This document shows, piece after piece, positions 1 to 64,000 of a stretch of 64,000 bases of DNA. Below the pieces are notes generated by a model. That model saw only the letters and a program-made list of their open reading frames with translations, searched no databases and was not told the DNA's origin. Position 1 is the first letter of the stretch; the number at the start of each line of letters is the position of its first letter. Origin of the DNA: Demequina aestuarii (lineage in GTDB: Bacteria > Actinomycetota > Actinomycetes > Actinomycetales > Demequinaceae); the NCBI RefSeq assembly GCF_000975095.1, contig NZ_BBRD01000001.1:2003467-2067466 (forward strand). Reading direction: 5' to 3'. The position numbers and the translations under genes were made by a program.

Positions 1-861
1 CGGGTCGGCATCCTTCGCCAGCGCCCCCGCGAGTGAGCGACCGGCGCTGACCAGGTCTGACCGCACTGCCTCAGCGGCGACGGTGCGCGCGGAGACCGCT
101 CCCGCCAGCTCGGCCCGCAGGATGTCCAGGCCGTGCCCCGTACGCGCGGACACCGGCATCACCGGCACCTGCGTGAGCCCATCGACGGCGAGCAGACGCT
201 GCAGATCTCGTGCCACGGCCCAGGCGTCCTCGGTGGACAGCCGGTCCACGTGGTTCAGGACCACCAGGGACGGACGGTCGCGCTCGGACGCAGCCTTCAG
301 ATAGAACTGATGCAACGCGTGATCGGCGTACTTCTGCGGGTCCACCACCCACAGCAGCAGGTCCGCCATCGGCACGATGCGGTCCACGATCTCCCTGTTC
401 GCCGCATTGATCGAGTCGTGGTCGGGCAGGTCGAGGAGCACCATTCCTGACAGCGTCGCCTCGTCATCGGAGTCGAGCTGGTCGATCTCCCGCCCGAGCC
501 GCCGATCAGGCGACACCTCCAGCCAATCGAGCAGCGCATCGGCCCTGTCCCCCCACACTGCCGCGCTCACGTGCGAGGTGGTGGGGCGGGCGACGCCGGG
601 AACCGCGAACTCGCGGCCCACGATCGCGTTGAACAGGCTGGACTTGCCCGATCCCGTGCCGCCGGCGAGCGCGACCACGGTGAAGTCGACGCCCATCGCG
701 AGCCGCTGGTCGCACCGCTCGATGGTCGCGCGCACCTCCTCGCGCACGCCGACGGGAATCGCCTCGGACGCCCACTCCATCGACGAGCGCAGGCGCGCCA
801 CCCGCTCGACGAGCACGGTCGTCTCGGAAGGCGGCTCGACGTGCTCGAACTGGATGGTCAC
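1..861 (-). CDS. Dynamin-like/YfjP-type GTPase, C-terminus beyond window
   Basis: P-loop GTPase that continues past the left edge; 287 codons are visible. G1 GGTGSGKSS is at residues 67-75, a PTT switch at about 94, G3 DLPDHDS at 144-150 and G4 NHVD at 203-206. The GTG start overlaps the TGA of the upstream GTPase by 4 bp (GTGA), so the two are translationally coupled. Paired dynamin-family GTPases of this kind occur in actinobacteria; by inference they form a hetero-oligomer at the membrane, as bacterial dynamin pairs do. The expected membrane segments would lie in the unseen C-terminus, so membrane attachment is not shown. Confidence 0.85.
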   Translation of the reverse strand, partial: MTIQFEHVEPPSETTVLVERVARLRSSMEWASEAIPVGVREEVRATIERCDQRLAMGVDFTVVALAGGTGSGKSSLFNAIVGREFAVPGVARPTTSHVSAAVWGDRADALLDWLEVSPDRRLGREIDQLDSDDEATLSGMVLLDLPDHDSINAANREIVDRIVPMADLLLWVVDPQKYADHALHQFYLKAASERDRPSLVVLNHVDRLSTEDAWAVARDLQRLLAVDGLTQVPVMPVSARTGHGLDILRAELAGAVSARTVAAEAVRSDLVSAGRSLAGALAKDADP

Positions 862-2447
862 ATCAGTCCCCTGAGCTCAGCGCGGCGCAGGCGCACCGAC
901 GACGAGGCCTCCGGAAGCAGCGACGTGACGTCGGTGGGACGCATCATGTCGAGCGCCTCGCGGTTGATGCAGTAGCGGCGTGCCCCGGTGAGCTCCGCGC
1001 GCGACAGGTGGAGGACGTCGCCCAGGCTGGGGGTGACGAGGGTGCCCAGCAGCATGCGCGCCGGCTCCACGCCCAGCGCGGCCGATGCGAGGGTCGCCGC
1101 GAGCCCGTCCTCACCGAGGACCTCGGCGCCCCGGGAGGCGCCCGGCAGGCGCATCACCTGTTCACGGATCTTGGACAGCCACGCGCGGGTCGCGTCGGCG
1201 GCGCGGCGCTCGCGCATCACGCGGGCGTCGCGCGGGTCTCGTTGGGCGGCGAGCCACCGGCCGGGCGACTCGTCGCCGTGCGTGAGCGCCGTGACCATGG
1301 CCTCCGACGCCGAGTCGGCGTCGCGAGCGAGGGTCGCCTCGACGGCCTCGATCACCTCGATCTCGATCACGCGCAGCGCCTCGTCGCGCAGCTCGCGCGC
1401 GCTGCGACGCTTGGTCCAGGCGCTGTTGCGCAGCTTGTGGAGCGGACCTCCCTCGGCGCACGCGGTCTCCCAACGGGCCTCGAGAGAACCCGTGGGGACG
1501 GCCTTGTACCAGGCCTCCCCGCCGGCGGCCTCGGCCCGTGCCGCGCAGCGGCGCACCTCGGAACGGACCTCCTTGGCCGCAGCCGCCTGGTCGTCCATGC
1601 GCTCGGCGAGGGTCTCGAGCCACTCCTTGAGAGACTCGGTGGCGCCGTGCATGGTGCGCTCCACGATGGTCGCGGCGGAAGCCGCCGCCACGCCCTCGAG
1701 CCACCGGCCCAGGCCGCCCACGACGTCGTGGGGCAGGCGCGCACCGCCCTCGGTGTCCTCGGGAATCACGAACAGCGGAAGCGCCTCGAGAGACTCGCTC
1801 GCGAGCCGGTCCACGAGCTCGCGCCGCACTTGCGCCGCGACGTCGACCGTCACGCGATTGAGCACCATGGCGATGGACGCCCCGCGCTCGGCACCACGCC
1901 GGAGGGCCTCCCACGGCACGGCGTCGCCGTAGCGGGCGGCGGTGGTCACGAAGATCCAGAGGTCCGCGGCTTCGAGCAGCTGCTCGGCGACGTGACGGTT
2001 CTCGCCCCGCACCGAGTCCAGATCTGGTGAGTCGATCAGCGCGAGCCCGCGCGGCACGGCCTCGGTCGCGATGACCTTGGCCTCGTGCGCGATCGAGCTC
2101 AGCACGTCGGCGTCGAGGGGGTGGTGGAAGACGTGGGGCACCTTCGTGGTGGGTCGCAGCACCCCCGACGCGGTCAACTGCTCGTCGAGCAGCGCATTCA
2201 CCACGGTGGACTTGCCGGCGCCTGTCGACCCCGCGACCACCACGATGGCGGGGGACGCCTCTTCGCGCACGCGCGGAATGAGGTGGTGATCGAGCTGGTC
2301 GAGCATATGTGCCCGCAGCTCTCTGGTGCTCTCGGCGTCGCCGAGCGGGATCGGCAGCTCGATGCCCGCCACGACGTCACGGGTGTCCACAAGAGCGTCG
2401 AGGAGCGCGCCGGGATGCGACCATGTCTTGATCGGCCGGATCGTCAT
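858..2447 (-). CDS. Dynamin-family GTPase
   Basis: 529-aa GTP-binding protein. The P-loop GSTGAGKST is at 73-81, the switch RPTTK at 98-102, G3 DSPDLDS at 139-145 and G4 NRVT at 197-200. A helical C-terminal half follows, without an obvious transmembrane segment. It is the first gene of a two-gene operon with the GTPase downstream (4-bp overlap). Two unequal GTPases side by side resemble bacterial dynamin-like pairs used in membrane remodelling. The exact job is unknown. The ATG start has GGAGGG about 11 nt upstream. Confidence 0.82.
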   Translation of the reverse strand: MTIRPIKTWSHPGALLDALVDTRDVVAGIELPIPLGDAESTRELRAHMLDQLDHHLIPRVREEASPAIVVVAGSTGAGKSTVVNALLDEQLTASGVLRPTTKVPHVFHHPLDADVLSSIAHEAKVIATEAVPRGLALIDSPDLDSVRGENRHVAEQLLEAADLWIFVTTAARYGDAVPWEALRRGAERGASIAMVLNRVTVDVAAQVRRELVDRLASESLEALPLFVIPEDTEGGARLPHDVVGGLGRWLEGVAAASAATIVERTMHGATESLKEWLETLAERMDDQAAAAKEVRSEVRRCAARAEAAGGEAWYKAVPTGSLEARWETACAEGGPLHKLRNSAWTKRRSARELRDEALRVIEIEVIEAVEATLARDADSASEAMVTALTHGDESPGRWLAAQRDPRDARVMRERRAADATRAWLSKIREQVMRLPGASRGAEVLGEDGLAATLASAALGVEPARMLLGTLVTPSLGDVLHLSRAELTGARRYCINREALDMMRPTDVTSLLPEASSSVRLRRAELRGLM

Positions 2448-2648
2448 GCCGGTATGGTCCCTCCTCCTCGCGCAGGCGTGCCGCGAGCGCAGTGATCAGG
2501 TTACCGTGCCCACGTCCCGAGCCTCACATCGTCACGCCTGGTTCCGCCCCATAACGCGAGCACGGACGGCCGATGCGCGGGCGGGGTCGCTTTTCCGGGT
2601 GGCGAGGGTGCCAGTACGCTGGGGATTCGTGCCTCGCGCACGCCCGTC

Positions 2649-2721
<73 letters not shown>

Positions 2722-2847
2722 CCCCTCCTGACCCCTCCCCACGCCTGGGGCCGCCCACGGCATCCTCACGGGCACACCTGCCAGGAGTCACGCGTTCACT
2801 CAGCAGCGCCGCGGCCATTCCGTGGCCGCAGACTGGAGGCCACGCCC

Positions 2848-3651
2848 GTGCACCGCGTATCTGAGATCGGCGGATCTGACGTCGGCGCATCGACCGCCCC
2901 CGGACGAGACGCCGGTGAGGGCGACCCCACGTCCGTCGCGGGCGACGGAGTTCAGGCCACCCGGGAGGAGATCGCCCACATGCGCGATCTCTACCAGTTC
3001 GGCATCGACGAGGTCCTCACCAAGGTCGACATCCTGCGACGGGAGTTCGAGCGCAGCCACGAGTACAGCCCCATCGAACACGTGCGTTCGCGGCTCAAGA
3101 GCGTGGACAGCATCATCGCGAAGGCACACCGCATCGGCTGCGATCCCACTGTCGACGAGCTGCGGGCCAGCATCGCCGACATCGCCGGCATTCGCATCAC
3201 CGCGACGTTCGTCTCGGACCTGTACTGGGTCGCCGACATGCTCGCGCACCAGCCCGACCTCACCATCGTGACGGTCAAGGACTACGTCGCTGAGCCCAAG
3301 CCGAACGGCTACCGGTCACTGCATCTGATCGTGCAAGTGCCGGTCTTCCTGTCCTCCACCACCGAGCACATCACCGTCGAGCTCCAGATCCGCACCATGG
3401 CGATGGACTTCTGGGCGAGCATCGAGCACAAGCTGTTCTACAAGTACCGCCACGACATGCCTGCGGACCTCGCGAGCGAGCTCGCCGATGCGGCGCGACT
3501 GGCGGCCACACTCGACGAGCGCATGGGCACCCTGCGCGACGAAGTCCGCCCGATGCCGGTCCAGCTGAGCGACGAGGCGACGCTGAGTGCCGGGCGGGAG
3601 TCCGGTCAGCCGATGGTGACGTCGCGCGTCGAGTCCCGCACCACGAGCTGA
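2848..3651 (+). CDS. Small alarmone synthetase (RelA/SpoT synthetase domain, RelQ-like)
   Basis: 267-aa (p)ppGpp synthetase of the single-domain type, without HD hydrolase, TGS or ACT domains. The RelA_SpoT core includes KPNGYRSLH at about 151-159 and ELQIRTMAMDFWASIEHK from about 178, which form the nucleotide-binding site. I chose the GTG at 2848 because GGAGG lies 8 nt upstream; an open frame continues 5' into the tRNA-Arg and cannot be coding there. The first ~40 residues are low-complexity, so a later start such as the ATG at residue 45 is possible. Its 3' end overlaps the convergent lacI-family gene by 46 bp. Confidence 0.88.
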   Translation: MHRVSEIGGSDVGASTAPGRDAGEGDPTSVAGDGVQATREEIAHMRDLYQFGIDEVLTKVDILRREFERSHEYSPIEHVRSRLKSVDSIIAKAHRIGCDPTVDELRASIADIAGIRITATFVSDLYWVADMLAHQPDLTIVTVKDYVAEPKPNGYRSLHLIVQVPVFLSSTTEHITVELQIRTMAMDFWASIEHKLFYKYRHDMPADLASELADAARLAATLDERMGTLRDEVRPMPVQLSDEATLSAGRESGQPMVTSRVESRTTS

Positions 3652-4625
3652 GTCGGCAGCGGCGTGTCCGCAGATTCGTCAGCTCCCTCCTCGAGAGCGA
3701 CGAGCACCTTCTGCATCATCATCTGGCCAAGCGCCGCGAAGTCCTGTCGCACCGTCGTCAGCGGCGGGTACAGGTAGGCTGCTTCGGGAATGTCGTCGAA
3801 TCCCACGATGCTGACGTCGTCGGGCACCAGCAGGTCGCGCCGGCGCAATGCTGACATGAGACCGATCGCCATCTGATCGTTCCCGACGAACACCGCGGCG
3901 CCGGGGCCGAGGTCAAGCTCCGCGCCGATCACGAACCCCGACTCCGCCGTCCAGTCGCCGTGACGGGGCTCGACCGCGTCGAGACGTCGCGCCGCCAGTT
4001 CGTCTCGCCAGCCTCGCACCCGCTCGATCGCATCGGTCGACTGCTCCGGACCCGCGAGGTGAAGGATGTGCGTGTGGCCCAGCTCGGCGAGGTGGCGTAC
4101 GGCGGCCCTCGCCCCGCGGTACTGGTCGATCGCCACGAGCTGAGGGCCGCGCCGCGCGGTCGACGCGGCCACGACGAGCGGCACTCCCAGGTCCAGCGCG
4201 CGGACCATTTCCAGCACCTCTGCGTCGTTGACGACGATCACCACCGCGTCGACGCGCTGACGCAGCAGACCCTCGACGGCTCGCTTGGCGGTCTCGGGAT
4301 CGCGCTCCCCCGTCGAGACGGTGTCGACGCTGTAGCGGGCGTCGCGAGCGGCGCGGTTGAAGTGCATCGCGATCGAGCTCGGCCCGTAGTCCACCGAACC
4401 CGAGGTGATGAGGCCGATGGTGCGGGTGCGGCGAGTGACCAGTGCCCGGGCCGCCGGGGACGGGCTGTAGCGCAGCTGCTTCATCGCCTGCTCGACGCGC
4501 TCTTTTGTCGCCGGCCGCACGTTGGGAAGCCCGTTGATCACCCGCGAGACGGTCTGGTGGGAGACGCCGGCGAGGCGCGCGACATCGAAGATGTTCGCCG
4601 CGCGGGCCGGCTTCTCTTGCGCCAC
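3606..4625 (-). CDS. LacI-family transcriptional regulator of the furanose ABC operon
   Basis: 339-aa repressor. The N-terminal helix-turn-helix with its hinge (NIFDVARLAGVSHQTVSRVI) is at about 11-30, followed by a periplasmic-binding-protein-like effector domain. The GTG start is preceded by AGGGGGA and lies 10 bp after the stop of the upstream ABC ATPase, so it is probably the last gene of the sugar-uptake operon and would be autoregulated. A LacI-type palindrome overlaps the predicted -10 of that operon at 11043-11058. The effector is presumably the imported sugar or a derivative (inference). Its 3' end runs 46 bp into the convergent alarmone synthetase gene. Confidence 0.9.
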   Translation of the reverse strand: MAQEKPARAANIFDVARLAGVSHQTVSRVINGLPNVRPATKERVEQAMKQLRYSPSPAARALVTRRTRTIGLITSGSVDYGPSSIAMHFNRAARDARYSVDTVSTGERDPETAKRAVEGLLRQRVDAVVIVVNDAEVLEMVRALDLGVPLVVAASTARRGPQLVAIDQYRGARAAVRHLAELGHTHILHLAGPEQSTDAIERVRGWRDELAARRLDAVEPRHGDWTAESGFVIGAELDLGPGAAVFVGNDQMAIGLMSALRRRDLLVPDDVSIVGFDDIPEAAYLYPPLTTVRQDFAALGQMMMQKVLVALEEGADESADTPLPTQLVVRDSTRDVTIG

Positions 4626-4635
4626 GCAGTCCCCC

Positions 4636-6153
4636 TCAGGCTTCCGGCAGGTCCGGCTGCGCCACCAGCGCCAGCAATGTGTCGGGGTTCAGACTATCCG
4701 CCGTCAGAGTCTCGGCGACGCGCCCCTCGCGCAGGATCGCCACCCTGTCGCCGACGCGCAGTACCTCCTCGAGCTCCGCCGAGATGAAGATCACGGCCAG
4801 GCCGTTGTCCGCGAGCTCTCCGACCAGGTTCTGGATCTCGACCTTCGCGCCCACGTCGATGCCTCGGGTCGGCTCATCGAGGACCAGCACGCGGGGCGAG
4901 AGCGCGAGCAGGCGGGCCAGCATCACCTTCTGCTGGTTGCCGCCGCTCAGCGTGCCGACCTTGCGATCCGGATCGGACGGACGGATGCCGAGTGCGTCGA
5001 TCCAGCTCATCGCGAGCTCCCGTTGACGCGCGAGCGGGATGCGGCGCATGGCTCCCTGCTGCGCCTGCACGGCGAGCACGATGTTCTCGAGGATCGAGAG
5101 CTCCGGCAGGAGTCCCTCGGTCCGCCTGTTCTCGGACGAGTAGACGACGCCGATCTGGAGCGCGTGCCGGGGAGATTCGAGCCTCACCTCGCTCTTCTCG
5201 ATGCGAATGATCCCCGACTGCGGCCGGTCGATCCCCGTCAGCGCCCGGGCCAACTCGGTGCGCCCCGAGCCGAGGAGGCCCGCGAGGCCCAACACCTCAC
5301 CCTCGGCGACATCGATGTCAGCGTCGACGATCCCCGGCGCGCTGGTGATGCCGCGGGCACTGAGGAAGGGGTCCGGCGGGAGGTCGGGCTCGACCACGCG
5401 TTCGCGAGTCGCGAACTCGGCGACGTCGCGGCCCAGCATCTTCTGCACCAGATCGATCCGCAGCAGCTCGGTGGTGAGGTACTCCCCCACGAGCGCACCG
5501 TCCCGGAGCACGGTGACGCGATCGCAGATCTCGTAGACCTGGTCCAGGAAGTGGCTGACGAACAGAATGGCGACGCCGCGCTGCTTCAGGTCGCGAATGA
5601 CGCGGAACAGTTCCGCGACCTCGTCCGTGTCGAGGCTCGAGGTGGGCTCGTCGAGCACCAGCACCCTGAGGTCGGTGGAGATCGCGCGCGCAATGGCGAC
5701 CAGCTGCTGCACCGCGAGCGAGTGACTGCCCAGGATCGAGGCCGGGTCGATGTCGAGGCCGAGCCCGTCGAGGACCTCGCTCGCCTGACGCCTCATGGCC
5801 GCGTTGTCGATGAGGCCGAAGCGCCGGGGCTCGCGGCCAAGCCAGATGTTCTCCGCCACGGACAGGTTGGGGAGCAGGTCGACCTCTTGGTAGACCGTGG
5901 ACACGCCGGCGGCCTGCGCGGCGTGGGGCGTGGCGAACTGCACCGACTCGCCGGCCAACGTCAGGGAGCCTTCGTCGAGCGGCAGCACTCCTGTGATCGC
6001 CTTGATCAGCGTGGACTTGCCGGCGCCGTTCTCTCCCATCAGGGAGTGCACCTCGCCGGGGAACATCCGGAAGTCGACGCCGTCGAGCGCGGTGAACGCG
6101 CCGAAGCGCACCGTCGCACCCTCCAGCTCCACGAGCGGCTCTGCCCCGTCCAC
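4636..6153 (-). CDS. Sugar ABC transporter ATPase, tandem NBD (second ATPase of operon)
   Basis: 505-aa protein with two fused nucleotide-binding domains, the RbsA/YtfR/MglA layout. N-domain: Walker A GENGAGKST at 40-48, a degenerate signature SHSLAVQQ at 143-150, Walker B VLVLDEPTS at 164-172. C-domain: degenerate P-loop GLLGSGRTE, intact signature SGGNQQKV and VLVLDEPTRGID. The start is uncertain; the GTG at 6153 gives normal family length, while a longer frame runs back into the upstream permease. The operon also encodes another complete tandem-domain ATPase (8287-9825), which is unusual because the E. coli Ytf system has one. Confidence 0.88.
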   Translation of the reverse strand: MDGAEPLVELEGATVRFGAFTALDGVDFRMFPGEVHSLMGENGAGKSTLIKAITGVLPLDEGSLTLAGESVQFATPHAAQAAGVSTVYQEVDLLPNLSVAENIWLGREPRRFGLIDNAAMRRQASEVLDGLGLDIDPASILGSHSLAVQQLVAIARAISTDLRVLVLDEPTSSLDTDEVAELFRVIRDLKQRGVAILFVSHFLDQVYEICDRVTVLRDGALVGEYLTTELLRIDLVQKMLGRDVAEFATRERVVEPDLPPDPFLSARGITSAPGIVDADIDVAEGEVLGLAGLLGSGRTELARALTGIDRPQSGIIRIEKSEVRLESPRHALQIGVVYSSENRRTEGLLPELSILENIVLAVQAQQGAMRRIPLARQRELAMSWIDALGIRPSDPDRKVGTLSGGNQQKVMLARLLALSPRVLVLDEPTRGIDVGAKVEIQNLVGELADNGLAVIFISAELEEVLRVGDRVAILREGRVAETLTADSLNPDTLLALVAQPDLPEA

Positions 6154-6215
6154 GGAGCCATCCTGGCACGGTGGACGGGGCGAGACCACATCGCTGAGAA
6201 GAACGGGACTCGCGG

Positions 6216-7247
6216 TCACCGAGATCTGTCGGAGCGCGCCACGATGGCCCGCTGGACCACGATGAACAGCAGCAGCAACGCACCCACGATGATGTGGGTC
6301 CACGACTGCTCGGCGCCCATGAAGTTGATGATCGTGTTGATGGTGCCGAAGACGAACACGCCGATCATCGAGCCGAGCACGTAGCCGCGACCTCCGCTCA
6401 GCAGGGTGCCGCCGATCACGACGACCGCGATCACGTCGAGCTCGGTGCCGATGCCGTTGCGTGGGTAGCCGGAACCGGTGTAGGCCGTCAGCACCAATCC
6501 GGCGAGTCCGCCGCAGAGGCCGCTGATCACGTACACCATCACCTTGGTCCGGGCGACGTTCAGTCCCATGAGGCGAGCGGACTGCTCGGAGCCGCCCACC
6601 GCATAGACCGTGCGACCGAACCGCGTGAAGTGCATGACGAGCGCGCCGACGATCACGGTGAGCAGGGCGATCACACCCGTCGGTGCGATGTAGAAGTCAC
6701 CGAGCGTGAACCGGGTCGACCCCAGCCACAAGAGGACGGGGTCCTCGACGCGGATCGACTGCAGGCTCACCACGTACGCCAGGCCCCGCCCAAGAAACAG
6801 CCCGGCCAGCGACGCGATGAACGGCTGCACGTTGAAGTACTGCACCAGCACTCCGATGAGCAGCCCGATCGCGACGCCAGAGAGCAGCATCACGGGGATC
6901 ACGATGACGAACGGCACACCGCTCGCGAACAGGCTGGCTCCGAAGATGCCGGTGAAGGCCATCACGGACCCGACCGAGAGGTCGATGCCGGCGGTGACGA
7001 TCACGAACGTCATGCCGACCGCCAGCACCATCAGGTACGCGTTGTCGAGCAGCAATGCGGACATGTTGCGGCCGGTGAGGAAGTTGCCGAAGTAGATCTC
7101 GGCGCCCGCGAGCAGCGCGATCAGGATCGTGATGGCCGCGAACGTGGGAAGCACCGAGGCGTAGCGACTCGTGAAGGTGCCGATCATGCCCTTGGCGCCG
7201 GCGCCTGATGCGCTGCTGGTGGTGGTCGTGGCGTCGGTGGCACTCAT
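6216..7247 (-). CDS. yjfF: Sugar ABC permease, YjfF-like
   Basis: 343-aa inner-membrane permease of the BPD_transp_2 (ribose/galactofuranose) family, almost entirely hydrophobic segments. The family core VGMTFVIVTAGIDLSVGSV is at about 77-95, and GGTLLSGGRG sits near the C-terminus. Its closest recalled match is E. coli YjfF. An ATGA overlap joins it to the YtfT-like permease. The two permeases are expected to form a heterodimeric pore fed by the lipoprotein receptor. The first ~20 residues are Ser/Thr/Ala-rich and cytoplasmic. Confidence 0.9.
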   Translation of the reverse strand: MSATDATTTTSSASGAGAKGMIGTFTSRYASVLPTFAAITILIALLAGAEIYFGNFLTGRNMSALLLDNAYLMVLAVGMTFVIVTAGIDLSVGSVMAFTGIFGASLFASGVPFVIVIPVMLLSGVAIGLLIGVLVQYFNVQPFIASLAGLFLGRGLAYVVSLQSIRVEDPVLLWLGSTRFTLGDFYIAPTGVIALLTVIVGALVMHFTRFGRTVYAVGGSEQSARLMGLNVARTKVMVYVISGLCGGLAGLVLTAYTGSGYPRNGIGTELDVIAVVVIGGTLLSGGRGYVLGSMIGVFVFGTINTIINFMGAEQSWTHIIVGALLLLFIVVQRAIVARSDRSR

Positions 7248-8290
7248 GCCGCCACCTCCTTCCGGTCATCGGTTCTCGGCTTGGCACCCACGCCCATGCG
7301 GCGCCCTGCCGCACGGCCCCAGGCGTGGACTCGGGGCGCCTGCAGAAGCACCACGACGACCACGACGACGGCGAAGAACACGGGGGCCTGCGCGGGCGGG
7401 ACGCCGAGGAACAGGATCGCCTTCTCCAAGGCCTGGACGGTCATCACGCCGATGACAGTGCCGGCGATCGAGAACTTGCCGCCCATCAAGGACGTGCCGC
7501 CGAGCACCACCGCAAGGATCGCGTACAGCTCGATGAGGTAGCCCGCCGAGTTGGCGTCCGCCGCCATCGTGTTCGAGGCGTAGATCACGCCTGCGATGCC
7601 AGCGAGAACTCCCGAGGCGATGTAGGCGCTCCAGATGATGCCGCGTGAGCGCACCCCTGCGAGGCGGCTGGCCTCGGGGTTGATGCCCACCGACTCGGTG
7701 AGCATGCCCAGCGCGGTGCGCCGCTCGAGCATGCTGACCACCACCACGGCCGCGACCCAGATGAAGAACGCGATGGGCAGGATGATCAGATAGCCGCTCG
7801 CGATGAACTTGTACGGTGCGCTGTTGACGGTGGTGATCTCACCGCCGGTGATCAGCAGCGCGACGCCACGGCCGGCGAGCATGAGCACCAAGGTGGCGAT
7901 GATCGGTTGGATGCCGATCACGGAGACCAGGAACCCGTTCCACACCCCGAGCACCAGGCCCACGACCACGGCGACGATGACGGCGACGACCACGGTCCCG
8001 ACGCTCCCTGGGTTGGGAGAGTCGTCGATGATCGTGAGCGCGACCGCTCCCGAGACCGCCATGATCGCGCCGACGGACAGGTCGATGCCGCGTGTGGCGA
8101 TGACCAGAGTCATGCCGAGCGCGACCAGCATCAAGGGGGCGCTGTCGCGCAGGATCGTGATCGGGTTGCCGTACAACTGGCCGTCGCGGATGGTGATCCG
8201 TGCGAAGTTGGGGTTCGCGATCGTGTTGACCACGAGCAGGGTCACCAGCGCCGCGGCGGGCCAGAACAGGCGGTGTCTGAGGATTCTCAC
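7244..8290 (-). CDS. ytfT: Sugar ABC permease, YtfT-like
   Basis: 348-aa membrane permease of the same family as its neighbour. The signature ALGMTLVIATRGIDLSVGA is at about 57-75 and GGTSLMGGKFS near 240. It overlaps the upstream ATPase stop and the downstream permease start by 4 bp each, so translation is coupled through the block. In Shewanella, orthologous YtfQRT-YjfF systems import arabinose, and in E. coli galactofuranose. With araBDA in the same window, an arabinofuranose-type substrate is attractive but unproven. Confidence 0.9.
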   Translation of the reverse strand: MRILRHRLFWPAAALVTLLVVNTIANPNFARITIRDGQLYGNPITILRDSAPLMLVALGMTLVIATRGIDLSVGAIMAVSGAVALTIIDDSPNPGSVGTVVVAVIVAVVVGLVLGVWNGFLVSVIGIQPIIATLVLMLAGRGVALLITGGEITTVNSAPYKFIASGYLIILPIAFFIWVAAVVVVSMLERRTALGMLTESVGINPEASRLAGVRSRGIIWSAYIASGVLAGIAGVIYASNTMAADANSAGYLIELYAILAVVLGGTSLMGGKFSIAGTVIGVMTVQALEKAILFLGVPPAQAPVFFAVVVVVVVLLQAPRVHAWGRAAGRRMGVGAKPRTDDRKEVAA

Positions 8291-9825
8291 CGCGACACGC
8301 TCCCTTCTTCGGAGTGGGCGATGTAATCCACGAGCCCGTCAAGGTCCACCTCATGAGCATCGAGCTCGCCGACGGCCTTGCGGTCACGCAGCACGATGAC
8401 GCGCTGCGCGAGGCGCAGCACCTCCTCGAGCTCGGACGAGATGAAGATGACGGACAGTCCCTTCTCGGACAGCTCGGCGACCTTGCGCTGGATGTCCGCC
8501 TTGGCACCGACGTCGATGCCACGGGTGGGTTCGTCAAGGATCAGCAGTTCGGGAGCCGTCGCGAGCCAGCGAGCCAGGAGCACCTTCTGCTGGTTGCCGC
8601 CCGAGAGATTGCCGATGGGCACATGGGGGTCCGCGGGGCGCACGCCGAGCGCTTCCATGTACTCAGCGACCACCGCGTCCTGCTCGGCCTTCGAGACACG
8701 GCGCAGCCACCCACGACGCGCCTGGATGCCGAGGATCATGTTCTCGGCCACCGTCAGGTCGGCGACCACTCCCTCGCCTCGGCGGTCCTCGGAGGAGAAC
8801 GCGATGCCGTGGTCGATGGCGTGGCGCGGGCTGTGAATGCGGACAGATGTGCCGTCCACCGCGACCTCACCGGTCTCGGCGCGGTCGGCGCCGTACAGCA
8901 GGCGCACCAGTTCCGTGCGGCCGGATCCGAGCAGCCCTGCCAGGCCGACGACTTCGCCGTCGTAGACCTCGAGGTCCGCCGGCTCGAGCATGCCTCGCTT
9001 GCCGAGCCCGGTCGCCTTGACGATGGGCGTGCCGGTGCGATCGATCTCGCGGTCCGCGCGATCCGAGATCGCCGCGAGGTCCTCGAGCTCTCGCCCGATC
9101 ATCTCGGCCACCAGAGCGTCCTTGGGAAGGTCGGCGGCAAGGTGCTCACCCACGAGCTGGCCGTTGCGCAGCACCGTGATGCGGTCGGAGATCTCGTAGA
9201 CCTGATCCAAGAAGTGGCTGACGAACAGGATCGCCACGCCAGAATCGCGAAGGTCGCGGATCACCGCGAACAGCTGCTCGACCTCACCTCGGTCGAGACT
9301 CGAGGTGGGCTCGTCGAGGATCAGCACCTTGGCGTCCAGCACCATGGCGCGGGCGATCGCGATGAGCTGTTGAATGGCGATGGAATGGCTGCCGAGCTCA
9401 GACCTCGAGTCGAGCCGGAGCCCCAGACCCGCGAGGTGCCTCTCGGCCTCCGAGTGCGTAGCGCGCCAGTCGATCCCGGCACGGCCGCGCTTCTCGTGCC
9501 CCAGCATCACGTTCTCACCCACCGAGAGGTTCGCGCACAGGTTCACCTCTTGGTACACGGTGGAGATGCCGGCTGCTTGAGCGTCGGCGGTGGCCTCGAA
9601 CCGGCGCTCGCTCCCTGACACAGCGATGGTGCCGCTGTCGATCGCGTAGACGCCGGTGAGGGCCTTGATCAGCGTGGACTTGCCGGCCCCGTTCTCTCCC
9701 ATCAGCGAGTGGATCTCGCCGGGGATGAGTCGGAAGTCGACGCCGTCGAGCGCCAGTACTCCGGGGAATGCGATGGTGATGCCGCGCATCTCGACGATGG
9801 GCTGGACTTCGGTGTCCGCAGGCAT
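8287..9825 (-). CDS. ytfR: Sugar ABC transporter ATPase, YtfR-like tandem NBD
   Basis: 512-aa dual-NBD ATPase. Walker A GENGAGKST is at 43-51, the degenerate N-domain signature is SHSIAIQQ, and the C-domain carries GLLGSGRTE, SGGNQQKV and ILDEPTRGIDVG. It is similar throughout to the ATPase at 4636-6153, so the pair looks like a duplication in which both copies kept their catalytic motifs. It lies directly after the receptor gene, separated by 123 bp with a strong hairpin, and overlaps the next permease start by 4 bp. Confidence 0.9.
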   Translation of the reverse strand: MPADTEVQPIVEMRGITIAFPGVLALDGVDFRLIPGEIHSLMGENGAGKSTLIKALTGVYAIDSGTIAVSGSERRFEATADAQAAGISTVYQEVNLCANLSVGENVMLGHEKRGRAGIDWRATHSEAERHLAGLGLRLDSRSELGSHSIAIQQLIAIARAMVLDAKVLILDEPTSSLDRGEVEQLFAVIRDLRDSGVAILFVSHFLDQVYEISDRITVLRNGQLVGEHLAADLPKDALVAEMIGRELEDLAAISDRADREIDRTGTPIVKATGLGKRGMLEPADLEVYDGEVVGLAGLLGSGRTELVRLLYGADRAETGEVAVDGTSVRIHSPRHAIDHGIAFSSEDRRGEGVVADLTVAENMILGIQARRGWLRRVSKAEQDAVVAEYMEALGVRPADPHVPIGNLSGGNQQKVLLARWLATAPELLILDEPTRGIDVGAKADIQRKVAELSEKGLSVIFISSELEEVLRLAQRVIVLRDRKAVGELDAHEVDLDGLVDYIAHSEEGSVSR

Positions 9826-9857
9826 GGGCGTTACGACCTCTTCGTCTCGTAGGTGGA

Positions 9858-9895
9858 CCCGTCGGGGGACCGGCTCGCGCCGGCCCCCCGACGGG
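9858..9895 (-). terminator. Strong intercistronic hairpin between receptor and ATPase genes
   Basis: Inverted repeat with 16-nt arms (CCCGTCGGGGGACCGG and CCGGCCCCCCGACGGG), one mismatch and a 6-nt loop, without a long T-run. Its place just after the binding-protein gene of an ABC operon suggests an attenuator or mRNA-stability element that raises receptor level over the transporter genes. Confidence 0.7.
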
Positions 9896-9948
9896 GTTCA
9901 CAGGATCATGCTGTCAGACGACCAGGGCCGTCGGACGGATTCCTGGGA

Positions 9949-10959
9949 TCAGTACGGACGGGAGTCGATGACCTCGGCGGCCTGCTCCTGAGTGAAGGAC
10001 TGGTCCTCCACGAACTGAACCTTCTCGACCTCTTCGCCGTTCAGGACAGCCTTGACGAGCTCGGCAGCCTTCTCACCCAGCAGCGGGTTGCACTCGACGA
10101 TGAAGTTGATCTTGCCGTCGACCAGGGCCTGCATGCCGTCCTTGACGGCATCGATGGTGACGATCTTGATGTCCTCGCCGGGCTTTCCGCCCGCCGCCTC
10201 GATCGCCTCGATCGCACCGAGACCCATGTCATCGTTGTGTGCGTAGACCAGGTCGATGGCGTCGATGCCGTAGTTGGCGATGTAGCCCTCCATGACGGAC
10301 TTGCCGCCATCACGGGTGAAGTCACCGGTCTGCGAGTCGAGAGTCTCGATGGCCGAGCCAGCGATGGCCTCGTTGAAGCCCTCCGCACGGTCGTTGGCCG
10401 GAGCCGAGCCCGTCGTGCCCTCCAGCACCACCATGTTGGTGGGCTCGTCGCCGAACTCCTGGACGGCCCACTCGCCGGCCTTCACTCCCTCGGCCTTGAA
10501 GTCGAGGCCGACCCATGCGGCATACAGGTCCTCCGGCGCCGTGACCGTGCGGTCCTCGAGGATCACCGGGATTCCGGCGTCCTGAGCTTCCTTGAGCACG
10601 TCGTCCCAGCCGTCTTCGACCACCGGGGCGATGACGATCGCGTCGACGCCCTGGTTGATGAAGTTGCGCACGGCGGAGATCTGGGCCGCCGGGTCGTTGT
10701 CGGCCGCGTTGAAGACGAGATCGAAGCCGTTCTCCTCCGAGAACGCGCTCTGCATGGACTCCGTGTTGGCCGAACGCCATCCGGACTCGGCACCGGTCTG
10801 CGCGAAGCCGACGGTGATGGTCTCAGTGGTCTCGCCGCCTCCGGTACCGCCGGTGGCTGCGTCGTCTGGCGTGTCGCCGTCTCCGTCGCTCGAGCATCCC
10901 GCGATGGTCAGCGCCGCCGCTCCTGCAAGTGCAATGGTGGACAAGAACCTTTTCCTCAT
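9949..10959 (-). CDS. ytfQ: Furanose-type sugar-binding lipoprotein, YtfQ-like
   Basis: 336-aa receptor of the Peripla_BP_4 class. The lipoprotein signal MRKRFLSTIALAGAAALTIA ends at Cys22 (lipobox IAGC), followed by an acidic Gly/Thr linker. The mature start TVGFAQTGAESGWRSANT is typical of YtfQ, which binds galactofuranose in E. coli. GAGGAGG lies about 7 nt before the ATG. It heads the six-gene operon with two ATPases, two permeases and LacI. The receptor is expected to be anchored outside the membrane. Confidence 0.92.
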   Translation of the reverse strand: MRKRFLSTIALAGAAALTIAGCSSDGDGDTPDDAATGGTGGGETTETITVGFAQTGAESGWRSANTESMQSAFSEENGFDLVFNAADNDPAAQISAVRNFINQGVDAIVIAPVVEDGWDDVLKEAQDAGIPVILEDRTVTAPEDLYAAWVGLDFKAEGVKAGEWAVQEFGDEPTNMVVLEGTTGSAPANDRAEGFNEAIAGSAIETLDSQTGDFTRDGGKSVMEGYIANYGIDAIDLVYAHNDDMGLGAIEAIEAAGGKPGEDIKIVTIDAVKDGMQALVDGKINFIVECNPLLGEKAAELVKAVLNGEEVEKVQFVEDQSFTQEQAAEVIDSRPY

Positions 10960-11333
10960 ACCAAGAACCTCCTCGTTCTGGTCCGGCTGCGTTGCCGGGT
11001 GGGGGTGGTTTCCCTCCGTGCCGCGTTGCGGCCGGTGTCTGAATATTAGCGCTCACATTTGGGGTCCCCGCAACCGCACCGCGGTCACGATTGAGTAACG
11101 AAGATCGACCCGTCTCCGCACGAAGCGCGCGTTTCGGCACCGACAGCGCTTGCATCATGTGAAGGTTCACTTGGGAGCCCTCACATTCCCGCACCGCGAT
11201 CGCTCGAGGCATGGCGTCACCCGCGGCCGCATGGGCGATCTGCGCCGCACGCGCGGTGCAGGCGGCGCGCTCTCGGAATCCGCGACGCTCGGTGCGCGTT
11301 GTGCCGACGTCTGCTCCACACGAAAGGCCATCC
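10960..11333. promoter_or_regulatory. Intergenic control region between divergent sugar operon and flavin oxidoreductase
   Basis: 374 bp without a credible gene. It holds the SD of the receptor gene, a LacI-type operator over a TAATAT -10 box (11043-11058), and a second short palindrome GTGAA-GG-TTCAC (11159-11170). Both the ABC operon (minus) and the Old Yellow Enzyme gene (plus) are read away from it. Confidence 0.6.
11043..11058 (-). promoter_or_regulatory. LacI-family operator overlapping -10 of ABC operon
   Basis: On the minus strand, ATGTGAGCGCTAATAT is a pseudo-palindrome around GCGC with 12 of 16 positions symmetric. TAATAT inside it reads as the -10 box, 84 bp before the receptor start. 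The likely ligand is the LacI-type protein encoded at the end of the operon (inference). Confidence 0.6.
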
Positions 11334-12428
11334 ATGACAGCCCCGTCTCTGTTCTCGCCGCTCACGCTGCGCGGCACCACCTTCCGCAACCGACTGTGGG
11401 TCGCTCCCATGTGCCAGTACTCGGTCGAGGAGCGGGACGGCGTGCCGACCGACTGGCACCTCGTCCACCTGGGCGGCATGGCGCGCGGAGGCGCCGGACT
11501 GGTCGTCGCAGAGGCGACCGCGGTGCTCCCCGAGGGCCGCATCACTCCGTGGGACACCGGCCTGTGGAACGACGAGCAGCGCGACGCGTGGGCACGGATC
11601 GTGTCCTTCATCCACTCTCAGGGCGCAGCCGCAGGCATCCAGCTCGCCCACGCGGGCCGCAAGGCCTCCACCCATCGCGGCCAGGAGGGCCGCGGCGCGG
11701 TCACGCCCGCCGAGGGCGGCTGGGAGCCCCTAGGCCCGTCCGACCTGCCCTTCGCGGGTCTCGCGGAACCCGCGGCCATGTCCCACGCCCAGATCGCCGA
11801 TGCGGTCGCCGCCTTCGGCACCTCTGCTCGCCTCGCGCTCGACGCGGGTTTTGACGTCCTCGAGCTGCACGCCGCTCACGGCTACCTCCTGCACGAGTTC
11901 CTGTCGCCCCTCAGCAACGACCGCACGGACGAGTACGGCGGCTCGCTCGAGAATCGCGCCCGCATCGTTCTTGAGTCGATGAAGGAAGTCAGGCGCGTCG
12001 CTGGTGAGAACGTGCCGGTGTTCGTGCGATTGTCCGCGACGGACTGGATGGAGCCTGAGGGCTGGACCCTCGAGGACACCGTGGCCCTGTCGGGCTGGCT
12101 GCGCGAGGCGGGCGCGGACCTCATCGACGTCTCGTCCGGCGGCAACGTCCCCGACGCGCGCATCACGGTCGGGCCGGGCTACCAGGTGCCCTTCGCTGCC
12201 GAGGTGCGCGAGCGAGCGAGCGTGCCGACGAGCGCCGTGGGGCTCGTGACTGACCCAGAACTGGCCGCACACGTCGTTGCCACCGGCCAGGCCGATGCGG
12301 TGATGGCGGGGCGCGAGTTCCTCCGCGATCCGCACTTCGCCCTGCGTGCGGCACACGAGCTCGGCGTCACCGTGGACTACTGGCCCACCCAATACGAGCG
12401 CGGCACCTTCGCGGACCGTCCCGCCTGA
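11334..12428 (+). CDS. NADH:flavin oxidoreductase, Old Yellow Enzyme (YqjM-like)
   Basis: 364-aa FMN-dependent ene-reductase. Visible motifs are PMCQYS at 25-30 (the redox-tuning Cys27 of YqjM-type enzymes), HLGGMARGGAGL near 45-56, QLAHAGRKAS at 103-112, the HAAHGYLLHEFLSP active-site region and DRTDEYGGSLENR. I took the ATG with AAAGG 6 nt upstream; a longer frame exists 5' but looks non-coding. It reduces activated C=C bonds with NAD(P)H, and the physiological substrate is unknown. It ends in a 20-bp perfect hairpin shared with the convergent ABC gene. Confidence 0.92.
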   Translation: MTAPSLFSPLTLRGTTFRNRLWVAPMCQYSVEERDGVPTDWHLVHLGGMARGGAGLVVAEATAVLPEGRITPWDTGLWNDEQRDAWARIVSFIHSQGAAAGIQLAHAGRKASTHRGQEGRGAVTPAEGGWEPLGPSDLPFAGLAEPAAMSHAQIADAVAAFGTSARLALDAGFDVLELHAAHGYLLHEFLSPLSNDRTDEYGGSLENRARIVLESMKEVRRVAGENVPVFVRLSATDWMEPEGWTLEDTVALSGWLREAGADLIDVSSGGNVPDARITVGPGYQVPFAAEVRERASVPTSAVGLVTDPELAAHVVATGQADAVMAGREFLRDPHFALRAAHELGVTVDYWPTQYERGTFADRPA

Positions 12429-12434
12429 GCCACC

Positions 12435-12481
12435 CCACGCGACTGCCCGGCGGTGATGGCTACCGCCGGGCAGTCGCGTGG
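12435..12481. terminator. Bidirectional terminator hairpin, 20-bp perfect stem
   Basis: Arms CCACGCGACTGCCCGGCGGT and its exact complement are separated by a 7-nt loop, between the convergent stops of the oxidoreductase and the FtsX-like permease. Confidence 0.85.
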
Positions 12482-12486
12482 CGGCC

Positions 12487-14679
12487 CTACTCGAAGCGCG
12501 TCGACTCGAGTTCCGTCGAGCGGCGCACCGCGCCGAACGAGGCCGTGACGGACGCCGCCGCGATCGCAAGCGCCGCCGCGATCGCCCACCAATACCGCGG
12601 GTCAGGCCAGTCCACGCTCAGCCCATTGCCGAGCACCTCGATCATCAGCCACGCGACGCCGAAGCCGAGCCCGGCGGAGGCGAGCAGCGTGGCCGCGAGC
12701 GGCACCGTCGCCTCGATCGAGACCGTCGAACGCAGCTGACGCACCGGCATCCCGGCCAGACGCAGCAGACCGAACGTGCGCTTGCGGTCCAGCGCTGCGG
12801 CTGCCGTGGCGACCGCGAGCGAGAGTGCGGAGATGCCAATCGCGATGGCCATGCCGAGGTACGCCATGATGGCCAGCTCATTCGTGACCTCCGCCGTGCC
12901 CGCGTTGGCGTAATCCGCTCGGGTGAGCGGCGCGAGATCCGGGTTGGCCACGCCGAACAGCGCCGTACGGGTGCGTTCGATCGACGCCGTCGTGCCGTCG
13001 GTGACCGCAATCACGTACGAGACGTCGCCTCGCACGGCAGTCGAGGTCTCTCGAGGCGGTTCGATCGAGATGCCGCTCCCCTCACCGTTGTCCGCGAGCA
13101 TGCCGAACACGTCGATGATCGCTCCTTCCGAGGAAGGCAGGTCGGTGGCGCCGATGGCTCGGGCGTCCGCGCGGGACATCAGCGCTCCGCTCGCCTCGTC
13201 TTCCTCCGGCCAGTACCCGATGGCCACGTGCTCGACCCCCTCGATGTCGCCCACGATGGCCCGTGCGGCCTCCGCGTCGACGCCGGGTCCGGCCGAGGCC
13301 GCCACTGCATGCGGATCGAGAAGGCCGGGCCGGTCCTTCGGCTCGATCAGGCCCTGAATCGCGCTGGCAGATCCCGCGAAAGCGCTCACGATGAACACCG
13401 CGACCACGAGGCCCGCCACCGAACGGAAAGTCGACCGCGGGTGCCGTTCGAGCCTCCCTGCGGCGACGACGGCGGAGGCGCGAGAGGCGAACCGGCGCAG
13501 TGCCGAACTCGCGACGCGAGTCAGCCACGGGCCTGCGATGACGATGCCGAAGGCGATCAGCGCGAATCCCAGGATGAGGCCATAGGACACGAGGACCACC
13601 GGACCGATGCCGCTTCTCGCCATCCAGGCGGAACCCACCATGAGCACGACGCCGAGCCCGAGGGTCAGCGCACGCCACGCCGTGACCCTCTTCTCCGCGC
13701 GTTCCCGTGTCGCTCCCGGCGCGCCCACGTCATCGTTGAAGGCACGCCACCACGCGGTGGCGGCACCCAGAGCGGTCACGCCTACCACCATCGCTGCGGT
13801 CCAGGCGAGCGACGGGGTGAGATCGGCGGCGTAGGTGGTGGCGCCGTTGAGCGTGAGCCGAGTCGCGAGCGGCGTCAGTGCCGCCGCGACGCCGACGCCC
13901 AGCACCGCGCCCACCGCGGACGCAGCAGCCATCTCCCACGCGGACAGCCACGCGACCGCACGCCGCCCCGCGCCGATCAGCCGCACTGTTGCGAACCTGT
14001 CGCGCCTCTCGGCGGCTCCGAGCTGCCCCACGATCGAGATCAGCAGGACGATCGGCACCAGGATCGCAATGGCGCCGATCGCGAGGATCACCTGAAAGGT
14101 GGTGGATGCGCTGTAGCGGGTCTCCGACGGGAAGCCTTCGAGCATCACTGCGCCGGCGCGGTTGGCGACGGCATCCCACCCCGCCCCCACCAGGACGGCT
14201 CGCTGGCTCGGGCCCTTGAGCATCTCTGCGGGGAGTTCTCCGAGGCGTTCTCCGTAGCGCTGCCCGAGCTGATCGGCCGGCGCTGCATCGATGACATCAA
14301 TCATGGCGGCGGACGCGTAGTACTGGCCCGGAGCGGGCGGCGCGAGCCCGCTCGGCAGCGTCACGTCTGTGTCCGGGGCCGTCGCCATCCGCATCACGGA
14401 GATGATCGAGCCATCGAAATAGTCCTGGGACGACTGCGCAAGCATGACCGTCGAGGTCGCCGCCGGGACGATGACCTCGCCGTCCTCGGTGGCCTCGAGC
14501 CAGGCGCCCTGAGGATCGACCCACGCGGATCTGGCGTCTCGGTCCGGCATGTGCAGGAACGCACCCAGGAGGATGAGCAGCAACCCGACACCGAGAGAGA
14601 CGCCCGCGACGATCCCCGCCAGCCTGCGGTAGGCCGCGCCCCCGTGAAGCACGAGGATGCGGGCGGCACCGGGCTTCAC
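12487..14679 (-). CDS. FtsX-domain ABC permease (MacB/LolE-like), 730 aa
   Basis: Large membrane protein with an N-terminal anchor (about 20-42), an extracytoplasmic domain, and two FtsX-type blocks of transmembrane helices (about 190-400 and the C-terminal 150 residues). Such proteins act as mechanotransmitters or exporters of peptides and lipoproteins with a LolD/MacB-like ATPase. The GTG start overlaps the ATPase stop by 4 bp. It is the third gene of a padR-ATPase-permease operon; in homologous set-ups PadR represses an export system for toxic compounds. The substrate is unknown. Confidence 0.85.
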   Translation of the reverse strand: MKPGAARILVLHGGAAYRRLAGIVAGVSLGVGLLLILLGAFLHMPDRDARSAWVDPQGAWLEATEDGEVIVPAATSTVMLAQSSQDYFDGSIISVMRMATAPDTDVTLPSGLAPPAPGQYYASAAMIDVIDAAPADQLGQRYGERLGELPAEMLKGPSQRAVLVGAGWDAVANRAGAVMLEGFPSETRYSASTTFQVILAIGAIAILVPIVLLISIVGQLGAAERRDRFATVRLIGAGRRAVAWLSAWEMAAASAVGAVLGVGVAAALTPLATRLTLNGATTYAADLTPSLAWTAAMVVGVTALGAATAWWRAFNDDVGAPGATRERAEKRVTAWRALTLGLGVVLMVGSAWMARSGIGPVVLVSYGLILGFALIAFGIVIAGPWLTRVASSALRRFASRASAVVAAGRLERHPRSTFRSVAGLVVAVFIVSAFAGSASAIQGLIEPKDRPGLLDPHAVAASAGPGVDAEAARAIVGDIEGVEHVAIGYWPEEDEASGALMSRADARAIGATDLPSSEGAIIDVFGMLADNGEGSGISIEPPRETSTAVRGDVSYVIAVTDGTTASIERTRTALFGVANPDLAPLTRADYANAGTAEVTNELAIMAYLGMAIAIGISALSLAVATAAAALDRKRTFGLLRLAGMPVRQLRSTVSIEATVPLAATLLASAGLGFGVAWLMIEVLGNGLSVDWPDPRYWWAIAAALAIAAASVTASFGAVRRSTELESTRFE

Positions 14680-15362
14680 GCGGGCACCGGGGCGTACGCG
14701 CCCGACAGCAGACCGTCCCGCACGATGACCTCGCGGTCCGCGTAGGCGGCGGTGCGGGCGTCGTGAGTGATCAGCACGACAGTGGTGCCCGCCTCGCGCA
14801 CCACCTCCAGCATCGCCCCCAGGACGCTCTCCGAACTGACCGAGTCGAGCGAACCGGTGGGCTCGTCGGCGAACAGGACGGCGGGACGGGTCACAAGGGC
14901 CCGAGCGATCGCCACCCGCTGCGCCTGCCCGCCCGACATCGACCCGGGAGACTTGTCGGCGTGGTCGCCCAGCCCGAGGCGGTCGAGCCAGGCGATCGCC
15001 TGGGTGTTGGCCGCGCGCCGGGAGCGCCCCGCCATCAGCAGCGGCAGGGCGACGTTGTCCGTGGCCGTGAGGTCCGGGAGCAGCTGCCCGAACTGGAAGA
15101 CGAAGCCGATGCGCTGCAGCCGCACCTTTGCGCGCTGATCCGGGCTCAGGGCCGTGAGGTCCGTGCCATCCAGCACGACGCTGCCCGAATCGGGCGAGAT
15201 CACGCCTGCGAGACAGTGCACCAGCGTGGACTTCCCTGAGCCTGACGGCCCCATGACGGCGAGCACTTCGCCGCGTTCGACGGACAGGTCGATGCCACGC
15301 AGGGCCTGAGTGGGTCCGAAGGACTTGGTGAGTCCCGTGGCGGTGATGATGGGGTCAGCCAT
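14676..15362 (-). CDS. ABC transporter ATPase, LolD/MacB type
   Basis: 228-aa single NBD. Walker A GPSGSGKST is near 40, the signature [16 protein letters not shown] near 141, and Walker B is LFADEPTGSLD, followed by the D-loop and ITHDARTA switch histidine. It pairs with the FtsX-domain permease downstream (4-bp overlap) and starts inside the last codons of the PadR gene (8-bp overlap). Confidence 0.92.
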   Translation of the reverse strand: MADPIITATGLTKSFGPTQALRGIDLSVERGEVLAVMGPSGSGKSTLVHCLAGVISPDSGSVVLDGTDLTALSPDQRAKVRLQRIGFVFQFGQLLPDLTATDNVALPLLMAGRSRRAANTQAIAWLDRLGLGDHADKSPGSMSGGQAQRVAIARALVTRPAVLFADEPTGSLDSVSSESVLGAMLEVVREAGTTVVLITHDARTAAYADREVIVRDGLLSGAYAPVPA

Positions 15363-15885
15363 GGCGGCGGACCTCCTTTCGCATGTCGGTCAGGCGGGCG
15401 CTGGTCAGGTCGATCCAGCGCAGGTCGGCCTCGATCTGAAAGAGGGCGTAGTCGATGGCGAGGCGGTCGAGCAGGGGTGCCCCCGCCTTGGCGGTCGTGA
15501 GCTCGCGCATGCGCGCCAGGTGCGCGTGACGCTGGATGTCGAGCAGCGCATCGGCATCGTCGTCGAGGACCAGAGCAAGGATCGTCTTGGCGAACAGGTT
15601 CGATTGCAGCGTGGGCGACGGGGTGTCGGGCTCGCGCAGCCAGGAGGCGAGCCTCGTGCGGCCCGCGTCGGTCACGGCATAGCGCTTGCGATCGGGGCCC
15701 GAGCCCGGCTCCTGACCGATCTGCTCGATCAGGCCGTCTCGGATCATGCGCGACAGGGTCGCGTAGATCTGTCCGTACGCGATGGTGCGGGCAGCACCAA
15801 AGATCGCGTCATAGCGGCTCTTGAGGTCGTACCCGTGGGTGGGGCCGGCGCTCATCAGCCCCAGGAGGGCGAGTGATCTGTCCAT
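15355..15885 (-). CDS. PadR-family transcriptional regulator
   Basis: 176-aa protein with the PadR winged helix (residues ~1-80: SLALLGLMSAGPTHGYDL, then GQIYATLSRMIRDGLIEQ) and a C-terminal Vir-like helical dimerisation region. It is the first gene of the operon with the ABC exporter, so autorepression is likely. A TATA-rich palindrome (15894-15910) lies 9 bp before its ATG. Confidence 0.92.
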   Translation of the reverse strand: MDRSLALLGLMSAGPTHGYDLKSRYDAIFGAARTIAYGQIYATLSRMIRDGLIEQIGQEPGSGPDRKRYAVTDAGRTRLASWLREPDTPSPTLQSNLFAKTILALVLDDDADALLDIQRHAHLARMRELTTAKAGAPLLDRLAIDYALFQIEADLRWIDLTSARLTDMRKEVRRHG

Positions 15886-15893
15886 GGGGTAAC

Positions 15894-15910
15894 TATAAAC
15901 ACGGTGTATA
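15894..15910 (-). promoter_or_regulatory. Probable PadR operator / promoter palindrome
   Basis: The minus strand reads TATACAC-CGT-GTTTATA, arms matching at 6 of 7 positions, immediately upstream of padR. A second inverted repeat, TATCGGGG-ATCA-CCCCGATA, follows at 15922-15941. Together they could form a two-site operator. Confidence 0.55.
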
Positions 15911-15964
15911 CCCTGAGTGTCTATCGGGGATCACCCCGATATCTCCCCCGGCCTCCACCGCGAC

Positions 15965-16007
15965 AGGGCCGATGCGCTTCCCCCGGTCGGGGAAGCGCAT
16001 CGGCCCT
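15965..16007 (-). terminator. Terminator hairpin, 19-bp perfect stem
   Basis: AGGGCCGATGCGCTTCCCC and its complement around a 5-nt loop, 14 bp after the stop of the membrane protein gene read toward it. It separates two consecutive minus-strand operons. Confidence 0.8.
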
Positions 16008-16020
16008 CGTGGCAGGTCGG

Positions 16021-16785
16021 TCAGGCGCGCGGTGTCGCTCGGCGCATGAAGAGGTATCCGATGACGCCGCACAGCACCGTGACCGGCGCCGTCCAGCCGG
16101 CGAGCGCGGCCGGCGACGTGGACGTGAGGAAGCTCCAAAGGTCCGCCCACGAGTTCGTGGTCGTCACCACCCACAGACCGCCGACGACGACCACGGCCAC
16201 GCCCAGGAAGAAGGAGTAGAGGCCGTACGTCTTCCAGCGCACCCACACGGAGGCGACGGCGGCTCCCAGGAAGAAGGCGAGCAGCAGCGCCGCAAGGTAC
16301 ACCAGGCCCACCGTGCCCAGCGGCTGGTCGACCAGTCCCCATGGCGCGAAGAACGCGGCGCGTAGGCCCCATCCGTCCGTCGCTCGCTCGACCCCGGCAA
16401 TCACCGTCAGGCCGGCGGAGTACACCAGCGACAGCAGCACGAAGTAGGACGCGGAGCCGATGAAGAAGTCATGTCGGGTCACGGAGAAGCCCAGGGCGAA
16501 GCGAAACGCCTGGTTCATCGCCTGGACAGCGGTGATCATCATGAAGACCACGATCCACGAGATGCCGCCGTTGTACTGGAAGGCGTCCGCCTCGAGGTTC
16601 TCCACCCCTCCGGCGGCGCTGACCACCATGGACCAGATCGCGACGTTGATCCCGAAGATCGCGAGCGTGATGACCCACGGGAACACGAGGGTGGGTACGG
16701 GGTTGGCGACATGCATGCGGACCACGCTCCAGGCACGGCCCGCGGCGCCGTCGGCTCGCGAAGGGGAGATGTCGGTGGCGCTCAT
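16021..16785 (-). CDS. Membrane protein of GntR-regulated ABC exporter
   Basis: 254 aa with about six hydrophobic segments, no recognised catalytic motif and a short hydrophilic N-terminus. It is the third gene of a GntR-ATPase-membrane protein operon (4-bp overlaps), the layout of YtrA-type systems, so it is probably the permease subunit. I do not recognise a named family. Confidence 0.75.
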   Translation of the reverse strand: MSATDISPSRADGAAGRAWSVVRMHVANPVPTLVFPWVITLAIFGINVAIWSMVVSAAGGVENLEADAFQYNGGISWIVVFMMITAVQAMNQAFRFALGFSVTRHDFFIGSASYFVLLSLVYSAGLTVIAGVERATDGWGLRAAFFAPWGLVDQPLGTVGLVYLAALLLAFFLGAAVASVWVRWKTYGLYSFFLGVAVVVVGGLWVVTTTNSWADLWSFLTSTSPAALAGWTAPVTVLCGVIGYLFMRRATPRA

Positions 16786-17669
16786 GCGTTCTGCTCCTCA
16801 CGGTCGGCACGGCCGGTGCGACTGACCACCAGGCCCTGCAATGACACCGGGCTCGCCTCGAGCCCCGCCGATGCGGCGGCGCGGCGGTCGTCGTCGCTCA
16901 GCCCCGCGACGGTGACCGAGGCGATTCCGCCCAGGTTGGTGCGGTCGAGCACCTCGCGACCCACCGCGAACGCCTCGACGTCAGGCGCTCGGCCCACGAG
17001 CGTGGTCGCTGTCGCCCGCAGTTCATCCGCGTCCGCGTCGATCACGATCCTGCCGTCGTCGATGACCAGCACGCGCTGGAGCAGGTTGGCCGCCTCGTCG
17101 ATGAGGTGCGTGGAGAGGACGACGGTGCGCGGGTGCGAGGTGTAGTCCTCGAGCAGCAGATCGTAGAAGCGCTGCCGCGCCACCGCGTCGAGTCCGGCAT
17201 AGGGCTCGTCCAGGAACGTCAGCTCGGCACGCGAGGCGAGCCCGACGATCACCCCGATGGCGCTGCGCTGGCCACGCGACATCTTCTTCATCGGGCGGTC
17301 CAGCGGCGCGTCGAAGATGCGGACGAGACGCTCCGCGAATGCCGCATCCCAACGGTCGAAGAACCACGGCGCGGCACGCAGCACGTGCTTGCCCTTGAAC
17401 GCGTCCGGGTACACCTGGGACTCCTTGATGAAGCACACCCGGCGCAGCGCGGGTGCGTTCTCGACCGGGGTCTCCCCAAAGATGCGCACGTGCCCCGAGG
17501 TCGCGAACTCCTGACCAGTGAGCAGCTGCATCATGGTGGTCTTGCCGGCGCCATTGCGGCCCAGCAGCCCATGGATTCCGCCCCCCTCGAGCGAGAACGT
17601 CGCGTCGTCGACGGCGCGCACCTTCCCGAACCTCTTGCTCACACCCTCCACCTCAACGATGGCTGTCAT
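16782..17669 (-). CDS. ABC transporter ATPase (YtrB-like)
   Basis: 295-aa ATPase. Walker A is GRNGAGKTT near 37, the signature is the unusual MSRGQRSAIGVIVGLAS (SRGQR in place of SGGQ), Walker B is LTFLDEPYAGLDA, and a switch STHLIDEA follows. The SRGQ variant with a following ~100-residue regulatory tail is typical of GntR-linked ABC exporters in Gram-positives. Its 4-bp overlaps with both flanking genes imply coupled translation. Confidence 0.9.
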   Translation of the reverse strand: MTAIVEVEGVSKRFGKVRAVDDATFSLEGGGIHGLLGRNGAGKTTMMQLLTGQEFATSGHVRIFGETPVENAPALRRVCFIKESQVYPDAFKGKHVLRAAPWFFDRWDAAFAERLVRIFDAPLDRPMKKMSRGQRSAIGVIVGLASRAELTFLDEPYAGLDAVARQRFYDLLLEDYTSHPRTVVLSTHLIDEAANLLQRVLVIDDGRIVIDADADELRATATTLVGRAPDVEAFAVGREVLDRTNLGGIASVTVAGLSDDDRRAAASAGLEASPVSLQGLVVSRTGRADREEQNA

Positions 17670-18022
17670 CGCCCCATCTCCTTTCCGATCATGTCCTGCA
17701 GGTCCTTCACACTCATTCCCAGCCCCTTCGCTCGCTCCGCCACGGGGCGCACGTGCAGCTCCGCGAACTCCGCCCGCCGGTCCGCGAGGAGGCGTGCACG
17801 CGCCCCCTCCGCCACGAACATCCCGATGCCACGGCGCTTGTACAGAATCCCGGCATCCACCAGCAGGTTGACGCCCTTGAGCGCCGTGGCCGGGTTGATG
17901 CGGTGGAACTGCGCCAGCTCGTTGATCGATGGCACCTGCGACTCCTCCGGCATCGAGCCGTCGAGGATCTGGCCCTCGAGGCCGTCCGCGATCTGCAGGA
18001 AGATCGGCCGTCCGTCATCCAC
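17666..18022 (-). CDS. GntR-family regulator, YtrA subfamily
   Basis: 118-aa short GntR protein. The winged helix (PIFLQIADGLEGQI, SINELAQFHRINPATALKG) fills about 1-75, and a ~40-residue helical tail replaces a full effector domain, which defines the YtrA class. The GTG start lies 30 bp from a perfect 11-bp inverted repeat. It is the first gene of the ABC operon, so it most likely represses itself and the exporter. Confidence 0.92.
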   Translation of the reverse strand: MDDGRPIFLQIADGLEGQILDGSMPEESQVPSINELAQFHRINPATALKGVNLLVDAGILYKRRGIGMFVAEGARARLLADRRAEFAELHVRPVAERAKGLGMSVKDLQDMIGKEMGR

Positions 18023-18052
18023 CGTTGTCGCCCTCCGCTCGTCGCCATGTTC

Positions 18053-18082
18053 GTTGGTTAGTTACTTCACCAACTAACCAAC
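18053..18082 (-). promoter_or_regulatory. GntR/YtrA operator: perfect 11-bp inverted repeat
   Basis: GTTGGTTAGTT, 8-nt spacer, AACTAACCAAC. It is the only AT-rich palindrome in the intergenic space and sits directly upstream of the GntR gene. Perfect symmetry and position fit an autorepressor site. Confidence 0.75.
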
Positions 18083-18165
18083 CATGCATCGCCGGATTCG
18101 TCAACTCCGCCCGCGCATCGTCCCCTTCGCCTGGGCCGTCGCACCCGGGTCGTAGAGTGGTCGCC

Positions 18166-18768
18166 ATGGCTGACTCCCCCCTCGTCTGGATCGACTGCGA
18201 GATGACCGGGCTCGACACGACGGCCGATGCGCTCGTCGAGGTCGCCTGCCTGGTCACCGACGCTGAACTCAATGTGCTCGGCGATGGCGTTCAGGTGGTG
18301 ATCAAGCCCTCCGACGAGTCGCTCGCGCAGATGAACGACTTCGTGCGCACCATGCACGTCGAGTCGGGACTCCTCCCCGAACTCGCCGGCGGCACCACCA
18401 TGGCCGAGGCGCAGCGCATGGTGCTCGAGTACGTGCGAGCGCACGTGCCCGCCAAGGGCAAGGCACCGCTCGCCGGCAACACCGTCGGCATGGATCGCCA
18501 GTTCCTGGAGCGCGACATGCCCGAACTGATGGCCCACCTTCACTACCGGGTGGTGGACGTCAGCTCCATCAAGGAGCTGGTGCGCCGCTGGTACCCGCGT
18601 GTGTTCTTCAACTCTCCGCCCAAGACGGGCGGACACCGGGCGCTCGGGGACATCCAGGACTCGATCCGCGAACTGCGGTACTACCGCGAGACCGTGCTGG
18701 TCCCGATGCCGGGCCCCGACTCCGATGCCGCGAAGGCCGCTGCCGCACGAGTGGCACCCCAGGAGTAG
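18166..18768 (+). CDS. orn: Oligoribonuclease
   Basis: 200-aa DEDDh 3'-5' exoribonuclease that clears 2-5-nt RNAs (and linear c-di-nucleotide products). The catalytic pattern is visible: D10 and E12 in WIDCEMTGLD, GNTVGMDRQFLERDMPEL in the middle, and HRALGDIQDSIREL with the catalytic His and Asp. Length matches the family. The ATG has no SD; TAGAGT ends 7 nt before it, so the mRNA is probably leaderless. Confidence 0.96.
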   Translation: MADSPLVWIDCEMTGLDTTADALVEVACLVTDAELNVLGDGVQVVIKPSDESLAQMNDFVRTMHVESGLLPELAGGTTMAEAQRMVLEYVRAHVPAKGKAPLAGNTVGMDRQFLERDMPELMAHLHYRVVDVSSIKELVRRWYPRVFFNSPPKTGGHRALGDIQDSIRELRYYRETVLVPMPGPDSDAAKAAAARVAPQE

Positions 18769-18773
18769 CCCAC

Positions 18774-18827
18774 GCGTCGACTGACGGCACTGCGTCGACT
18801 CAGGGCGCTGCGTCGACCGGGAGCACT
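18774..18827. repeat. Three imperfect 18-bp tandem repeats
   Basis: Three units each begin GCGTCGAC and continue with a variable decamer ending in a CT-rich triplet (18774, 18792, 18810). They lie between orn and the tRNA-His promoter. No protein is encoded. Confidence 0.7.
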
Positions 18828-18871
18828 GTGGCAAGGTATGATCTTCGCTGGCTCACTTTGGTGGGCCGATG

Positions 18872-18944
18872 GTGGCTATAGCTCAGGTGGTAGAGCACCT
18901 CGTTGTGGTCGAGGGGGTCGCGGGTTCAAGTCCCGTTAGCCACC
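18872..18944 (+). tRNA. tRNA-His (anticodon GTG)
   Basis: Acceptor GTGGCTA pairs with TAGCCAC, the anticodon loop is TTGTGGT, and the discriminator is C. The extra G-1 of tRNA-His is encoded at 18871. TATGAT at 18837-18842 is a good -10 box for it. CCA is not encoded. Confidence 0.96.
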
Positions 18945-19079
18945 CGTCAGCCAGAAGGGCCGTCCCGCGAGGGGCGGCCCTTCTGCATTTGCCGGGCGGG
19001 CCCGCCTCACCCACCGCGACGGGCTATCGTTGAGCGGTCACCTACCCGCGCCGCATCGGCGCGCGGATCGGAGGAATGG

Positions 19080-19862
19080 ATGCTCGCAGCGCTCACCGGC
19101 GCAGGCCTGTCTGCGGCCGCTGGTCTCAACGCATTCATCCCGCTCGTGCTGGTGGGGGTCTTCGCCCGCTTCACCGAGTTCATCCAGCTCCCCTCGCACC
19201 TCGAGTGGCTGCAGTCCTGGCCGGCGATCATCATCTCGTTGGCGCTGCTGGTCGCGGAGCTGATCCTCGACAAGATCCCTGGTGTCGACCACGTCAACGA
19301 CCTCATCCAGACCGCCGTGCGTCCCGTGGTCGGCGGCGTGATCTTCGCCGCCACCGCCGCCTCGACCGTGGTCGACCAGTCGAACTTCTGGCAGGACAAC
19401 CCGCTGATCGCAGGACTGGTCGGCGCGGTGATCGCGCTCGCCACCCACGTCGCGAAGGCGGCGTCCCGCCCCGCCGTGAACGCCACCACCGGCGGCACCG
19501 GCGCACCGCTGGCCTCGTTCGCCGAGGACGCCATCGCCGTCGGACTCGTGCTGGTGGCGATCTTTGTGCCCGTGCTGGTGGTCTTCGTCTTCATCGTCAT
19601 GGGCATCGCCGTGTACCGCATCGTCACCACGGGCCGGAGACGGCGCCGTCACCGGGAGATGCGTCAGGCAGAGGAGCGCTTGGAGCGCGAGTCTCATGAG
19701 GCCGAGGGCGGCATGGTCGCCTGGTGGCGGTCCAAGTGGCGCGAGCCGCGACGGCTGTCGCGCTCGGCCCGCCACGCGTGGATCGAGGGCAAGGACGCCA
19801 GCGCCTCGACGCCGCACACTCCCCCGACGTCACAGAGCCCGCGCACGCCGCAGTCCCCGTAG
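19080..19862 (+). CDS. DUF4126 membrane protein
   Basis: 260 aa. The N-terminus ALTGAGLSAAAGLNAFIPLVLVG is characteristic of DUF4126. About five hydrophobic segments follow to residue ~180, then a basic, charged cytoplasmic tail (RRRRRHREMRQAEERLERE) and a Ser/Pro/Thr-rich end. The ATG is chosen because GGAGGA lies 4 nt upstream; the frame extends 5' over tRNA-His, which cannot be coding. Function is unknown. Confidence 0.85.
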   Translation: MLAALTGAGLSAAAGLNAFIPLVLVGVFARFTEFIQLPSHLEWLQSWPAIIISLALLVAELILDKIPGVDHVNDLIQTAVRPVVGGVIFAATAASTVVDQSNFWQDNPLIAGLVGAVIALATHVAKAASRPAVNATTGGTGAPLASFAEDAIAVGLVLVAIFVPVLVVFVFIVMGIAVYRIVTTGRRRRRHREMRQAEERLERESHEAEGGMVAWWRSKWREPRRLSRSARHAWIEGKDASASTPHTPPTSQSPRTPQSP

Positions 19863-19891
19863 ACCGGGCCCGCGCCTGCGCGCGGTCTCGC

Positions 19892-19914
19892 CCCCGCATC
19901 GGCCCGATGCGGGG
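19892..19914. terminator. Bidirectional terminator hairpin
   Basis: CCCCGCATC-GGCCC-GATGCGGGG, a 9-bp stem between the convergent DUF4126 and osmoprotectant ATPase genes. Confidence 0.7.
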
Positions 19915-19920
19915 CCTGGG

Positions 19921-20673
19921 CTAGTCGGCGATCGCGCCGAAGTCTGCGAGGAAGTCCTCGACGAAGTCGTTGGCCGGGCTCGTGATGACCTCGTCAGGGG
20001 TGCCGATCTGCTCGATCGCTCCTCCCTCGGAGAACACCGCGATGCGGTCCGCGAGGATCACGGCCTCGCGAATGTCGTGGGTCACCATCATCACCGTGAG
20101 GCCCAGCTGCCGCTGCAGGTCTCGGAACTCCTGCTGCAGGCTGCGGCGCCGCTGCGGGTCGACCGCGCCGAACGGCTCGTCCATCAGCAGCACGGGCGGC
20201 TCGATCGCGAGAGCGCGTGCCACGCCCACCCGCTGACGCTCTCCACCCGACAGTTCGTGGGGATACCGGGCGCCGTACGTCGAGTGCGGGAGGCCCACCA
20301 GGTCCAGCAGCTCCTCGACGCGACGCTGCTTGCGGTCCTTGTCCCAGCGCAGCAGGCTCGGCACCGTGGCGACGTTCTGCGCGACCGTCCGGTGAGGGAA
20401 CAGCCCCACGTGCTGGATCATGTAGCCGATCGATCGCCGCAGCTGCACCGCGTCCTGACTCATGATGTCCGCGCCGTCGACGGTGATGGTGCCCGACGTG
20501 GGCTCGACCAGACGGTTGACCATGCGGAGCGTGGTCGACTTGCCGCAGCCAGACGGCCCCACGAGGCACATGATCTCCCCTGGCGCGACGTCGAGGCTCA
20601 GGTCCTCGACCGCGACCGTGCCGTCGGGGTACTCCTTACGGACGTGATCGAAGGTGATGCCAGCGTGATCCAT
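19921..20673 (-). CDS. Osmoprotectant (betaine/choline) ABC importer ATPase, OpuCA/OsmV type
   Basis: 250-aa NBD. Walker A is GPSGCGKST at 39-47, the signature [15 protein letters not shown], Walker [14 protein letters not shown] and the switch MMVTHD. It is short because it lacks the C-terminal tandem CBS domains that OpuCA proteins often carry. It is divergent from the two permeases and the receptor. No SD; TAGCGT lies 6 nt before the ATG, so it is probably leaderless. Confidence 0.92.
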
Positions 20674-20679
20674 CCCGTC

Positions 20680-20787
20680 ACGCTACCGTGCGCGGCCGTC
20701 GCCAGCGGGGCGCGCGCCACGCGGGTGCGCGCCTTCGGCGTATTCGCCGGTGCGGTGCTCGCCACGACCGTGTGCGCCCTGTAGCGT
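20680..20787. promoter_or_regulatory. Divergent leaderless promoters of the osmoprotectant importer
   Basis: Identical TAGCGT hexamers face outward at 20685-20680 (minus, 6 nt before the ATPase ATG) and 20782-20787 (plus, 7 nt before the permease ATG). Neither gene has an SD. The shared 108-bp space would allow one regulator to control both. Confidence 0.6.
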
Positions 20788-20794
20788 CAGTGGA

Positions 20795-21460
20795 ATGGAC
20801 GCGCCCGACAATCCGTGGCTCTCCCTGGATTACCTCGAGCGCAACTGGGGCGAGGTGTCGGAGCAGCTCGTCATCCACACCACGCTGACCCTTCAGGCGC
20901 TCGCCATCGCGTTCGCCATCGCGTTCCCGCTCGCGGTGATCGCCCGCCGCGCTCCACGCCTGTCCTCCCCCATCATGGGCGTGAGCGGCGTGCTCTACAC
21001 GATCCCGTCGTTCGCACTGTTCGGCCTGCTCGCGCCGTTCACCGGGATCGGCCGCACCACCGTGCTGATCGGATTGGTCGCATACGCGCTGCTGGTGCTG
21101 GTGCGCAACATCGTGGTGGGCCTGCAGGGCGTGGATCGGGACGTGACGGACGCGGCGCGCGGCATGGGCTACACGCCCATGCGTCTGCTCCTGCAGGTGG
21201 AGCTGCCCAACGCACTGCCGTCGATCATCGCGGGACTGCGCATCGCCGCCGTCAGCACGGTCGCTCTGGTGACCGTCGGCGTGGTCGTGGGCTACGGCGG
21301 CCTGGGCCAGCTCATGTTCCGCGGGCTCCAGTCCGACTACCGCGCGCAGATCATGACGGCGACGCTGCTGTGCCTCGCGCTCGCGCTGGTGCTCGACCTG
21401 CTGCTCGCTCTCGCCGGACGGCTCGCGATGCCCTGGGCACGACGGAGGACGGCCGCATGA
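20795..21460 (+). CDS. Osmoprotectant ABC permease 1 (OpuCB/OsmW type)
   Basis: 221-aa membrane protein with about six helices and the BPD_transp_1 EAA-like loop (DAARGMGYTPMRLLLQVELPNALPSI). Length is normal for OpuCB or OpuCD. The ATG overlap (ATGA) with the next permease gives tight coupling. The ATG follows TAGCGT by 7 nt and lacks an SD. Confidence 0.92.
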   Translation: MDAPDNPWLSLDYLERNWGEVSEQLVIHTTLTLQALAIAFAIAFPLAVIARRAPRLSSPIMGVSGVLYTIPSFALFGLLAPFTGIGRTTVLIGLVAYALLVLVRNIVVGLQGVDRDVTDAARGMGYTPMRLLLQVELPNALPSIIAGLRIAAVSTVALVTVGVVVGYGGLGQLMFRGLQSDYRAQIMTATLLCLALALVLDLLLALAGRLAMPWARRRTAA

Positions 21461-22188
21461 GCACCCTCAGCGAGGCCTGGACCTATCTCACCACCGCCGA
21501 GAACTGGACCGGCGCCAACGGCATCACCACTCCGACGTTCGACGGCGGCTGGAGGTTCGCGCAGGACTCGATCATCGCGCTCACCCTCGAACACCTCTGG
21601 ATGAGCTTCGCGGCCGTCGCTCTGGCCGTCGTGGTCGCTCTTCCCCTGGGCGTGTTCCTCGGTCACGTCCGCAAGGGCGGCGCCGTCACCGTCGTGACCT
21701 CCAACGTCAGCCGCGCCGTCCCCACGCTCGCGCTGCTCACGCTCTTCGCCGCATCGGCCATCGGCTTCGGCAACAACGCCGTGATCCTCGCGGCCGCGAT
21801 CTTCGCCTTCCCCCCGATCCTGTCCAACGCGTTCACCGGCATGGCAGACGTGGACCCCGACATCCGGGAGGCGGCGCTGGGCCAGGGCATGACCCGATTC
21901 CAAGTGGCGACCCGGGTCGAGCTCCCGCTCGCCGTGCCGCTGATCGCCGCCGGGCTGCGCACCGCGGCCGTGCAGACCGTCGCGACCGTCCCGCTCGCGG
22001 CCCTCGTCGCCGGCGGTGGCATGGGCGTGATCATCAACACCGGCCTCGCCACGCAGCGCTACGGACAGGTGCTCGCCGGGGCGGTGCTGGTCGCTGCGGT
22101 GGCGCTTCTGACCGATGCAGTCATGTCACGCATCCAGCACGCCGCCACCGCCACACCACTGCGCGAGGCCGCTGCGGCGAGGGCCTGA
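21457..22188 (+). CDS. Osmoprotectant ABC permease 2 (OpuCD/OsmY type)
   Basis: 243-aa permease. It has a longer N-terminal periplasmic stretch (first ~40 residues), then about six helices and the EAA loop EAALGQGMTRFQVATRVELP. It starts inside the stop codon of permease 1. The frame is open further upstream, but that part reads through the first permease gene in another frame and is not coding. Confidence 0.92.
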   Translation: MSTLSEAWTYLTTAENWTGANGITTPTFDGGWRFAQDSIIALTLEHLWMSFAAVALAVVVALPLGVFLGHVRKGGAVTVVTSNVSRAVPTLALLTLFAASAIGFGNNAVILAAAIFAFPPILSNAFTGMADVDPDIREAALGQGMTRFQVATRVELPLAVPLIAAGLRTAAVQTVATVPLAALVAGGGMGVIINTGLATQRYGQVLAGAVLVAAVALLTDAVMSRIQHAATATPLREAAAARA

Positions 22189-22320
22189 CCCGAGCATCGG
22201 CCGCAGCGATCCTGGCACCAATGCCCCAGTGCGCTTAGCCTGGTAGAGACGTGCTGCCGGGAACAACCCGGGCGTCGCGTTGGTTGCTGACCCTGATTGA
22301 CACCTAAACGAGGAGCTCTC

Positions 22321-23322
22321 ATGCGCACCCGCAACGCCACCTTGGCGGCCCTGGCCGTCGCGTCCCTGACTCTCGCCGGTTGCAGTTCCGGCGGCAGTGA
22401 CGACCCCACCCCTGACGATTCCGCCGCCCCCACCACGGGCACCTCCGAACCCGCCACCGCCCAGGAGTGTCTCCCGGTCCCCGGCGAACAGCTCGTGGTG
22501 CTCGAGGACGACATGATGCTGCAGAACTCTGACAACATCATCCCCGCGCTCAACGCCGACGTCGCGACCGACGATGTGCTGGCGGCGCTGGACGCCGTGT
22601 CCGCCGCGCTCGACACCGAGGGCCTGATCGAGCTCAACAAGGCCGTCGACATCGACCGCCAGACCTCCGAAGAGGTCGCCGAGGCCTGGGTCGACGAGGC
22701 CGGCATCTCCGTCGAGGAGACCGGCGACGGCTCCAGCATCACGGTCGGCGCGGCCAACTTCACCGAGAACATCACGCTCGCCGAGATCTACGCCGAGATC
22801 CTCGACGACGCCGGCTACGAGACCGAGGTGCGCGAGATCGGCAATCGCGAGACGTACCTCCCCGCGCTCACCAGCGGCGAGATCGACATCGTCCCCGAGT
22901 ACGCCGCCACCTTTGCGGAGTTCCTCGACGGCGACATCGACAACGTGGTCGCCTCCGGGGACATCGCTGAGACGGTCGCGGCTCTCGAGCCCCTCGCGGA
23001 GGAGCAGGGCCTGGTCGTCGGCGCAGCCGCCGATGCGCAGGACCAGAACGCCTTCGCCGTGACGCAGGGATTCGTCGACGCGTACGGCGTCACCACGCTG
23101 TCCGAGCTCGCCGAGTCGTGCGGGCCGATCGTGCTGGGTGGGCCTCCCGAGTGCCCCGAGCGCCCGTTCTGCCAGCCGGGCCTCGAGAGCACGTATGGCC
23201 TTGAGGTGGCGGAGTTCCGCGCCCTCGACGCCGGCGGCCCGCTGAGCAAGACCGCGATCACCACCGGTGAGGTGGCCGTGGGACTGGTGTTCTCGTCGGA
23301 CGGCGCACTCGCGGCCAGCTGA
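22321..23322 (+). CDS. Osmoprotectant-binding lipoprotein with circularly permuted OpuAC-type fold
   Basis: 333-aa receptor. The signal ends at Cys21 (LAGC), followed by a Pro/Thr/Asp linker. Compared with ordinary OpuCC proteins the order is changed: the block that is normally C-terminal (LVVLEDD..., then LNKAVDID...SEEVAEAW) lies at about 57-125, before the normal N-terminal strand ITVGAANFTEN at 140-150. The chain ends at ...STYGLEV...VFSSDGALAAS, exactly where the usual protein would continue into LVVLEDD. Three Cys (SCG, PEC, PFC) may form a disulfide. SD AGGAG is 5 nt from the ATG. It probably binds betaine, choline or a related compound. Confidence 0.88.
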   Translation: MRTRNATLAALAVASLTLAGCSSGGSDDPTPDDSAAPTTGTSEPATAQECLPVPGEQLVVLEDDMMLQNSDNIIPALNADVATDDVLAALDAVSAALDTEGLIELNKAVDIDRQTSEEVAEAWVDEAGISVEETGDGSSITVGAANFTENITLAEIYAEILDDAGYETEVREIGNRETYLPALTSGEIDIVPEYAATFAEFLDGDIDNVVASGDIAETVAALEPLAEEQGLVVGAAADAQDQNAFAVTQGFVDAYGVTTLSELAESCGPIVLGGPPECPERPFCQPGLESTYGLEVAEFRALDAGGPLSKTAITTGEVAVGLVFSSDGALAAS

Positions 23323-23631
23323 CACATCGCTGAACGATAGAAGGCCCGGCCCCTGAGGGGACCGGGCCTTCTGTGCGTGGTGGTGTCTTCGCGGTTGGGA
23401 TCTACCTGGGCGGATACGGGGGCTCCGAGGGTTCTCTTCCATGGAACCTCGAGTTCCTCTCCATGGCCCCGGGCTGATGCCGCAGGGTCCATGCGAGCCT
23501 CCGTTCAGCAGCGCTGCCCAGCGTCGACGTTCAAGGGCGCGGAGTTGCCACCTGCTCAACGCCGTGACACGCGAAAAGCACCGTGGCAGACTCACGAATG
23601 GATCGCACGTTTGAGAGCCCTGGGGGAAAAC
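23323..23631. other. Intergenic region with terminator, left edge of accessory island
   Basis: It holds the terminator of the osmoprotectant receptor (23339-23372). Further on is GGAAC-CTCGA-GTTCC (23443-23457), flanked by two CCATGG hexamers, which could be an operator. No credible coding frame. Confidence 0.5.
23339..23372 (+). terminator. Rho-independent-type terminator of osmoprotectant operon
   Basis: AGAAGGCCCGG and CCGGGCCTTCT enclose a smaller CCC/GGG stem; 11-bp outer stem. It starts 17 nt after the receptor stop. Confidence 0.8.
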
Positions 23632-23910
23632 ATGGCCATTGAGATTACGCACGTGGGCTTCGGACAGGTCGGCCGCACTGAGAGCGCCATCATCCGCTAC
23701 CGGTGGAAGAGCCTCGAGGACAACGCCACCGGCGACAACGACAAGCCCAGCATGGTCAAGTGGGTTGACGAGCGAGGCGTGGCCTACGTGGGCTCAGGCG
23801 CGAACCGCGTCTCGGTGGGAACCGTGCATCCGAGCGGCGCGGAGGCGTACCTGCGCACGTACGCCGATGGAGCGTGGACGAATAACCTCCTGTCCCTCCC
23901 AACGTTCTGA
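23632..23910 (+). CDS. DUF3892-like small protein
   Basis: 92 aa, beginning MAIEITHVGFG, with the compact pattern IIRYRWKS...MVKWVDERGVAYVGSG that resembles DUF3892. No signal or membrane segment. It is the first gene of a region whose base composition is lower in G+C than the flanks. A GGGGGAAA tract upstream serves as SD. It does not overlap the CBASS genes (193-bp gap), and a link to them is only positional. Confidence 0.65.
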   Translation: MAIEITHVGFGQVGRTESAIIRYRWKSLEDNATGDNDKPSMVKWVDERGVAYVGSGANRVSVGTVHPSGAEAYLRTYADGAWTNNLLSLPTF

Positions 23911-24103
23911 CAACCGCAGACTCGGTACCAGCCGGGCGGCGAAACAAGCCGCGCACTAGGCCAGACGGCGCTGCCTCGCGTCTCGCCAACCAGCCCCGGT
24001 TGCGTGTCAGTGGCGGAGGATACGGTTGCCTGCGAGCGCTACGAGGTGCGTCAGAGGCGCCAAGTATGCAGGCGCTCGTGCGCTGAGGGAGGAGTACCTG
24101 ACA

Positions 24104-25072
24104 ATGGTGGATGAGATCGACACGGCGAACCCACAAGCGCGGCGGGTACTTGCACTCGACGGCGGCGGGATCAAGGGCGTGTTCATCGCTGCCTTCTTGG
24201 CAGAGCTCGAGCGGTGCAGCAAGAGCCGCGTGATCGACCAGTTCGACCTCATTGCAGGCACTTCCACGGGTGGGATCGTCGCGCTCGGCATTGGCTTAGG
24301 CATGTCGCCAGCAGAGATCTTGTCAATCTATGAGCGGCACGGGCCGACGATCTTTCCTCGGCGCGGCAAGCTCCGGCAGATCACCCGCGCGAAGTATGAC
24401 CCCGCACCGCTGAAGTCGGCGCTCGAGGAGGTGTTCGGCGCACGCAAACTCGGGCACAGTCTGACCCGGATGCTGATCCCGTCAATGAGCCTCAACACCG
24501 GCGAAGTCCACATCTAAAAGACCTCTCACCTAGAGCGGCTCTTCACCGACTACAACGTAGGTGTCGTTGACGTGGCAATGGCGACGTCGGCGGCACCGAC
24601 GTTCTTCCCGACATACACGAGCCAGTCTGGGGTGCCACTCATCGACGGGGGGATGTGGGCAAGCAATCCCATGGGTCCGGCGGCGGTGGAAGCTGTCGGA
24701 GTGCTCGGCTGGTCGCCGGACACAACTCGCCTGCTGTCGATCGGATGCACTCATTCGCCTTCAACCCTCAAGGACGACACCAAGCGAGGCCACGGGTACG
24801 CGTACTGGGCTGGCCGAGTCGCGGACACGTTCATGATGGGTCAGTCCTCAGCATCGCTGGGAACGGCCCAGCATCTCCTCGATCGCCACCATGTCCAACG
24901 CGTGTCCCCGACAGTCGATGCGGGGCGCTATTCGCTCGATGATGTACGTGCGATCGACTCGCTCAAGGCGCTCGCGGTCGAACATGCCCACGCTGAGGCA
25001 CCGCTCATCATCCGCGATTTCCTCACAGGAGAACGCGAACCCTTCACGCCATACAGGGAGGTCGACCAGTGA
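24104..25072 (+). pseudogene. Patatin-like phospholipase, CBASS effector type (CapV), interrupted by an in-frame stop
   Basis: The frame is open for 322 codons except for TAA at 24515-24517 (codon 138), where homologues have Tyr in a VHIYKT motif. Before the stop: oxyanion-hole motif DGGGIKG at 19-25 and nucleophile Ser54 in GTSTGG. After it: the AAPTFFP segment and the catalytic Asp181 in DGG. The stop therefore divides the Ser-Asp dyad and should abolish activity unless suppressed. GGGAGGAG precedes the ATG. The stop overlaps the next start by 4 bp (GTGA). CapV enzymes degrade phospholipids when a cyclic nucleotide binds. 24481-24540 is only 53% G+C. Confidence 0.85.
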
Positions 25073-25449
25073 AACTCATCAAGCAGCACGACGCATTTCT
25101 GAAGGACGTCGTGAACCTGCGAGCTGCCCACCTGAGCCAGCTTGAGGACCGCGTTGCAGCGGTCAGCAGGTTCATAGACAGGGTCGACCACCCGATCGGG
25201 AAGCACTTCAACGAACTCATCCCCCAAGGCTCATACGCACAGCGGACCATCATCAATCCGGTCGGCGACCGTGACGAGCTCGACGCGGACGTCCTGCTGG
25301 ACCTGGACGAGGTCGATGGCTGGGTCGCGGCCGACTACGTCACCGAGCTCTACAAGGCGTTCGGGTCTGCCGTGGCCGTCGCTGACGGCTTCTTGGCGCC
25401 ACCAAAGGGTGCTGTCCCTGCGGGTGTTCGATCGCACCTGAGTCGGTAG
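25069..25449 (+). pseudogene. CD-NTase (cGAS/DncV-like nucleotidyltransferase), C-terminally truncated
   Basis: 126 residues from GTG. They keep the SMODS-type active-site start: GSYAQRT at 54-60 followed by DELDADVLLDLD with the D72-x-D74 metal pair. Complete CD-NTases have 300-400 residues, so the third catalytic Asp and the whole helical domain are missing. Homology seems to end near residue 112 (DGFLAPP); the tail up to the TGA reads out of unrelated DNA. A CGCACCT-N8-AGGTGCG repeat at 25433-25454 marks the break. With the 4-bp overlap onto the phospholipase, this is the relic of a type I CBASS operon. Confidence 0.8.
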
Positions 25450-25631
25450 GTGCGGTCAACGTGGCCCGCTCGTTCGAGCCGCAAGAATTGGCGCCGACCG
25501 TGGCGGAGCGCGCAGCCGGACTCTCCCGCGCTAAACCCGGCGCGAACCTGAACGACGGCGCTGCCGGGTCCTGGGCGGCAAACCAGCCGAGAGGTACGTC
25601 GCCCACTACGTCCCACCCACTGGCGCGTAGC
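25450..25631. other. Junction region after truncated CD-NTase
   Basis: 182 bp in which I cannot identify a gene. Frames are open but have no start or recognised motif. It probably holds the far side of the deletion or insertion that cut the nucleotidyltransferase gene. Confidence 0.4.
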
Positions 25632-26198
25632 TCAAGGCCTCAGCACGAGCGTGAGCGCTCCCGCGGTGACAGTCATCCAAACAGCTGGCTGAAGAAGCGT
25701 GGCGAAGATCGCCCCCTTTCGGAAGGAAGCAGACTTGTGCGGTTGCAGCGCGAGCATCGTCGAGTACTCGGTGTGCCAGCGCAAAGGGATGCCGCGCGAC
25801 CTCAGCGCGTGCTGCATCCGAGCTCGCCTACTGCTCGGGACCTTGAAACTCACCGGAGCCGCGATGCTCTGCGCGATGTAGACGCCCTCAGTCTCGACAA
25901 CGATCTGCGTCATCGCTCTGTTCACGTGAATGGCGTCGATCGCGTCCGACGGGATCTTCGCTCGGCCAAGGACGGTCTCCAATACCACCGACTCTCTGGT
26001 GAGCCAGGCCCCTTGGTTGACGAGACCATTGATCAAGATGCCAGGGAGGATCCACAGGACTGCGGCCCACACCGGCACGCGAGGCGACAACGAGACCGAG
26101 AAGAAGATAAAAAGCCCCACGACTGCCATGAGACCGGAAGCGACAAGCGATACATCCGCTGGCCGAATGAGGGCGAGCCTGCGCCTAGCCGGTTTCAT
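25632..26198 (-). CDS. Unrecognised two-helix membrane protein
   Basis: 188 aa from the ATG 5 nt after the stop of the gene in front. Two adjacent hydrophobic hairpin helices (about 16-60: VSLVASGLMAVVGLFIFF...VWAAVLWILPGILING), then a soluble beta-rich part (SVVLETVLGRAKIPSDAI... IVVETEGVYIAQS) that could be a PH-like domain, and a final hydrophobic helix. Tight linkage to the truncated upstream gene suggests the two worked together, perhaps as a membrane effector and its partner. Function unknown. Confidence 0.55.
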   Translation of the reverse strand: MKPARRRLALIRPADVSLVASGLMAVVGLFIFFSVSLSPRVPVWAAVLWILPGILINGLVNQGAWLTRESVVLETVLGRAKIPSDAIDAIHVNRAMTQIVVETEGVYIAQSIAAPVSFKVPSSRRARMQHALRSRGIPLRWHTEYSTMLALQPHKSASFRKGAIFATLLQPAVWMTVTAGALTLVLRP

Positions 26199-26203
26199 CC
26201 CCG

Positions 26204-26630
26204 TCACCCCGCTCCAGACATTCCAGCGAACATTGTGCCTGGCAGATTCGTCGTGCTCGCCACACCCACATACTGGTGACGACCCACTTGGGTCACGGAA
26301 GTGCCCCACTGGGTGGCGAACTTGCTGGCCTCATCCACCAACTTCGGCAACATACCTCGATATGTAAGGGAACCCATGGCAACACCTCCGACGCCGAGAG
26401 TTAGGGCGGACACCGCTACGTAGCCGGCAGCTCGTTGCGCTGTCCAGTGCCGGTTCGCCATGCCATCGACAGCGGTGCCGGCGACGACAACGGCGGTGGC
26501 GACCGCACACGTCCCGAATGACACGACGATGCACACCCCAGCAACAACTACTCTGGCGCCGATCAGCACCTTCTCTCCGTGATCATTCCACCACTTGCCA
26601 TAGTCGACGCCTTCGCGGCCTAACCCCTCG
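26204..26630 (-). pseudogene. 5'-truncated membrane-effector-like gene
   Basis: The frame runs from a stop at about 26631 without an initiator before an internal GTG (26569). The readable protein, VDYGKWWNDHGEKVLIGARV followed by an Ala/Val-rich double membrane segment and a soluble tail, looks like the C-terminal part of a larger protein; similar WWNDHGEK plus membrane-helix ends occur in large actinobacterial surface or polymorphic-toxin proteins (recalled, not checked). The missing 5' part abuts the transposase-like relic, so the insertion probably removed it. A true 122-aa gene starting at the GTG cannot be excluded. Confidence 0.5.
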
Positions 26631-26675
26631 ATTCACCAGAACCTTCAGCAGTCCCCCCACGACCTGCCCCAAGGC

Positions 26676-27596
26676 TTGGTGACCGTCGACCTCGGCTACA
26701 GCCAACTCGACCCAGAGAACTTCGCACTCCCGGTGCGCGCCCTCGGATACGGCCTCAACATCATGTACAAGAAGAACGATCTCGGCATCCAAGCAGACTA
26801 CGAGGGCGCTCTGCTCGTCGATGGCAGGTGGTACGGCGCGTGCCTCGAGCAGCAGTCCATTGATCCGTCTCCCAACTACGAAACCGGTCTGCTCACTGAG
26901 GACCAGTACCGCGCTCAGCTTGCACAGCGCAGCAAGTACCAGATGAGACTCCTCGAGGTCAGCAGCAACGGCGAGGGAGAGAACTACGAGTGCCCCGCCC
27001 AAGGAACCGGGTGTGCCATGAACTGCTCTCTCAAGAACCGCGCCAAGCCCTCGCGCACCACGAAGAAGCCGGGCAGCCGCGGCAGGCCTGCCAAGAAGCG
27101 GCAGAGCGTCCGCGATGATCAGGTCCCCGAGATCCGGCAGGCCGTGTGCACCAACAAGTCCAAGACCACGATCCCCATCGCTGTCGGCGCCCGTTGGGCC
27201 TAGGAGATCCCGTACCGCAGCCCCGAGTGGCACGACGCGTACGGCCCTCGGCGCAACCAGATGGAGGGCTACAACCGGGTGCTGAAGGACGCAACCGCCG
27301 CAGCGATCTCCGCGCCCGACCACCGTCGCTACCGAGGCCTAGGCAAGCAGAACCTCGCACTGGTGTTCAAGGCACTCGGCGCCAACATCCAAGCGGTGCT
27401 TGCGATCCTGCGGGAGTTCGCGGAGCGCGAGGCGCCGGCACCTAACCCCGGTGGCCGCCCCGCGACCACGACCCTCGCCAACTACCGCCGCGAGCCCTAC
27501 GACCTGCCGATCCGTATCGCAGGCCGGCCCGCGAAGGACAAGCCGGGCAAGCCCAAGAAGCCCGAACCGCCGGGTAGACCGGCACGAGCCGCTTAG
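26676..27596 (+). pseudogene. Transposase-like (DDE-type) gene broken by an in-frame stop
   Basis: A continuous frame of about 306 codons interrupted by TAG at 27201-27203. The first part (VDLGYSQLDPENFALPVRALGY) and the second part (SPEWHDAYGPRRNQMEGYNR, then RGLGKQNLALVFKALGANI) resemble the end of actinobacterial transposase-like proteins, with a C-terminal R..xxE..xN motif where DDE enzymes carry the catalytic Glu. The C-terminus is Pro/Lys-rich. The 5' end has no SD and may also be missing; the frame is open from 26604. I saw no terminal inverted repeats. Identification as a transposase is from recalled family resemblance only. Confidence 0.6.
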
Positions 27597-27632
27597 CAGC
27601 CCTCCGGCCGCAAGAGAACTTCACAAACAGAC

Positions 27633-27669
27633 GCCGAGGGGGCGGAGCTATGCGCTCCGCCACCTCGGC
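27633..27669. terminator. Hairpin, 15-bp stem with one mismatch
   Basis: GCCGAGG-G-GGCGGAGC, loop TATGC, GCTCCGCC-A-CCTCGGC. It lies at the right edge of the island, between the transposase relic and tRNA-Lys. The remaining 150 bp up to the tRNA hold nothing recognisable. Confidence 0.65.
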
Positions 27670-27819
27670 ACACGTGTGTGCGGCGACTTCCAGGCGCAAA
27701 CCGCCTCCGGAAGCAGTTCGAGTCAGCACCGCCACCCTCCAAGAGTGACCGAACCGCCTCGAGACTGACGTTCCCGACCCAATCGCGAATTCTCGCGAGA
27801 GCAATCGAGAAGATGCCGC

Positions 27820-27895
<76 letters not shown>

Positions 27896-28016
27896 TCGCG
27901 TCGCGGGCATGGTGCCGCGCGGTGCGAAAGACAACATTAGCAGGACCGGCCGGAGGATGCGAAATCGCACCCGTAGCGGGAATCACCCACGCCCGCATCG
28001 GCGTTAGGTTGGCATC

Positions 28017-28487
28017 ATGACTGAGAACCGACTCGCCGCAGGCGACACCGCGCCCGACTTCACCGCCCCCACGGACCAGGGTTCGTTCACCCTCTCCGAG
28101 CACCGTGGCAGCCGCGTCATCCTGTACTTCTACCCCGCCGCGATGACGCCCGGCTGCACCACGCAGGCCTGCGACTTCCGCGACTCGCTCGACGCCCTCA
28201 AGGCCGCAGGCTACGAGGTGGTGGGCGTGTCCAAGGACGAGCCCGCGAAGCTGGCCGAGTTCCGCGAGCAGGAGGGACTCACGTTCACGCTCGTGTCCGA
28301 CCCGGACCGCACTGTGCAGGACGCCTACGGCGCGTGGGGCATGAAGAAGCTGTACGGCAAGGAGGTCGAGGGCTCGATCCGCTCGACCGTGGTGATCGGC
28401 CCCGACGGCACCGTGGAGCTCGCGCAGTACAACGTCAAGGCCACCGGCCACGTCGCGAAGCTGCGCCGGGACCTCGGAATCGACTGA
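28017..28487 (+). CDS. bcp: Peroxiredoxin, BCP/PrxQ type
   Basis: 156-aa thioredoxin-dependent peroxidase. The peroxidatic Cys is in YPAAMTPGCTTQACDFRD (about 40-57), with the PrxQ-type resolving Cys five residues later. It reduces hydroperoxides in the cytoplasm; trxA about 1 kb away could supply electrons. TAGGTT ends 6 nt before the ATG and no SD exists, so it is probably leaderless. Confidence 0.95.
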   Translation: MTENRLAAGDTAPDFTAPTDQGSFTLSEHRGSRVILYFYPAAMTPGCTTQACDFRDSLDALKAAGYEVVGVSKDEPAKLAEFREQEGLTFTLVSDPDRTVQDAYGAWGMKKLYGKEVEGSIRSTVVIGPDGTVELAQYNVKATGHVAKLRRDLGID

Positions 28488-28542
28488 CGGCGCCCCTGGG
28501 CGATCGGGTGTGGGCGCGCTGCCCGCGTATCCTGGTGGCCGC

Positions 28543-28627
<85 letters not shown>

Positions 28628-28753
28628 TGCAGGGACGTCGACCCCACGCACACGAGAGTGGCGTGGGGCGCGGACTGCACGCGCCCACGAGGGACCAGCG
28701 GCCCGGCGGACCCCGTCCAGGCGGAGTGCTGACGCTCCGCCTACGCTGAGATC

Positions 28754-29101
28754 ATGGCGCCCCGGAAGGATGACCAGCGATCCCTGCTGGTCGAACAGCA
28801 GGAGCGGGTGCGCGCCCGCGTGGCGGAGCTCGAAGCGGAGATGGACGCCCTGACCCGTGCTCGCCGCGGCGAGTTCGACGACGACGAGCACGATCCCGAG
28901 GGAGCGACGCTCTCCTCGCAGTGGTCGATGCTGGCGGGGCTGCTCGAGTCCGCCCGTGACGAGTCTCGGCAGGCTGCCGATGCAGTGGAGCGCCTGGACG
29001 CAGGCGAGTACGGCATCTGCGTGGACTGTCACCGTCCCATCCCACCCGCGCAGCTCGAGGCACGGCCGCTGCGGGAGCGATGCGTGGCCTGCTCGGCCTG
29101 A
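28754..29101 (+). CDS. TraR/DksA-family zinc-finger protein
   Basis: 115 aa: an N-terminal helical hairpin (RVRARVAELEAEMDALTRAR...) and a C-terminal four-Cys finger, CVDC...CVAC (residues ~90-113). DksA/TraR proteins bind in the RNA polymerase secondary channel; actinobacterial members often lack the acidic tip, and their role is less clear. TACGCT ends 6 nt before the ATG (leaderless pattern). The gene ends at a strong bidirectional hairpin. Confidence 0.88.
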   Translation: MAPRKDDQRSLLVEQQERVRARVAELEAEMDALTRARRGEFDDDEHDPEGATLSSQWSMLAGLLESARDESRQAADAVERLDAGEYGICVDCHRPIPPAQLEARPLRERCVACSA

Positions 29102-29125
29102 TCGCACGCGCCCGGGAGGAACGCA

Positions 29126-29159
29126 AAGAGCCCCGGACCCCTCAGGGTCCAGGGCTCTT
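29126..29159. terminator. Bidirectional terminator hairpin
   Basis: AAGAGCCC-C-GGACCC, loop CTCA, GGGTCC-A-GGGCTCTT. A 14-bp stem with one mismatch between the convergent TraR-like and thioredoxin genes. Confidence 0.82.
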
Positions 29160-29168
29160 CAGTACACG

Positions 29169-29549
29169 TCAGTGCGAGTGCTGCTCTTCCGACTGCTGAG
29201 CGGCGACGTCGGCACGGACCTTGTCCATGTCGAGGTCCTCGACGGCCTTGACCAGGTTCTGCAGGTCGGGTCCCGCGAGCGCGCCAGCCTGGTTGTAGAC
29301 CATGATGCCGTCGCGGAACGCCATCAGCGTGGGGATCGCGGTGATGCCGAACTGAGCACCCAGCGCCTGCTGGTCCTCGGTGTCGACCTTCGCGTGGGTG
29401 ATCTCGGGCTTGTCATCGGAGGACTGCTCGAAGATCGGCGCGAAGCGCTTGCAGGGTCCGCACCACTCGGCCCAGAAGTCCACCAGGACGATGCCGTCCT
29501 TGGTGACAGTCTGCTCGAAGTTCTCGGTGGTCAGTTCCACGGTTGCCAT
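29169..29549 (-). CDS. trxA: Thioredoxin
   Basis: 126 aa with the thioredoxin fold and the active site WAEWCGPCKRFAPIF at about 28-42; cis-Pro in TAIPTLM. The ATG is preceded by GGAAGGAA. The C-terminus has a 20-residue extension rich in Gln and Glu that ends in SEEQHSH and is not part of the fold. A general disulfide reductase, probably partner of the peroxiredoxin nearby. Confidence 0.95.
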   Translation of the reverse strand: MATVELTTENFEQTVTKDGIVLVDFWAEWCGPCKRFAPIFEQSSDDKPEITHAKVDTEDQQALGAQFGITAIPTLMAFRDGIMVYNQAGALAGPDLQNLVKAVEDLDMDKVRADVAAQQSEEQHSH

Positions 29550-29678
29550 GGGGTTCCTTCCTCTGTCGATTCCCCGTACGCCCCCATAACGCGTCACCGC
29601 CGGGGGGTATTCCTGACCAGAATCCCATGCCTCGGCGCGCGTGCGCACCATGCCACCCCGGCGCGGTAGAAAGGACTC

Positions 29679-30221
29679 ATGACTGACATGGCAGAGATGC
29701 CCTCCGAACCCTCGGGGTGGCTGTCCGAACGCGAGCTCCAGCACGTCCGCCGGGAGCTGCCGCTGTTGTACATCAATGCCGTGCCGGTGCGCGTCGACGC
29801 CACCGGCGAGGTGACGGAGGTGGGCCTGCTGCTGCGTGCCGACGACGACGCGATCTCGCGCGCCCTCGTCGCAGGCAGGGTGCTGTTCCACGAGACCGTT
29901 CGCGACGCGCTCCTGCGCAACCTCGAGAAGGACCTGGGGTCCGTCGCGATGCCGCGCATTCCTGTCTCGCCGACCCCGTTCGCGGTGGCCGAGTACTTCC
30001 CCACCGAGGGGTACGGCGCGTTTCACGACTCCCGCCAGCACGCGGTCGCGCTGGCGTTCGTGGTGGCTGTCGACGGTTCGTGCGAGCCCAGCCAGAACGC
30101 GCTCGACATCGTGTGGCTGAGCCCGGAAGAGGCCGCCAGCGACGACGTCGCGCGCGACATGACTGGTGGTCAGCACAGCCTGCTCAGGCGGGCGCTGGCC
30201 CACTGCGGCGTCCTGCGCTAG
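29679..30221 (+). CDS. DUF4916 (NUDIX-like) protein
   Basis: 180 aa. The pattern GWLSERELQHVRRELPLLYINAVPVRVD with EVGLLLRAD and GRVLFHETVRDAL matches DUF4916, a NUDIX-fold family common in actinobacteria. The classical NUDIX box GX5EX7REUXEEXGU is not evident, so hydrolase activity is uncertain. GAAAGGA serves as SD. Confidence 0.82.
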   Translation: MTDMAEMPSEPSGWLSERELQHVRRELPLLYINAVPVRVDATGEVTEVGLLLRADDDAISRALVAGRVLFHETVRDALLRNLEKDLGSVAMPRIPVSPTPFAVAEYFPTEGYGAFHDSRQHAVALAFVVAVDGSCEPSQNALDIVWLSPEEAASDDVARDMTGGQHSLLRRALAHCGVLR

Positions 30222-30267
30222 AGACACCGCCCCTGCCGAGGCGGCCGATGCACGTGCCGGTCGCGCG

Positions 30268-30888
30268 TCAGTGCTGAGGCTCGGCCACGACGGCGGCCAC
30301 GTGCGGCGCCATGGATCGGAAGGCTCCGCCCCGGTGCGAGAGCTCGTTCTTGCGCTCCGGCGACAGTTCCGCGTTGGTGACCCGCTGGCCGTCTGCCACG
30401 AACACGGGGTCGTAGCCGAACCCGCCCTCGCCGCGAGGCTCTCGTGCCACGGTGCCCTGCATGCGGCCCACCTCGACGAACTCGCGCCCGTCGGGGGTCA
30501 CGAACGCCGCGGCGCAGATGAACGACGCGCCCCTGTGCTCGTCGGGCACGTCCGCGATCTGGTCGAGCAGCAGCGTCAGGTTCGCGGCGTCGTCGCCGTG
30601 AGACCCCGCCCAGCGTGCGGAGAATACGCCGGGCGCCCCGCCCAAGACGTCGACGCTGATACCCGAATCGTCCGCGAGCGCCGGCAGTCCCGTCGATGCC
30701 GCCAGGGCGCGCGCCTTGATCAGCGCGTTGGCCTCGAAGGTGACGCCGTCCTCGACGGGCGACGGCGCGTCGAGGTCGAGCGCCGAGGCGACGTCCTCGC
30801 GATGCACATGCGGCAGCAGCGGCGCGAGGATCGCCCAGATCTCGTCCACCTTGTGGGCGTTGCGTGTGGCGATCGCGAGGACGGCCAT
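30268..30888 (-). CDS. rdgB: XTP/dITP diphosphatase
   Basis: 206-aa Ham1/RdgB pyrophosphatase that removes non-canonical purine triphosphates. The N-terminus reads ATRNAHKVDEI (the substrate loop, usually TxNxxK), DDSGISVD carries the catalytic Asp, and ARWAG and GFGYDPVF follow. It lies 1 bp after rph, the usual rph-rdgB order. Confidence 0.95.
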   Translation of the reverse strand: MAVLAIATRNAHKVDEIWAILAPLLPHVHREDVASALDLDAPSPVEDGVTFEANALIKARALAASTGLPALADDSGISVDVLGGAPGVFSARWAGSHGDDAANLTLLLDQIADVPDEHRGASFICAAAFVTPDGREFVEVGRMQGTVAREPRGEGGFGYDPVFVADGQRVTNAELSPERKNELSHRGGAFRSMAPHVAAVVAEPQH

Positions 30889-30889
30889 C

Positions 30890-31639
30890 TCAGCTCACCG
30901 CGCCATCAAGACTCAGCGCCTGTGCCTGCAGGCGAGCGAGGTCGGCGTTGCCGGCGGTCGCGAGCGCGAGCAGCTCGTCCAGTTCGGTCTTGCTGAAGGT
31001 CTTGCCCTCAGCGGTGCCCTGCACCTCCACGAAGCCGCCGTCGCCGGTCATCACCACGTTCATGTCCGTCTCCGCACGCACGTCCTCCTCGTAGGGGAGG
31101 TCGAGCATCGGGGTGCCGTCGATGATGCCTACCGAGATCGCGGAGACGGAGCCCGAAAGCGGCTGCGCGCCTGACTTGATGGCGCCGTTGGCGCGTCCCC
31201 AGGCGATCGCATCGGCCAGCGCGACGTACGCGCCGGTGATCGCCGCGGTGCGGGTGCCGCCGTCTGCCTGCAGCACGTCGCAGTCGAGCACGATGGTGTT
31301 CTCGCCCAACCCCTTGACGTCGATCACGGCGCGCAGTGAGCGACCGATGAGCCGGCTGATCTCGTGGGTGCGGCCGCCGATCTTGCCGCGCACCGATTCG
31401 CGGTCGTTGCGGGTGTTGGTCGAGCGCGGAAGCATCGCGTACTCGGCGGTGACCCAGCCCTCGCCCGAGCCCTTCTTCCATCGCGGCACGCCCGGGGTGA
31501 ACGACGCGGCGCAGAGCACGCGCGTGCCGCCGAACGTCACGAGGCACGAGCCCTCGGCGGAGTCGAGCCACGAGCGCTCGAAGGTCACGGGGCGGAGCTG
31601 GTCAGGAGTGCGCCCATCGGCGCGGGTGAGGGAGGTCAT
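30890..31639 (-). CDS. rph: Ribonuclease PH
   Basis: 249-aa phosphorolytic 3'-5' exoribonuclease that trims tRNA 3' ends. Typical blocks: [11 protein letters not shown] at the start, [34 protein letters not shown] and [23 protein letters not shown]. The ATG follows TAGGCT by 6 nt without an SD (leaderless pattern). It heads the rph-rdgB operon. Confidence 0.96.
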
Positions 31640-31670
31640 GCCCCGAGCCTAACGGCGTCGCGAGCCCCGC

Positions 31671-32441
31671 TCAGAAGCCGTGCACGTGGCCGGGCTTCGC
31701 GAGGCACGCGAGCGGCGCATGCCGTCGTACTGCCGAAAGCGTGGGGTGCGGATCCATCCACGACGCGATGTGCGTGACGATCAGCGCCTCGACGCCGGCC
31801 TCGGCCGCCATGCGCCCCAACTGGTCTCCGTTCATGTGGACGCCCTCGGGGTTGACCTCCCGGTGCGCCCATCCGGCCTCGCCCAGGATGAGCGACGCGC
31901 GCGTCGCGAGCGCGTCCACCTCGTCGCACCGGTCCGTGTCGCCGGTGAACATGAGCCGCGAGTCGCCCACCGTCACGAGGTAGGCCAAGGCCGGCACGGG
32001 GTGGCGAGCGCGAGCGGCTTCGATGACGAAGGGGCCGATGCGTGCCTCGTCGCCGTGCGCGAGCGGGCGGTAGTCGTACACATCCATGTCGGAGCCGTCG
32101 GGGTCGCCGGCGACCTCCTCCACGCGCCGGTCGAGCCCCGGAGGGCCCCACAGGGGGATGAGCGGCAGGCTCTCGTCGCGGGCGGGGCCGTACCGGCGCA
32201 GCACGGACAGCGCACCCAGGTCCGCGCAGTGATCGGGATGGCCGTGGGAGATGAGCACCCCGTCCACGCGCGCGGGATCGCAATACCGCTGCAGCGGGCC
32301 GATGGCCCCCGAGCCGAGATCCATGACCAGGCGCCACCGGCGCCCCTCGTCGTCCTCCGCTTCCAGCAGATAGCACGACGCGGGTGAGTCGGGGCCGGCC
32401 GTGGACCCCGCGCACCCCACGATGGTGAGTCGCATGCTCAT
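31671..32441 (-). CDS. MBL-fold cyclic phosphodiesterase / RNase Z-like hydrolase
   Basis: 256-aa metallo-beta-lactamase-fold protein. The metal motif [14 protein letters not shown] is at about 67-80, [10 protein letters not shown] provides the bridging Asp, and MNGDQLGRM and [10 protein letters not shown] provide later ligands. It resembles ElaC-like 3',5'-cAMP phosphodiesterases. The ATG overlaps the murI stop (ATGA), so it is cotranscribed with glutamate racemase. The exact substrate cannot be read from sequence. Confidence 0.88.
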
Positions 32442-33238
32442 AGGCTCTCCACGCTCGTGACGACCGGACCGAGGAACCGCTGTGCGAGCGCCTCGAACCG
32501 CTCCCGCTCCCCGGTGGCGGAGAACCGATGCGTGGCCGCCGCGTCGCGGCTGCGCTCGAGGCCCGATGCGGTGAGCGCCCGGTAGACGTCGATGGCGGTC
32601 TCGGTCGCGGAGTCGACCAGCGTGACGTCGGGACCCATCACGTAGCTGATCGCGCCCTGCAGCATGGGGTAGTGGGTGCAGCCGAGGATGAGGGTGTCCA
32701 CGTCCGCGTCCTGGAGCGGGGCGAGGTACTCGCGGGCGATGTCGATGACCTCGGGACCGGACGTGATGCCGCCCTCGACCAGCTCCACGAAGCGCGGGCA
32801 CGCCTGAGAGTGCACGGAGATGTCCGGGGCCGCCGCGAGCGCGTCGTCGTACGCCCCGGACGTGATGGTGGCGGTGGTGCCGATCACGCCGATGCGCCCG
32901 GACTTGGTGAGCGATGCCGCGCGCCGCACTGCGGGGACGATCACCTCGACCACCGGGACGCCGCGCTCGCGCGAGAACCGCTCGCGGGCGTCACGGAGCA
33001 CGGCGGCCGATGCGGTGTTGCACGCGATGACCAGCATCTTCACGCCGTCCTCGACCAGGGCGTCCATGATCGACAGCGCATGCTTGCGGACATCCGAGAT
33101 CGGCAGCGGTCCGTAGGGGCCGTACTTGGTGTCCCCCACGTAGTGGATGGACTCGTGGGGCAGCTGATCCATGATCGCGCGGGCGACCGTGAGACCTCCC
33201 ACTCCCGAGTCGAACACCCCGATGGGCGCGTCACTCAC
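32438..33238 (-). CDS. murI: Glutamate racemase
   Basis: 266 aa. It makes D-glutamate for peptidoglycan. [17 protein letters not shown] is at the N-terminus; the two catalytic cysteines sit in [11 protein letters not shown] (about 70) and LGCTHYPML (about 184). It overlaps the DUF2017 gene by 8 bp and the MBL gene by 4 bp in the clpS-DUF2017-murI-MBL operon, a common actinobacterial order. Confidence 0.96.
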
Positions 33239-33872
33239 CGGCGTCCTCCTCCATCGCGAACTGCACCAACGACTCCTGCAGCCACGTCAGCGCCTGATAC
33301 AGCATGCCGAGCCAGACCCGCTCGGGGTCCACCTCCAGGTCATCGTCGGCGTCGGTCGCGAGCGCGTGCGTCGCCAGGTCGATCTCCGCATGAAGGCGCT
33401 CGGCATCCTCGTCGCTCGCCAGCCTCAGTCGAGAGGCGAGCACCAGGCGCACGTCCGTCAGTGCGGCCGCCGTGGACATCGCGTCGGCGGGCGCGACGGC
33501 CCAGTCGGGGCCGTCCTCGCTCAGTTGCGACCACATGGTGCGCAGTCGCGCGACCTTGAGGTCGCGCAGATCGTGCTCGGTGAGGCGACGGAACTCGTCC
33601 GCGACGTCGCGGTCGTCCTTCGAGGCCGACGGCAGCAGACGCAGCACCGCAGGGTCGTCCGGCTCCGTCAGGGACTCCTCGAGACCGCGCAGGTGGCGGA
33701 AGATCTCGTCCGCCTCATCGGTTCCCGCGTCACGGTCGATCGGCGAGTCCATGCCGAACTGCTCGCCCCCGAGCAGCAGCCCCACGTCGGCCACGATGCG
33801 CGCGACCACCATGCGCTCCTCATCGTCCAGCTCTGCGACGGCGGCACCGTCACGAGCGGTGAAGCCCTTCAC
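33231..33872 (-). CDS. DUF2017 protein
   Basis: 213 aa from the GTG that overlaps the clpS stop by 4 bp (a longer frame reads 9 codons into clpS and is less likely). Highly acidic and mostly helical, without membrane segments or known catalytic residues. DUF2017 is regularly placed between clpS and murI in actinobacteria; function unknown. Confidence 0.88.
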
Positions 33873-34156
33873 TCGCCACTCCGCTGCAGGGTCGCCCACA
33901 GTCCGTAGCCATGCATGGCCTGCACGTCGACCTCCATCTTCTCGCGGCCGCCGGAGCTGACCACGGAGCGGCCCTTCTCGTGCACTTCGCGCATGCGTGC
34001 CTCAGCATCGTGACGCGAGAACCCGAAGTACGTCTGGAACACGTGGGTGACATAGCTCATGAGGTTGACAGGGTCATTCCACACGATGGTGACCCAGGCG
34101 TCGTCCGCGCGGGTCGCGACAGCGCCGTCGCGCTCGATCTCCTCCTGCGTGGACAC
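33869..34156 (-). CDS. clpS: ClpS adaptor for N-end rule proteolysis
   Basis: 95 aa. The core VTIVWNDPVNLMSYVTHVF at about 22-40 and the ClpS fold (FGFSRHDAEARMREVHEKGRSVV) are intact. ClpS delivers N-degron substrates to ClpAP/ClpCP. The GTG start follows TAGGCT by 6 nt (leaderless pattern). First gene of a four-gene operon. Confidence 0.95.
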   Translation of the reverse strand: MSTQEEIERDGAVATRADDAWVTIVWNDPVNLMSYVTHVFQTYFGFSRHDAEARMREVHEKGRSVVSSGGREKMEVDVQAMHGYGLWATLQRSGE

Positions 34157-34229
34157 GTCTCCAGCCTAGGGCCGATGCGCGCGCGGGGTGGGGAGGCCGG
34201 GCGTCACGGGGGCGTGGTGCGCCTGCGGG

Positions 34230-34517
34230 TCAGTCGTCCCCGTCGTCGCTGCCGAACCTGCCGTCGATGATCTCCTTGCAGGCCGGGCACACCGGGAACT
34301 TGTTCGGGTCGCGGCCGGGGATCCACACCTTGCCGCACAGCGCGATCACGGGGTCGCCCGAGAGCGCGGACTCCATGATCTTCTCCTTGCGCACGTAGTG
34401 CGCGAAGCGCTCGGCATCTCCCGGCTCCGCCAGCTCGCGGGTGCTGACGCGCTCGATGGTCGCGGTGCCGCCCTGAGGGGAGCCGGGGTCCGACTGGGGG
34501 TCGAGGGTCTCGCTCAT
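34230..34517 (-). CDS. DUF3039 protein
   Basis: 95-aa actinobacterial protein. The core ALCGKVWIPGRDPNKFPVCPACKEI (about 60-84) has three Cys, two of them CPAC, suggesting metal binding. Acidic tail FGSDDGDD. TAGGAT lies 7 nt before the ATG, without an SD. Function unknown. Confidence 0.88.
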   Translation of the reverse strand: MSETLDPQSDPGSPQGGTATIERVSTRELAEPGDAERFAHYVRKEKIMESALSGDPVIALCGKVWIPGRDPNKFPVCPACKEIIDGRFGSDDGDD

Positions 34518-34578
34518 GCCGCCCATCCTACGACCACCGCGCGGGCACGCACAGGCCCGCGCGCGGCAGGATCGACGG

Positions 34579-36162
34579 TCAGGAGACGGCGGCCAGCAGG
34601 CGCCCGGCACGGCGGTCGTACAGCGCCCCTGCGGCGCGCACCCCAGCCAGCGCCCCCGCCACGCCCAGGCCCGTCCCGGCGACGAGCGCGAGCCAACCCC
34701 AGCGCGCATCGGCCGTCAGGGAGAGCACGAAGGCGACGGTCACGATCGGGAGCGCCGCGGCCATCGCGGCCCCCGAGACGAGCTGCGCGACCAGGCTTGC
34801 GCCGACGGCGCCCACCTCGGCGCCGAACGGGTTCTGTCCCGGCGCCGGCGCGCGGTAAGGCAGCAGCACGGAGGTCACGGCCGAGATGCCCAGCGTGAGG
34901 CCGAGCGCCCCCGTGCACGCCCCGATCAGGCCGGGCGCGGCGTCCCACTGCCCCGTCCATGCGAGAAGACCGAGCGCGGCGAGGGCCACGAGCGGCACCG
35001 CCCACACCAGCACCGCCTGGGTGCGACCCGTCATCACCGCCCGGCCGACGCGTCCGGCCACGATGTCCAGGTGCAGCGCCGTCGAGTCGTAGGCGACGTC
35101 GTTGTGACGTCCCCATCCGATCGAGGCGGCGAGCATCACGGGCGCCGCGAATCCCCATCGCTGGTCCAGACCCAGCACGGGCATCGCCAGCGCGAAGAAC
35201 ACGAGCGGCAACGCGATGACGCCGATGGCGCCCACGAGGTAGCGGGGGTCCGTACGCCAATAGATGAGGGAACGAGAGCGCACGGCCGCCGCGATGCCGT
35301 CGCCCGTGGCTCGCTGACGGGCATCGAGGACCGCGTCCCCCCGACGGCGCGTGCCCGCCCCCCGGAACGTCGGGTGCACGAGCGTGTACTCGACGTTCGC
35401 ACGCCAGGCGCCGTGGACGACCGCCACCGTGGCCGCCAGCAAGGCGAGTCGCCACACGGCGCCGAGCACATCGCCCTGGGCGAGCGCTCCAGGGGCGGCC
35501 ATGCCTGCACCGACGGGCGTGCGGCCCAGCCACTCGAGAATCACGGGTATCTCGTAGGCGAGCGCGGAGTCGACGCCGTCGCGGAACGTGAGCCACACCG
35601 CTGGCCCCAGCCCCGCGGCCACCACCACGAGTCCCGCGAACGCACCCCACCGAGAGCGGCGCGACGACAGCAGCCGGCCCGACCACGCCACCGCCACGCG
35701 AGCGGTGACGACCATCAGCGCGACCGTCAGCAGCCCGCCCACGCTCGCCACCGTCACCGCCTCCCCACCCGCGTACCGCCACGATCCGGCCAGGATGAGA
35801 AAGACCGCGACGAAGAACAGCGTGGGCAACGTCAGCGCGGCGGCGATCGTGAGGCCCGGCATCAGGCGCCGTGCCTGCACCCCCAGGCTGGCGAATCGGC
35901 CCGGATCGAGGGCGTCCTCGAGCCCGGTCACGAGCAGCGGCACCACGAGCCAGCCGGCGACGCACACCGTGGCGAAGCCGACCAGCAGCGTCGCACGCAC
36001 ATCAGAGGCCTCGGTCGACAGGTAGCGCTGCACCCAGAACGTCGCGGGGATCAGCGACAGGGACCACACCACACCGCCAAGCAGCAGCAGCGCCCGCCAC
36101 CATTCCCGTCGCAGCTGATGGCGCAGCACGCGGGCCTTGAGCCCTAGGACTGCCGCAACCAC
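34579..36162 (-). CDS. ABC exporter permease (large membrane protein)
   Basis: 527 aa with roughly a dozen hydrophobic segments and no enzymatic motif. I start it at the GTG overlapping the last 19 bp of the ATPase gene; the frame continues further 5' but only as a shadow of that gene. It is the membrane partner of the ATPase upstream in an exchanger-ATPase-permease operon. Substrate unknown. Confidence 0.78.
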   Translation of the reverse strand: MVAAVLGLKARVLRHQLRREWWRALLLLGGVVWSLSLIPATFWVQRYLSTEASDVRATLLVGFATVCVAGWLVVPLLVTGLEDALDPGRFASLGVQARRLMPGLTIAAALTLPTLFFVAVFLILAGSWRYAGGEAVTVASVGGLLTVALMVVTARVAVAWSGRLLSSRRSRWGAFAGLVVVAAGLGPAVWLTFRDGVDSALAYEIPVILEWLGRTPVGAGMAAPGALAQGDVLGAVWRLALLAATVAVVHGAWRANVEYTLVHPTFRGAGTRRRGDAVLDARQRATGDGIAAAVRSRSLIYWRTDPRYLVGAIGVIALPLVFFALAMPVLGLDQRWGFAAPVMLAASIGWGRHNDVAYDSTALHLDIVAGRVGRAVMTGRTQAVLVWAVPLVALAALGLLAWTGQWDAAPGLIGACTGALGLTLGISAVTSVLLPYRAPAPGQNPFGAEVGAVGASLVAQLVSGAAMAAALPIVTVAFVLSLTADARWGWLALVAGTGLGVAGALAGVRAAGALYDRRAGRLLAAVS

Positions 36163-36917
36163 GTCAAATCCCGCGCATCGGTCTGCCCGCCGACGAGCCC
36201 CACGAACCGCTCCTCGAGGTCCACTCCCCCGCGCACGTCGTCGACCGTGCCCGCAGCGAGGATGCGACCTCCACCCACCACCGCGACGTGATCGCACAGA
36301 CGCTCGACCAGGGCCATCACATGGGACGACAGCACCACGGTGCCGCCCGTCTCCACGAATGCGCGCAGGATGCGCCGGATGGCGCCCGCGCTGACGGGGT
36401 CGACGGCCTCGAACGGCTCATCGAGCACCAGCACGCGGGGTGCATGGACCAGCGCGCACGCCAGCCCGATCTTCTTGGTCATGCCCGCGGAGAAGTCGGT
36501 CACGAGGGTCGAGCCCGCAGACCCCAGGTCAAGCGCCGCCAGCAGATCGTCGCGACGCTCCCGCACCACGTCCTTGGGCATGCCCCTCAGGAGGCCCGCG
36601 TAACTGATCAGCTCGGCTCCCGTGAGCCGGTCGAACGTATGCAGGCCGTCCGGCAGGACGCCGATCATGGGCTTCGCCTCATCGGGACGCGACCACAGGT
36701 CGATGCCGTGCACGGACACCGCTCCGGCATCGGGCTCGAGCAGGCCCGTGGCCATCGAGAGCGTGGTGGTCTTGCCCGCGCCGTTGGGGCCTACCACGCC
36801 GTAGAAGGTGTGAGTGGGGATGTCGAGGTCGATGCCGTCCACCGCAAGGGTCGCCCCGAAGCGCTTGGTCAGGCCGCGCAGCGACAGGGCCGTCGCCCGG
36901 GCATCGGTGCCCGTCAT
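36144..36917 (-). CDS. ABC transporter ATPase
   Basis: 257-aa NBD of the CcmA/DRA type. Walker A is GPNGAGKTT near 42, Walker B is VLVLDEPFEAVDP, and the switch is LSSHVMAL. The signature is FSAGMTKKIGLACAL (SAGMTKK replacing SGGQ), usual for drug- or bacteriocin-export ATPases. Its ATG overlaps the stop of the CaCA exchanger (ATGA), so exchanger, ATPase and permease share an mRNA. Confidence 0.9.
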   Translation of the reverse strand: MTGTDARATALSLRGLTKRFGATLAVDGIDLDIPTHTFYGVVGPNGAGKTTTLSMATGLLEPDAGAVSVHGIDLWSRPDEAKPMIGVLPDGLHTFDRLTGAELISYAGLLRGMPKDVVRERRDDLLAALDLGSAGSTLVTDFSAGMTKKIGLACALVHAPRVLVLDEPFEAVDPVSAGAIRRILRAFVETGGTVVLSSHVMALVERLCDHVAVVGGGRILAAGTVDDVRGGVDLEERFVGLVGGQTDARDLTWLRQS

Positions 36918-37879
36918 GCGGGGTTGAGCACGAGGTAGGCGGTGTAGCCGAGCCACAGGGCCACGAACGCCGCGCCCTCGAACCGGTTGATGCGCCCGTT
37001 GCGCCGCAGTCGGAAGCCGAACACGAGCAGCAGCACGGTCATGAGCATCACCATGGGGATGTCGCGGTACAGCAGGTCGGTTCCCACCGCGGCCGGCGCG
37101 ATCAGACCCGCGACGCCCACCACGCCGAGCGTGTTGAAGAGGTTGGAGCCGATGATGTTTCCCAGGGCGAGGTCGTTCTCGCCCTTGCGGGCAGCCGCCA
37201 GCGAGGACGCCAGCTCCGGTGCAGAGGTGCCGATCGCCACCACCGTCAGGCCGATCACGAGGTCCGACCAGCCGAGTTCCTGCGCGATCTTGGTCGCGCC
37301 CCACACCAGTAGGCGGGAGGACAGGACCAGCAGCACGAGCCCCACCACTAGCCAGATCCACGCGGCCTTGCGAGACAGCCCGCGTTCATCGGTCTCCTGG
37401 TCCACGTCGTGGGCGTAGTCGCCGTCGGTCTCCTGCTTCGACTGCATCACCGACCAGGTGAGCAGGACGATGAGCAGCAGCACCAGCACCGCGGCGTCGC
37501 CGCGCGAGAGCTCGCCGTCGCTCAGCAGCAGCCACGCGACCAGGGTCACCACGATCAGCAGGGGCATCTCTTTGCGCAGGATGCCGCGCTTGACGATGAT
37601 CGGAAGCACGATCGCGGTCACGCCGAGGATCAGGCCGATGTTCGCGATATTGGACCCGAAGGCGTTGCCGAGCGCAATCTCAGGCGTGCCCTGGGCGGCC
37701 GCGAATGACGACACCACGATCTCGGGAGCGGACGTGCCGAAGCCGATCACGATCATGCCGATCAGCAGGGGCGCCATCCCCAGGAACCGCGCGACCGTCG
37801 CCGCGCCCATCACGAACTTCTCGGCACTCCACGCGAGGATCGCGAGTCCGACAAGAGTGGCGATGACGGGGACGACCAT
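36914..37879 (-). CDS. CaCA-family Na+/Ca2+ (or cation/H+) exchanger, YrbG-like
   Basis: 321 aa with two inverted halves of about five helices each. Both alpha-repeats are clear: GFGTSAPEIVVS with GNAFGSNIANIG in the first half, and AIGTSAPELASS with GNIIGSNLFNTLG in the second; the acidic residues in the GTSAPE motifs bind the cation. A hydrophilic acidic loop (ESDGDYAHDVDQETDE type) joins them. TACTCT is 7 nt before the ATG (leaderless). Confidence 0.9.
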   Translation of the reverse strand: MVVPVIATLVGLAILAWSAEKFVMGAATVARFLGMAPLLIGMIVIGFGTSAPEIVVSSFAAAQGTPEIALGNAFGSNIANIGLILGVTAIVLPIIVKRGILRKEMPLLIVVTLVAWLLLSDGELSRGDAAVLVLLLIVLLTWSVMQSKQETDGDYAHDVDQETDERGLSRKAAWIWLVVGLVLLVLSSRLLVWGATKIAQELGWSDLVIGLTVVAIGTSAPELASSLAAARKGENDLALGNIIGSNLFNTLGVVGVAGLIAPAAVGTDLLYRDIPMVMLMTVLLLVFGFRLRRNGRINRFEGAAFVALWLGYTAYLVLNPA

Positions 37880-37892
37880 GGGCTTGAGAGTA

Positions 37893-38038
37893 CCTGCGCT
37901 CACACATTCCCTCGTGTGAGATCCCCCGCGCGGGGGTGTGACAGTCAACCTACGGTCGCGTAGGGTGAGGACATCAACGATGAGCTCCCGCTCGTCGCCG
38001 GCCCCCACACCGGACCGACGACTCCCATCTGGAGAGGC
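37893..38038 (+). promoter_or_regulatory. Leader region of the desaturase gene
   Basis: 146 bp between divergent genes. It contains CCCCC-GCGC-GGGGG (37923-37936) and the hairpin CCTACG-GTCG-CGTAGG (37949-37964), then an unstructured leader ending in GGAGAGG before the ATG. The desaturase has an SD leader although the exchanger opposite is leaderless. No known riboswitch is recognised. Confidence 0.45.
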
Positions 38039-39115
38039 ATGACGCAATCGCCGCGCAGCGCGCCCACCAATTTTCCTAGCAACCCGATCACCCACCGGTT
38101 CGCCGAGATCGCCGCAACGGTGCGCGATACCGGCCTCCTGAGGCGGGCCTACGGCTTCTACGCCATCTTCGGCGCGTGCCTGGCCGTCGCGCTCGGCGGG
38201 GTCATCACCGGCTTCATCCTGCTGGGCAACTCCTGGTTTCAGCTACTGATCGCCGCCGCTCTGGGCCTCGTCCTCACGCAGGTCGCGTTCCTCGGCCACG
38301 AAGCGTCGCATCGCGCCGTGTTCGTCTCCGGTCCCGCCAACGACCGCCTGGGACGCATCCTCAGCACGATCATCGTCGGCATCAGCCACCAGTGGTGGAT
38401 GTCCAAGCACTCGCGTCACCACGCCAACCCGAACAAGCGCGGCTCCGACCCTGACATCGAGCAGGACACCATCACGTTCGTGGAGGAGGACGCGGCGAAG
38501 ACCACGGGCGTCATCCGCTGGATCAACCAGCGCCAGGGATGGCTGTTCTTCCCGCTGCTCGCGTTCGAGGGCCTGAACCTGCACTACCGGTCCGTGGCCT
38601 CGCTGATCACGCAGGGCTCGCGCCGTCAGCGGTGGATGGAGCTGCCGATGATCGCTCTCCACTTCGGCCTCTACCTGGTTCCCCTGTTCCTGATGCTGCC
38701 GCTCGGCATGGCCTTCGCGTTCATCGGCGTGCAGATGGCCGTCTTCGGCGTCTACATGGGAGCCTCGTTCGCCCCCAACCACAAGGGCATGATGATCGTC
38801 CCCGACGACGTCAAGATGGACTTCTTCTCCAAGCAGGTGCTCACCAGCCGCAACATCCGCGGCGGCTGGGGCATGAACATCTTCATGGGCGGGCTCAACT
38901 ACCAGATCGAGCACCACCTCTTCCCCAACATGTCGCGCCCGAACCTCGCCGCGACCCGCACCATCGTGCGTGAGTACTGCGAGCAGCACGACGTCCCCTA
39001 CACGGAGACCTCCCTGCTCGAGTCGTACGGCATCGTCATCGCGTACCTCAACCGCGTAGGGCTGGCCGCTCGCGACCCGTTCGACTGCCCCGAGCGCACC
39101 GCGATGGGCCGCTAG
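38039..39115 (+). CDS. Membrane fatty acid desaturase (acyl-lipid type)
   Basis: 358-aa di-iron desaturase. The three histidine boxes are HEASH (about 84), HSRHHANPN (about 123) and QIEHHLFP (about 290), and four hydrophobic segments are grouped in two pairs. The pattern is of the DesA3/Delta-6-like family. It introduces a double bond into phospholipid acyl chains and needs an electron donor not encoded nearby. SD GGAGAGG is 1-2 nt from the ATG region. Confidence 0.93.
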   Translation: MTQSPRSAPTNFPSNPITHRFAEIAATVRDTGLLRRAYGFYAIFGACLAVALGGVITGFILLGNSWFQLLIAAALGLVLTQVAFLGHEASHRAVFVSGPANDRLGRILSTIIVGISHQWWMSKHSRHHANPNKRGSDPDIEQDTITFVEEDAAKTTGVIRWINQRQGWLFFPLLAFEGLNLHYRSVASLITQGSRRQRWMELPMIALHFGLYLVPLFLMLPLGMAFAFIGVQMAVFGVYMGASFAPNHKGMMIVPDDVKMDFFSKQVLTSRNIRGGWGMNIFMGGLNYQIEHHLFPNMSRPNLAATRTIVREYCEQHDVPYTETSLLESYGIVIAYLNRVGLAARDPFDCPERTAMGR

Positions 39116-39587
39116 ACCCTTCTCGGTCTGCACGACCTCACCGCAGCGCCCCTTCGTCACCGCCGTGTGAGGAGTGCGGTCGATGCGACTGCCCCGGACA
39201 CGCCAGTGGGGCCGATGCGCGGAGGAGGATTCGCGCAGAGCGCCGTAGGCGGGCCCCGGCAAGGGCGTCCGTGGTCTCCACGACTCTCACCCTGGTGGCC
39301 TCGTCGACCAGCTCGACGACGCTCGCCGCAGGCTCGCTCACGGTCACCTCGACGGTGGCCTCGACCGTCACGCCGCCAGCCTGGGTCGAGGCGAGCGTGA
39401 CCGTCTGCGACCCCACCTGCGAGGATGCGAACCAGGTGGCCGCGAGCCCCACCAGCCAGCGCCTGCAGCGGGGGGTGGCACAACGCGCTGGCCGAGTTGA
39501 GGCTCGAATCGTCGCGAGACGCCGATGGGCCAGGGCCCCCCGAACGGGGCTGGGCCGAGGCCGCCGAAGCCCTGCGGCCGCTCCTCT
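39116..39587. other. 472-bp region without a convincing gene
   Basis: Two overlapping frames on opposite strands both look partly coding: minus 39138-39452 (Val/Thr-rich, VGSQTVTLASTQAGGVTVEA, like an extracellular domain remnant) and plus about 39465-39600 (WHNALAELRLES, AEAAEALRPLL). Neither has an SD or a recognised family, and they cannot both be real. Probably decayed sequence. Confidence 0.4.
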
Positions 39588-41111
39588 CTACAGTCCCTGA
39601 GCCAGGCGATAGTAGGCGGCGTTCGCGCGCATCTCTGCGGCGAAGGCGGGCAGCGTGGTCGACTCGTCGATCACGAGCAGTTCGATCTCGCTCATGGTCG
39701 CGAAGTCGCGGAACACCTCGAGGCCCACCTGGTTCGACATCACCGTGTGGTGTGCCGCGCCGGCCTGGATCCAGGCCGTCGCCGAGGTGTGGAAGTCGGG
39801 CTGCGGCTTCCACACGGCGTGACCGACGGGCAGCTTGGGCATGGGAGCCGGGAGCGCCACGTTCTCGACGACGTTGGCGACCAGGCGGAACCGCTCGCGC
39901 ATGTCGCTCATCGCCACGACGATCGCGTCTCCCGCATCGGCCGTGAACACCAGCCGCACCGGGTCCTCCTTGCCGCCGATGCCGAGCTCCGCGACCGTCA
40001 GGCGCGCCTTCTCGCTGGACAGCGCGGGGTTCACCTCGAGCATGTGGGCGCCGAGGATCAGCTCGTTGCCGGGCTCGAGGTGGTACGTGTAGTCCTCCAT
40101 GAGGCTCGCGCCGCCGGGCAGTCCGGCGCCCATGACGGCGGCGGTGCGCACCAGGATGGCGGTCTTCCAGTCACCCTCGGCGCCGAAGCCATAGCCGTCG
40201 GCCATCAGGCGCTGAACGGCGAGGCCGGGGAGCTGACGCAGTTCGCCCAGGTCCTCGAACGTCGTGGTGAAGGCGGTGAACCCGCCCTCTTCGAGGAAGG
40301 ACCGCAATCCCAGCTCGATCGCGGCGCCGTAGCGCAGCGAGTCCGCGCGCTCGCCGCCGGGACGAAGGTTCTCGTCCACGTCGTAAGCATCGACATACTC
40401 GGCCACCAGCGCGTCGATGTCGGCCTCTGACTGAGCGTGGACGGCGTCGGCGAGCTCGTTGACGCCCCAGGTGTTGACCTGGACCCCCAGCTTGATCTCG
40501 GCCTCCGTCTTGTCACCCTCGGTGACCGCGACGTTGCGCATGTTGTCGCCGAACCGCGCGAGGCGCAGGCTGCGGGTCGCGTGACGTCCTGCGGCGGCAC
40601 GCACCCACGTGCCCACCCGCTCCTGCGTGGCGGCGTGCGACGCGTGCCCCGCGACGGTGGTGCGCGGGATCGACATGCGGGTCTCGATGTAGCCGAACTC
40701 GCGGTCGCCGTGCGCGGCCTGGTTGAGGTTCATGAAGTCGAAGTCGATCTGGTCCCACGGCAGGTCCACGTTCGCCTGAGTGTGCAGGTGGAGCAGCGGC
40801 TTGTCGAGGGCGCCGAGGCCGGCGATCCACATCTTCGCGGGGCTGAACGTGTGCATCCACGCGATGACGCCGATGACCTTGTCGTCCGCATTCGCGTCGA
40901 GCATGGCCTGGCGGATGCCGTCCCGAGACTTCACCACCGGCTTCCACACGATGCGCGCGGGCACCGCGTCGGCGCCGTCGAGCGCAGCCGCGACCGTCTG
41001 CGACTGCTCGGCGACCTGTCGCAGCGTCTCGTCTCCGTAGAGGTCCTGGCTGCCGGTGAGGAACCAGACCTCGTACTGAGCGAGATCAGGGATGACGGAA
41101 CGGGTGCTCAC
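39588..41111 (-). CDS. araA: L-arabinose isomerase
   Basis: 507 aa (E. coli AraA 500). It converts L-arabinose to L-ribulose with Mn2+. The N-terminus is [19 protein letters not shown], then [15 protein letters not shown], ...[15 protein letters not shown] and [15 protein letters not shown]; the metal-binding Glu and His residues are in the conserved blocks. The GTG start overlaps the araD stop by 4 bp and has GGAGAA upstream. Third gene of araBDA. Confidence 0.97.
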
Positions 41112-41827
41112 TTCGATTCTCCTTCTGCGGCGCCGCCGCGCTGTCCGTAGACGTTCTGATACCGATCGAACAGGGCGTCGATCTTGTCCTGCGGGAGGGG
41201 GATGAGGTCTCCGCCCTGACGCGCGATGTGGGTGGTCCGTGCCACGTCCTCGCACATGACGGCGGCCTTCACCGCATCCTTGGCGTCCTTGCCGATGGTG
41301 AAGACGCCGTGGTTCTGCATGAGCACGGCCTTGGACCGGTGGCCATCGAGGGTCGCGACGATCCCGCGGCCGATGCTGTCGTCGCCGATGATCGCGAACG
41401 GACCCACGGGAATGGGGCCGCCGAACTCGTCCGCCATGCCGGTGATGTGGCACGGGATCTGCTCGCCGCGCGCCGCCCACGCGGTCGCGTACGTCGAGTG
41501 GGTGTGGACGACCCCGCCGACGTGGGCCATGTGCTGGTACACGTAGGCGTGCGCGGCCGTGTCGGACGAGGGGCTGCGGTCGGACCCCGGCGATCCGGGA
41601 ACGGCACGCCCGTCGAGGGTGCACAGGATCATGTTCTCAGGAGCGAGCTCGTCGTAGCTCACGCCAGAGGGCTTGATCACGAACAGCTCCTCGCCCGGCA
41701 CGCGGCCGGACACGTTGCCGCCGGTCCACACCACCAGCTCGTAGCGCGTCAGCTCACTGTGAAGGCGCGAGACATCGGCGCGGATGCGGTCGATGGTCTC
41801 CTGGACGGCAGAGCTGAACTGGCTCAC
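41108..41827 (-). CDS. araD: L-ribulose-5-phosphate 4-epimerase
   Basis: 239-aa class II aldolase-fold enzyme. Zn ligands are visible in [13 protein letters not shown] (about 99-111) and in the later His of [19 protein letters not shown] and [11 protein letters not shown] bind phosphate and substrate. It produces D-xylulose-5-phosphate. Overlaps of 4 bp join it to araB and araA. Confidence 0.96.
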
Positions 41828-43524
41828 TGGTGCGCCTCCCGACGAATGTGCTTCAGTCGCTTCATCACGTCATTGCCTCCGCGGCCGAAGTAGTCATGCA
41901 GGTGCAGGTACTCGGCGTACAGGGCGTCGTAGGCATCGGCCGATGCGGGGTTCGGGGTATAGACGGCGCGGTTCACCTTGCCCATCGCCTCCCCCGCGGC
42001 GCGCACGTCCGGGTAGGCGCCGGCCGCCACGGCGGCGTGGATGGCGCTGCCGAGCGCGGGGCCCTGGTCGGAGGCGATGGTGGAGATGGGCAGGCGCAGG
42101 ATGTCCGAGTACGCCTGCATGAGGTCGCGGTTCTTGAGCAGCCCGCCCGCGACGACGAACTCGGTGACGGGGACGCCGGAGGCGTTGAACGTCTCGACGA
42201 TCACGCGCGTGCCGAAGGCGGTGGCCTCGTGGAGCGCGCGGTAGATCTGCTCGGGGCGGGTGGTGAGCGTGGCCCCCAGCACCATCCCGGAGAGCTCGGT
42301 ATTGACGAGCACCGAGCGGTTGCCGGAGTGCCAGTCGAGCGCGATGAGCCCATGCGCGCCCACCGGCTCGGCGTAGCCCAGATCCGTGAGGTGCTCATGG
42401 ATCGACTGACCGGCCGACTCGGCGTCGGCGTAGTACGACGCCGGCACCTGGTTCTTCACGTACCACGCGAAGATGTCTCCCACGCCTGACTGGCCGGCCT
42501 CGTAGCCGTACAGTCCCTCGACGATTCCGCCGGGCACCACACCGCACATGCCGGGGACCTCGGCGAGCTGCTCGCCGTTCATGACGTGACAGGTCGAGGT
42601 GCCCATGATCGCGACCATCTGGCCCGGTTCGACGGCCTTGGCGGCCGGAGCGGTGACGTGCGCGTCGACGTTGCCGACGGCGACCGCGATGCCGGCAGGC
42701 AGTCCGGTCCACTCGGCAGCCTCCGCTGTGAGCGTTCCGGCAGCGTGGCCCAACTGACCGATGTCGCCCGTGAGCTTGGTCTCCGCGAAGTCGGCGAAGT
42801 CGGGGTTCAGCGCCCCCAGGTACTCGCGCGACGGGTAGGCGTCATCCTGATAGATGGCCTTGTAGCCGTTGGTGCACGCGTTGCGCACGTAGGTGCCGGA
42901 GAGCTGCCAGATGATCCAATCGGCCGCCTCGACCCAGTGGTCCATGCGGTCGTAGATCTCGCGGTCCTCCTCGAGCAGCTGCAGCGCCTTCGCGAACTCC
43001 CACTCCGAGGAGATGAAGCCGCCGTACCGTGAGATCCACGACTCGCCGCGCTCGTGGGCGGCGGCGTTGATCCTGTCGGCCTGCTGCTGGGCGGCGTGGT
43101 GCTTCCACAGCTTCACGTACGCGTGTTTGCGGCCTTCGAAGCCGGGGACCTCGCACAGCGGCGTCCCGTCGGCGAGCACGGGAAGCGGCGTCGACGCGGT
43201 GAAGTCGGTGGCGATGCCGATCACGGAGGAGGGGTCGATTCCGGCGGCCTTCACGGCTGCGGGGACCGCCTCACGCAGGACGTCGCGGTAATCGTCCGGC
43301 ACCTGGAGGGCCCACTCCGGCGGAAGCTTCTCGCCGGTGGCGGCGAGGGTCGAGTCCATCACCGCATGGCTGTAGTCGTGAACCGCGGTGCCCAACTCGG
43401 CGCCGTCGGAGACCCGGACCACCAGGGCACGTCCGGACAGGGTTCCGAAGTCGATGCCGATCACATGGGCGTCGCCGGTCGAGGGGTCGTGTGCGGCGTC
43501 GCTGCCGCCATCATCGAGCGTCAT
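41824..43524 (-). CDS. araB: Ribulokinase
   Basis: 566-aa FGGY-family kinase. The nucleotide-fold entry GIDFGTLSGRALVVRV is at about 22-37, with GYKAIYQDDAYPSREYL, the GNVDAHVTAP and GTSTCHVM blocks and the C-terminal GGLLKNRDLMQ. It phosphorylates L-ribulose. The ATG is chosen because TAACGT lies exactly 7 nt upstream and the segment before it is an operator; no SD. It heads araBDA. Confidence 0.96.
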   Translation of the reverse strand: MTLDDGGSDAAHDPSTGDAHVIGIDFGTLSGRALVVRVSDGAELGTAVHDYSHAVMDSTLAATGEKLPPEWALQVPDDYRDVLREAVPAAVKAAGIDPSSVIGIATDFTASTPLPVLADGTPLCEVPGFEGRKHAYVKLWKHHAAQQQADRINAAAHERGESWISRYGGFISSEWEFAKALQLLEEDREIYDRMDHWVEAADWIIWQLSGTYVRNACTNGYKAIYQDDAYPSREYLGALNPDFADFAETKLTGDIGQLGHAAGTLTAEAAEWTGLPAGIAVAVGNVDAHVTAPAAKAVEPGQMVAIMGTSTCHVMNGEQLAEVPGMCGVVPGGIVEGLYGYEAGQSGVGDIFAWYVKNQVPASYYADAESAGQSIHEHLTDLGYAEPVGAHGLIALDWHSGNRSVLVNTELSGMVLGATLTTRPEQIYRALHEATAFGTRVIVETFNASGVPVTEFVVAGGLLKNRDLMQAYSDILRLPISTIASDQGPALGSAIHAAVAAGAYPDVRAAGEAMGKVNRAVYTPNPASADAYDALYAEYLHLHDYFGRGGNDVMKRLKHIRREAHQ

Positions 43525-43527
43525 GGA

Positions 43528-43539
43528 GTGAACGTTAAC
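43528..43539 (-). promoter_or_regulatory. LacI/AraR-type operator covering the leaderless araB -10 box
   Basis: GTGAACGTTAAC (plus strand) is symmetric at 10 of 12 positions around AACGTT. On the minus strand TAACGT (43537-43532) within it is the -10 hexamer, 7 nt before the araB ATG. Repressor binding would directly exclude RNA polymerase. No araR gene is adjacent; the LacI protein at 3606-4625 is one candidate. Confidence 0.6.
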
Positions 43540-43606
43540 ATGCACCGTTCCACGGGGCAATCGGAAACGCGGAGGACGGCCCTCTCGGGCCCGGACGCGG
43601 CGCCCT

Positions 43607-44563
43607 TCAGCCCGGGAAGAGCGCCTCGATCAGCGTCACCTGATCCGGCGCGGGGCGCCACGAGGCCGAGGCGGCGTTCTGGACGATCTGCTCCGGCCGG
43701 GTGGCGCCGGCGATCACCGAGGAGACGGCGGCACGAGACAGGAACCACCCGAACGTCGCCTCCAGCATGGTCACGCCCCACTCGTCGCACAGCCGCTGAT
43801 ACGCCTCCATCGCGTCCCAGTCCGCCTGCTGGGCGATGTGGGGGCGCTGACGCGCGATCCGCGAATCGGCGGGCATGTCGGTGCGTGTGAACTTGCCGGT
43901 GAAGAGCCCGTTGGCCAACGGGAAGAACGGCAGGAACCCCGCGCCGATGCGCTCGGCGGCGGCGAGACGACCGTCCGTCTCCACGGCGCGTGCGACCAGG
44001 CTCAACTCGTCCTGGCTCGAGGCGATGGCGGGCACGCCGAGACGCGACGCCGCCGCATCGGCACGCGTGAGCTGCTCCGCAGTGAACTGCGAGACGCCGT
44101 AGGCGCGGATCTTGCCCTCGTCGATCAGCTCGGCGAGCGCGCCGATGGTCTCCTCGATGGGCGTCGCAGGGTCCGGCTGATGCTGCTGGAAGAGGTCGAG
44201 GCGATCGGTCTGGAGCCGCTCGAGCGAGGCCTCGCAGGCGGCGCGGACGTAGGCACGCGAGCCCTTGGCCCCACGCTCGTCGAGCGGAGTCTCGACCTCC
44301 GTGAAGCCGAACTTGGTGGCGACGATCGCCTCGTCGCGTCGACCCTTGAGCGCGTGCCCCATCAGCGACTCGGACAGTCCCCACTCGCCGCCGTACAGGT
44401 CCGCAGTGTCGAAGAACGTCACACCGGCATCGAGCGCGGCGTGAATGACGGCATCTGTGCCCTCCTGCGTCTGCGACACCGTGCCCTGGCGGCCGAAGTT
44501 GTTGCACCCCAGTCCGATGGCACTGACGGCGAAGGGGGCGGATCCGAGGGTGCGCTGTTCCAT
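43607..44563 (-). CDS. Aldo/keto reductase
   Basis: 318-aa AKR with a (beta/alpha)8 barrel. The tetrad is visible: Asp and Tyr in FFDTADLYG, Lys in IVATKFG, His in DLFQQHQPDP, with the NADPH-binding region SVIAGATRPEQIVQN near the end. Substrate unknown; it might serve pentose metabolism given araBDA beside it. TAGCGT sits 7 nt before the ATG, without an SD. Confidence 0.93.
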   Translation of the reverse strand: MEQRTLGSAPFAVSAIGLGCNNFGRQGTVSQTQEGTDAVIHAALDAGVTFFDTADLYGGEWGLSESLMGHALKGRRDEAIVATKFGFTEVETPLDERGAKGSRAYVRAACEASLERLQTDRLDLFQQHQPDPATPIEETIGALAELIDEGKIRAYGVSQFTAEQLTRADAAASRLGVPAIASSQDELSLVARAVETDGRLAAAERIGAGFLPFFPLANGLFTGKFTRTDMPADSRIARQRPHIAQQADWDAMEAYQRLCDEWGVTMLEATFGWFLSRAAVSSVIAGATRPEQIVQNAASASWRPAPDQVTLIEALFPG

Positions 44564-45192
44564 ACGCCCCACGCTAGCCGCACTCGGGCGAGCGCCGTAC
44601 GGCGCACCCGCGCATCGGCCCTCCCCCGGTGGCGGGCGCACGAGAGGCCACCGCGTCCAGTGACGGAGTGCGATGGTCTTGCGGTCACCTGCCAGGGATG
44701 AAAGCGTCGAGACGGACGTGACGTTGGATCTGGATTGCGGGGATGCCCGTAGTCCGGCGGCCACGTGGAGGAATGCGGTGACGGCCAGCGAGGAGGCCCC
44801 CGATTCCTCGACTCTTGAGACAGGTGAGACCCGCCTCGTGCTCCGCCGCGGCACTGGGGTGATGGCCCGGCCTCGGTGCGTCAACGACGGTCATTCGGCG
44901 GCGGCGAGGGGTAGCGGCGGCACTTGCCCGGAGGAGGTGGAGTCTCGATCGCGGATCGATGTCGCAGCCGTTGGCACAGCGCACCGGGTCAACCGGAGCC
45001 GGGACTCGCGCGACGAGCGCTCGCTGGCGGTTGCGCTGACGACACGGGGCCGTGACGTGTCAGAGCATGTGCTCGCGGGGCCCGGAACGGGCCTGGACGG
45101 CTGGGCATGAAGGTCGCGGAACCCGTCGACCCCCATGCCCGGCTGACCGAGATCATCTCTGGCACGAGCGCGGCCGTCCCGGAGACGGCGGC
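44564..45192. other. 629-bp region without a convincing gene, contains left direct repeat
   Basis: After the AKR promoter comes the left copy of the ssrA-flank repeat (44634-44714). The rest (to 45192) has open frames on both strands but none with SD, homology or consistent codon pattern. It is part of the repeat-bounded insert. Confidence 0.5.
44634..44714. repeat. Left copy of ~82-bp direct repeat (ssrA terminator flank)
   Basis: Matches 48067-48149 at all but about seven positions and one single-base gap, from GGGCGCACG to GCGTCGAGACGG. The right copy is the transcriptional terminator of ssrA and reaches 7-8 nt into the tmRNA acceptor. The two copies bracket 3.35 kb. Confidence 0.85.
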
Positions 45193-45843
45193 TCAGTAGC
45201 CGACGGCGAACCGGCGGCCGGTGTGCCGAGGCTCGTCGACCTCGTCGAGGACGGCGACGGCGTAGTCCTCGACCGAGATAGCACTCTCTCCTCGCTCGTT
45301 GAGCAGCAGGTCGTCGAGTGCGGTGCGGTAGGTGCCGGTCCGCTCACCGGGGGCGATGGTGGCCGCCGGGCTGATGTTGGTCCACGCGACGTCGTCGACC
45401 GTACGGTAGAAGTCCAGAGCGTCGCCGTGCGCGTGCATGATCTGAAGCAGGAACTCCGGCAGGTCAGGGGCGTCCCACACCTGCTTGCCGTCCCCGACGC
45501 TGAGGGAACCTGCGCCTCCGACGGTGACCAGGCGCGGTGCCTGGTCACCGAGCGCCCTCAGCCCTTCGACGAGGGACCGGGCGGCCGGGGCGATGGTGGC
45601 GAGGTGGCCGGGCCCGTCGCCGCCGCCCACGGCACTGACAACGACGTCGTGGCCTTGGGCCGCGGCACTCATCGAGGCGGGGTCGAGGACGTCACCCACG
45701 CTGACCCTGAGGTGGGGGTCACCGACGGAGACCTTGGCCCGGTCGCGCACGACGGCAGTGACGGTATGGCCGCGGCCGAGGGCTTCGCGGACGATGGCGG
45801 ATCCGATGGTGCCGTTGGCACCGATAATGGCGATGTTCGTCAT
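45193..45843 (-). CDS. NAD(P)-binding oxidoreductase, NmrA/YwnB-like
   Basis: 216-aa atypical SDR. The dinucleotide motif NIAIIGANGTIGSAIVREAL is at 3-22, then AVVRDRAKV and VVVSAVGGG. The YxxxK motif of classical SDRs is absent, as in YwnB/NmrA proteins that sense or reduce quinones. It is read from the same side as the DsbA-like gene and away from AraC. SD AAGGA is 12 nt upstream of the ATG. Confidence 0.88.
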   Translation of the reverse strand: MTNIAIIGANGTIGSAIVREALGRGHTVTAVVRDRAKVSVGDPHLRVSVGDVLDPASMSAAAQGHDVVVSAVGGGDGPGHLATIAPAARSLVEGLRALGDQAPRLVTVGGAGSLSVGDGKQVWDAPDLPEFLLQIMHAHGDALDFYRTVDDVAWTNISPAATIAPGERTGTYRTALDDLLLNERGESAISVEDYAVAVLDEVDEPRHTGRRFAVGY

Positions 45844-45978
45844 GATGTGGTGTTCCTTCTGGGTTGGGGACAGGCCGAGGAGACCCATCCAGTGTTGCGG
45901 TGGAGCAGAGAGATCACGAGTGCCGATGGACCGGGCGACAGACCCGGCGAAGCGGTCCGGGCCTCACGGTGGCAGCTC

Positions 45979-46611
45979 TCATGCGGTGACGGCGAGGTGC
46001 CTGTCGAGCCCCTCGGTGAGCGCGGCGGCGCTGGAGACGGGGCCGCCGAGACGGTGCGCTCCGGTGTCGCTGTGAAGCAGCAGGGTCGGGTAGGAGTCGA
46101 CGCCGAGGCGACGCAGTTCAGTGAAGTCGGCCTGCGCTTCCACACCCGTCGCGGGGTCGGTGAGTTCTGCGACCACCCGGGAGGCGTCGAGTCCGAGGTC
46201 GGTGGCGATGGATCGGTAGACCTCCACATCTGAGAGGTCCAAACCGTCGTCATACCAAGCGTGCTGGAGGGCCGCTGCTGCGGAGAGCGGCGAGGTCTGT
46301 CGGCGCAGCGCCACCAGCCCACTCGCCGCGTCCGTCGAGTCCATGACCCGGACTCCTTCGGCCAGCACTTCCTCGTAGGCGCGACCGAAGGTGACACCAG
46401 TCAGCGCAGCGATCCGCTTGTTCGCATCGGGGATGTGCGGATAGGCGCCGATGGGCTTGGCTGCGGCGCCGGAGAACAGTCCCCCGGACAGCACCCGCAG
46501 ATCAATCCGCTCGGCATTCTCCTTGGCGAACTCGTGCAGGGCGGGCGCGAATCCGTAGCACCAGCCGCAATAGGCGTCGAAGGCGTAGGTGAGGCGTACT
46601 GGCGAGGCCAT
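45979..46611 (-). CDS. DsbA-family oxidoreductase (FrnE-like), CGWC
   Basis: 210-aa thioredoxin-fold protein with an inserted helical domain. The active site YCGWCYGFAPAL is at about 14-25 and cis-Pro in DSYPTLLLH near 170. No signal peptide, so it acts in the cytoplasm, like FrnE/YwbO proteins. SD AGGAG precedes the ATG. It is divergent from an AraC regulator (146-bp gap) and forms a likely regulon with the NAD(P)-binding gene. Confidence 0.9.
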   Translation of the reverse strand: MASPVRLTYAFDAYCGWCYGFAPALHEFAKENAERIDLRVLSGGLFSGAAAKPIGAYPHIPDANKRIAALTGVTFGRAYEEVLAEGVRVMDSTDAASGLVALRRQTSPLSAAAALQHAWYDDGLDLSDVEVYRSIATDLGLDASRVVAELTDPATGVEAQADFTELRRLGVDSYPTLLLHSDTGAHRLGGPVSSAAALTEGLDRHLAVTA

Positions 46612-46757
46612 GTGGTGCTCCTGTTCTGGTGGAAGACGGTCAGCCAGCTCGATGTGCGAACGACCACCGGACTGCGTGGCCTGCTGGCGTTGTCGGCTGG
46701 CGTGCGTTGTCCACGGTAGGGGGCGGGCAACGTAGCCGCGAGGTATGCTCAGGACCG

Positions 46758-47645
46758 ATGATGGTGAAAAATGGACACACTCGAATTCCCGAGGTCCAGT
46801 ACACGTCCCCCGCCAGTGGCGCTGCGGGCATCGAGGTCTTGTCGATCGCAGAGCTCCACCGCAGGGTGGAACGCCACGACCCGCAACGAGCGACTCAACG
46901 CCCCGACTTCCACGTGCTCCTCGCCGTCACCGACGGGCTCCTGTGGCACATGGTCGACTTTCAGGACTACGCGGTCACCGCCGGCAGGTGGGTGTGGGTA
47001 CGGCCCACCCAGGTTCAGCATTTCGGTGACCTGACCGGCGCCACCGGCACCGTCGTCCTCTTCCAACCTGGCACCCTCGAACCCAGCACCGCCTCCGACG
47101 TAGGACTGGACAACCCGTTCGCCCCGACCCTGTGGACGCTGACCGGTGAAGACCAGCTCGCCACGCACCGGGCGCTGACGCACCTCATCTCAGAGTTCGG
47201 GTCTAACGGCATCCCGACATCCACGCGGGCGACAGTCCTGAGCAATCTGTTGGCTGTACTGCTGTTGCGGCTCACCGCGGGGACTGCCACAGTCGGCACG
47301 CCACCCGCCGAGTACGCCGACACCTTCCTTCGCTTCCGCACAGCCGTTGAGGCCGACTTCGCGCGCCACCGCGATGTCGGCCACTACGCACGCCACCTCG
47401 GGTACTCGCCCCGCACACTGACCCGCGCCTCGTTCGCAGCCACCGGCTTCGGCGCCAAAGAGTTCATCGACCGCCGGGTGGTGCTGGAGGTGAAGCGGTT
47501 GCTCGCGCATACTGACGACTCCGTGGCCGCGATTGCGTCCGCGCTCGGATTCCCCGACGCCAGCAACTTTGTCAAGTTCTTCGCGCTCCGGGCCGACGTC
47601 ACCCCCGCAGCCTTCCGACAACGACTTCACACCCCGTCGACGTAA
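46758..47645 (+). CDS. AraC-family transcriptional regulator
   Basis: 295 aa: an N-terminal cupin-like sensor (HVLLAVTDGLLWHMVDFQDY, then GRWVWVRPTQVQHF) and a C-terminal AraC double helix-turn-helix (VGHYARHLGYSPRTLTRAS... AIASALGFPDASNFVKFF). The ATG follows TATGCT by 8 nt, another leaderless candidate. Local G+C near the start is low (30 of 60 bases in 46741-46800), supporting acquisition with its neighbours. It probably controls the divergent redox genes. Confidence 0.92.
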   Translation: MMVKNGHTRIPEVQYTSPASGAAGIEVLSIAELHRRVERHDPQRATQRPDFHVLLAVTDGLLWHMVDFQDYAVTAGRWVWVRPTQVQHFGDLTGATGTVVLFQPGTLEPSTASDVGLDNPFAPTLWTLTGEDQLATHRALTHLISEFGSNGIPTSTRATVLSNLLAVLLLRLTAGTATVGTPPAEYADTFLRFRTAVEADFARHRDVGHYARHLGYSPRTLTRASFAATGFGAKEFIDRRVVLEVKRLLAHTDDSVAAIASALGFPDASNFVKFFALRADVTPAAFRQRLHTPST

Positions 47646-48066
47646 GTCGCCACACGGCCCAGGCGAATAGAGCGAGGACCGCCCGGCGTGAGATGAAGAC
47701 CCGCGCCGCTCGACTCCGACTGGATGAATCCGATCAGCTCGTCGAGCGTCGCAACCTCGAGTCCCTCGACCGTGCACGCAACGCCTCGGTGCCGGCCGAC
47801 GATCCGGAAGAGTCGTGCCAGGCGGTGAGGAGGCTCGCGAGCATGCGTGCGCGATGCTTCTCCCCGGCCAGCACGCACGTGTTGAGCCGTTCGCCACCCG
47901 GGAGCGAACCGGCGTCGTCGATCACCACGGGGAAGCCATCCTGCACGTCATTCGGGTCGGTGGATGCGACGAGGAAGGGGAGGCGACCGAGTGCTGGCTC
48001 CTGGCGGAGTGGGCGCAGGCCTTCCGTCGCACGATCACGATCAACCACGACGCCGACAACCGCGCC
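47646..48066. pseudogene. Degenerate sequence, possible frameshifted remnant
   Basis: About 420 bp before the right repeat. On the minus strand, two frames look protein-like and would join by a frameshift near 47830: AVVGVVVDRDRATEGL...NDVQDGFPVVIDDAGSL, then VEGLEVATLDELIGFIQSE. No start, SD or family recognised. It may equally be non-coding. Confidence 0.3.
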
Positions 48067-48149
48067 GGGCGCACGAAAGGCCACCGCGCTCCAGTGACGG
48101 AGTGCGATGGCCTTTCGGTCACCTACCAGGGATGAAAGCGTGGAGATGG
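48067..48149. repeat. Right copy of ~82-bp direct repeat
   Basis: Partner of 44634-44714. It contains the ssrA terminator and runs 8-9 nt into the mature tmRNA 3' end. Confidence 0.85.
48075..48116 (-). terminator. Terminator of ssrA
   Basis: An 18-bp stem, minus-strand arms GAAAGGCCATCGCACTCC and GGAGCGCGGTGGCCTTTC around GTCACT, with one G-U pair and one mismatch, 25 nt after the tmRNA 3' end. Confidence 0.8.
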
Positions 48150-48505
48150 CGGGAATCGAACCCGCGTCCGCGTGCACGACGACAGGTATTCTCCGGGCGC
48201 AGTCTGAATACTCAGTATCTCGGACCCGCACTGTCTTCAGACACACTGTGCGATAGCCCCAGTCACCTTAGAGTCCCCCACCCCCCGGTGACGAAGGGGT
48301 GGAGCAAGTTCCCTGAATGACGCCAGGAACCAGGACGGGAACACGCCTGGGCTGACGGACTTCTAGGCTCGCTTAAGCAGCGAGGGCGAAGTCGGTGCGC
48401 TTGGAATCGGCACCTATTGGTTTGCCACGATCGTTAACGAGATAACGTGACGTCCTCGGCCCGCTTCCCCTGAAGAAAGCACACACGTCGAAACCGATCA
48501 TCCCC
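48141..48505 (-). ncRNA. ssrA: tmRNA (transfer-messenger RNA)
   Basis: 365 nt. The 5' end GGGGATGATCGGTTTCGACG and the 3' end CGCGGGTTCGATTCCCGCC-ATCTCCA form the tRNA-like domain; acceptor GGGGATG pairs with CATCTCC (one G-U). CCA is not encoded. The tag frame at 48411-48373 reads ADSKRTDFALAA followed by TAA, with resume codon GCC and the ALAA degron. It rescues stalled ribosomes together with SmpB, encoded at 54989-55453. Confidence 0.96.
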
Positions 48506-48522
48506 TGTGCAGTTGTGCCTCC

Positions 48523-48552
48523 AGTGTACGCCGGTGCGCCGACACGGCTCAA
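48523..48552 (-). promoter_or_regulatory. ssrA promoter
   Basis: -35 TTGAGC (48552-48547) and -10 TACACT (48528-48523) with an 18-bp spacer. The -35 overlaps the stop region of the tetR-family gene. A start about 7 nt after the -10 would leave a ~10-nt leader for RNase P to remove. Confidence 0.65.
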
Positions 48553-49148
48553 CAGGCGGGTTTCGGCCCCGTGTCGTGCGGCCCCATGATGATGCGCCAG
48601 ACCCACAGGGCGGCATCGTCGACGGAGGCGCGGGGCTCGCGCTCCAGCCACGCCCCGATGACCCCAATGATGGAGCCCGCAACCCCGGCGGCAATGACGT
48701 CCACCGGGATGTCGAACTGTCCTTTGTCAGTCGCCTCCGCCGACGTATACACCGCGTCGTACACGTGGTGACGCAGTCGGGCCAGCACCACTCCGGAACC
48801 GGGCTCGGAGAACACCTGCCCGTACAGCTCGGCGTGCTCATCGATGTGCCTGAGGAAGGTCACGAGCGGCGCCGGCGGCTCCAGGGAGTACTCGTCGATC
48901 CCGTGCAGCTGAGCGCCTGCCTCTTGCGCGACCAGGTCGAGCGCGTCGGCCAGCAGCGTCTCCTTGTCGGCATAGTGCTGATAGAAGGTGGTGCGGTTGA
49001 CACCTGCGCGATCGGCGATCGCGCTGATCGACACCTGGTCCAGCCCGTGCTCGCGCGCGAGCGAGAAGAGCGCCTCCTGTAGGCGTCTGCGAGTCCTCAC
49101 GATGCGTGCATCCACCTCGACATTCTGCACCCTCGACGCTGGGTTCAC
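48549..49148 (-). CDS. TetR-family regulator of the MMPL exporter
   Basis: 199 aa from GTG (a TTG one codon earlier is also possible). The helix-turn-helix SISAIADRAGVNRTTFYQHYADKETLL is at about 39-66, with a helical ligand domain behind. It is divergent from the MMPL gene across a 101-bp space holding a pseudo-palindrome, so it most likely represses that exporter and itself. Confidence 0.9.
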   Translation of the reverse strand: MNPASRVQNVEVDARIVRTRRRLQEALFSLAREHGLDQVSISAIADRAGVNRTTFYQHYADKETLLADALDLVAQEAGAQLHGIDEYSLEPPAPLVTFLRHIDEHAELYGQVFSEPGSGVVLARLRHHVYDAVYTSAEATDKGQFDIPVDVIAAGVAGSIIGVIGAWLEREPRASVDDAALWVWRIIMGPHDTGPKPAC

Positions 49149-49162
49149 CAACCAATAACCAA

Positions 49163-49179
49163 CAGTTGTCGTATAACTG
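49163..49179. promoter_or_regulatory. Probable TetR operator between tetR and MMPL genes
   Basis: CAGTTGTCGTATAACTG has perfect 5-bp ends and 12 of 17 symmetric positions. It lies about 13 bp before a TACACT -10 (49192-49197), where it would cover the -35 of the MMPL promoter. Confidence 0.5.
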
Positions 49180-49249
49180 GCCGATGCGGGTTACACTTTC
49201 CGCAGGCATCGTCGCCGCTCACACTTCCCCTACTGAGAAAGGCTCTGAC

Positions 49250-51916
49250 GTGGCCAACCTCCTTTTCCGCATCGGCCGTGGCTCTGCTGCGAAGCCATTC
49301 GTCGCCATCGTCGCGTGGCTGGTCGCACTCGCGGCAGCGGTCGGCGGTTTCTTCGCCTTCGGTGGCACACTCACCGACAGCTTCACGATCCCAGGCACCG
49401 AGACTCAGCGCGTCTCCGACCAGCTCTCGGAGGAGATCTCGGGTCTCGACGGCGCCTCAGCGCGCGTGGTGTTCGAGTCTCAGGACGGCTCCGCTCTCGA
49501 TGAAGAGCAGCAATCACAGATCAGCGAAGCGCTCGCGTCGACCACTGACGTCGGGTCCGTCGCCGGCATCGTCGACCCGTTCGCCACCGCCGCCGAGCGC
49601 GCCGAGCAGGTCGCGCAGCTCGAGGCAGGCGCCACACAGATCGAGGGCGCACGGGCCGAGATCGAGGCCGGGCAGCAGCAGATCGACGCCGCTACCGCAG
49701 AGCTCGAGGCAGGTCAGACCCAGCTCGACGAGGGCCAGGCGCAGCTCGAGGAGGGCCAAGCGCAGCTCGACGCCGCCGTTCAGCAGGCGCAGGACGCAGG
49801 CGTGTACGAGTCGCAGCGGGCACAGTTCGAGGTTCAGCAGGCGGAGCTGGACGCTCAGCAGGCCGCGCTCGCCGAGCAGCAGGCCCAGATCGACGCGGGG
49901 CTCGAGGAGATCGCCACGCAGCAGAGCGAACTGGACGCGGCCGTAGCCGAGCTCGAGGCTCAGTCGACTCAGGTCGAGCTGGGGCGCGATCTCGCCGACG
50001 CGGCGGCTGGCATCCGCACTGTGTCGGAGGACGGCTCGACCGCTCTTGGTGTGGTGCAGTTCGACGCCAGCGGCTTCAACCTCCCGCAGGAGGACAAGGA
50101 CGGCGTGATCGATGCGGTCGAGTCGACCCCGATCGACGGCGTGGACGTGTACTTCTCCGCCGAGATCGCCACGTCTGTGGGCGGCATCCTCGGCGTGGGC
50201 GAGATCGTGGGCGTCGCACTCGCCCTCGTGGTGCTGCTCGTCATGATGCGCGCCTGGCTGCCGGCGATCCAGCCCATCATCACGTCGATCATCGGCGTGG
50301 GCGTGGGCGTGGCGACGGCGCTGTCGTTCTCGGACGTCACCGAGATGTCCGCCGTCACCCCCGTGCTGGGAGTGATGCTCGCGCTCGCGGTGGGCATCGA
50401 CTATTCGCTGTTCATCGTCAACCGTCACCGCACGCAGCTCAAGCGGGGCATGGACGTCCACGAATCGATCGGCCTCGCCAACGGCACGTCCGGCAATGCG
50501 GTGGTGTTCGCGGGCTCGACGGTGCTCATCGCCCTCCTCGCCCTCAACGTCACCGGCGTGCCGTTCCTTGGCGTCATGGGATCCGTCGCGGCATTCTGCG
50601 TCGCGGTCGCCGTGCTGGTCGCGGTGACGCTGACCCCGGCGCTGCTGGGCCTCACCGGCATGCGGGCGATCTCCAAGCGCTCGCGTGCGCGCATCGGCCA
50701 TCCCGAGGAGGCGGAGAAGCCCCTCACCCCCATGCGCACCGGGCGCGCGGTGCTCGCTCTCGTGGTCGCGGCGGTGGCTCTCGGCGTCATCGCAATTCCC
50801 TCTGCCTCCATGCGGCTCGGCCTGCCGGACGGCACGCAGGAGCCCGAGGACTCCACGCAGTACCAGGCGTACACGACCATCGACGAGCGGTTCGGCGAGG
50901 GACTCAACGGCACTCTGCTCGTCACCGCAGACCTCCCCCAGGCGGTGGCCGAGGAGGACGTGCTCGCAACCCAGGTCGCCATCATCGACGCAATCATGGG
51001 CGAGAGCGACGTGGCGGCCGCAGCACCTGCGGCCGTCTCGGACGATCGCGACTTCATGGCCTTCCAGGTCATCCCGCGCGAGGGCCCATCCAGCGAATCC
51101 ACGGAGCAGTTGGTGAACGCGCTGCGCGCGATGTCACCACTGGATCTTCAGGTCGAGGGCGCGGACCTGAGCGAGACCCCGATCGGGGTGGCCGGGTCCG
51201 CCTCGGGAAACATCGATGTCTCCGAGAAGCTCGACGAGGCGCTGCCGGTATACCTCGCCGTCGTGGTGGGACTGTCGCTGGTGATCCTGGTCATCGTGTT
51301 CCGCTCGCTGCTGGTGCCGATCATCGCCACAGCCGGGTTCGTGCTGTCGTTGTTCGCCGCCTTCGGCGTGGTCACGGCGGTGTACCAGTGGGGATGGCTG
51401 TCGGACATCTTCGGCGTCCACTCCCCTGGCCCGGTACTGAGCTTCCTGCCCATCCTGCTGACAGGCATCCTGTTCGGGCTCGCGATGGACTACCAACTGT
51501 TCCTCACCTCTGGGATGAGGGAGGCGTACGTGCACGGAGCGAACGCGCGCCAGGCGGTCGTGGCCGGCATGCGGGGCGGACGCGCGGTCGTGACCGCAGC
51601 GGCCATCATCATGGCGTCGGTCTTCGGCGGGTTCATCTTCTCGCACACGGCGATGATCCGGCCGATGGGTCTGGGGCTCGCGATGGGCGTGCTCCTCGAC
51701 GCGTTCGTGGTCCGCATGGTCATCGTGCCCGCGCTGATCCACGTCGCCGGAGAGCGCGCGTGGTGGCTTCCCGCGTGGCTCGACCGGATCCTGCCCAACG
51801 TGGACGTCGAGGGATCGGCTCTCGAGCGCTCACACCCAGTGGTGAACGCGCACGCCGCAGAGACCCCCGCGCCCACGGAGCCCGCCACCTCCCCGGACAC
51901 CGCTGAGCGCTCCTGA
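49250..51916 (+). CDS. MMPL/RND-family membrane transporter with periplasmic coiled coil
   Basis: 888 aa with two MMPL halves: a first helix at about 17-38, a large extracytoplasmic loop, helices 2-6, then a repeat with GLAMDYQLFLTSGMREA and VGIDYSLFIVNRHRTQL (the Asp-Tyr pairs used for proton coupling). Residues ~118-245 in the first loop form a long Gln/Glu/Ala-rich heptad coiled coil (QLEEGQAQLDAAVQQAQ...). The GTG with GAGAAAGG 7 nt upstream is the best start. It probably exports lipids or drugs under control of the divergent TetR. Confidence 0.9.
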   Translation: MANLLFRIGRGSAAKPFVAIVAWLVALAAAVGGFFAFGGTLTDSFTIPGTETQRVSDQLSEEISGLDGASARVVFESQDGSALDEEQQSQISEALASTTDVGSVAGIVDPFATAAERAEQVAQLEAGATQIEGARAEIEAGQQQIDAATAELEAGQTQLDEGQAQLEEGQAQLDAAVQQAQDAGVYESQRAQFEVQQAELDAQQAALAEQQAQIDAGLEEIATQQSELDAAVAELEAQSTQVELGRDLADAAAGIRTVSEDGSTALGVVQFDASGFNLPQEDKDGVIDAVESTPIDGVDVYFSAEIATSVGGILGVGEIVGVALALVVLLVMMRAWLPAIQPIITSIIGVGVGVATALSFSDVTEMSAVTPVLGVMLALAVGIDYSLFIVNRHRTQLKRGMDVHESIGLANGTSGNAVVFAGSTVLIALLALNVTGVPFLGVMGSVAAFCVAVAVLVAVTLTPALLGLTGMRAISKRSRARIGHPEEAEKPLTPMRTGRAVLALVVAAVALGVIAIPSASMRLGLPDGTQEPEDSTQYQAYTTIDERFGEGLNGTLLVTADLPQAVAEEDVLATQVAIIDAIMGESDVAAAAPAAVSDDRDFMAFQVIPREGPSSESTEQLVNALRAMSPLDLQVEGADLSETPIGVAGSASGNIDVSEKLDEALPVYLAVVVGLSLVILVIVFRSLLVPIIATAGFVLSLFAAFGVVTAVYQWGWLSDIFGVHSPGPVLSFLPILLTGILFGLAMDYQLFLTSGMREAYVHGANARQAVVAGMRGGRAVVTAAAIIMASVFGGFIFSHTAMIRPMGLGLAMGVLLDAFVVRMVIVPALIHVAGERAWWLPAWLDRILPNVDVEGSALERSHPVVNAHAAETPAPTEPATSPDTAERS

Positions 51917-51917
51917 T

Positions 51918-51957
51918 CTCAGGGGCCAGGGCGTCGCGTGACGCCCTGGCCCCTGAG
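51918..51957 (+). terminator. Terminator hairpin, 18-bp perfect stem
   Basis: CTCAGGGGCCAGGGCGTC, loop GCGT, exact complement; begins 2 nt after the MMPL stop. Confidence 0.85.
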
Positions 51958-52015
51958 GCCAGACCGTCCGCGCGGCCGATGACGCGCCGCCGCGCGCCCG
52001 CCTAGCGTGGTGCGC

Positions 52016-52993
52016 ATGACGCTCGACCTCGACGGCCTCCGCTCCGCACTCCATCGCCGCCACGACCGTGTGCTGATCGCCGCGGTGGCGGGCGGCGACT
52101 CCGCTCATCGCACCTACAGCGCCCCCGAGACGGCCGATGCGGAGATCGGCTCGGTCTCCAAGTGCCTCACGGGCCTGCTGTACCAGGACGCGGTCGACCG
52201 GGGCGAGGTCACGCCTGCTACCACGCTGGGAGAGGCGCTGGACCGGCCCGAAGGGGCCTACGCCCAGGTGACGCTGGGATCACTGGCCACGCACGCCTCG
52301 GGCCTGCCCCCGCACCCTCCATATGGCGGCCCGCGCACCATGGTCCGGCGCACGTGGCGCATGTGGCGACACGGGGAGAATCCCTACGGCGACTCGGTCG
52401 ACCAGCTGCTCGACGAGGCGGCCGACGTCCGGCTCGGCAGGCCCCGCTTCCTGTACTCGAACCTGGGCTTCGCACTGCTCGGAGCGGCGCTCGCGAGGAC
52501 GGCTGGCACCACGTACGAGCGACTGCTCCTGGCTCGCGTCGCGGAGCCCCTGGGGATGGCGGGGGTGTCCGTCCCGTCGACTCCCCGTTGCCTCGGGACC
52601 GCGTCGCTCACGGGACGATCCAAGAACGGGCGCCCCCACGAGCCGTGGACGGGCGAGGCGATCGGCCCCGCCGGCGGCGTGAGGGCGACGGCCGCTGACC
52701 TGGCGGCCCTGCTGAGCGGCCTCATCGAGCGCCGGGCCCCCGGCATCGGCGCGCTCGACCCGAAAGCCGATGCCCCCGGCACGTCGCGCATCGGCGCCGC
52801 GTGGCTGACCACGCAGGCGGGCGACGCCTCCGTGACGTGGCACAACGGCCGCACGGGCGGCTTCGCGTCATGGGTGGGGGTGGATCGCGATGCGGGTGTG
52901 GGGCTCGCGCTTGTCTCCGCCACGGCCGCGAGCCTCGATCGCGAGGGCTTCGCCGGGCTTGCGCGGCTGCGTACCGAGACCGCGCGCGGCTAG
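52016..52993 (+). CDS. Serine beta-lactamase-like hydrolase (class C/DD-peptidase fold)
   Basis: 325 aa. SxxK motif SVSK at 46-49, YSN at about 147-149 (FLYSNLGFALLG), and HNGRTGGF near 282 in place of KTG. No signal peptide, so a cytoplasmic esterase or amidase is more likely than a secreted beta-lactamase. TAGCGT lies 7 nt before the ATG, without an SD; in-frame GTGs just upstream overlap the -10 and are rejected. Confidence 0.88.
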   Translation: MTLDLDGLRSALHRRHDRVLIAAVAGGDSAHRTYSAPETADAEIGSVSKCLTGLLYQDAVDRGEVTPATTLGEALDRPEGAYAQVTLGSLATHASGLPPHPPYGGPRTMVRRTWRMWRHGENPYGDSVDQLLDEAADVRLGRPRFLYSNLGFALLGAALARTAGTTYERLLLARVAEPLGMAGVSVPSTPRCLGTASLTGRSKNGRPHEPWTGEAIGPAGGVRATAADLAALLSGLIERRAPGIGALDPKADAPGTSRIGAAWLTTQAGDASVTWHNGRTGGFASWVGVDRDAGVGLALVSATAASLDREGFAGLARLRTETARG

Positions 52994-53006
52994 CCTGCCG
53001 CGGGAG

Positions 53007-54935
53007 TCACCAGCCCCCGCCACCGCCGCCGAAGCTTCCGCCACCGGAGAACCCGCCGCCAGAGGAGAACCCGGATCCCCCGCTGGCCCCGGCCGTCGGC
53101 GTGGAGATGGCGGCGTCGGTGAGGGACGTGAAGTCCTGCATCTGGGCTCCGAAGTTCTGGTGACCCAGCCAGAAGCCGCCTCCGTAGTACGCGCCGTACC
53201 AGGTGGGCGTCGGAACGTCGTAGCCCTCCTGCGCGAGGGCGGCGAACTTCGCCGACCACTTGTCGGCGATGCCGAAAGCGATGGCATAGGGCAGGTACTG
53301 GCTGAAGATGTCGTGCCCCTCCTCGAAGCGCAGGCGGTAGCCATCGGCGGTCTCGAGAAAGAGCTTGAAGCCCTTGGTCTGTGCCAGCACCCGGGTGCCC
53401 TCGGCGGTCCGCGCCGGCGCCGCGCCAGTCAGCACCAGTGCGATGATCGAGACGATCACGACCGGCAGGCCCACGAGCGCCCACCGGGAGTTCGCCGCCA
53501 GCACCAGCGTGCCGATCACGCCGACGACGAGGCCCGCCGCTGCGATCGACGCCCACGCCACGCGCGCCGACTGCGGATTCCGGTGGAACCAGCCCCGGTC
53601 CGTGACGTCCGCGTACAGCTCCTTCTGCACCTTCGCCAAGTCTGCCGCGAAGGTGGCCTTCAGCTCCGTGAGCGTCACCTGCTCGCGCACGTCGAAGATC
53701 GAATCGAACAACGTGCGCCCGTACGCCGGCATCGCGTCGTCTCCATCGCGCAGCTTGACGAGGGTGTAGTCCTCCGGCTCCTGCTCGTCACCCACCGGGT
53801 CGATGCGCATGTACCCGCGCACCGCCTGGTCCACGATGGTGGCCGTGACGTCTCGCACATCCGCCTTCTCGTCGAGAAGGGTGCCGAGCTGCCCCGGCCG
53901 CAGCCCCGCCGGGGGCTCGAACTGCACCGCCACAGGCTGGCCGCCGGCGACCGGGCGCGTGCCCGCATCGGCCCCCGACACCGGACCGAGACCCGGAGTG
54001 AGCTCCGCGTACTGCCGGTCCACGGCCGTGCGACGGAAGTGCAGCGCCAGCGCACCCAGGCCCACCGCGAGCATGGCCACCGCGATGCCCACCGTCCACG
54101 GAGTGATCGCGAAGGCTCTCTCGACGTCGTTCGCGATGCGCGTGTTGGCGGTGGTATCGAAGGACCCGGAGGGGTACAGCGCGGTCACCGTGAGCGGCTC
54201 CCCCGCCGCGAGCCCCGAGGCCTCGTACGTGATCGTCTCGGCCGGCTCGCCGGTCGCGTCGCACCCGCCCCTGGTGCCCGGCGGCCCGGCGGAGCACGCG
54301 ACGTCCGTCGCGGCGACGGGTGACTGCACGGTGATCGAGGCCTCGGCGATGGGCGTCTCCCAGGCGGACGGGATGGCGTTCCAGTGGAACTCGTCCCCCG
54401 CGACGCCCGCGTCCGTCTCATCCGCGGTGGTCTCGTTCATCACGTGTGCGACCGAGTAGGTGATCGCATACGTCTGGACCCCGGAGACGTCATCGACGTT
54501 CTCGTCGCCGATCCGCACTGCCATGACGTCGCCCTGCCCCTCGGTGCTCAGATCGTCGGGGGCACCGGTGGGGCTGTCCGCGGTGACGTCGGAGATATCC
54601 CACACGCGCTCGTAGCCGTCGTCGATGGGCTGGGCCGTGGGCAGCGTGAAGATCACCCCGTGGCCCGGCTCATTGCCGAAGTCGAAGTCGATCTCGGTGC
54701 GCACGTCGACGGAACCATCCTCGTGGAGCGCGTACGTGGCGTCCCACCGGAGCACCTCGCGACCGGGGTAGTCGTCACTGGTGGCGGCGGGTGCCGGGAT
54801 CGCCGTCAGCGCGACGGCGAACGCGGCAGCTCCCATCGCAAGGAGGGCGCGCAGGGCATGGACGCCCCGGTCGCGGGTGGGCGAGGTGGGCGCAGGGGCC
54901 GAGCGCAGCACTGTCTGACGACGATTGGAGGGCAT
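53007..54935 (-). CDS. DUF2207 membrane protein
   Basis: 642 aa. A basic N-terminus with a signal/anchor (about 25-50), then a DUF2207 beta domain (REVLRWDATYALHEDGSVDVRTEIDFDF), a helix near 275, a cytoplasmic helical part, two more helices near 470-510, and a C-terminal Gly/Ser-rich end SGGGSFGGGGGGW. The frame is open upstream into smpB; the ATG at 54935 precedes a proper signal. Function unknown; it forms the downstream end of the ftsEX-smpB gene series. Confidence 0.88.
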   Translation of the reverse strand: MPSNRRQTVLRSAPAPTSPTRDRGVHALRALLAMGAAAFAVALTAIPAPAATSDDYPGREVLRWDATYALHEDGSVDVRTEIDFDFGNEPGHGVIFTLPTAQPIDDGYERVWDISDVTADSPTGAPDDLSTEGQGDVMAVRIGDENVDDVSGVQTYAITYSVAHVMNETTADETDAGVAGDEFHWNAIPSAWETPIAEASITVQSPVAATDVACSAGPPGTRGGCDATGEPAETITYEASGLAAGEPLTVTALYPSGSFDTTANTRIANDVERAFAITPWTVGIAVAMLAVGLGALALHFRRTAVDRQYAELTPGLGPVSGADAGTRPVAGGQPVAVQFEPPAGLRPGQLGTLLDEKADVRDVTATIVDQAVRGYMRIDPVGDEQEPEDYTLVKLRDGDDAMPAYGRTLFDSIFDVREQVTLTELKATFAADLAKVQKELYADVTDRGWFHRNPQSARVAWASIAAAGLVVGVIGTLVLAANSRWALVGLPVVIVSIIALVLTGAAPARTAEGTRVLAQTKGFKLFLETADGYRLRFEEGHDIFSQYLPYAIAFGIADKWSAKFAALAQEGYDVPTPTWYGAYYGGGFWLGHQNFGAQMQDFTSLTDAAISTPTAGASGGSGFSSGGGFSGGGSFGGGGGGW

Positions 54936-54988
54936 GGCTCCATTGTGCCGAGGACGGGGGCACCCGCGGGGCACCTCCACGCGGCGCG

Positions 54989-55453
54989 CTACGTGTTGCG
55001 GCGCAGGCTCATGGCCCGCTGCGCTTCCCGATCGTCCTGCTTCTGGCGAAGCGTCTGTCGCTTGTCGTACAGCTTCTTGCCGCGGCCGATCCCGATCTCG
55101 ACCTTCGCGCGGCCCTTCACGAAGTACAGCCGCAGCGGCACGATCGTGAAGCCCTTCTCGCGCGTCTTGATCATCAGCTCGTCGAGCTCGATGTGGTGCA
55201 GGAGCAGCTTGCGCCGTCGCCGCGGCGCGTGATTGGTCCACGTCCCCTGCGTGTACTCGGGGATGTGGATGTTCTCGAGCCACGCCTCGTTGTTGTCGAC
55301 GTAGATGTACCCCTCGCCGATCGCCGCGCGACCCTGGCGGAGGGCCTTGACCTCGGTGCCTTGGAGCACGATCCCGGCCTCGTAGGTCTTGTCGATGAAG
55401 TAGTCGTGGCGCGCCGACCGGTTGGTCGCGACGATCTTCTGTTCGTCTGCCAT
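54989..55453 (-). CDS. smpB: SsrA-binding protein SmpB
   Basis: 154 aa. Beta-barrel blocks KIVATNRSARHDYFI, GTEVKALRQGRAAIGEGY and RRRRKLLLH are typical, with the basic C-terminal helix (KKLYDKRQTLRQKQDDREAQRAM) that reads the ribosomal decoding channel. It partners the tmRNA encoded 6.5 kb away. GAGGTGAG precedes the ATG. Confidence 0.97.
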   Translation of the reverse strand: MADEQKIVATNRSARHDYFIDKTYEAGIVLQGTEVKALRQGRAAIGEGYIYVDNNEAWLENIHIPEYTQGTWTNHAPRRRRKLLLHHIELDELMIKTREKGFTIVPLRLYFVKGRAKVEIGIGRGKKLYDKRQTLRQKQDDREAQRAMSLRRNT

Positions 55454-55538
55454 GACTCACCTCCTCGAGTGCCGTCCGCACGTGTCGCCCATGGATGCAG
55501 GGACGTTCGAGTATAGAGGCCCCGCGCAGCGGCCGCGC

Positions 55539-56900
55539 CTACGGGAAGTTGGGGAGCAGGTTCTCCGGGTCCACGTGCTTGCCGCTCACGTACACCTCGA
55601 AGTGCAGGTGGCACGCCGTTGAGGATCCCGTGTTGCCCGAGTAGCCGATCAGGTCGCCCCTGGCCACCCGCTGTCCCCCGCCCACGGCGAACCGCGAGAA
55701 GTGGTTGTAGTTCGTGATGACGGACTTGCCGCCGATGAGCCCATGGTCGATCAGGACCTGGTTGCCGTAGCCCGGCCTGTACGTGGCCCACTCGACTGTG
55801 CCGGCGGCCGAGGCGTAGATGGGGGTGCCGCAGTACGCGCGCAGATCGGTGCCGGCGTGCATGCGGGCGTAGCCGTAGTGCTGCAGGTACCGCATGCCGT
55901 AGGACGACGTCTTGTACGGCACCTTCGTGGGGAAGGACAGCGAGCCCTTGGTGAGGCCGCTGCTGGGCTTGGCGTTGTTGGCCTCCGCACGCTTCCGGGC
56001 CTGCTCCGCCTCGCGCTCCTCTGCCTCGCGCTTCTTCGAGTACAGGTTCAGCACCTCGTTGCGGAGCTGCCGCTGGAGCGCCTCGTTCTCCTCCTGCTGA
56101 GCGATGAACGAGGCGCGCTGCGACTCGAGATAGTCCCGCACCTCCTGCTGCTCATCCAGTAGCGCCTGCACCTCGTCCCGCGCCGCCTGAGCGACATCGC
56201 GCGCGGCGTCGAGCTGAATGACCAGGGCGTCGATCTCCGCCTTCAGCTCGCCGATGTAGTCCCGCACCGCCGCCTGGCGTGCCCCACGGTTGCGGTTGAC
56301 GGCTGCGATGTCCTCGAGCTCGCCCAGCGCATTGCTCTGAACTCGCGCCGCCGACTGCTGAGCGGTGTACTCGTCGACGAAGTCCTGAGTGTCGGAGGAA
56401 CCGAAGACGATCGCGAGACCGGCCGAGTTGTCGTTGCCCTTGTAGGTCTCGCGCGCGATAGCTGCGACGAGGGCCTCCAGCGTGGCGGTGCGCTCCTCGT
56501 CCTCGGCGATCTGCGCGGAGATGGCGCGGTCCTGCGCCTCCGCGGAATCCAGTTTGTCCTGAACGATGCCCTGCTCGACGATCGCAGCCTCGACAAGGCG
56601 CTCTGCCTCCTCGAGCTCCGCCTCGAGCGCAGGCAGCTGGGCCTCGAGCTCCTCGAGCTCGATGAGCGCCTCCGCGATGCGGGCGTCCGTGTTCTCGAGT
56701 TCGTGCTCGAGCTGCTCGGCACGGCGCTCGGCCGCCTTGCGCTCGCGCTCCGTCGCGTCGATATCGTCCTGGTAGTCGTCGGACGACGCCTGCGAGAGAC
56801 CCTGCGGCGACAGCGCCGATGCGCCCACGGCGTAGCCGCCGAAGATCGCCGCGACCAGGATCGCCACGACGAGCGCCGAGAGCCTGCGAGTCCGAGTCAT
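55539..56900 (-). CDS. Coiled-coil M23 peptidoglycan hydrolase/activator (EnvC-like)
   Basis: 453 aa. Signal helix about 7-28, then ~250 residues of coiled coil (ATERERKAAERRAEQLEHEL and similar), and a C-terminal M23 domain. Metal ligands appear intact: HAGTDLRAYCG and HLHFEV. The ATG overlaps the ftsX stop by 4 bp. In other bacteria FtsEX uses ATP hydrolysis to activate such coiled-coil hydrolases at the septum; the same is inferred here. Confidence 0.93.
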   Translation of the reverse strand: MTRTRRLSALVVAILVAAIFGGYAVGASALSPQGLSQASSDDYQDDIDATERERKAAERRAEQLEHELENTDARIAEALIELEELEAQLPALEAELEEAERLVEAAIVEQGIVQDKLDSAEAQDRAISAQIAEDEERTATLEALVAAIARETYKGNDNSAGLAIVFGSSDTQDFVDEYTAQQSAARVQSNALGELEDIAAVNRNRGARQAAVRDYIGELKAEIDALVIQLDAARDVAQAARDEVQALLDEQQEVRDYLESQRASFIAQQEENEALQRQLRNEVLNLYSKKREAEEREAEQARKRAEANNAKPSSGLTKGSLSFPTKVPYKTSSYGMRYLQHYGYARMHAGTDLRAYCGTPIYASAAGTVEWATYRPGYGNQVLIDHGLIGGKSVITNYNHFSRFAVGGGQRVARGDLIGYSGNTGSSTACHLHFEVYVSGKHVDPENLLPNFP

Positions 56901-57808
56901 GCCCGCGTGTACCTTCCCAGCGTCGCCAGCGAGGCGAGGGCCGCGAGGCCCACCGCGATCGCCAGCAGCCATGGAGCCACGGTCCAGACGTCGTCACGGC
57001 CCACGTAGTCGACCCATGCGATCGAGCCGTGCAGCCAGTCCTCGATCAAGTAGCGGGCTGAGAGGTACAGGCCGCCGATGGCGAGCACCGCTCCGAGCGT
57101 CGCGGCGACGGCGCCTTCGAGCATGAAGGGCATCTGGATCAGGCTCTTGGACGAGCCGACCATGCGCATGATGGTGGTCTCACGGCGCCTGCTGAGCGCA
57201 CTGAGCCTGATGGTGGTGGTGATGAGGAGCACGGCCGCGAGCATCATGATGGCGGCCAGCCCGGCGGCGATGAACGTCGCGGCGTTGAGGAACCGGAACA
57301 GTTCGTCGAACACCTCGCGCTGGTCGTTGACCTCCTCGACGCCAGGCAGCCCCTCGGTGGCGTCTGCCACGACCTGGAACTGCTCCGGGTCGGTGAGCTT
57401 GACGCGGAACACGGGGCCCAAGTCTGCGGGCTCGAGCTGTGAATACACCCCGGTCTCGTCGGCGCCCACGATGTTCTCGAACACCTCCTCGCGGGTCTCG
57501 TAGTAGACCTCGTCGACGATGTCGGCGACGGAGCCCTCCTCGAGCACGGCACGGATGTCGTCCTCCTGGACGGGCGAGACCGGACCGGCGGCGCACTGTT
57601 CGTAGAGCGAGTTCTCAGGGCACAGGAAGATGGACACCTCCACCTCGCCGTACCACGCGTCACGCAGCTGCTGCACCTGCATCTGGGTGAGCGCGGCGGC
57701 GCCCACGAAGGTCAGCGACACGAACGTCACGAGCACCACGGACAACGCCATGGTCGAGTTGCGGCGCAGGCCGCTCGCGACCTCGCCGAGGATGAACCGA
57801 ATTCTCAT
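56897..57808 (-). CDS. ftsX: Cell division protein FtsX
   Basis: 303 aa with the four-helix FtsX layout: an N-terminal helix at about 22-44, an extracellular domain with two Cys ([15 protein letters not shown]), then three helices at about 170-300. The N-terminus [20 protein letters not shown] is characteristic. It lies 10 bp after ftsE and overlaps the hydrolase gene by 4 bp. Confidence 0.96.
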
Positions 57809-57818
57809 GCCGAGCGCC

Positions 57819-58511
57819 TCACACCGTCTCCAGGCCGTACACGCCGCGATCCTGGTCGCGCACGAGATGGCCGCCCTTGAGCTCGATCACTCGCTTGCGC
57901 ATCTGGTCCACGATCTCATCATCGTGCGTCGCCATCAGCACCGTGGTGCCGGTGCGGTTGATGCGGTCCAGCAGGCGCATGATGCCCACGGACGTGCCGG
58001 GGTCGAGGTTGCCGGTGGGCTCGTCGCACAGCAGGATGGGTGGGTGGTTGACGAAGGCGCGCGCGATCGCGACGCGCTGCTGCTCACCGCCCGAGAGCTC
58101 GTGCGGCAGCCGTCGCTCCTTGCCCGCCAGCCCTACCAGTTCGAGCATCTCGGGCACGTTGGTCTGGATGTCGCGCTTGGACTTGCCGATCACCTGAAGC
58201 GCGAACGCGACGTTCTGGTACACGGTCTTGTTGGGCAGCAGCCGGAAGTCCTGGAACACCGCGCCGATCTCGCGGCGCAGGTGCGGCACGCGCCAGCTCG
58301 ACAGCCTGTTGAGGTGGCGCCCCGCGACGAATACGTCGCCCGCGGTCGAGCGCTCCTCGCGCAGGATGAGCTTCAGGAAGGTCGACTTCCCGGAGCCCGA
58401 GGAGCCCACCAGGAAGACGAAGTCGCCGCGCTCGATCTCCACGGAGACGTTGTCGAGGGCAGGCCTCGCTCCGCGCGTGTAGACCTTGCTGACGTTGTCG
58501 AGTCGAATCAT
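57819..58511 (-). CDS. ftsE: Cell division ATPase FtsE
   Basis: 230 aa. Walker A is GSSGSGKST near 37, the signature [16 protein letters not shown], Walker [14 protein letters not shown] and the switch MATHDDEIV. The start is [20 protein letters not shown]; the longer upstream frame is not coding. With FtsX it forms the division ABC complex. Confidence 0.96.
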
Positions 58512-58692
58512 GCCACCGGGCGCGAGGGGTTGGACTCGCGCTTCTTGCAGGGTAAGAAAGGCCGCGCCAGCGTGGCAGTAGGCGCGCCGGGGGCACCGAT
58601 GCGACATGAATCACACCGCGAGGCGCCGTTCACCCGCTCGCGCGCGACTGGGACGGGTCGCTAGCATCGAATCACCTGGAAGCGGAGGCTCC

Positions 58693-59115
58693 ATGGCTGA
58701 CAACCCGAGCGTCGCCGCACCGGCCGTGCCTGCTGCGGTCGAGGCGGCCATCGCCGACTACCCAGACGTGGTGCGCGACCGGATCCTCGATCTCCGCGGC
58801 CTCGTGTGGGAGGTCTCTGCCTCCGAGCCCGCGATCGGGCCCGTGATCGAGACGCTCACGTGGGGGCAGCCCAGCTACCTCCCCGCAACGCCGCGGACCG
58901 GCACGACCGTGAGGATCGACCGCATCGGCCCCGGCACGGACGTCGCGCTCTTCACCCACTGCCAGACGAGCCTCGTCGACGAGTTCCGCGCCGCTCACGG
59001 GGATCTGCTCGCTCACGACGGCACCCGCGCGATCGTGGTTCCTGCAGTCGGATCGATCCCTCTGGAGGAACTGCGCGAGCACATCCGGTCCGCGCTGCTG
59101 TACCACCGGCGATGA
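58693..59115 (+). CDS. DUF1801-like protein
   Basis: 140 aa. IETLTWGQPSYLPATPRTGTTVRID is the DUF1801 core (usually W..P.Y). No membrane segment. SD GGAGGC lies 4-6 nt before the ATG. Isolated between divergent ftsE and convergent prfB. Function unknown. Confidence 0.8.
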   Translation: MADNPSVAAPAVPAAVEAAIADYPDVVRDRILDLRGLVWEVSASEPAIGPVIETLTWGQPSYLPATPRTGTTVRIDRIGPGTDVALFTHCQTSLVDEFRAAHGDLLAHDGTRAIVVPAVGSIPLEELREHIRSALLYHRR

Positions 59116-59150
59116 CAGCGAGCCGGCACTGACGGGCCGGTCGACGCCCG

Positions 59151-60260
59151 TCAGCTCTCGCTGACCTGCTGACGCCGCCAGCGAATGCCGGCGTCGATGA
59201 ACCCGTCGAGGTCACCGTCGAAGACCACCTGCGGGTTCCCCACCTCGTGTCCCGTGCGCAGGTCCTTGACCAGCTGCTGGCCATAGAGGAAGTAGGAGCG
59301 CATCTGATCGCCCCAGCTGGCCTTGATGTCTCCCGCGAGCTCCTTCTTCTGCGCGGCCTCCTGCTCCTTCTTGAGCAGAAGCAGCCGGGACTGGAGCACG
59401 CGCATCGCGGCGGCACGGTTCTGGATCTGACTCTTCTCGTCCTGCATCGACACCACGAGACCCGTCGGCAGGTGCGTGATGCGCACCGCAGAGTCCGTGG
59501 TGTTGACGGACTGGCCACCGGGGCCCGACGACCGAAACACGTCGACCTTGATGTCCGTCTCCGGCACCTCGATGTGGTCCGTACCCTCGATGAGCGGGAT
59601 CACCTCGACGGCGGCGAAACTGGTCTGGCGCTTGTCGGCGGATCCGAAGGGGCTGATGCGCGCGAGGCGATGCGTGCCCGCCTCCACCGACATGATGCCG
59701 AACGCATACGGGGCCTGGATCTCGAAGGTGGCCGACTTGATGCCCGCACCCTCCGCGTAGGAGGTGTCGAGCACCTTGGTGGCGTATCCGTGACGCTCAG
59801 CCCAGCGCAGGTACATGCGCAGCAGCATCTCGGCGAAGTCGGTCGCATCGTCCCCGCCCGCTCCGGACCGGATGGTGACGACCGCGTTGCGCTCGTCCCA
59901 CTCGCCCGTCATGAGGGTGCGCACTTCCATCGCGGACAGGTCCGAGCGCAGCTTGGTGAGCTCGGCGTCGGCCTCGGCGAGCGTCTCGGCATCGTCGCCT
60001 TCCACCGCCATCTCCACGAGCACCTCGAGGTCGTCGATGCGCTGGCGGAATGAGCTCAACCGGTCGAGCTCCGCCTTGGTGTTGCTCAGCTTCTGCGTGA
60101 CCGCCTGGGCATGGTCCTGGTCGTCCCACAGGTCGGGCGACCCGGCCTGGTCCTCGAGCTCGCTCAACTGGGAGCGCAGCGTGTCGGGGTCGGTCACGGC
60201 CTCGATCTGTTCGAAGGTCGACCGCAGCGCGGAGATCTCTGCAGGGAAGTCAGTAGCCAC
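59151..60260 (-). CDS. prfB: Peptide chain release factor 2
   Basis: 369 aa. The codon-recognition tripeptide SPF is in [15 protein letters not shown] and the catalytic GGQ in [18 protein letters not shown]. The frame is uninterrupted, so the programmed +1 frameshift of many prfB genes is absent. The GTG at 60260 follows TAGACT by 8 nt; a TTG three codons earlier overlaps that hexamer. Confidence 0.96.
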
Positions 60261-60295
60261 GACGGTCAAGTCTAGTGGCGACCCATGCGACGCGC

Positions 60296-60329
60296 GCCGC
60301 CGGGGCGAGGAGACCCCGCTCCCGGCGGC
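60296..60329 (-). terminator. Hairpin after the small lipoprotein gene
   Basis: GCCGCCGGG and CCCGGCGGC (9-bp stem, 16-nt loop) between the lipoprotein stop and the prfB promoter, both on the minus strand. Confidence 0.55.
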
Positions 60330-60344
60330 ACGACCAGGCGGACG

Positions 60345-60545
60345 CTAGTCCTCTTCGTTCGCTTCCTCGGAGACCTCGTCAAGACCCTCCTCGACAGAGT
60401 CCTCGACCGCCTCGGCTCCCTCGGAGATCTCTGCGGTGGTCTCGTCGACCACGTCGCCGGCGTCGGCGTCGCCGCAGCCCGTCAGGCCCAGGGTCAGCAC
60501 CCCGGCGCCGATGAGAACGGCTGCGTGCTTGCGATACGCGATCAT
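60345..60545 (-). CDS. Small acidic lipoprotein
   Basis: 66 aa. The signal MIAYRKHAAVLIGAGVLTLG ends at the lipobox LTGC (Cys24). The mature part is only about 43 residues and almost entirely acidic (EISEGAEAVEDSVEEGLDEVSEEANEED). SD GAGAGGAG is well placed. A longer frame upstream is spurious. Role unknown. Confidence 0.75.
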   Translation of the reverse strand: MIAYRKHAAVLIGAGVLTLGLTGCGDADAGDVVDETTAEISEGAEAVEDSVEEGLDEVSEEANEED

Positions 60546-60669
60546 GCTGCACTCCTCTCGTCGGTACAGGGGTGACAACCGCATCGTCCGTGCGCAGATT
60601 CCGACGAGGGCAGGCTGACGATCGCGCGATAGGCTGACCTCCGATACCCGACGCCTTCCAAGGAGCACC

Positions 60670-61950
60670 GTGACCCCTGCTCGGCTTCCCGACGCCCCGA
60701 CACAGCCCGGCTCGACGCGAATTGTGGGCGCCACAGTCGTCGATGGCACTGGTGCGCCGCCCAGGATCGCGGACGTCGAGATTCGTGACGGGGTGGTCGT
60801 CAGCGTCGGCCCCACATCGGCCGCGGCCACCAGGCCCGACCGCACCGTCGACGCCCGTGGACTGCACGTGCTGCCCGGGTTCGTCGACGTGCACGTCCAC
60901 CTCACCATGCCCAACGACTCGCGGAGCGAGAGCCAGGCCACGAAGTTCGCCGAGGAACACGCATTCGCCACCGCAGAGTCGATGCGGCAGACGGTCGCAG
61001 CGGGAGTCACGGCCGCACGGGATCTCGCGGGACTCACGCCCGGTTACCGGAACGCCGTCGCTGCAGGACACATCGTGGGACCACGCATGCACGTCGCTAT
61101 CGCGCTCCTTTCCCCCACGGGCGGCCATGCCGACCCAGTCCGCGCGAACGGCAGCCTCGCTGACTACGTCGCGTACGAGCCGATTCCCAGCGGGGCCGTC
61201 GTTGACTCGGACGCCGAGGCTATCCGGGCCGTCAGAACGCTGCTGCGTACAGGTGCCGATGTCATCAAAGTCTGTACCACGGGTGGAATCTCGACCCCCG
61301 AGGACAGCCCTGACGACCTTGGCATCAGCGAAGACCAAGTGCGACTGATCGCGCGCGAAGTCGCGCGGCGCGGAGGCAGACCCATCGCCGCGCACGCACA
61401 GGGCCTCGCAGGAGCGCTGGAAGCGGTCCGCGGCGGCGCGACAAGCCTTGAGCATGGTTACGAGATGTCAGACGAGCTGATCCGCGAAATGTTGCGCCGC
61501 GGCACGGTGCTCGTCCCGACCCTGTCGACCTTGAACCTCGCCCCCGACCCGTCCCGCAAACCCCCCGCCGTCATCGCCAAGAAGCTTGAGTGGCAACATC
61601 GGGGCAGGGACGCCGCGTCTCGTGCAGTGGCCGCCGGCGTGCCGGTCGCGATGGGCACCGACGCAGGCATCCACCCGCATGGCGCGAACCTTGCCGAACT
61701 CGGTCACCTCGTGGCTGCGGGCCTTTCGCCGCTCGAGGCGATCCGGGCCGGTACCCAGACAGGGGCTCGACTGCTGGGACTCGATGCTCACCTCGGCACT
61801 GTGACCACGGGCCGCATCGCGGATCTCGTCCTGACGGATGCGGACCCGGTCGCGGACATCACATCACTTGCGGATCCAGAACGGGTGCGAGCCGTCACCA
61901 TTGGCGGACGGAAGGTCAAGGACCTGGACGGGTTCTTCACTTCCCAGTAG
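60670..61950 (+). CDS. Metal-dependent amidohydrolase (imidazolonepropionase/prolidase-like)
   Basis: 426 aa in the amidohydrolase superfamily. HVH is at 75-77 (FVDVHVHLTM), the carbamylated Lys probably in DVIKVCTTGGI (about 198-208), later His in AAHAQG and LEHGYE, and the catalytic Asp in GTDAGIHPHG near 337. Family members hydrolyse dipeptides or cyclic amides. SD AAGGAG precedes the GTG. No signal peptide. It faces the MFS/isochorismatase operon tail to tail. Confidence 0.9.
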   Translation: MTPARLPDAPTQPGSTRIVGATVVDGTGAPPRIADVEIRDGVVVSVGPTSAAATRPDRTVDARGLHVLPGFVDVHVHLTMPNDSRSESQATKFAEEHAFATAESMRQTVAAGVTAARDLAGLTPGYRNAVAAGHIVGPRMHVAIALLSPTGGHADPVRANGSLADYVAYEPIPSGAVVDSDAEAIRAVRTLLRTGADVIKVCTTGGISTPEDSPDDLGISEDQVRLIAREVARRGGRPIAAHAQGLAGALEAVRGGATSLEHGYEMSDELIREMLRRGTVLVPTLSTLNLAPDPSRKPPAVIAKKLEWQHRGRDAASRAVAAGVPVAMGTDAGIHPHGANLAELGHLVAAGLSPLEAIRAGTQTGARLLGLDAHLGTVTTGRIADLVLTDADPVADITSLADPERVRAVTIGGRKVKDLDGFFTSQ

Positions 61951-62019
61951 GCCTTCGATCTGTCGCCCTCCAACCGGCCTGCGCGATCACTCGCAGACCC
62001 GCAAGTGGCGACAAATCTC
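61951..62019. other. Short convergent intergenic space
   Basis: Only a weak pairing, TGTCGCC (61961-61967) with GGCGACA (62007-62013), 39 nt apart; a poor terminator candidate. Confidence 0.3.
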
Positions 62020-63258
62020 CTAACCCGAGCTCGTCCGACTCTCGGAAAAGGACGCCCGTCGGGCGCGGGAACGTCCCCGGGCGATCGTCACCCAGGCAAC
62101 GGCCGCGGTGAGGGCAGAGCCGACGAACAGGCCCGCAGCCAACCACGGCAGGGTGGTCAGTCGGTCCCTGTCCACCTGAGCAGATGCGAGCGCCGCGCCA
62201 AGCGAGGAACCGGTGAAGATGACCGATGAGTTCACGCCCACGAGGAGGCCCAGGTGACGACCGGCATGAGCGACGATGAGCGCCTGGAGCGGGGGATTGA
62301 TCGCCCATGAACAGAACCCCCAGGCGAGCAGGAAGGCCGCCGCGACCGTGGGGGTGTCCGCGATCATGAGCCCTGCGACCGACGCCGCTGCCGCGACGCA
62401 CACGCCTGTCAGGACGCGGGCCGGGCCCCTGCGGTCTGCGACCGCCCCGAGCAGTCCGTTTCCTGCGAGGCCGGCGACTCCGTAGCAGAGAAGCAGACCC
62501 GACAGCAGCACACCGTCGGCACCGGTTGCGGCGGTGAGGAAGGGCGACACGAAGGTGTTGAGCCCGCCCGTCGCGGCACCTTCCAACAGCGCAGTGGCGA
62601 GCGTCGCCGCCAACACGATCACGGCGGTGACACTGGCCACGCCAACGGCAGAATCGGTAGCCCTCAGCTCAATCCCGCGGGCTCTCAAGCCCGGTTGCCA
62701 CAGCCGAAGCGCCCACGCGACCGCGGCGACCGCCAGCGCGCACACGGCAGCCACCAGGAACGTGGAGCGCGCGCCAATCGCGGAGGCGAGAGTGTTGCCC
62801 AGTGGCGCACCGACCAGAGAGGAGAGCACCATCCCCGTAAACGAGATCGACAGCGCCCGCGAGCGATGAGCGGCACCCACAATCGAGCCTGCATGGACTG
62901 TGCACATCGGCACGACTCCTGCGACGGCCACTGCTTGCAGTGCGCGAGCCACATAGAGCTCGGTCGCCGTGTCCGATTGCGACACCACGGCGAGCATTGC
63001 GCCGGCCACGGGCAACGCGACGATCATGACCGCGTACGGCTGGCGCCTGCGCAGGAGCCAAGCGATCGAGGGTGCTGCCACCGCGTACGCAATGCCGAAG
63101 ACCGCGTTGGATCGCCCGATGTCAGCGAGCGGGATACCCGTCTCGCTTGCGAAGACAGGCAGGACCCCGGGCACGAGCATCGTGCCCAACGTGGCGGCGA
63201 ACACGGCGGAGGCGAGCACCCACAGGGTGACCAGCGCTCGCCGCGAGATGCCACTCAC
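62020..63258 (-). CDS. MFS transporter
   Basis: 412 aa with 12 predicted hydrophobic segments and the loop WLLRRRQPYAVMI corresponding to MFS motif A. It resembles Bcr/YdhP-type efflux members. Its start overlaps the isochorismatase gene stop by 4 bp, so it may export or import the compound that the hydrolases handle. Confidence 0.88.
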   Translation of the reverse strand: MSGISRRALVTLWVLASAVFAATLGTMLVPGVLPVFASETGIPLADIGRSNAVFGIAYAVAAPSIAWLLRRRQPYAVMIVALPVAGAMLAVVSQSDTATELYVARALQAVAVAGVVPMCTVHAGSIVGAAHRSRALSISFTGMVLSSLVGAPLGNTLASAIGARSTFLVAAVCALAVAAVAWALRLWQPGLRARGIELRATDSAVGVASVTAVIVLAATLATALLEGAATGGLNTFVSPFLTAATGADGVLLSGLLLCYGVAGLAGNGLLGAVADRRGPARVLTGVCVAAAASVAGLMIADTPTVAAAFLLAWGFCSWAINPPLQALIVAHAGRHLGLLVGVNSSVIFTGSSLGAALASAQVDRDRLTTLPWLAAGLFVGSALTAAVAWVTIARGRSRARRASFSESRTSSG

Positions 63259-63863
63259 GTGTGCGCTGGATGTGCCCCGTCGGGCAGCGAATCGAGCCAG
63301 GCCATCGTCTCCTCGGAAGCAACCAGCGACCGCTTCTGGAGGTACTCAATCATGTCGAGCGCATCGTCATGCGCCTGCTGGGAGGAGCCCATCACGACAT
63401 CCGTCACGACGTTGATATGGAAGTCTCGCTGGTGGGCATCGACCGCGGTGTACAGGATGCAGATGTCGGTGAATCCGCCGATGAGCACGAGGCTCTCCGC
63501 CTGGTAGGACTTGAGGACGATGTCGAGCTCGGTGCCGAAGAACGCGCTGTACCGACGCTTGCGAATGTGGAACTCGTCAGCCCGCGGCACGAGCCCATCC
63601 ACGAGTTCCGTGTATGGACTGCCCTCGATGCAGTGCGGCCCCTCGGACCCGTCGAGCTCGCGCCCGATGTCGATCAAGTGCGGCTTGTGGACCTCTTGAA
63701 TCCACACGACAGGAACGCCCTTGCGTCGGGCACGATCGACCATCGCCACCGCACGATCGCGCTGGGCCGGGATGTCGAAGGGGTCATCGTGCGACATCGG
63801 TCCGTCGAGTGGCCCGCCCTGAAAGTCGACGACGACGAGGACCGTGGTGCCGTGGAGGTTCAT
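63255..63863 (-). CDS. Isochorismatase-family cysteine hydrolase
   Basis: 202 aa. The catalytic Asp is in VLVVVDFQGG, Lys in RKRRYSAFFGTELD and Cys in GFTDICILYTAVDA (residue ~132). Such hydrolases act on nicotinamide, ureidoacrylate or related amides; the exact substrate is not deducible. It overlaps both neighbours by 4 bp and follows a paralogue. Confidence 0.92.
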   Translation of the reverse strand: MNLHGTTVLVVVDFQGGPLDGPMSHDDPFDIPAQRDRAVAMVDRARRKGVPVVWIQEVHKPHLIDIGRELDGSEGPHCIEGSPYTELVDGLVPRADEFHIRKRRYSAFFGTELDIVLKSYQAESLVLIGGFTDICILYTAVDAHQRDFHINVVTDVVMGSSQQAHDDALDMIEYLQKRSLVASEETMAWLDSLPDGAHPAHT

Positions 63864-64000
63864 GACGGCTCCTGCGCGGACGTGACGTCGGTGCCAGTGG
63901 ACAGTGTTGCGAGCCAGTCGTGCACGGAATCGAGGCTGACCAAAGCGTCGCGCTGCAGGTATCTCATGGCGCGCAGGGCGGCATCGTGGGCCTTCTGGGA
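63860..64000 (-). CDS. Second isochorismatase-like hydrolase, C-terminal end only
   Basis: 46 residues up to the TGA, entering from the right edge. SQKAHDAALRAMRYLQRDAL parallels the SSQQAHDDALDMIEYLQKRS end of the downstream hydrolase, so the two are tandem paralogues in one operon (ATGA overlap). Catalytic residues lie outside the window. Confidence 0.78.
   Translation of the reverse strand, partial: SQKAHDAALRAMRYLQRDALVSLDSVHDWLATLSTGTDVTSAQEPS

Follow-up and report, generated by a model that had tools for sequence, protein, structure and literature searches.

A circularly permuted solute-binding lipoprotein of Demequina and other Actinomycetes, cut at the hinge and carrying a private cysteine pair

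Introduction

Can the receptor of an ABC importer be cut open at its moving hinge and still hold its two lobes together? This question is raised by the window, the whole 64,000-nucleotide stretch of Demequina aestuarii DNA analysed here, in which an open frame with an ATG start (22321-23322, + strand) encodes a solute-binding lipoprotein of an ABC transporter. A preliminary description had read the 333-residue product as a circularly permuted osmoprotectant-binding protein, formed by a cut-and-join. Here we examine the order of its segments, the position of the cut, the cysteines that flank it, its likely ligand and its relatives across Actinomycetota.

Results

Swapped order of the binding-domain segments

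The protein matches the Pfam family PF04069 in two swapped stretches, and its parts, all on the + strand, follow one another as listed here. A signal peptide (22321-22383) ends in the lipobox LAG-C21, the predicted site of lipidation at Cys21, which is also seen in relatives of the same type. The AlphaFold2 model and the relatives indicate a flexible tether at residues 22-49 (22384-22467), of low model confidence over its first two thirds and of variable length among relatives, where the lipidated cysteine and the invariant Cys50 (22468-22470) are mostly 20-35 residues apart. Segment 1 (residues 56-131; 22486-22713) corresponds, by phmmer, profile and Pfam matches, to hinge strand 2 and the C-terminal part of lobe 1 in canonical ProX/OpuC proteins. 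A linker (residues 132-138; 22714-22734), 7-12 residues long in relatives, connects the former C- and N-termini and leads into segment 2 (residues 139-262; 22735-23106), which phmmer and profile matches assign to the canonical start of lobe 1, hinge strand 1 and the first part of lobe 2. Cys267 of lobe 2 (23119-23121) precedes segment 3 (residues 269-331; 23125-23313), which contains Cys278 and Cys284 and forms the remainder of lobe 2 up to the new C-terminus SSDGALAAS. The segment order is thus 2-3-1 in canonical proteins, 1-2-3 in the window protein and 3-1-2 in Bacillus subtilis OpuAC.

Several comparisons confirm that the window protein is a circular permutant, with the segment that closes ProX/OpuC-type binding proteins placed ahead of their N-terminal two thirds. 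In a phmmer search of the PDB, residues 139-318 align to chain positions 7-184 of Archaeoglobus fulgidus ProX and residues 58-129 to positions 201-273, and the family profile recovers both swapped stretches in ProX with 76.6 and 30.8 bits. The Pfam OpuAC model (PF04069), which is independent of the alignments built in our analysis, scores 134.7 bits against a gathering cut-off of 21.2, and its positions 2-185 (E 2.7e-28) are matched downstream of 187-257 (E 5.9e-9), so that the canonical linear order is broken. For each ProX/OpuC-type structure that the family profile matches, the strongest stretch falls in the core part, and none of these structures has the segment order of the window protein. 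The expected assignment of residues 55-135 to the C-terminal lobe segment is borne out by residues 56-131, as are the direction and the cut point of the proposed cut-and-join. A partial deletion was considered and rejected.

The two ends of the chain tell the same story. The window protein ends in VFSSDGALAAS; in its closest unpermuted sisters, L211-L214, the same stretch reads VFSSDGG and continues after a few residues into VLTDDK-LQNADN, the motif that lies near the N-terminus of the window protein. The chain therefore stops at a natural junction, as had been proposed.

Predicted structures point to the same topology. The AlphaFold2 model of the window protein has a pLDDT of 90.7 and a pTM of 0.84, and that of a Geodermatophilus member of the permuted type 94.6 and 0.88 (model numbering is protein numbering minus 20). 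In structure comparison, canonical proteins match approximately residues 136-333 only (model ~116-313). Permuted OpuAC (2b4l), which is not among the matches of the phmmer or family-profile sequence searches, matches residues 47-265 (model 27-245) with chain positions 7-272 and a Z-score of 17.2, in line with the anticipated permuted fold.

The adjacent importer and the ligand

Just upstream of the lipoprotein gene lie two ABC permease genes (PF00528) on the + strand, permease 1 at 20795-21460, which scores below the cut-offs of the NCBIfam choline/betaine permease models, and permease 2 at 21457-22188, which overlaps permease 1 by 4 bases. A ProV-like ABC ATPase (PF00005; 19921-20673, - strand) is divergently transcribed and reaches 311.6 bits with TIGR01186 proV against a cut-off of 326.6. 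With its lipobox LAGC and the adjacent PF00528 and PF00005 genes, the protein has the features of an ABC importer binding lipoprotein, and it is most likely the receptor of this importer. A small solute would still be bound between its lobes, and both permeases would serve as its docking partners.

What this solute may be is addressed by the residues of the binding site. In A. fulgidus ProX, we take the betaine contacts to be Lys13, Tyr63, Thr66, Asp109, Tyr111, Arg149, Tyr190 and Tyr214, the four tyrosines making up the aromatic cage around the quaternary ammonium group. The window protein retains four contacts, with Tyr194, Thr197, Asp241 and Arg281 at the positions of Tyr63, Thr66, Asp109 and Arg149, and Tyr190 is replaced by Phe324. 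Lys13, Tyr111 and Tyr214 correspond to Ala145, Asn243 and Asp71, and essentially all members have Ala/Gly, Asn and Asp at these positions. The combination typical of OpuCC/ProX receptors, an aromatic cage (described in PMC9732360) with Lys13 and Arg149, is not found. Since the cage residues are replaced nearly invariantly, a classical betaine appears unlikely as ligand. The name osmoprotectant-binding is a carried-over annotation that is not borne out here, the aromatic cage of betaine receptors being largely replaced.

An alternative is that the protein is a true glycine-betaine or choline osmoprotectant receptor whose cage has been rebuilt from other residues. Family membership and the four retained contact residues would fit this reading, as would an ATPase nearest to ProV and a permease nearest to choline/ProW models, all below cut-off. 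However, the near-invariant replacements at the Lys13, Tyr111 and Tyr214 positions speak against it, as does the presence of another, canonical OpuAC-family protein in the same genome, and we regard it as possible but unlikely. The proteins of the operon all score below the cut-offs of named betaine/choline models, and the OsmF/YehZ model NF049931 gives 70.5 bits against an NCBIfam cut-off of 400.

Other genes lie near the locus. A gene about 9 kb ahead of the window (G000 C6:1993505-1994245) encodes a canonical unpermuted OpuAC-family protein, with 208 bits over the whole profile. Downstream of the lipoprotein gene, an open frame with a DUF3892 domain (23377-23910, +) is followed by the remnant of a CBASS anti-phage operon (24098-25450, +), in which a patatin phospholipase effector (PADLOC PDLC00757) has an in-frame stop at ~24515-24517 and the subsequent CD-NTase (SMODS, PF18144) is reduced to its first ~100 residues.

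Position of the cut and the cysteines that flank it

EgtUC provides mapped domain boundaries for locating the cut: D1 comprises residues 233-331 and 445-506, D2 residues 341-432, two strands of ~10 residues join them, and the linker after D2 extends to 445 (PMC9732360). The last residues of the window protein align to EgtUC 428 in structure comparison, and the ligand-cage tyrosine of linker 2 corresponds to Asp71 near the N-terminus (the equivalence of EgtUC and ProX is taken from PMC9732360 and our own alignment). By homology, these two observations put the cut at the boundary of D2 with linker 2, at the point where lobe 2 gives way to hinge strand 2, and it falls inside the junction VFSSDGG...VLTDDK-LQNADN of the unpermuted sisters. 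The linker of 7-12 residues connects the two original termini, which both lie in lobe 1, and new termini were opened at this boundary. Segment order and homology to the mapped boundaries indicate that hinge strand 2 stays with lobe 1, that lobe 1 is now contiguous and that a single backbone strand joins the lobes. The lipid tether accordingly enters at the hinge and no longer at the old N-terminus.

Two cysteines flank this cut. Cys50 and Cys267 are both present in all 116 permuted proteins collected and both absent from all 44 canonical ones; Cys50 lies 6-7 residues ahead of segment 1 in every member despite the variable tether, and Cys267, its presumed partner, lies in lobe 2 directly ahead of segment 3. 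Every protein scored, whatever its type, has Cys278 and Cys284 together or has neither, and two permuted proteins (L048 and L092) have lost them and kept Cys50 and Cys267. Since Cys278 and Cys284 come and go together, their conservation pattern pairs them with each other and leaves Cys50 with Cys267. The isolated strand bridges in the AlphaFold2 model include Gln48 and Cys267 (model residues 28 and 247), which suggests that Cys50 and Cys267 are close in the predicted fold. We infer that Cys50, which directly precedes the hinge strand that was severed, most likely forms a disulfide with Cys267 of lobe 2, and the simplest reading is that this bond makes up for the missing backbone connection. 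The genome that encodes L048 (G109) also encodes an unpermuted paralogue, L065.

The association of the cysteine pair with the permutation is a single event and could be coincidental, because both arose on one branch. A related alternative is that the permutation has no functional disulfide and that Cys50 and Cys267 are kept for another reason, such as metal or redox sensing or pairing with Cys278 and Cys284. The mature protein does have four cysteines besides the lipidated one. But Cys278 and Cys284 are gained and lost jointly also where Cys50 and Cys267 are missing, and the latter two persist in two proteins that have lost the former, which makes this alternative improbable.

Spread and origin of the permuted clade

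Full or fragmentary copies in the permuted order are found in 41 of the 44 genomes of the genus Demequina; of the exceptions, one (G036) has an unpermuted homologue only and two have no copy at all. The same order occurs in Cellulomonas, Actinotalea, Promicromonospora, Myceligenerans, Isoptericola, Georgenia, Geodermatophilus, Blastococcus and several further families of Actinomycetes, giving 116 distinct proteins of the window type (type A) in the survey of actinobacterial homologues. The permutation noted in the preliminary description is thus upheld, not as a single oddity but as a clade-wide form with its own cysteine pair. Apart from G036 within Demequina, unpermuted homologues are found in other families. 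No plasmid-borne copy of the permuted form was found, no plasmid record covering 80% of the query.

When 87 sequences were brought into a common order and placed on a tree, permuted proteins branched from within the canonical ones, and a single clade for type A is not rejected (p 0.376). These placements are consistent with a permutation that would have occurred once, in an ancestor of many Actinomycetes. A divergent type A member (L215) is placed beside canonical rows in the best tree with a support of 80, its position being uncertain, and for this reason a second origin of the hinge-strand cut may be conceivable. Permuted and unpermuted proteins, which share ~45-50% identity over the core, also share the neighbourhood of a divergent ATPase, two permeases and the binding protein, and the change therefore probably happened in place. 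Circular permutations usually arise through duplication, in-frame fusion and trimming, and this may have been the route here. No intermediate in the form of an open frame with whole segments duplicated was seen among the collected proteins.

These relatives also bear on the idea that a foreign domain, merely resembling the C-terminal part of OpuC, was fused at the N-terminus. The N-terminal segment alone does score modestly against distant single sequences (13.2 bits with A. fulgidus ProX). However, Pfam assigns it significantly to the C-terminal part of its model, the same segment model finds its match in unpermuted sisters at the canonical position, with 75-90 bits, and the C-terminus of the window protein keeps no canonical C-terminal segment, so that we exclude the fusion as very remote. 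A sequencing or assembly artefact or a decaying pseudogene is barely credible given the open frame, the order conserved in 116 proteins from many independent assemblies, some of them single-contig, and the residues invariant across them; with the order conserved throughout most of Demequina, neither chance nor misassembly accounts for the permutation.

Additional cut points in Actinomycetota

A phylum-wide search of Actinomycetota for further segment orders revealed two, which we call types B and C. Type B (L171-L175 and L182-L193; families f25, f66 and f49), found in other classes of the phylum, has the order 3-1-2 with a cut near PF04069 position 114. Its proteins start approximately with ASxLVLGGPPECP and end with SDLAxxx; they are cut inside lobe 2 as is B. 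subtilis OpuAC, but their sequences belong to the actinobacterial ProX-like subfamily. A single type B clade is rejected (p 0.0046), and the lobe-2 cut therefore arose at least twice. Type C (L194-L197), from the two distant subfamilies f90 and f32, is cut at PF04069 151/152, ~37 profile positions beyond the type B cut, and its two segment-3 pieces represent one split segment. Its proteins start with FxPLDxGGP or a divergent form of it and end just before it, and a single clade is not rejected (p 0.30). One further candidate (L047) was discarded: its gene is truncated by the contig end, which alone accounts for its type C score. Both hinge strands are intact in types B and C, and neither type has the Cys50/Cys267 pair, one of these proteins having an unrelated cysteine near segment 1.

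With cuts at OpuAC profile positions ~114, 151 and 186, the old termini joined in every case and at least two origins of the cut at ~114, we lean towards viewing cluster F binding proteins as a natural permutation hot spot, with three cuts in Actinomycetota and the hinge cut fixed together with a replacing disulfide. If so, a covalent connection between the lobes has been maintained though the backbone path changed, and the permutants that keep both hinge strands do without the cysteine pair.

Discussion

Taken together, we consider it likely that the receptor of a cluster F importer was permuted once by a cut at the hinge, with the lost link replaced by a disulfide, and that it remains a solute-binding protein whose ligand is probably not a classical betaine. 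Few natural permutants have close unpermuted sisters, and those that do can show how a two-lobed protein tolerates a cut in its moving hinge. Here, a direct comparison is made possible by unpermuted relatives of similar sequence that share the operon and by a defined cysteine pair, and it raises the questions of whether the hinge needs two connections and whether a disulfide is able to replace one. For the design of binding-protein biosensors, nature has moreover validated the three cut points as sites of insertion and permutation; the same scaffold family has already been used in nicotine, acetylcholine and serotonin sensors. Annotation with a single family profile conceals such forms, as it reports each permuted member as a pair of partial domains.

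A. fulgidus ProX (1sw1), OpuBC, OpuCC and EgtUC, all cluster F type II binding proteins, have their lobes and conserved blocks in common with the window protein, are ~18-27% identical to it where they align and fall into one Pfam family with it. They differ in segment order (2-3-1 versus 1-2-3), and the window protein has not kept the betaine cage and has an extra cysteine pair. Compared with ProX, B. subtilis OpuAC is a permutant as well, and its old termini meet at the same site, but it is cut inside lobe 2 and not at the hinge, and its alignment stops at model residue 245 of 313. From the OpuAC and ProX structures, CPSARST had already picked up permutation among glycine-betaine-binding proteins (PMC2395249). 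Treponema pallidum TpMglB-2 (Tp0684), of 'type Ic/cluster Bc', is a naturally permuted tethered sugar-binding lipoprotein in which the first three N-lobe strands have moved to the C-terminus and a fourth cross-over has been added (PMC4990184). It resembles the window protein as a permuted tethered binding lipoprotein but has a type I sugar-binding fold and belongs to another family, and no disulfide is mentioned for it, in contrast to the private cysteine pair of the window clade.

These two reports, the second on another fold, are all that we found on permuted OpuC/ProX proteins in a literature search that covered subscription papers thinly and so leaves absence unproven. None of the papers searched describes, for this family, a cut in a hinge strand, the fixation of such a cut throughout a clade along with a cysteine pair of its own, or three cut points within a single phylum. 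Permutation among such binding proteins was thus already known, while these three features are apparently new. The closest comparison is offered by the unpermuted sisters (L211-L214, L049 and L052-L062), which share the motifs DQN-[AG]-F and C-x-x-R-x-x-C and the transporter gene order with the window protein but retain the canonical segment order and lack both Cys50 and Cys267.
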